Positions 1 to 21,051 of a stretch of DNA of 21,051 bases are shown piece after piece. The notes under the pieces were generated by a model. It was not told the origin of the DNA and did no database searches. It saw only the letters and a program-made list of their open reading frames with translations. Each line of letters starts with the position of its first letter. The stretch's first letter is position 1. Location: positions 1 through 21,051 of IMG/VR virus record IMGVR_UViG_3300025117_000246; one strand, 5' to 3'. The position numbers and the translations under genes were made by a program. The DNA comes from a virus.

Positions 1-1
1 T

Positions 2-37
2 TTGGATTTGTATCCGGAAGAAAGAGGGCGGAGATAA
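2..37 (+). CDS. Possible 3' end of an upstream gene (partial)
   Basis: Reading from base 2 gives the short tail LDLYPEERGRR followed by TAA at 35-37. It enters from outside the window and ends just before the promoter motif at 39-54. Another frame, 1-48 ending in TGA, is also open, so the frame is uncertain. Nothing can be said about function. Confidence 0.3.
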   Translation: MDLYPEERGRR

Positions 38-38
38 G

Positions 39-54
39 AGGACTTTGATATTAT
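39..54 (+). promoter_or_regulatory. Phage promoter, extended -10 type, leaderless geometry (copy 1)
   Basis: AGGACTTTGATATTAT carries a TG extended -10 motif and the -10 hexamer TATTAT at 49-54. Exactly six bases separate the hexamer from the ATG at 61, so the expected +1 is the A of the start codon. The upstream GGAC and the TGnTATA core are shared with sites before 5064, 12158, 14433 and 15321. No transcript data are available; the call rests on the recurrence. Confidence 0.6.
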
Positions 55-60
55 GTCTGT

Positions 61-2334
61 ATGGCTACACAGGAAACTTATGAAAATATAGATCGGCCTT
101 ATAATCAGTTTCTTGAAAGAGATTCCCAGCCCGGAGGAGGTCTTCCTACGGCTATTCAAAATGCCCAAAGTGTGGCGAATAGTGGGGTCAATACTCCTGC
201 TTCTGGCGGGGGAACAGCTGCTAATAGTGGTGATAATGGTGGGGTGGAGCAGATGTCCATCAAGAATGACGGTAATGTTGGGGATGTTTGGATTAGGAAT
301 TTCATCCGGTCGGAAAACTGGAAACCAAAAAAGGTTGGTTTTAATATTGAAGGTCAGACGGGTTATGCTGAGTTTTGTGATGTTTATATTAGCGGTGAAA
401 TTGAGGCTTTAAGCGGACTTATTGGCGGATTTACCATTGGAGATACTGACCTTTCGGCCACTGCTAGTGGAAATAAAACCATCTTGTCAAGTGGCACAGT
501 TTCTTTTGCCTCTGGTCCCGATGGAGATCCTAATATTCAAATAACCCAGGCTGGCAGGATTTTGGTCGGTGCGGATGAACCAATTGTGATTGATGGGGTT
601 GACAAGGAAATAGAAAGTAATAACTATGTTTCCGGGGCTTTTGGAACCGGCTTCCATTTAGACAGTGATTTGCTGGAAGTGGGGAATATTGCTTGCCGGG
701 GGATTTTCCGGACAGCGGTTTTTCAAAAAGATATAGTCAATGTTATTGCCGGAAGTTTTGTGGTGGCGCCCAATGGAGATGTGTTGGATGCGGACATGAC
801 TGCCAATGATAATTCCACTTTGACCATAAAAGGGACAGTCACCCTTTCTGCCAATGATATTTTAAGGATCAAGGAGGTTAATGGGACGACTTCTAATGAT
901 GAGTGGATGCGGGTAATGGATATATCTCAGGCCCCGACTTATGTCGTGGCCCGGGATTTGTCTGGTAATTATGGGGCAGATGCTAATCCGACCTGGAAAA
1001 AGGGTTCAGCCGTGATAGATTATGGGCAATCAGGACAGGGTGGCGTTTATATGACCGCTTCAGATTCTTCAGCTCCATATCTGTCTGTTTATGACCACAC
1101 TGGGTCGCCCTGGAACTCCATTAATACCCGGCTTAGGTTGGGAAATTTAAATGGTTTTCTGGGTTATTCTACTGATTTATATGGGATAGCCATTGGTGAA
1201 ACTGATAAATATTTAAAATATGACCCGACCAATGGATTGCAGGTCAAGGGTAATATAACCGCTACTACTGGCGCTATTGGGGGATGGGTCATTGGAGCCA
1301 CTTCCCTGATGGATGTGGCTGGTGCAGTGGGGATGTCTTCGGAAGTTACAGTGGGTGATGATATACGATTCTGGGCTGGAAATGCGGTTCCCGCATCTGC
1401 TCCGTTTAAAGTCACTGAAGCGGGGGTGTTGACTTCCAGTTCTGGCTCGATTGGTGGATGGGTGATAGATGCCACCTCAATCAAAGATGTGGCTGGTGTG
1501 GTAGGGATGTCATCCGCCGTCACTGCTGGAGATGATATAAGATTTTGGGCAGGGGACGCAACTCCAGGAAGCGCTGAGTTTAGAGTGACGGAGGCTGGGG
1601 CTTTAACCGCAACTTCTGCAACTATAACTGGAGTAATTACAGCTAATACGGGATATATAGGTGGAACTGGAGGTTGGGTAATAAATACTGGTTATATAAA
1701 TTATAATGGAATGACGGCTTATAATGGAACAACAGTCAATGGTGTTTTTATTGGACCAACTGGTATTGGATTATATAGTTCTGCTTCTGCTTATTTTAGG
1801 GTTAGTCAAGCGGGAGTTTTAAGTGTGTCGGGAGGAACAATTACTGGAGGAACTATTCAAACAGCAGCAGCTGGAACTGCTAGGGTAGTGTTAAATGGTG
1901 CGAGTGGTGCTCTGGAGGGTGCGAGTGGTGCTCTGGAGTTTGTAAATGCGGCAAATGAAGTTAAGGGATATATAACTATTTCCACAGACGATACTATAAT
2001 TGACGCAGATGACAATGTTTTTCTTTCCATTGGTGGGACAAAACATTACGGGGCTTATGGGGGTTCATTTAGACCATACGATAACGGAGGACATACATTA
2101 GGTACCTCAGGAAATTATTGGTCAGCCTGTTATGCAAATCAGTATTTTTCTAACGGGGCTGGGGGAGATGATTCCTCTAATTTACAAATCGTAACCGACG
2201 TTTGGGCGGCGTGGGATGGTAGTGAAAGAGATTTAAGACAATTATATAAAACCATTGATATTAATGGTGGGATAATAACGGCCATATCGGGGGATACTAA
2301 TGAGTTGATATTAAATAATGTTTGGAATGGATAA
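61..2334 (+). CDS. Repeat-rich tail-fibre or tail-spike-like structural protein
   Basis: This 757-residue protein probably forms part of the tail or a host-contact fibre. The sequence is rich in Gly, Thr, Ser and Asn with many short beta-like stretches and no enzyme motif. A 58-residue unit starting at residues 404 and 462 (each with IGGWVI, then VGMSS, DDIRFWAG and VTEAG) is repeated in tandem. Weaker copies occur near residue 117 (LIGGFTI ... ITQAG) and near 535 (GGWVI ... VSQAG). Such reiterated strands are common in trimeric phage fibres. The C-terminal part (NYWSACYANQYFSN) resembles fibre ends seen before or within trimerisation or intramolecular chaperone regions, but no peptidase motif is recognised. 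The start at 61 fits the promoter at 39-54, which places +1 on this ATG. A tail-associated role is fairly safe; the exact part is not. Confidence 0.7.
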   Translation: MATQETYENIDRPYNQFLERDSQPGGGLPTAIQNAQSVANSGVNTPASGGGTAANSGDNGGVEQMSIKNDGNVGDVWIRNFIRSENWKPKKVGFNIEGQTGYAEFCDVYISGEIEALSGLIGGFTIGDTDLSATASGNKTILSSGTVSFASGPDGDPNIQITQAGRILVGADEPIVIDGVDKEIESNNYVSGAFGTGFHLDSDLLEVGNIACRGIFRTAVFQKDIVNVIAGSFVVAPNGDVLDADMTANDNSTLTIKGTVTLSANDILRIKEVNGTTSNDEWMRVMDISQAPTYVVARDLSGNYGADANPTWKKGSAVIDYGQSGQGGVYMTASDSSAPYLSVYDHTGSPWNSINTRLRLGNLNGFLGYSTDLYGIAIGETDKYLKYDPTNGLQVKGNITATTGAIGGWVIGATSLMDVAGAVGMSSEVTVGDDIRFWAGNAVPASAPFKVTEAGVLTSSSGSIGGWVIDATSIKDVAGVVGMSSAVTAGDDIRFWAGDATPGSAEFRVTEAGALTATSATITGVITANTGYIGGTGGWVINTGYINYNGMTAYNGTTVNGVFIGPTGIGLYSSASAYFRVSQAGVLSVSGGTITGGTIQTAAAGTARVVLNGASGALEGASGALEFVNAANEVKGYITISTDDTIIDADDNVFLSIGGTKHYGAYGGSFRPYDNGGHTLGTSGNYWSACYANQYFSNGAGGDDSSNLQIVTDVWAAWDGSERDLRQLYKTIDINGGIITAISGDTNELILNNVWNG
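1270..1617 (+). repeat. Two tandem 174-bp units coding a 58-residue fibre repeat
   Basis: Units 1270-1443 and 1444-1617 encode closely related protein segments (IGGWVI, VGMSS, GDDIRFWAG, VTEAG in each). The DNA has diverged at third positions, so the duplication is not recent. Degenerate relatives lie earlier and later in the same gene. Confidence 0.75.
1897..1938 (+). repeat. Perfect 21-bp tandem duplication inside the fibre gene
   Basis: The unit at 1897-1917 is repeated exactly at 1918-1938 and encodes GASGALE twice in frame. Exact identity at the DNA level, including third positions, points to a recent slippage or duplication event. Confidence 0.9.
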
Positions 2335-2350
2335 TTTTTAAATAAAACTT

Positions 2351-2533
2351 ATGAGAACGGTTGAATTTATAAAAGAAAATAACATAGATTATAAAGTTGA
2401 AACACTAAAGACTAAAATTAATTTAATTGATATTTCTAAGCAGATAGAAAAATTAGAGTTTATGCTTACATCATCAAGAGAAAGGGTTTCTTTAATTGAG
2501 ACTGAAATAAAAGAACTTAAAAAATTATTATAA
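2351..2533 (+). CDS. Small coiled-coil protein, function unknown
   Basis: A 60-residue protein with a mostly helical, charged sequence. Residues from about 25 to the end (IDISKQIEKLEFMLTSSRE, then IETEIKELKKLL) show heptad-like spacing of Leu and Ile, suggesting a coiled coil. There is no signal peptide or catalytic motif. It starts 17 bases after the fibre gene and its TAA overlaps the next ATG by one base (TAATG), so it is probably translationally coupled to its neighbour. The position after a fibre gene allows a small tail or chaperone role, but that is only an inference from context. Confidence 0.65.
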   Translation: MRTVEFIKENNIDYKVETLKTKINLIDISKQIEKLEFMLTSSRERVSLIETEIKELKKLL

Positions 2534-2715
2534 TGAATGGAATTGATTATAATTTTACCAAAGAAGAGCTAGTTGCTATGTCTGATTTACTTAAATATAT
2601 AAGATTTTGCGGTGGAGAAAGAGAAAAATTATTAGCTAAAATAGTTGCGGTAGCTTTAAATAGAGAGGCCTTTAAATCAATATATAAAAAGGATGTTAAA
2701 AAAATACCTAATTAA
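2533..2715 (+). CDS. Small helical protein, function unknown
   Basis: A 60-residue protein, basic at the C-terminus (SIYKKDVKKIPN). The middle (KEELVAMSDLLKYIRF) looks like an amphipathic helix. No known family is recognised. Its ATG overlaps the stop of the preceding gene by one base, and its 3' end overlaps the start of the following gene by 23 bases. This dense packing supports a real operon of small genes. Confidence 0.6.
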   Translation: MNGIDYNFTKEELVAMSDLLKYIRFCGGEREKLLAKIVAVALNREAFKSIYKKDVKKIPN

Positions 2716-2968
2716 TATTTTTATAAGTTTTGATCAATTTATTAATACTCTTTTTGGTGGCGATCCCGATATGACCATTTCCGCCAGGCTGGGAAGAAAC
2801 TACCCGGGCTCTTGGCTGGAGAGATTTGTAGATTGGATGTTTAAGTGGCAAAATAGACCCGATGGACATTGTGAGAACGCTGATTGGTGGGAAAGTGATG
2901 AGGGAAGAGATGCTATCATTGCGCTTTTAGAAAAGTATGAGAAAAAAGATAAAAGTAATTTAGGTTAA
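2693..2968 (+). CDS. Conserved small phage protein with GGDPDxTISAR motif
   Basis: This 91-residue protein has a hydrophobic or amphipathic N-terminal helix (LINIFISFDQFINTLF). It is followed by GGDPDMTISARLGR and an aromatic-rich centre (WLERFVDWMFKWQ), then GHC and an acidic segment (DWWESDEGRD). From memory, this combination resembles a family of small phage proteins often found near tail-fibre and lysis genes and lacking an assigned function. The N-terminal helix could peripherally bind membrane, but it is too short and polar to call a holin. The start at 2693 overlaps the previous gene by 23 bases; a later start at the Met in GGDPDM would remove the conserved motif. Confidence 0.65.
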   Translation: MLKKYLINIFISFDQFINTLFGGDPDMTISARLGRNYPGSWLERFVDWMFKWQNRPDGHCENADWWESDEGRDAIIALLEKYEKKDKSNLG

Positions 2969-2988
2969 ATAATTATTAAATAAAAAAT

Positions 2989-3180
2989 ATGGAACCAAAT
3001 GAAAAAGAATCAACTCAAGAAAAAGTTGAACCAAAAAAAACACCAGAAATAAAAATGAGGGAAATTGTTATTGCGACAGACGGTAATAGTATTAACCTTA
3101 TTAAGGCTGAGGTGGCGGGTAGCCTAGAAATGGTTGCAGTTTTACAGGCACTTATAGAGCGTTTTAGAATTAAAACTTAA
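2989..3180 (+). CDS. Small protein with charged N-terminus, function unknown
   Basis: A 63-residue protein with two parts: a highly charged Lys/Glu N-terminus (residues 1-22), probably disordered, and a compact C-terminal part (REIVIATDGNSINLIKAEVA, then a helix MVAVLQALIERF). The pattern suggests a small alpha/beta fold. The ATG follows an A-rich leader with no Shine-Dalgarno site. It is the last protein gene before the 470-base non-coding, hairpin-rich stretch. If that stretch is a spliced intron, the present C-terminus would not be the true one. Confidence 0.6.
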   Translation: MEPNEKESTQEKVEPKKTPEIKMREIVIATDGNSINLIKAEVAGSLEMVAVLQALIERFRIKT

Positions 3181-3201
3181 TCACTTGACAAAAAGAGAAT
3201 T

Positions 3202-3492
3202 TGAGTATAAGCTGAAATTGTTCTTTGATTTTAGTATTTATACTCATGGCATGGCTGAATAACTCATTGCTAGTGGGTAAAGCACACTTGAAAGTCAAAT
3301 AGGTGGCCAGTAGGGTGGTATACGGCTCAATGATTACATTGACCATAGCGGCAAGAGGCTCCAAATAAACTAAGCGAGCCAAAGACTACAAAAGGATTAC
3401 AATCTTATCTCGAGACAAGTGAGTAATTACGTCTTTTAGGACAAAGAGTCTTTTCTAAAGATAAGTCCCATCTCTTCACTAGTAGGCTAGTG
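3202..3492 (+). ncRNA. Structured RNA region, possibly a group I intron core or remnant
   Basis: The 3181-3650 gap has no believable protein gene but holds successive hairpins. A long one pairs 3202-3210 with 3238-3246 (9 bp) and, inside it, 3212-3218 with 3228-3234 (7 bp). Others pair 3327-3332/3337-3342, 3357-3361/3376-3380, 3396-3400/3423-3427 (with inner pairs) and 3477-3482/3487-3492. Two segments resemble group I core sequences: AAAGACTACA at 3381-3390 (like the 5' strand of P7) and AAAGATAAGTCC at 3457-3468 (like the 3' strand with J8/7), followed by a P9-like hairpin. Splice sites and P3 could not be found, so this could be a degenerate intron or another RNA linked to the HNH gene downstream. 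Confidence 0.45.
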
Positions 3493-3596
3493 TAGGTTGC
3501 AAAAATAAAAGTTGATTTAGAAACGTATGTGCAGGTACAAAGTATTCCTGCTGCCAATAGTATGAATATTAAAAAATAGTTTTTTGAAAAATACGA

Positions 3597-3625
3597 TTGA
3601 CTTTTACTACAAAAGAACATATAAT
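3597..3625 (+). promoter_or_regulatory. Consensus sigma70-type promoter for the HNH gene
   Basis: TTGACT at 3597-3602 and TATAAT at 3620-3625 are separated by exactly 17 bases. The expected +1 is near 3632, leaving a leader of about 20 bases before the ATG at 3651. The site differs from the GGAC/TGnTATA motif used before structural genes, which suggests independent expression of the endonuclease by the host polymerase. Confidence 0.65.
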
Positions 3626-3646
3626 TAAGTTATAAATATTATATGT
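3617..3646 (+). promoter_or_regulatory. Nine-bp A/T hairpin just before the HNH start codon
   Basis: ACATATAAT (3617-3625) is perfectly complementary to ATTATATGT (3638-3646), leaving a 12-base loop and ending five bases before the ATG. In DNA it includes the -10 box. A transcript starting at the promoter just upstream would begin within the loop, so only longer transcripts could form the hairpin. This could limit translation from read-through mRNA, as known for some phage intron endonucleases. Confidence 0.45.
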
Positions 3647-3650
3647 CCTT

Positions 3651-4157
3651 ATGAATCAAAAAAGAAAAGAATACCTAATAAAGTGGAGAATAAAAAATAA
3701 GGATAAGATGAATGCGTATCACAGAGAATATCGTAAAACTCATTGTTGGCATAAATATTATCATTATGTTAAAAAGGGACGGCGGGTGTGGTGTGAAGGA
3801 TTGAAACTTTCTATTGATCATAGAAAAAAAATATCTGATGCCAGTATGGGGGAAAAGAACCATAATTGGCAGGGAGGAATAACTGAAAAAAATAGAATTA
3901 TTAGGAAAAACATTGAATATAAATTATGGAGAGCAGATGTTCTTAAACGAGATAATTATACCTGTCAAGTATGTGATAAGAGTGGGATAAAATTAAATGC
4001 ACATCATCTCAAACCTTTTTCATTATTCCCCGAGGATAGGTTTGATATAAATAATGGTGTAACCTTATGTGTTAAATGTCATAAAAAAACAGATACATAT
4101 GGTTCAAAAGTTCTTTTATATAATCGGGGATTTAAAAATACGGCTGAGTTGCAATAA
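3651..4157 (+). CDS. HNH homing endonuclease with NUMOD3-like segment
   Basis: A 168-residue protein that probably nicks or cuts DNA at a specific site and promotes its own spread. The basic N-terminus is followed by a NUMOD3-like DNA-binding segment (about residues 53-76: LSIDHRKKISDASMG, then NHNWQGG). The HNH nuclease domain occupies about residues 85-148: a zinc pair C105/C108, the catalytic motif NAHHLKPF with H118 and H119, DINNG, and a second pair C140/C143 followed by H144. The C-terminal half closely resembles the endonuclease at 9996-10664. It has its own consensus promoter and sits after a hairpin-rich RNA region, so it may be the endonuclease of an intron or a free-standing gene. 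No alternative function is likely. Confidence 0.85.
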   Translation: MNQKRKEYLIKWRIKNKDKMNAYHREYRKTHCWHKYYHYVKKGRRVWCEGLKLSIDHRKKISDASMGEKNHNWQGGITEKNRIIRKNIEYKLWRADVLKRDNYTCQVCDKSGIKLNAHHLKPFSLFPEDRFDINNGVTLCVKCHKKTDTYGSKVLLYNRGFKNTAELQ

Positions 4158-4161
4158 TTTT

Positions 4162-4599
4162 ATGACGAAGAAGACGAGTCTTAAATGGCGGTTGGGTAAA
4201 TTACCGTCAGTCGATGAAGTGTTATCACTCATGGATAAAAAATTAATTACCAAAGAAGAAGCTAAAAAAATATTATTCAACTCGGAAATAGAAGAAACGG
4301 GGGGGGGTGAAAATCTCAAATCTGAGATAAAGTTTCTTAGGGAGTTGGTGGAAAAACTTTCTAAGGGAACACGAACTGAACTTATTGAGACAATAAGGTA
4401 TGTCGATAAACCCTATTATCAATATCCTTGGTGGAAACAGTATGAGGTGTGGTGTGGGGGTTCCTTTACTACTACCACAAATCTAACTAATGGAACATAC
4501 GCCACATATACAGCAGGGACCAATAATCTGGTAGCTGGGGGGGTAAATTCTACTATATCAAATGATCAGGGAGATTTTTCCAGCATTAAAACATTCTAA
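4162..4599 (+). CDS. Phage protein of unknown function with LITKEEA motif
   Basis: A 145-residue protein. The N-terminal part (residues 4-40) contains LKWRLGKLPSVDEV and LITKEEAKKILF, a short helical motif that resembles phage proteins of unknown function. A second helix (SEIKFLRELVEKLSKG) is followed by an aromatic patch (PYYQYPWWKQYEVW) and a Thr/Asn-rich C-terminus that looks like a small beta structure. A start at 4069 is open but lies within the HNH gene; 4162, four bases after the HNH stop, gives the protein that looks conserved. Structural or assembly roles are possible from position only. Confidence 0.6.
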   Translation: MTKKTSLKWRLGKLPSVDEVLSLMDKKLITKEEAKKILFNSEIEETGGGENLKSEIKFLRELVEKLSKGTRTELIETIRYVDKPYYQYPWWKQYEVWCGGSFTTTTNLTNGTYATYTAGTNNLVAGGVNSTISNDQGDFSSIKTF

Positions 4600-4645
4600 T
4601 CAGTATAATTAGTATATTCAGCCGTATTTTTAAGATAATTATAGT

Positions 4646-5038
4646 ATGCCTTATACGCCTAGGATAAATTTAAGCGCATTAGTGAAAAAAGGCGTTCTAA
4701 ATGAGGATCACTTCTTTCAACTTCTTTCGGAACAAAATAATTATATTGACGTTAAAACCGTTAAGGATTTTTATATGGGCTTAGTGCGGGTTTTAACCGC
4801 AGAATTGAGAAAAAATGGGGTTGTCAGGCTTCCACATATAGGAGATTTTGCCCTGGTGTTGCAAAAGGATAGAATTGGGTGGGCTGGGAAATTTCATGGA
4901 ATAATTACGGGAAAATATATGATAAAATTTTATGCAAAAGATACTTGGAGAAAATATTTTACAAAATTAAGTGAAAAAAGTGGTCTTGAAGGAAAATTAG
5001 ACTCACGAGAGAAGGTTTTGGGTCAAACTTTGGAATAA
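4646..5038 (+). CDS. HU/IHF-like DNA-binding protein
   Basis: A 130-residue protein that probably binds and bends phage DNA. The central region resembles the HU/IHF fold: a helix (TVKDFYMGLVRVLTAELRKN), then residues 58-68 GVVRLPHIGDF, which match the HU pattern of a hydrophobic strand, Pro, Gly and Phe entering the beta arms. After this comes a variable arm (ALVLQKDR ... FHGIITGKYMIKF) and a final helix. HU proteins are about 90 residues, so the N-terminal 35 and C-terminal 25 residues are extra. The typical Arg-Asn-Pro arm tip is not seen, so DNA intercalation may differ. GATAAT at 4634-4639, six bases before the ATG, could be a weak leaderless promoter. Confidence 0.6.
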   Translation: MPYTPRINLSALVKKGVLNEDHFFQLLSEQNNYIDVKTVKDFYMGLVRVLTAELRKNGVVRLPHIGDFALVLQKDRIGWAGKFHGIITGKYMIKFYAKDTWRKYFTKLSEKSGLEGKLDSREKVLGQTLE

Positions 5039-5041
5039 AAT

Positions 5042-5057
5042 GGGACATTGATATACT
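5042..5057 (+). promoter_or_regulatory. Phage promoter, extended -10 type, leaderless geometry (copy 2)
   Basis: GGGACATTGATATACT has the extended -10 TG and the hexamer TATACT at 5052-5057. Six bases follow before the ATG at 5064, the same spacing as at 39-54 and 12136-12151. It is nearly identical to the copy before the portal gene. Confidence 0.65.
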
Positions 5058-5063
5058 TATGGT

Positions 5064-8000
5064 ATGGCTACAACTATAAATGACATCCCAAATCTGAATA
5101 AACAGATTTCTAGTAAAAAAGAAGAGGAAAAAACGGCTTGGGAAAAATTAAAATCTTCTCCTACCGCACTTGGTGGAGTGGGAGTGCCTACTACCTTTGA
5201 TGTTGCCAATCAATCGTCTCTTCAACGTATTCAGGGAGAAATACAGAAATTGAAGGATGATAAAATAAACGCCACATGGTATGGCCCAAAGGCTCCGGTC
5301 TCGGCCCAAGAAGAACCTGCTACACAGGGTGTCTTTGGTAAGACATTGGATTTTGCGTTGCGGCCACTTTATGGAATTGTGGGCGCTGCAAAGCATGTTG
5401 TCGGTCAAGGGACAGGTTCTCTTTATCAGGATATTGCGGACAATATGGTGCGGAATAAAAATACCTTTGGAGATGTTCTAAAGAACTCAAGTGTCCCGTG
5501 GTCAGTCGCCGCTCCATTAGGATTTGCTCTTGACATTGCTATGGATCCGGTAAATTGGGCAACCATGGGGACTAGTGCTCTTATACCTAGAATTGGTATG
5601 GGTATTTTTAAGGGGGTAAAAACTGGAGAAAATATTGCTAAAAGCGTTTCTATTGCGGCTAAGTCTGGGTTATTGGAAAAAGCCGCCACTGCGAGTAGAT
5701 TCATCCCCTTTGTTAAAAAAACCAAGGCTTTTGAAAAATTAGGAGAGACCGCTATTAAGGCAACCGATGATTGGGAAAAATTAAGCGGGATAGACGCCGC
5801 AAGTATAATCCGTAATAAAGATAAGAATTTATTGGGGGCTTTTAGAGTTGGGTTAAATACGGTTTTTGATAAGGCGGTAGAGGCAACCCCCGGAGCAAAG
5901 AATTTTTTACAAAATTTTATATATGATCCGGTGGATTGGATTCGGCAATCTCGTTATAAAGATATCGTTACTCGGTCATTGGCGCCTAAAATTGAAAACG
6001 TGAAGGGGGCTGTAATTGCATATAATAAGGGTGAATCCATTGAGCCATTTATGAAAAAAGTGGAGGAGCAGGCTAAAGCAACCCTGGCGGCTAAAAAGGT
6101 AATACCAGTTAGACTTGAAGCTGATGTAACAAAAAATCTGGTCTCCAGTGAAGAAGTAGCCAAAAAAATGGAAAGTTTAGATGCTATTAGTATGAAAGAG
6201 CGGGTTATGCAAGCATCTGATGATATGATTAAAGGGGTTGATGATGCAGAATCTGTTTTAAAGGATGTGGATGGAATTTTTGTTTCTGGGGACCCAATAG
6301 AAAATGCCAGGAGATTAGCTTCAGAAAAAGTTGGGAGTCCGATTTCCATGGATGAATTGGAGAAGATAATGACCTCTGGGGCTTTGGACCAAACTGGTGT
6401 CAAATGGTTTGATAATATGTTAAAAAGTATTCGTGATTATACTATAAGATTAGATAGAAATGGAGGAAAAGCATATGAGATTGGAAAGCAAACTATGGAT
6501 TGGTATGAGAGAGGAATGGCTATTTTTAAGGTGGCTAAGGTGGCCGCTTCCCCCTCCGCCTGGACGAACGCTATTGTAGGAAATATATTGATGACCCATA
6601 TGGCTGGAGCGAGTATTGGTCCAGGTTTTCTTAGAAGATTAACTCAATCATGGGGATTATATCGGAATAAATCTGGTAAAGCGGCATTATTTGATGATTT
6701 GTTTTTCGGAGCGGGTGGTGAAACTAAAGGGGGGGATGTGGTTCGTAGACATATGGCTGAAAATCCTACTGCATATGCGAATTTAATTGGTCGTCATGAT
6801 TATATTGGAGATCCTATTTCTGGAAAACCGGGGTTAAGGGAATATGCTGCTACTAGGCTTTCTATGTACGGTCGGGATGCTGGAATACTTGGTGGTAAAT
6901 CACTAGATTCAAAAGAGGTTGGTGATGTCTTAACGGAGGTTGCAATGCAAAGAGATTTAAAGAAGGCGGAGTTAATGAATTTAGAAATGAAAGAAAAGGA
7001 AGCGACTCTTTCAAATAAATCTGGTTTGGCTATGACTAAGGCTAAGATAAAAGAATCTTTAAGAGAGGGAGGTGGTGGGATTGAAAGTCTTTCTAGTTCT
7101 GAAATGGGTGGAGGTTTATTGGGTCAAGAATTGATAACTTCAAAAGTTAATGCGGAAATGTTTGCAAATATGGCGCAAAGGGCGAAAGATAATCCTAATA
7201 ATTTAACATATAAAGTTCTTGATTATATTTTTAATAAAATGCCCGAGGGTTATGAAAAGGTCGACCAAACTTTTAAGATGACAACATTTGTTATTGCAAC
7301 TAGAGATGGATATACAATGAATGAATTGCGACGTATATCTAAATTGGTTGATATTGACGTAGAGACCTTAAGCAAGTATTCAAATATTAAAACCGATCCT
7401 TATGCAAAAATGTTGCATGCCGCAGAATCGGATCATGAATTTACTAGTCAGGTTTTATATCGTTTATCGCCCAATAACGCTCTGGAATTGGCCAATATAA
7501 TGTACTTGAATTATGCCGCCATGCCGGCAGCGGTTAAGGTGATGAGAAATTTTCCATTATTGAGATCTCCCTTTATTTCTTTTATGTATGGTATGTCGCT
7601 AAAAACAGGTCAAACTTTAGCATATAATCCATCGGCCTTCAATAAGGTGACGTTGGCCATGAATGATTTTGGGGGAACAAAAACCGCATTAGAGAAGAAA
7701 GCGATATATGATAATTCAATAGGTCCGGATGGAAGACCGTACAATGAATTTTATAGTTATTTGCAAAAACAGGGGATGTATCGAATTCCATTTTTTGATA
7801 AAAATCCAAATTATATGAATTTGTCAAGTGCAATTCCCTATTATTCTTTGAACATATTTACCCCATCTCAAACTAATTATGGAAATTCAACTCGTGAGAA
7901 AATTGCGCAATTAATTCAATCATCTCCAGTGTTAGGGGATCCCATAGGAACTATAATATCTAATTATTTTATTATACCACTAATTCTTGGAGAAGCAATT

Positions 8001-8327
8001 CGACCGCAAGGCCAATTTGGTCAACCATTATATCCAATCGATGCCAATATTCTCAGTAAGACTGGATATGGATTGCGTACTTTTGGAGAAGCGTTTGTGC
8101 CAAACATTGCGGCTTATACCGGAGTATTAGGGGGAGCTATAGCCCCTGGAATAACCCCGCTAATTCCATCTTATCGATATCGTGATTTGGCAAATGCTGT
8201 GAGGGGTAAAAATCAGCTAGGAAAGTCAGTCAAAGAGGACCCAATGGCCCGGACCACCAGATCTCTTTTGAGGGCGACTGGGGTTCCATTACAATCACCC
8301 GTCAATACAACTTTTGTTAATAAATAA
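5064..8327 (+). CDS. Very large presumed virion protein, family not recognised
   Basis: At 1087 residues this is the largest gene in the window. The N-terminus is charged and helical, followed by moderately hydrophobic Ala/Gly-rich helices (SVPWSVAAPLGFALDIAMD). The centre is long and helical with many Lys and Glu. The segment ASPSAWTNAIVGNIL is reminiscent of helical regions in large polyvalent phage proteins. The C-terminal third is aromatic and Pro-rich (VMRNFPLLRSPFISFMYGMS, then PYYSLNIFTPS). No peptidase, lysozyme or polymerase motif was found. Size, its own leaderless promoter and the position before the packaging genes suggest an internal head or DNA-ejection protein, but this is inference. 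Similarity to known ejection proteins was not visible by eye. Confidence 0.6.
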   Translation: MATTINDIPNLNKQISSKKEEEKTAWEKLKSSPTALGGVGVPTTFDVANQSSLQRIQGEIQKLKDDKINATWYGPKAPVSAQEEPATQGVFGKTLDFALRPLYGIVGAAKHVVGQGTGSLYQDIADNMVRNKNTFGDVLKNSSVPWSVAAPLGFALDIAMDPVNWATMGTSALIPRIGMGIFKGVKTGENIAKSVSIAAKSGLLEKAATASRFIPFVKKTKAFEKLGETAIKATDDWEKLSGIDAASIIRNKDKNLLGAFRVGLNTVFDKAVEATPGAKNFLQNFIYDPVDWIRQSRYKDIVTRSLAPKIENVKGAVIAYNKGESIEPFMKKVEEQAKATLAAKKVIPVRLEADVTKNLVSSEEVAKKMESLDAISMKERVMQASDDMIKGVDDAESVLKDVDGIFVSGDPIENARRLASEKVGSPISMDELEKIMTSGALDQTGVKWFDNMLKSIRDYTIRLDRNGGKAYEIGKQTMDWYERGMAIFKVAKVAASPSAWTNAIVGNILMTHMAGASIGPGFLRRLTQSWGLYRNKSGKAALFDDLFFGAGGETKGGDVVRRHMAENPTAYANLIGRHDYIGDPISGKPGLREYAATRLSMYGRDAGILGGKSLDSKEVGDVLTEVAMQRDLKKAELMNLEMKEKEATLSNKSGLAMTKAKIKESLREGGGGIESLSSSEMGGGLLGQELITSKVNAEMFANMAQRAKDNPNNLTYKVLDYIFNKMPEGYEKVDQTFKMTTFVIATRDGYTMNELRRISKLVDIDVETLSKYSNIKTDPYAKMLHAAESDHEFTSQVLYRLSPNNALELANIMYLNYAAMPAAVKVMRNFPLLRSPFISFMYGMSLKTGQTLAYNPSAFNKVTLAMNDFGGTKTALEKKAIYDNSIGPDGRPYNEFYSYLQKQGMYRIPFFDKNPNYMNLSSAIPYYSLNIFTPSQTNYGNSTREKIAQLIQSSPVLGDPIGTIISNYFIIPLILGEAIRPQGQFGQPLYPIDANILSKTGYGLRTFGEAFVPNIAAYTGVLGGAIAPGITPLIPSYRYRDLANAVRGKNQLGKSVKEDPMARTTRSLLRATGVPLQSPVNTTFVNK

Positions 8328-8337
8328 AATAAAATAT

Positions 8338-8799
8338 ATGGATCAAATTCAACCACAAATAAGTGATTCTCAAATGCCACCTCAAGATATGTCCGGCGTT
8401 GGGGGACAACCAATTTCTGAAGAACAACGACAGGCTCTTTTGGAAATGATAAGCAAGGTTAAAGGAGAAATAAGTTCCTTAGATGCGACCAAATTTGCTG
8501 CCGGTAATAAAAATGAGGCATTGAGACAGGATTTGCTAAAACAAGTTTTTGAAAAACTTCAAATGGCTGGAGTGGATCTTTCCAGTCGAGAATCCGTAGC
8601 CGCATTTATAATGAAATTGCAGGAGAATAATCCTGAATTGGCAGTCATGTTTGAAAAGGCGATGGATGCCTTGTTGGGGACACCCGAGGGTGGTTCTATG
8701 GGGGCAGCACAAGATCCAAATGCTATGATGCCACAAGAGGGGATGCCGGAAAATAATATGAATAATATAGCTCCAGATGAAACAATACCTCAAGGTTAA
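8338..8799 (+). CDS. Gln/Met/Pro-rich protein with helical core, probably structural
   Basis: A 153-residue protein. Its N-terminus (residues 1-25) is rich in Gln, Pro and Met. A helical core (EEQRQALLEMISKVKGEISS to NPELAVMFEKAMDALLG) is followed by a low-complexity tail with Met, Pro, Asn and Gln. This tail type also occurs in the portal and in the protein at 14433, which suggests shared virion localisation. The start at 8338 follows an A/T leader; an earlier in-frame ATG at 8314 lies inside the previous gene and is less likely. Family not recognised. Confidence 0.6.
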   Translation: MDQIQPQISDSQMPPQDMSGVGGQPISEEQRQALLEMISKVKGEISSLDATKFAAGNKNEALRQDLLKQVFEKLQMAGVDLSSRESVAAFIMKLQENNPELAVMFEKAMDALLGTPEGGSMGAAQDPNAMMPQEGMPENNMNNIAPDETIPQG

Positions 8800-8815
8800 T
8801 GAGGATATCTGCGAT

Positions 8816-9442
8816 ATGGAAGATTGGGAAAAATATAGAAAATATTTGGGATCAGCAGATGGATCATTAGATGAATTAATTATAAATTTTAGGTCTTTTT
8901 ATAAAGAGGCTCATTTGGCCTTTTTTAATTCGGTGGTAAAAGAAGTTTGGCTTGAACAACAGATAACAGTTAGGGGTGTTCGTCGAAAAAAAAGGATGGG
9001 AAATGGGCATTGGGGTGAACTTTCTTTCGGAAAATTTACCAAAATAGCTGTGGGCATGAGTCATCGTGTGCTTACGGCTAGTTTTTGCTTTACGCCTATA
9101 TCAACCTATTTGATAGATTTTTTTCCAGACTTTTTATTAAATAATCCATTTAAGAATCCAGAAAAGTATCAATATCCTTATAAACATATTACTTTGGATT
9201 TCTTGGTTTTTGTTTATCAAATGGATAATCGATTGGAGTTATTAGAAGAAGCTGAGCGAAGACAGATGTCTTATGCGGAATTTATAAACTGGGCGACTAA
9301 TTGGTTTCTTTGTTACAATATGGATGTAGGACGGGATGTCTATAGTATTGTGGGTGGGAATATTCATTGGTTTCATGTTAAAAAAAATAGTTTAAAAAAG
9401 TTTTGGGAAAATGATAAATATAAATTTGATACAAAAAAATGA
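8816..9442 (+). CDS. Conserved-looking phage protein, function unknown
   Basis: A 208-residue, aromatic-rich protein with no recognised motif. Notable segments are DGSLDELIINFRSFYKEAH, a basic patch (RGVRRKKRMGNGHWGE) and a Trp/Phe/Tyr-rich C-terminal half (FINWATNWFLCYNMD). The basic patch could touch nucleic acid, but there is no supporting motif. A start at 8777 is also open but overlaps the previous gene by 23 bases; 8816 lies 16 bases after that gene and is preferred. It ends with TGA overlapping the TerS start (ATGA), so it is probably coupled to packaging genes. This is the only gene in the window ending in TGA. Confidence 0.6.
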   Translation: MEDWEKYRKYLGSADGSLDELIINFRSFYKEAHLAFFNSVVKEVWLEQQITVRGVRRKKRMGNGHWGELSFGKFTKIAVGMSHRVLTASFCFTPISTYLIDFFPDFLLNNPFKNPEKYQYPYKHITLDFLVFVYQMDNRLELLEEAERRQMSYAEFINWATNWFLCYNMDVGRDVYSIVGGNIHWFHVKKNSLKKFWENDKYKFDTKK

Positions 9443-9990
9443 GTGAGAATACACAGAAAATAAGATTGCGCCCAGTGGTCTATAATACTAATAATCATAA
9501 GAAGGGTGCTCAGAACACGGCTCAACAAATGTTTTTATTAAAGGCGTTGCAGATCACACAAGATCCTAAAAAATTAAGGGAGATGATTGGGGTCAAGAGC
9601 GTGGCAGAAGTTTATCGGACATTGGATAAGTTGGCCATGAGAAAAGAATATCACGAGGCCTTGTCAAGGGCGGGAATTTCTTTTGATTACATTGCTGGTG
9701 GGATTAAAGGTCTTGCTGATTGTGCGGAGAAAGATGATACTCGATTAAAGGCGTATCAAACGCTTTTGAAATCTGTGGGAATGGAAAAATATGATGATTC
9801 TGGGGTTGCAACAACCGGAACGTGGGAAGAGGTCTTGCTTAAGAAAATTGAAGAAGAGAAGAAAGATGATGTATTAAAAATTGAAGGTCCAATAAAGTAT
9901 GAGGTGAAAATTCCAGAAATTCCTGAGTCTGAGAGAATTGCTCAGGAAAATGAAGAAGAATTAACTTCTAGTATTTATGATAGTAAATAA
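9439..9990 (+). CDS. terS: Probable terminase small subunit
   Basis: A 183-residue protein that probably recognises phage DNA and starts packaging with TerL. Residues 30-60 (FLLKALQITQDPKKLREMIG, then VKSVAEVYRTLDKLA) look like a helix-turn-helix region. The next part (YHEALSRAGISFDYIAGGI, then DDTRLKAYQTLLKSVGMEKY) matches the pattern of many TerS proteins, where a substrate-counting helix ends in an LK-G motif. The C-terminus is acidic and probably flexible, as expected for TerL contact. The gene precedes TerL with only the HNH gene between. TerS families diverge strongly, so the call depends on pattern and position. Confidence 0.7.
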   Translation: MSENTQKIRLRPVVYNTNNHKKGAQNTAQQMFLLKALQITQDPKKLREMIGVKSVAEVYRTLDKLAMRKEYHEALSRAGISFDYIAGGIKGLADCAEKDDTRLKAYQTLLKSVGMEKYDDSGVATTGTWEEVLLKKIEEEKKDDVLKIEGPIKYEVKIPEIPESERIAQENEEELTSSIYDSK

Positions 9991-9995
9991 AATTT

Positions 9996-10664
9996 ATGCC
10001 AAGTGGAATATATAAAAGAATTAAATCCGTTTCGCTTGAGACCAGAATGAAGATGCGGTTAAAAGCCTTGGGTAATAAATATAGTTTGGGTTTTCATCAG
10101 CTTGAAAGCACTATTCAAAAAAGACGTGAAAAACTTTTGGGAAAACCAAGGTCTATTGAAACACGTAAAAAAATAAGTGCCGGTCATATGGGGAAGGTGG
10201 TTACAATGGAAACTCGTAATAAAATGAGACTTGTTAATTTGGGTAAAAAATTATCCAGTGAAACAAAAGAAAAATTAAGAATATCTAGTACGGGTAGGCA
10301 TCATTCCATATTGTCTCGTAAAAAAATGAGTGAAATGAGGATGGGAAAAAATTCTCCAGGATGGAGGGGTGGAATATCTATTTTTAATGAAAGAATAAGG
10401 AAGAGTTTGAAATATAAAATATGGAGAGAAAGTATTTTTAATAGAGATAAGTATAAATGTACTTTGTGCCCGGTAGTTGGAGGAAAATTAAATGCTGATC
10501 ACATAAAACCATTCTCAATAATAATGAAAAAAAATAATATTTTTACATTTGAAAATGCAATGAAGTGTTTTGAATTATGGGATATTAATAATGGCAGAAC
10601 TCTTTGTTTGGATTGTCATAAAAAAACAGAAACACATGGGAATAAAAAGAAAATATATGAATAG
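9996..10664 (+). CDS. NUMOD3/HNH homing endonuclease between terS and terL
   Basis: A 222-residue protein. The N-terminal half has about five NUMOD3-like DNA-binding repeats, seen as recurring ETRxKM or KxxSxxxxG units (SLETRMKMRLKALGNKYS, SIETRKKISAGHMGK, METRNKMRLVNLGK, SSETKEKLRISSTG, LSRKKMSEMRMG). The HNH domain follows with zinc pairs C155/C158 and C204/C207-H208, and the motif NADHIKPF with H169. Compared with the 3651 enzyme it has more NUMOD3 units and a longer loop before DINNG. The stop overlaps the TerL start by eight bases (ATGAATAG). It may be a selfish free-standing endonuclease. Some phages need an HNH protein next to the terminase for packaging, but the NUMOD3 repeats favour homing. 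Confidence 0.85.
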   Translation: MPSGIYKRIKSVSLETRMKMRLKALGNKYSLGFHQLESTIQKRREKLLGKPRSIETRKKISAGHMGKVVTMETRNKMRLVNLGKKLSSETKEKLRISSTGRHHSILSRKKMSEMRMGKNSPGWRGGISIFNERIRKSLKYKIWRESIFNRDKYKCTLCPVVGGKLNADHIKPFSIIMKKNNIFTFENAMKCFELWDINNGRTLCLDCHKKTETHGNKKKIYE

Positions 10665-12111
10665 GGATTATTTATCAATAGAAAAACTTTTAGATCCTAA
10701 ATTTTATTTAGAGTCGTTTGTAAAAATCAAGGGAAAAAATCCAGGATTAATGCCTTTTATTTTAAATCCCGCTCAAATTGATCTTTTTAATGCGTTAAAT
10801 TACAATTCAAGGGTGATGATTCTTAAGGCTCGGCAATTAGGAATTTCAACGGCAGTAGCTGGTTATTTATATCATATGGCCATAACAACACCGGGAATAA
10901 ATGTGGCATTGATTGGTTATAATTCCGACTTAACAGCTGAACTTCTTGATAAGGTTAAAACATTTTATAGGACAACACCTGAGTCTATTAAACCTCAGAT
11001 TCGCTACAATAGTAAATATGAAATTTCATTTCCCGCTATTGATTCGAAGATATTAGTTCTTCCATCTTCAGAAAATGTAGGTCGTGGGTATACCCTTTTT
11101 GCGGTTTTGATCACAGAATTGGCCTTTATCGAGAAAGCCGGCGAAAAAATGTTGGCGATCGAAAATGCTGTCCCAGCTGGTGGGAAGATTATTATTGAAA
11201 GTACGCCCAATGGGATGGGAAATACTTATCATCGAATGTGGATGGGAGATAATGGTTATGCAAAGCAAAAATACGGTTGGTGGTGGGGATACACCCAGGA
11301 GGAAATTGATGTTATTCGTAGGCGCATCAACGATCCAATGAGATTTGCTCAGGAATATGGTTTGGAATTTTTATCCTCAGGTCGTCCAGTGTTCTCATCC
11401 TTTCTCATTAAGAAATTACGTAAGGGTGTTTATAAGGTTGATCAAAAGGTCAAAGACGATGAGGGGATTGAATCAGTTGTGACAAAGGATCCGGATGGTA
11501 CGGTTGTGTATTTTCAACCAAAAGCTGGCAGGCAATATGTTCTAGGGGCTGATGTAGCGGAGGGTATAATTGGAGGAGATTATTCGGTTTTTACTATTTT
11601 TGATAGGAAATCGGGAGAAGAGGTGGCTTTCTGGAGAGGATACCTGGTTCCTGAAAAATTTGGCCATCTTATTGACAAATGGGGAAGGTTTTTTAATGAT
11701 GCTCTTGTTACTGTGGAAATTAACAATCACGGGCTGACTACAGTAACTGCTCTTAAAAATAAACTATATCCGAAACTTTATTTCCGTCCTGTTACAAAAA
11801 TGGATGTTATGGGTACGAGCTATAGTGACCGTTTAGGCTGGAAAACGACTCGTGTGACCAAACCACTTATGATTGATGATTTGCGGGAGTCGCTATCTGA
11901 TGACAGTTTTATAATTCATACCGAAAACACCCTAGATGAGATGTTAACCTTTGTTTTTGATGATGACGGCAATATGACCACCCAATCTTCTTTTCATGAT
12001 GATGGAATTATGGCCTGTGCGATATGCCTACAGGCTTTTAAAGTTCTTTTTGGAGGTAAACTTGATCAAATTGACTACGAAAAACAACTTCCGACCTCAT
12101 TTTCTTATTAA
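10657..12111 (+). CDS. terL: Terminase large subunit
   Basis: A 484-residue ATP-driven DNA packaging motor with a nuclease for cutting concatemers. The ATPase domain shows a Walker A variant KARQLGIST (57-65), a Walker B region VLITELAFI (150-158) with catalytic E154, and a coupling motif ESTPNGMGN (181-189). The usual Walker B Asp is replaced by T153. The RNase H-like nuclease domain has D299 (GADVAEG), E354 (VTVEINNHG) and H447-D448-D449 (FHDDG), the expected three acidic positions. Start 10657 is preferred because the upstream part of the open frame (from 10570) only reads through the HNH gene. Length fits the family. It cooperates with TerS at 9439 and the portal at 12158. Confidence 0.95.
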   Translation: MNRDYLSIEKLLDPKFYLESFVKIKGKNPGLMPFILNPAQIDLFNALNYNSRVMILKARQLGISTAVAGYLYHMAITTPGINVALIGYNSDLTAELLDKVKTFYRTTPESIKPQIRYNSKYEISFPAIDSKILVLPSSENVGRGYTLFAVLITELAFIEKAGEKMLAIENAVPAGGKIIIESTPNGMGNTYHRMWMGDNGYAKQKYGWWWGYTQEEIDVIRRRINDPMRFAQEYGLEFLSSGRPVFSSFLIKKLRKGVYKVDQKVKDDEGIESVVTKDPDGTVVYFQPKAGRQYVLGADVAEGIIGGDYSVFTIFDRKSGEEVAFWRGYLVPEKFGHLIDKWGRFFNDALVTVEINNHGLTTVTALKNKLYPKLYFRPVTKMDVMGTSYSDRLGWKTTRVTKPLMIDDLRESLSDDSFIIHTENTLDEMLTFVFDDDGNMTTQSSFHDDGIMACAICLQAFKVLFGGKLDQIDYEKQLPTSFSY

Positions 12112-12135
12112 TTTTACAAAATTTAAAGAAAAATA

Positions 12136-12151
12136 GGGACTTTGCTATACT
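12136..12151 (+). promoter_or_regulatory. Phage promoter, extended -10 type, leaderless geometry (copy 3)
   Basis: GGGACTTTGCTATACT, with hexamer TATACT at 12146-12151 and six bases before the portal ATG at 12158. TTTAAA at 12122-12127, 18 bases upstream, could act as a weak -35. The predicted +1 is the first base of the portal gene. Confidence 0.65.
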
Positions 12152-12157
12152 TTTATC

Positions 12158-14395
12158 ATGCAAAGATACGGAAATACATATTCCCCACGTGATTTTGGGA
12201 AAAAAGAAGAAGAACTTCTTCGGCTTTTTTCAATTCAGCGTGATGACGCAAGAAATTACTTTCTTTCGGTTATTAAACCACGCCTAGATCGGTCGTATAA
12301 GCTTTATATTGCTTATGGTGGCGACAGACAACGGGAAATAAAAAAGTGGCAATCGAACGTTCAAATACCCTATATTCAGTCGGCCGTAGAAACTATGGTC
12401 CCACGTATCGTTGACGCCAGACCGGAGTTTACAGCCATGGGTCGCAATGAAGATGATCAAACTAGGGCGGAGAAGCAAGAAAAGTTGATGGATTATCACT
12501 GGGAGCGGGCAGGAATGGATTCTACAAATGAAGATTTTGTCCGGTCTGCCCTTGTTTATGGAAACGGATACTTGCAGGTGAGTTGGAAAAAGGATGTCCG
12601 GACTCTTAGATTTTTAAGAAGTAAAGATATCGCCAGCAAGAAATATGTCTGGAAGGAGGAAAAAAGAACTTTTTTTGATGGCCCAATGTGTGAGTGGGTG
12701 GATAACTATAATCTTTGGTATGATTGGCACAATACTGCTCGCAAACTCAAACAGTATTGGTTTAAACGTTTAGTTTTGCCAGAATCAGAAATTCGTCGCC
12801 GATATCCTATGGCGGATAAAAAAAGATTAGAGATGGCTCTTGCTTCTGCCGGAGGAGATTTAACTGATTATGCGGCAATTAGGCAACAAGTCAGAACTGT
12901 TCATCAATATACCACCAAATCTTCAGCAGCGGAAAACAGCACTTCTGGGGCTGATAAATATAATAATACTCAAGACGATTTATTAAAAATGTATGAGGTC
13001 TTTGAGTGGTGGAGACCGTTTGATGATGCTTATGCGGTGATTGTGGGTGGAAGTAATGTCCCGATTTTTAAAGATGGCTCCATACCAATCCCCATGGATT
13101 TCAAAGAATCTCCCTTTATTGACGCTGCTTATTTGAAAATCCCTGGTGAATTTGAGGGTTATGGCCTTCCCTTGATTTTAGAAAGTCCTCAAATTATGCT
13201 CAATTTAGTGAAAAATCAGCGGTTAGACGCCGCTACTCTTTCTATACATAAAATGTGGATTGTTAATCCATTGGCCAATGTTAACAAGGATGAACTGGTG
13301 ACTAGACCATTTGGAATTATTTATTCTATTGATCCCAATGGGGTTAGGGAAATCCAATTTAGTGATATTAAACCCTCAGCCTACAAGGAAGAAGAACTTT
13401 TAAAGGCCGATATGCAATATGCTTCCGGGGTAGATGATTTTTCTCAAGGTATTGGCAGTGGTGGAACTAGTAGTGCAACAGAGGTTCGCCATTTGCGTGA
13501 ATCCACTCTCGAGCGGGTACGCATGTTTGTTAATCATTTAGGTGATGCCTATTCTGATGTTTTTAGATATTGGATGGACTTGACACGTCAATTATTTACC
13601 GAAAAGATGACGATTCGGATTATTGGTGAAAAGGGTCAACCGGAATATCCACTTATTGAAAAAGATGATTTAATGGGTTTTTTTGATTATCGGGCCAAAG
13701 TGCTTCCGTCAATTGCCGGACAGGATGAGGTTAAAAAGAAGCAGGATATGGATCTTTATCAATTGCTTATTAATTTACCGTTTATTGATCCTCAGAAACT
13801 TACTTCTAGGGTTATTGCCGATTGGGGATGGTCATTGGATGGTGTGACAAAAGCTCAAGAAGACATTGCCGCCGGAACCCCAACTGGGCCGGATGGAATG
13901 CCATTGCCACAAATAGGACCTGATGGAAAACCAGTTGTTACATCATCAGCAGGAGCTACGCCTCCAGCAGGAGTTATGACAGCATTGCCAGCGGGAATGC
14001 CACCAGGATTAGCGGGAAGCATGCAACCAGGTTTACCAGGTGGACCAATTCCGGGGGGTGGAATGGGTGGTCCGGGTTTCCAAAGTTTAATTCCTCGTTC
14101 AGCTTTGCGCAATGTGGTTAGCCATTTAAGGCGGACAGGAGAAACTTATAATAGTGGTGGGAGTAATTATTCGCAATTTGCTAATCCGATAAATCTATTG
14201 ACTGGGGGAGGAATTCCTCCAACGGTGGCAGGAGTACCAGTGGCTGATAAGAGCAGAAGTTCCGTGATTCCTAATATCGCTGGGCATAATAGAAAAATTG
14301 GTGGAAGAGTTGACACCAATGTCCCTTCTCAAAATACTACGAGTATGCAATCGAATATTTTAAATCGGGCGTTTAGTTTGCAGGGTAAAAAATAG
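12158..14395 (+). CDS. Portal protein
   Basis: A 745-residue protein that forms the ring through which DNA enters and leaves the head. Typical portal features are the N-terminal segment with WQSNVQIPYIQSAVETMVPR, the DYHWERAGMDS region, FVRSALVYGNGYLQVSWKKD, and the later LILESPQIMLNLVKNQRLD. The gene directly follows TerL, as usual. The type resembles portals of SU10-like podoviruses and others with DUF5309 capsids. Residues of about 571-644 are low complexity (Pro, Gly, Met, Ala), unusual for a portal core and probably a flexible extension. A start at 12158 is supported by the promoter placing +1 there. Weak sequence conservation prevents naming the exact portal family. Confidence 0.88.
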   Translation: MQRYGNTYSPRDFGKKEEELLRLFSIQRDDARNYFLSVIKPRLDRSYKLYIAYGGDRQREIKKWQSNVQIPYIQSAVETMVPRIVDARPEFTAMGRNEDDQTRAEKQEKLMDYHWERAGMDSTNEDFVRSALVYGNGYLQVSWKKDVRTLRFLRSKDIASKKYVWKEEKRTFFDGPMCEWVDNYNLWYDWHNTARKLKQYWFKRLVLPESEIRRRYPMADKKRLEMALASAGGDLTDYAAIRQQVRTVHQYTTKSSAAENSTSGADKYNNTQDDLLKMYEVFEWWRPFDDAYAVIVGGSNVPIFKDGSIPIPMDFKESPFIDAAYLKIPGEFEGYGLPLILESPQIMLNLVKNQRLDAATLSIHKMWIVNPLANVNKDELVTRPFGIIYSIDPNGVREIQFSDIKPSAYKEEELLKADMQYASGVDDFSQGIGSGGTSSATEVRHLRESTLERVRMFVNHLGDAYSDVFRYWMDLTRQLFTEKMTIRIIGEKGQPEYPLIEKDDLMGFFDYRAKVLPSIAGQDEVKKKQDMDLYQLLINLPFIDPQKLTSRVIADWGWSLDGVTKAQEDIAAGTPTGPDGMPLPQIGPDGKPVVTSSAGATPPAGVMTALPAGMPPGLAGSMQPGLPGGPIPGGGMGGPGFQSLIPRSALRNVVSHLRRTGETYNSGGSNYSQFANPINLLTGGGIPPTVAGVPVADKSRSSVIPNIAGHNRKIGGRVDTNVPSQNTTSMQSNILNRAFSLQGKK

Positions 14396-14409
14396 CACTG
14401 TGTTATATT
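14394..14409 (+). promoter_or_regulatory. Phage promoter, extended -10 type (copy 4)
   Basis: AGCACTGTGTTATATT overlaps the end of the portal gene. It has TGnTATATT with the hexamer at 14404-14409. The expected +1 is near 14416, giving a leader of about 17 bases for the gene at 14433. It is the weakest match of the five, with a C in place of the third-position G. Confidence 0.45.
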
Positions 14410-14432
14410 TTTAATATATTAATAAAAATTTT

Positions 14433-14897
14433 ATGGACATGAATCAAGAATCGGGAGGTGGAATGCCAATGGGAGGTGAAATGCCCATGGGCGAAGGAAT
14501 GCCAATTGGCGGTGGAATGCCAGCGGAACCAGCAACTCCTCCAATGAGTATGGGAAAAGGTGAGGGTCTTAAACGACAACTCTTGCAAAAATTGATTACC
14601 AATCTTCTTAATAAACCGGGAAGAAGTATGCATGAGATGATTAATGGCATTAAAGATGCTGTTAGTGCTTATAAGAATTATGCCAAAGAGTGGGATACTT
14701 TGAATGGAATTTCTCCAGACCAGGTAGATCCGGGTGCAGAAGCTATGTCTGCGGCTGCTTCTAGTGGTGGTTCAAGTGATGATATTCGCAAAATGTTGCA
14801 GGACATCCAAGCGCAAAAAGGCGCTACTGGTGCAGGAGGCCCAGGAATTGCAATTCCCAAGATGCCCCCATTACCTCCAACAACCGTAAGATATTAA
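14433..14897 (+). CDS. Met/Gly/Pro-rich protein with helical centre, probably virion-associated
   Basis: A 154-residue protein. The N-terminus (residues 6-40) consists of short repeats of Gly-Gly-Met-Pro type. The centre is helical and basic (KRQLLQKLITNLLNKPGRS, then IKDAVSAYKNYAKEW). The C-terminus is again Gly/Ala/Pro-rich. No family is recognised. Similar tails occur in the portal and in the protein at 8338. The gene sits between portal and scaffold, where head-assembly proteins are usual. Codon use looks like its neighbours. Confidence 0.6.
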   Translation: MDMNQESGGGMPMGGEMPMGEGMPIGGGMPAEPATPPMSMGKGEGLKRQLLQKLITNLLNKPGRSMHEMINGIKDAVSAYKNYAKEWDTLNGISPDQVDPGAEAMSAAASSGGSSDDIRKMLQDIQAQKGATGAGGPGIAIPKMPPLPPTTVRY

Positions 14898-14915
14898 TTA
14901 AATTAAAAAAATAAT

Positions 14916-15284
14916 ATGAATAAGAAAAAAATCGATGAACCAAAGCAGGCAGAACAGGCAGTCTCAAATGTCCGTTCTTACTTTACAAAAGAGATAGTGG
15001 ATAAGATGTCGGAAATGAGCGCCAAGGAAATGGAATCAACCTTAAAAGCAATGGTAAGTTCTCGTGAATGGATTGCTTTATTGAAATATACCAGCATGCG
15101 GACTCCGCTTTTAGATGCTACGCTTCGCTCGACAAATCCTACAGAAAATCCACATATAATTTCTTGGTCTCAAGGAGCGATGGCGGGATTATGCGATATA
15201 GAAAATTACATTATTGATTTAAATTCTTCTAAACAAGAGGTCGAAGAAGAGAATACTAATGAGAGTCCGGAGGGAAAAATTTAA
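14916..15284 (+). CDS. Small conserved head-region protein, function unknown
   Basis: A 122-residue protein. The core (residues 35-105: SAKEMESTLKAMVSSREWIA, LLKYTSMRTPLLDATLRS, then HIISWSQGAMAGLCDIENYI) resembles a small phage family found between portal and scaffold genes in several podovirus-like phages, as far as can be judged from memory. The C-terminus is acidic. Residues 1-20 are Lys-rich and probably flexible. There are no catalytic motifs. A role in head assembly is inferred from neighbours. Confidence 0.6.
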   Translation: MNKKKIDEPKQAEQAVSNVRSYFTKEIVDKMSEMSAKEMESTLKAMVSSREWIALLKYTSMRTPLLDATLRSTNPTENPHIISWSQGAMAGLCDIENYIIDLNSSKQEVEEENTNESPEGKI

Positions 15285-15291
15285 TCAATTC

Positions 15292-15307
15292 GGTACTCTG
15301 TTATAAT
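15292..15307 (+). promoter_or_regulatory. Phage promoter, extended -10 type (copy 5)
   Basis: GGTACTCTGTTATAAT has a perfect TGnTATAAT extended -10 at 15299-15307. The expected +1 is near 15314, seven bases before the ATG at 15321. It lies eight bases after the stop of the preceding gene and may drive the small basic gene, scaffold and capsid genes. Confidence 0.65.
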
Positions 15308-15320
15308 AATAATTAATTAT

Positions 15321-15473
15321 ATGAATGCAAAAGCATTAGGAATTATAGCCGCTTTAAAGGGCCGCAAGAAAACTGGTAAAAAGAAATCCAGCCTTTTATC
15401 CATAGCGGAAAAATTAACAGCCAGAAGAAAAGCTGAGAAAGATGGAAGTGGCGGCTGTGGAAAGAAAAAATAG
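15321..15473 (+). CDS. Lys-rich 50-residue basic peptide
   Basis: A short gene with an ATG just after the promoter at 15292-15307 and a TAG at 15471-15473. The 50-residue product is very basic (GRKKTGKKKSS, ARRKAEKDG, GKKK at the end) with a short helical start (NAKALGIIAALKG). It probably binds DNA or an acidic partner such as the scaffold protein encoded next. No family is recognised. The open frame, clean start and dedicated promoter argue that it is real despite its size. Confidence 0.6.
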   Translation: MNAKALGIIAALKGRKKTGKKKSSLLSIAEKLTARRKAEKDGSGGCGKKK

Positions 15474-15496
15474 TTTGAGTTTATAAATAATTAAAT

Positions 15497-16315
15497 ATGA
15501 ATAATATTATGGAAACCCCAAAAACAGGGTCCGCTCCGGCGGGTAGCCCAATCGTTCCTACTCCAAATCCCAACGACATTAATAGTCTTGGAAAGACTCC
15601 GCCAGTAGGGGAGACGAATAAGACGGGAGGCGAAAAAAAGGGTATCGATGAAAAAGCCTATGCTGACCTAGAAACCCGACTTGGGTCTCAGGGACAAGAG
15701 CTGGGTGAGTATCGCACGTTTTTTCAAAATATAGCGCCGTTACTCGATAAACTTGATCAAGCCCCGGAATTAGTCCAGGCAATAGTCGATGGAAAAGTCG
15801 ACAAAGAGATTGCCAAAGCTGTTTTGGAGGGTAGGGTTGATGTGCGAGATGCCGCAGTAGTCCAACAAGCTCAGGAAAAGGTTAAGGAAAAAATGGGAGA
15901 AAAGGCTTTTGATTTAGCCACCCCAGAAACCGTAACTAAGCTTGTTGAGAAAGAGGTTTCTAAATTCCGCAAGGAATTTGAAGAAAAGGCAGACCTGGAA
16001 AGTTTCCAGGAGTATTCGCAAAAGTTTATTGAAAAAACCAAAGACTTTCCGGAGTATGCAGACGAAATTGACAAATGGCTAGATAAACATAATGGTGTGA
16101 CCGACATTGAGGTCGCCTATTATGCGGTAAAAGGTCAGATGTCAGAAAAGAATGCACAGAAAGCTGCGGAGGAAGCGGCAGCCGAAAGGGCAAAAGAAGT
16201 TATGGCTAACGCCTCTGGTGGTGGCCAGACAGCCCAGTTTACTTCAGACGGAACTCCTATCGTCGACAAGTATATCGCAGGACGACCAAACCCAAATTCG
16301 TTCCTCGGTAACTAA
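15497..16315 (+). CDS. Probable capsid scaffolding protein
   Basis: A 272-residue, mostly helical, acidic protein directly upstream of the major capsid gene, the usual place for a scaffold. The N-terminus (residues 1-50) is Pro/Asn/Gly-rich and disordered. Long charged helices follow (about 52-230), including KEIAKAVLEGRVDVRDAAVV, VEKEVSKFRKEFEEKAD and KNAQKAAEEAAAERAKE. The short C-terminus (PIVDKYIAGRPNPNSFLGN) could contact the capsid protein. No protease motif is present. Scaffolds are poorly conserved in sequence; the call uses composition, size and position. Confidence 0.75.
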   Translation: MNNIMETPKTGSAPAGSPIVPTPNPNDINSLGKTPPVGETNKTGGEKKGIDEKAYADLETRLGSQGQELGEYRTFFQNIAPLLDKLDQAPELVQAIVDGKVDKEIAKAVLEGRVDVRDAAVVQQAQEKVKEKMGEKAFDLATPETVTKLVEKEVSKFRKEFEEKADLESFQEYSQKFIEKTKDFPEYADEIDKWLDKHNGVTDIEVAYYAVKGQMSEKNAQKAAEEAAAERAKEVMANASGGGQTAQFTSDGTPIVDKYIAGRPNPNSFLGN

Positions 16316-16344
16316 GAGTTCTAATTAAAATTTAACAGAATATT

Positions 16345-16491
16345 ATGGCTAATTATCCTTATTACACAGAACCGACTCATGATCGCAGTACAACCGTGAT
16401 CACAGATGGCGGAGCAAGGGATACAGCTGTATCTAGCGCTGAAGGGCGTTTGATTATAGATGCGGTTGATAAAATCTTTTTGCTAGAACCT
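16345..16491 (+). CDS. Major capsid protein, exon 1
   Basis: This exon codes the first 49 residues of the capsid protein, ending ...AVDKIFLLEP. Unspliced reading would stop at TAG 16513-16515 after only 56 residues. The 5' splice site follows the T at 16491. AACCTAA at 16487-16493 pairs with TTGGGTT at 16500-16506, placing T16491 opposite G16502, the U-G pair that defines group I 5' splice sites. Joining to 17432 keeps the frame and gives LLEP-NKHPLVSLL, which fits the N-terminal arm of DUF5309/SU10-type capsid proteins. The ATG follows an A/T leader without Shine-Dalgarno site. The whole protein is 415 residues. Confidence 0.85.
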
Positions 16492-16632
16492 AAAGTTTAT
16501 TGGGTTAGTCAATAGTAATATTGAAATAATAGTAAAAGGATTTAGGATAATAAGCAAAAAAAGTAAATTGTTCTTTAAAAATTAAATAAAGTTTAGAAAT
16601 AATTTAGCTATATGCTGGAAACTCTTGCGTAC

Positions 16633-16661
16633 TTGACAAAATACAAATTTTATCCTACAAT
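16633..16661 (+). promoter_or_regulatory. Consensus sigma70-type promoter inside the intron
   Basis: TTGACA at 16633-16638 and TACAAT at 16656-16661 with a 17-base spacer. Predicted +1 is near 16668, about 33 bases before the endonuclease ATG at 16701. It overlaps P4-P5 of the intron RNA, so the same bases serve ribozyme and promoter. The leader has no strong Shine-Dalgarno sequence. Confidence 0.6.
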
Positions 16662-16700
16662 GTCAGTATAATAACTAATTCATTACCATAGTGTAAAAAT

Positions 16701-17345
16701 ATGAATTTAAAGACAATCAGCAGGCAAGATTATACATTAAATAAAGAATTGGCCTATCTATTGGGTGTTTATTTGACGGATGGATCAATCACTGAAAAGA
16801 ACTTTCAATTACAAGCTATTGATGAGGATTTTGTTACATCTACTCATAATTATCTAAAAACGATTATTCCAAAAACAAAGTCGTATGTTAGAAAAAGATA
16901 TGAGATAACCGGATGGAATAAGAATCCTAGATATGTAATTAAGGTCGGTATAGGTGATTTGGCTCCATGGTTTGAAAATATTACCAATAAAAAACATCAT
17001 TTACCATTTAATATTTGGAAAGCTAATGATGGTTTAAAACGATGGTTTATTGCAGGGATTATGGATGGTGATGGATGGATATCAAAAACTAAACGTCCAA
17101 ATAGTGAACAATATCAATATAGAATTGGTATTGGTGGTGTGATGGATGGTTGGATAGGTGAATTTCGTGAATTATTAAATAGTTTTTCTGTAAAATGCAA
17201 TAAGATAGAGCGATTACAGACAAAAGATGGAAAATGGTTTTGTAGATTTCATATTAATCCACAATCATTCTTTAATTCAAAGTTATTTTTTACAATTAAG
17301 CGTAAAAAAGAACGATGTATAATAGCCTCAACGACTACACGCTAA
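16701..17345 (+). CDS. LAGLIDADG homing endonuclease of the capsid intron
   Basis: A 214-residue enzyme that probably cuts intronless capsid genes to spread the intron. Two LAGLIDADG helices are seen: ELAYLLGVYLTDG (residues 16-28, D27) and WFIAGIMDGDG (115-125, D124). The two acidic residues are the expected metal ligands, giving a single-chain enzyme with both half-sites. Each motif is followed by a basic beta-rich region that contacts DNA. Its last codons (coding STTTR) and stop contain the 5' strand of P7 (17333-17337) and the first bases of P3 (17341-17345), so the gene cannot change there without harming the ribozyme. Maturase activity is possible for this family but no evidence is seen. 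Confidence 0.92.
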   Translation: MNLKTISRQDYTLNKELAYLLGVYLTDGSITEKNFQLQAIDEDFVTSTHNYLKTIIPKTKSYVRKRYEITGWNKNPRYVIKVGIGDLAPWFENITNKKHHLPFNIWKANDGLKRWFIAGIMDGDGWISKTKRPNSEQYQYRIGIGGVMDGWIGEFRELLNSFSVKCNKIERLQTKDGKWFCRFHINPQSFFNSKLFFTIKRKKERCIIASTTTR

Positions 17346-17431
17346 ACATCCAATTAAATTGGATGAAGATATAGTCTGACCTTCATGGAGACATGGAGAA
17401 ATGGCAAGTAAAATGCCATGATAACAAAAAG

Positions 17432-18532
17432 AATAAACATCCGTTAGTATCCCTCTTGACCAATGTTGGAAAAGTTTGGGATGGAAAGGCTTGGACAGGA
17501 TCAAGCATCATGAAAGCGGTAACAACAAATCCGGAATTTAAATGGTTTGAAGACGTCTATGGTGGTCGTTATGCAAGAGCTGCTACAGCTCAAGCGGCTT
17601 CTGCTGGAACTTGCGTCGTGACTGGAGCTGGTTCAAGTTCGGCTTATATTTTCACAATCAATGATGTTGTGAGAAATTCCCGAACAGGCGAAAACTATTT
17701 AGTAACTGCGATTGCGGGTGCGAATACAATTACTATCACTAATTCTTATGGTGATACAGCAGCTGCGACAATTGCGGCAGGCGATGGTTTATTTATCATC
17801 GGTAATGTAAATTCAGAAAATTCAGGTGCGAGAAATGTCAATACAACTCGCTCAACATCTTGCTCTAACTATACACAGATCTTCAAGACTTCTATTTCAG
17901 TTTCTGGAACAGAAAAAGCGGCTGGTCTTTATGGTGGCAAGGATCTTCCTTACCAAAGAGCGAAAAAGGGTACAGAACATGCTCTCGACATTGAAAGAGC
18001 GTTCTGGTTTGGACAAAAATTGTCAGAAACTTCTACATATGCTCGCCGAGCTACTGGAGGTGTGGATGAATTTATCACAAGTGGAAGTTCTTATGTCCAG
18101 AACCAAGGTGGTCCATTGACAGCGCCGGATCTAAATACCTTCTTAAGAGAAGGATTTACCTATGGGAATACAACAAAAGTGTTGTTTGCCGGTGGTCTAG
18201 TTCTCCAAGCGATTAATGAAATTGCCAGAGGTCAGATTGTAACCAAGACTGGAGACACTACTTATGGTGTCAAGATTTCTGAATGGCAGACTGCTTTCGG
18301 AACAATCAATATCGTGCATAATCCTTTGTTTGTAGAAGATTTCGCAGGTTGCGCCTATCTTCTAGACATGGAATGCTTCCGATACAGATATATGGATGGT
18401 AGAGACACAAAACTTGAATTAAACATTCAAGCCAATGATGTAGACGGTGAAATCGACCAATACATCACAGAAGCTGGTCTAGAACGCAAACAAGCTCCGA
18501 GACACGCTTTGCTGAAAGGTGTAACTGCCTAG
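17432..18532 (+). CDS. Major capsid protein, exon 2 (DUF5309/SU10-like HK97 fold)
   Basis: This exon codes residues 50-415 of the major capsid protein and begins NKHPLVSLLTN. The ATG at 17393 is in frame but lies inside the intron and should not be used as start. Marks of the DUF5309 family are PEFKWFEDVYG, the segment NDVVRNSRTGENYLVTAIAG with GDGLFIIGNVNSENSGA, RAKKGTEHALDIERAFWFG and a C-terminal part with INIVHNPLF and FRYRYMDGRDTKLEL. The first gene downstream is preceded by a structured leader at 18541. The exon has slightly higher G+C than the intron and endonuclease, consistent with an invading intron. Confidence 0.9.
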   Translation, partial: NKHPLVSLLTNVGKVWDGKAWTGSSIMKAVTTNPEFKWFEDVYGGRYARAATAQAASAGTCVVTGAGSSSAYIFTINDVVRNSRTGENYLVTAIAGANTITITNSYGDTAAATIAAGDGLFIIGNVNSENSGARNVNTTRSTSCSNYTQIFKTSISVSGTEKAAGLYGGKDLPYQRAKKGTEHALDIERAFWFGQKLSETSTYARRATGGVDEFITSGSSYVQNQGGPLTAPDLNTFLREGFTYGNTTKVLFAGGLVLQAINEIARGQIVTKTGDTTYGVKISEWQTAFGTINIVHNPLFVEDFAGCAYLLDMECFRYRYMDGRDTKLELNIQANDVDGEIDQYITEAGLERKQAPRHALLKGVTA

Positions 18533-18540
18533 TTTAGTTT

Positions 18541-18667
18541 TCCATTCTAGTTTGGGTGGATAGTCCTACGCTCCCCTGGGACAATAAATCAGGGGAGCCC
18601 CCTCTTTGGGGCCCGACATAGTCACGGGTGATTGACTTCTTAATTAACAAACTTAAATTACAAAAAT
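18541..18667 (+). ncRNA. Structured mRNA leader, copy 1
   Basis: Four stems can be drawn: P1 18541-18545/18556-18560, P2 18570-18577/18591-18598 (8 bp), P3 18599-18602/18608-18611, P4 18612-18615/18625-18628. The P1 loop is TCTAGTTTGG; the P2 loop is GGGACAATAAATC. GTCC at 18563-18566 can pair with GGAC of the P2 loop (18579-18582), suggesting a pseudoknot. Copy 2 has the same plan with compensatory changes. A conserved unpaired A/T tail then leads to the ATG at 18668. No T tract follows P2, so it is not a simple terminator. No known riboswitch or ribozyme class was recognised. Confidence 0.8.
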
Positions 18668-19378
18668 ATGGCTTCAGTAGATTCATTAAAAGTTCGTTCA
18701 CTTTTGGCCAAGGGGGTTGTTAGACAAGTCCTTTTAGACAATGCTATTGGTTTACGACTAAGATATATTGGGACAAGCACTGTAACTACAGTTGCGATTG
18801 TCCAAGCCGACAGTCTTATTCTTACGACTGCCGCCGTCACAGATACATTTTTATTTGATGGCGCAGGTAGTTATTCCACATTAGGAGCTCTTTCGGATGC
18901 GATTAATGCAACAGGAAGATGGGAATCAGTAGTTATGGATGCGCTTCGCAGTGAAGATCCGGATGATTTCTTTGTGGCAAGTGCAGACTTAGCGTCTACA
19001 AAAGATGAAAATGACGTAGTTTGTTATGACTTAAAAATAGATACAAGCGCTGCTGCTACAATGGCAGTTTGCTTATCTCCGTTAAGTCCTAACTTTGATA
19101 TGCCGGAAGGGCACAGAGTTCATTTGAAACAAATAGATTACAGTGTAGATAATACAGAAGCGGCTGCTACATTGAAAATTTACAAGAGAAATGGAACAAT
19201 CGAAACGTTGATTTATTCTGCCACCAATGTTGGTGATGGAACAGCGACTTCAGTCACATTTGCTTCCGGTAATGCTAAAATTACAGGTGGTGTTGATGAA
19301 GAGTTGATTGTATTCTTTGATGGTACCGTAGCCGATGCAGCGACTGTCTATGTGAGAGTTATCGGATTATATGAATAA
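18668..19378 (+). CDS. Putative capsid accessory (decoration-like) protein, copy 1
   Basis: A 236-residue protein with beta-rich composition (many Thr, Val, Ala) and few charged clusters. The N-terminal part (SLLAKGVVRQVLLDNAIGLR) and the segments ALRSEDPDDFF, FDMPEGHRVHLKQIDY, ATLKIYKRNGT and GGVDEELIVFFDGT are shared with the next gene. No enzyme motif was found. Location just after the major capsid gene, the duplication and the beta-rich character suggest an outer head or head-fibre protein, inferred only from context. The leader at 18541-18667 probably controls translation. Starts with ATGGCTTC like its paralogue. Confidence 0.65.
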   Translation: MASVDSLKVRSLLAKGVVRQVLLDNAIGLRLRYIGTSTVTTVAIVQADSLILTTAAVTDTFLFDGAGSYSTLGALSDAINATGRWESVVMDALRSEDPDDFFVASADLASTKDENDVVCYDLKIDTSAAATMAVCLSPLSPNFDMPEGHRVHLKQIDYSVDNTEAAATLKIYKRNGTIETLIYSATNVGDGTATSVTFASGNAKITGGVDEELIVFFDGTVADAATVYVRVIGLYE

Positions 19379-19387
19379 TTTTTAATT

Positions 19388-19513
19388 GGCATTCTAGTTT
19401 GGATGCCTAGTCCTACACTTTTTTGGGACGATAAATCAAAAAAGTCTCCGCAAGGAGCCCGATAGAGTCACGGGTGATTGACTTCTTAATTAACAAACTT
19501 AAATTACAAAAAT
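19388..19513 (+). ncRNA. Structured mRNA leader, copy 2
   Basis: The same four stems as copy 1: P1 19388-19392/19403-19407 (GGCAT/ATGCC), P2 19417-19424/19438-19445 (ACTTTTTT/AAAAAAGT), P3 19446-19449/19454-19457 (CTCC/GGAG, closed by the GNRA loop GCAA), P4 19458-19461/19471-19474 (CCCG/CGGG). The P1 loop and the nine-base P1-P2 linker are identical to copy 1; the P2 loop differs at one base. GTCC 19410-19413 can again pair with GGAC in the loop (19426-19429). The P2 stem is G/C-rich in copy 1 and A/T-rich here, yet pairing is kept. Confidence 0.8.
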
Positions 19514-20221
19514 ATGGCTTCACGAGATTCTTTAGAGGTTAAAAGTTTACTGGCAAAGGGCGTTGTCAGACGGGTTTTGATAGACGAGGCAATTGGTTTG
19601 CGCCTTAGATATGTTGGTACGGGGACAGTAACTACAGTTGCTGTGACTCAAGCCACAAATGTTGTTCTTACAACATCTGATGGTGGTATAGATACATATG
19701 ATTTTGACACAGCGTCAAACGCCACTTTGGGCGGACTTTGTGACAATATCAATGCTGATGGTATTTTTGAAGCGGTTGTTGTGGATGCGCTTAGAAGCGA
19801 AGATCCAGATGATTTCTTTATTACAAATGCCAATACAACTGTCGGATCAGACGAAAATGGCGTAGCTTGTTACGATTTATTGGTGGATACGGATGTAGCC
19901 CTAACAATGGCTGCTTGTTTATCTCCTTTAAAACCAAACTTCGATATGCCAAGTGGGCATAGAGTTCACCTGCAGCAAATTGATTATATGATCAATAATA
20001 CTGCTGCCGCCGCTACTCTTAAAATTTACAAGAGAAAAGATGCGACTGAAACCTTAATTTATTCCGCCACAAACACTGATAATTCTGCCACATCCTTAAG
20101 CTGGGCTTCTGGAGAAGGTAAAATTACAGCTGGAGTAGATGAGGAATTAGTTGTCTTCTTTGATGGCACATTGGTAACTGCCACTGGTGGGAAGATTCAA
20201 TTGATCGGTATCTACGAATAG
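19514..20221 (+). CDS. Putative capsid accessory (decoration-like) protein, copy 2
   Basis: A 235-residue paralogue of the protein at 18668, alignable along its full length. Best conserved are SLLAKGVVR, AIGLRLRY, ALRSEDPDDFF, LSPL-PNFDMP, GHRVHLQQIDY, ATLKIYKRK, and GVDEELVVFFDGT; loops differ, mainly around residues 48-65 and 165-215. Two copies with the same leader could supply alternative or heteromeric surface proteins. There is no frameshift or loss in either copy. Function is inferred from position and fold-like composition only. Confidence 0.65.
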   Translation: MASRDSLEVKSLLAKGVVRRVLIDEAIGLRLRYVGTGTVTTVAVTQATNVVLTTSDGGIDTYDFDTASNATLGGLCDNINADGIFEAVVVDALRSEDPDDFFITNANTTVGSDENGVACYDLLVDTDVALTMAACLSPLKPNFDMPSGHRVHLQQIDYMINNTAAAATLKIYKRKDATETLIYSATNTDNSATSLSWASGEGKITAGVDEELVVFFDGTLVTATGGKIQLIGIYE

Positions 20222-20237
20222 TTATCACGCTCGTTGT

Positions 20238-20262
20238 GGGATGGTTCTTAAAGGGCCATCCC
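20238..20262 (+). promoter_or_regulatory. Strong hairpin between paralogue 2 and the AT-hook gene
   Basis: GGGATGG (20238-20244) and CCATCCC (20256-20262) form a perfect 7-bp G/C-rich stem with an 11-base loop. No T tract follows, so an intrinsic terminator is unlikely. It may stabilise or process mRNA. It differs in plan from the two leaders upstream. Confidence 0.5.
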
Positions 20263-20301
20263 GGCGGGATCTAAAAAGTTAATTAATTATGAATAAAATA
20301 T

Positions 20302-20853
20302 ATGAAATTTATTTCCAAAAGCACGAATCTATTAATCGTGTTACGACCAGGTTTATCGGCTCAACCCATGGTAGGTGTGCCGGCCAAACCGACAATCTCA
20401 GTTCGTTTTAAGGATGGAGTAGCAGATGTTCAACAGCAAGAATTGGTTGATATGATGCTAGTGCATCCAGGATTCAATAGTGATTTCATTTCTTCTGAAA
20501 ATCTTCCTGTCGATCCTTATGTGGCCAATCGCAAGTCATCTGAACCGGCGCATGAAGTGATAGAAATGAAATATGGTACACCGGTTAGTAGAGAAACAAA
20601 AGGAGACCTTCCTCAATTGTCTCCAGAAATGCAGAAACTAGTTAGGGCGTCAGCGGAGGAGATGGCGAAAAAATTGCTTCCATCTATGGTGGAGCATACC
20701 TTAAAAAATTTAGTCGCTGGTAAAGAAAAAACCTCTGGAAAAAAACGGGGGAGAAAGCCAGGAAGAAAGCCAAAAGCTGTGGTTCCTGAGGCAATAGCAG
20801 AAAATATGCCAGTAGAGTCCGAAGAAACAACTATCAAGGATGTACTTGTTTAG
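20302..20853 (+). CDS. Head-region protein with AT-hook-like C-terminus
   Basis: A 183-residue protein. The N-terminal domain (KFISKSTNLLIVLRPG, then PTISVRFKDGVADVQQQELV) is beta-rich and resembles small proteins near capsid genes in other phages, as far as can be judged from memory. The middle is helical and ends in a strongly basic tract, residues 149-158 RGRKPGRKPK, typical of AT-hook minor-groove binders. The C-terminus is acidic. Binding to phage DNA inside the head, or joining DNA to the shell, would fit. The ATG at 20302 follows AAAATAT. The ATG at 20290 is in another frame. Confidence 0.65.
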   Translation: MKFISKSTNLLIVLRPGLSAQPMVGVPAKPTISVRFKDGVADVQQQELVDMMLVHPGFNSDFISSENLPVDPYVANRKSSEPAHEVIEMKYGTPVSRETKGDLPQLSPEMQKLVRASAEEMAKKLLPSMVEHTLKNLVAGKEKTSGKKRGRKPGRKPKAVVPEAIAENMPVESEETTIKDVLV

Positions 20854-20912
20854 GAAAACTGATATGGGGTTTTCTCCGGAATTTAATCAATACAAGATAA
20901 TCAATAAACCTT

Positions 20913-21051
20913 ATGTCAGCTATACGAAAGAGTTTCTATTATGATCCGATCCGACAAGGTTATGACTCAAACTCATGGCGAACAATTTCTGGAGCTCCAG
21001 CCGCAGTGGCGGGAGGCCGCTTAGCGGTTGATTCCGGGACGGGAATAGCTG
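20913..21051 (+). CDS. Start of an unknown gene, cut by the window edge
   Basis: ATG at 20913, preceded by an A/T leader (AATAAACCTT), opens a frame that is still open at the window end. It reads MSAIRKSFYYDPIRQGYDSN, followed by SWRTISGAP and AAVAGGRLAVDSGTGIA. The composition is that of a virion protein, but 46 codons are too few to assign it. It follows the AT-hook gene by 59 bases. Confidence 0.6.
   Translation, partial: MSAIRKSFYYDPIRQGYDSNSWRTISGAPAAVAGGRLAVDSGTGIA

Follow-up and report, generated by a model that had tools for sequence, protein, structure and literature searches.

What kind of element stands in front of two neighbouring, related genes in the head region of a virus, and what could it do for them? 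The window, i.e. the whole stretch of 21,051 nucleotides analysed here, is a 21 kb virus record with genes for terminase, portal and an SU10-type major capsid protein. Genes A and B each have their own leader directly 5' of the coding sequence. The major capsid gene, which is neither A nor B, lies just upstream of gene A and has no such leader. The features of this region are as follows.

18541..18560, + strand: leader A, P1, an optional hairpin (18541-18547 with 18554-18560) whose stems vary in relatives
18563..18598, + strand: leader A, PK1, with S1 18563-18566/18579-18582, S2 (P2) 18570-18578/18590-18598 and A-rich L3 18583-18589; covariation
18599..18611, + strand: leader A, P3 hairpin (CCCC/GGGG), longer or branched in some relatives
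18612..18637, + strand: leader A, PK2, with S1 18612-18615/18625-18628, S2 18620-18624/18633-18637 and L3 UGAU 18629-18632
18638..18667, + strand: AU-rich spacer from leader A to the gene A start codon, no Shine-Dalgarno site
18668..19378, + strand: gene A, virion-like beta-sandwich protein of 236 aa
19388..19407, + strand: leader B, P1 hairpin (19388-19394 with 19401-19407)
19410..19445, + strand: leader B, PK1, with S1 19410-19413/19426-19429, S2 (P2) 19417-19425/19437-19445 and L3 19430-19436; covariation
19446..19457, + strand: leader B, P3 hairpin (CTCC/GGAG); covariation
19458..19483, + strand: leader B, PK2, with S1 19458-19461/19471-19474, S2 19466-19470/19479-19483 and L3 19475-19478
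19484..19513, + strand: AU-rich spacer from leader B to gene B, identical to the leader A spacer
19514..20221, + strand: gene B, paralog of gene A with 235 aa and 65% identity

One and the same RNA element is present twice, as the leaders at 18541 and 19388. Stems, loops and linkers lie in both copies where the initial annotation had placed them: P1 is TCCATTC/GGGTGGA in leader A and GGCATTC/GGATGCC in leader B, P2 is GCTCCCCTG/CAGGGGAGC and ACTTTTTTG/CAAAAAAGT, respectively, and P3 is CCCC/GGGG in the former and CTCC/GGAG in the latter. The proposed pairing of GTCC in the linker with GGAC in the P2 loop is real in both copies and can be refined, as it forms S1 of an H-type pseudoknot, PK1, in which P2 is S2. 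The stems of the proposed four-stem plan exist as well, but the fourth of them, CCCG/CGGG, turned out to be S1 of a second pseudoknot, PK2, whose S2, AGTCA/TGACT, had been missed. As judged from sequence comparison, the leader almost certainly consists of two H-type pseudoknots that follow one another and are separated by a hairpin, with an optional further hairpin at the 5' side. Single leaders fold only modestly better than shuffled sequences (z -2.2 and -2.3), so that relatives were needed for proof.

A single A-type protein query found only copies of the same virus, and an alignment of 30 A proteins was too diverse as a scan seed, so the capsid protein was used instead. This search yielded 80 viral loci, more when an alignment was used, and two further loci in species-representative bacterial genomes. 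In about 30 related phages, all uncultured and with capsids of the SU10 type, the capsid gene is closely followed by an A-family gene, and the intergenic sequences of the relatives share a common plan of optional P1, PK1, P3, PK2, AU-rich spacer and AUG. S1 of PK1, GTCC/GGAC in the window, is replaced elsewhere by AUCC/GGAU, CUCC/GGAG, UUCG/CGAA, AGUCU/AGACU and others, while L1 of this pseudoknot is short and L3 is A-rich, typically AUAAAU. For PK2, S1 is mostly CCCG/CGGG with a few cases of CCCA/UGGG or CCCC/GGGG, S2 (AGUCA/UGACU in the window) covaries, and L3 reads UNAU. Conserved unpaired bases comprise an invariant A after S1a and the U and A of PK2 L3. The initial annotation had named loss of pairing in P1 to P3 of homologous leaders as an observation that would speak against it. 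P2 and P3 are kept, but P1 is optional: it is strong in about half of the leaders, with sequences that differ among those.

For the analysis of covariation, 28 leaders were aligned with MAFFT on sequence only, without structure, and then scored against the named structure. Paired cells amounted to 94.3% compared to 66.0 ± 1.0% in shuffled alignments, and when partners were slid by 1-3 columns only 37.6-52.5% of cells could pair. Two-sided changes were found in 27 of 29 pairs, and the covariation score was 0.695 versus 0.194 for shuffles. Furthermore, we used a custom phylogeny-preserving null in which the tree and the substitution counts of each column are retained. Pairs of P2, P3, PK1-S1 (columns 3-25) and PK2-S2 exceeded this null; outside the structure, no pair did better than E = 0.8. 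Only a few changes support PK2-S1, since most of this helix is invariant. Among non-Watson-Crick cells, G-U (68) far outnumbered A-C (13), an excess which indicates that selection acts on the + strand RNA, i.e. the mRNA strand. Selection on RNA structure and covariation beyond phylogeny, the former previously read from two copies, are thereby confirmed: evolution has kept the shape of this RNA although nearly every stem base has changed.

A covariance model, R1, was built without the two crossing S1 helices. It scored 72.9 bits at 18562-18638 for leader A, which had contributed to the model. The search with such a model that the initial annotation had suggested was run over 871 kb and gave matches directly upstream of the A-family gene in 35 of 37 distinct copies, with no other convincing match; the alignment behind R1 already contained most of these leaders, and the silence elsewhere is the informative part. 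Both exceptions (L017 7868 and L018 7987) are second paralogs directly 3' of leader-bearing copies that lost the leader or never had it, and they constitute a natural test of its contribution. One or two sites per record were found in 16 virus records, six of which are 86-101 kb long, and in two metagenome-assembled genomes (MAGs), with the second entry in two of these cases being no separate site but a split or weak part of the first. The leader has been duplicated along with the gene in the window, L028, L035 and L124. L038, which has a related capsid gene and no A gene in the available stretch, has no leader. When 2.9 million viral contigs were scanned with two DNA patterns, which are independent of any protein, the only new contigs positive with the model were L187 and L201, in both of which an A-family gene comes after the leader. 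Most matches of the PK2 pattern in viral contigs were unrelated sequence with low model scores, and the PK1-pattern scan of the 2.9 million contigs gave five further contigs, none of them convincing. The phage records searched contained neither a DNA match to the leader nor a protein match to A. Judged by its placement, the leader goes with gene A and not with the capsid gene.

In agreement with the initial annotation, which knew of no family with this plan, an Rfam 15 covariance scan of the window returned nothing at or above the gathering cut-off. At E values up to 5, it gave only a chance-level match to a lncRNA on the opposite strand. No description of such an element was found in the open-access subset of the literature. 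The element is an uncatalogued RNA family of a known general kind, comparable to the leader of T4 gene 32, with an unusual architecture of two successive H-type pseudoknots, and it is reserved for a single virion gene. The T7 gene 10 leader likewise places structured RNA and an A/U-rich stretch before an abundant virion gene; however, it has an RNase III stem-loop and a Shine-Dalgarno site and no pseudoknots. The Mu-gpT-DE RNA motif is a structured RNA that adjoins a phage major capsid gene, but the capsid family is a different one, the motif is tied to the downstream side of the gene, and it had no match here in the Rfam scan. The operator of T4 gene 32 comes closest in layout, with a leader pseudoknot followed by an unstructured AU-rich stretch that extends to the AUG and with a homing-endonuclease gene adjoining (PMC535899). 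The phage 5' leader pseudoknot and the AU-rich start region are shared, in our case as deduced from sequence and covariation. In contrast, the T4 operator has one pseudoknot and a Shine-Dalgarno site, whereas the present leader has two pseudoknots plus a hairpin and no Shine-Dalgarno site, and the target there is an RNA-binding (single-strand-binding) repressor instead of an acidic virion-like protein. The intergenic IRES of dicistroviruses (type I/II) is also a multi-pseudoknot RNA before a virion-protein coding sequence, but it belongs to a eukaryotic RNA virus and shows no homology. Moreover, its tRNA-mimicking pseudoknot I is positioned at the start codon within the ribosome, whereas here a spacer intervenes.

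This spacer places the 3' end of the element 16-43 nt before the AUG, with one exception of 67 nt (L041) that has an extra hairpin. The spacer is 65-100% AU and mostly unpaired, with no structure reaching the AUG. By eye, an extra small hairpin re-shortens the free spacer in several relatives in which the spacer is longer (L029, L036, L041, L124). The reported lack of Shine-Dalgarno sites holds for these phages in general, as 3 of 300 genes carry the signal compared to 2.95 expected by chance. We noticed no alternative pairing that would reach the start codon and no T-run terminator on the + strand of the leader. A gp32-like UUAA repeat was enriched in the spacer (49 versus 24.6 expected). However, other genes of these phages likewise have an excess of TTAA ahead of them (219 versus 160), and the repeat was rejected as a leader-specific signal for this reason.

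The A proteins have no match in Pfam or PHROG, and Foldseek gave only weak matches. In the AlphaFold model of A (mean pLDDT 86), an inserted domain of residues 26-131 resembles a neck/baseplate protein of phage 812 (Z 10.2, 93 residues), and the outer sandwich resembles the turret of HFTV1 (Z 8.4, 99 residues). Based on these turret- and neck-like matches of the predicted fold, the gene A product is likely a virion surface or decoration protein. The A proteins are acidic, with pI values of 4.1-5.3.

What the leader does can be stated less firmly than what it is, and this also applies to the role suggested initially, in setting the translation of abundant head proteins. Tentatively, we read it as a constitutive cis-acting element of the 5'-UTR that would isolate and present the start site of gene A and may protect the mRNA. 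It would fold directly behind ribosomes terminating on the capsid gene and shield the A start site from upstream sequence, leaving free an unstructured AU-rich landing site for ribosomes and placing PK2 close to the border of the 30S footprint. With its start site walled off and a landing site provided, gene A could gain its own initiation rate independent of a Shine-Dalgarno site; protection of the mRNA from nucleases would probably contribute. Comparison establishes the structure, from which we infer the function, and both contact with the 30S subunit and the activating direction are presumed. Covariation in all five helices, the strand bias, the linkage to gene A and the lack of structure at the AUG are consistent with this role. 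However, such a leader is missing from the capsid gene and from other genes without a Shine-Dalgarno site in these phages, so that it is not generally required for initiation. H-type pseudoknots occur in several riboswitches and small ribozymes, and the conserved L3 bases would also suit such a function, but a virion gene is the sole target, few unpaired bases are invariant, no expression platform lies near the AUG, and Rfam gave no match at either threshold. A riboswitch or self-cleaving ribozyme is very improbable on these grounds. The chance that the element is a DNA-level feature (promoter, terminator, packaging or recombination site) or a set of chance inverted repeats appears negligible. 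A promoter-like TTGACT-16-TAAATT is present in both leaders, but its -35 hexamer lies within S2 and varies along with that stem in relatives, for which reason a promoter was rejected; moreover, crossing helices with compensatory changes and the strand-specific excess of G-U over A-C speak against any such feature.

Alternatively, the tandem pseudoknots could stop exonucleases after intergenic cleavage and in this way set relative message amounts, either as a 5' block for the A mRNA or as a 3' block for the capsid mRNA. A compact, knotted intergenic structure that a spacer keeps apart from the start codon would fit this role in mRNA processing or stability, and in an unrelated test in bacteria, mRNA levels fell upon disruption of a pseudoknot (PMC9458429). 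However, the processing site is putative, and the element tracks gene A rather than the 3' end of the capsid gene, so that a function solely as a 3' block of the capsid mRNA is unlikely; overall, we regard a stability element as somewhat unlikely. The same study reported that the intergenic IRES of dicistroviruses is active in E. coli without need of its pseudoknots, which are dispensable for ribosome recruitment (PMC9458429). Together with the effect on mRNA level, this calls for caution in reading the leader as a natural, structure-dependent IRES-like element whose tandem pseudoknots directly recruit or position the 30S subunit at an internal start, in hosts that may be Patescibacteria-like. 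The start of gene A does lack a Shine-Dalgarno site, as such an element would have it, but we consider direct recruitment quite doubtful. By analogy to T4 gp32, which acts on its own leader, a phage protein might bind the pseudoknots and repress or activate gene A. The layout resembles the gene 32 operator in its 5' pseudoknot and AU-rich unstructured start region (PMC535899), and the conserved unpaired bases could be contacts. These bases would equally be needed for minor-groove triples within pseudoknots, though, and the acidic, virion-like A product makes autoregulation by A unlikely; a translational operator is on the whole rather improbable. Whichever way it acts, the leader offers a handle on how phages lacking Shine-Dalgarno sites set the expression of individual cistrons in a head operon. 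Structure-function tests are made easy by the small size of the element and by the many variants and the losses that occur in nature. Deposition of the covariance model would allow metagenomes to be searched for the gene family.

In some relatives, endonuclease genes lie next to or inside the leader. In L012, an HNH-type gene lies between the capsid gene and the leader, which still adjoins A, and the sequence before the leader indicates the same arrangement in L014 and L020. The L012 gene (7164-7860) is flanked by an inverted repeat of roughly 24 bp; the sequence of its 3' end recurs ahead of the leader in L014 and L020. In L044, PK1 itself is interrupted, with an HNH-type gene (6590-7190) separating L3 from the 3' strand of P2 and an inverted repeat of about 18 bp at the ends of the insert. 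By eye, about seven pairs are still possible with the displaced P2 strand, which is consistent with, though no proof of, a pseudoknot that tolerates the insert.

Both MAGs with relatives are under 1 Mb and lack uL30, which is found in 13 of 14 controls. In the MAG that holds L168, the 16S rRNA gene (L169) contains a repetitive insertion of roughly 290 nt and covers about 1.8 kb, and the anti-Shine-Dalgarno sequence is intact. These traits agree with Patescibacteria, but the binning of viral contigs is unreliable as host evidence.

Within the window, TTTGNTATA-like -10 sequences stand directly 5' of several start codons (36-61, 5039-5064, 12133-12158), which suggests that some transcripts may be leaderless. 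The SU10-type capsid gene is split into exon 1, which starts at 16345 and ends near LLEP, and exon 2, which starts near 17441. The split (16345-17440) is probably due to an intron, although no Rfam intron family matched at or above the cut-off. A LAGLIDADG reading frame (16701-17345) lies between the exons, and just before this homing endonuclease gene, in the putative intron, there is a near-consensus sigma-70 promoter (TTGACA-17-TACAAT, 16633-16661). Further HNH-type reading frames occur at 3651-4157, which matches Pfam HNH, and at 9996-10664, which is similar in look; homing appears to have a hot spot in the head region.
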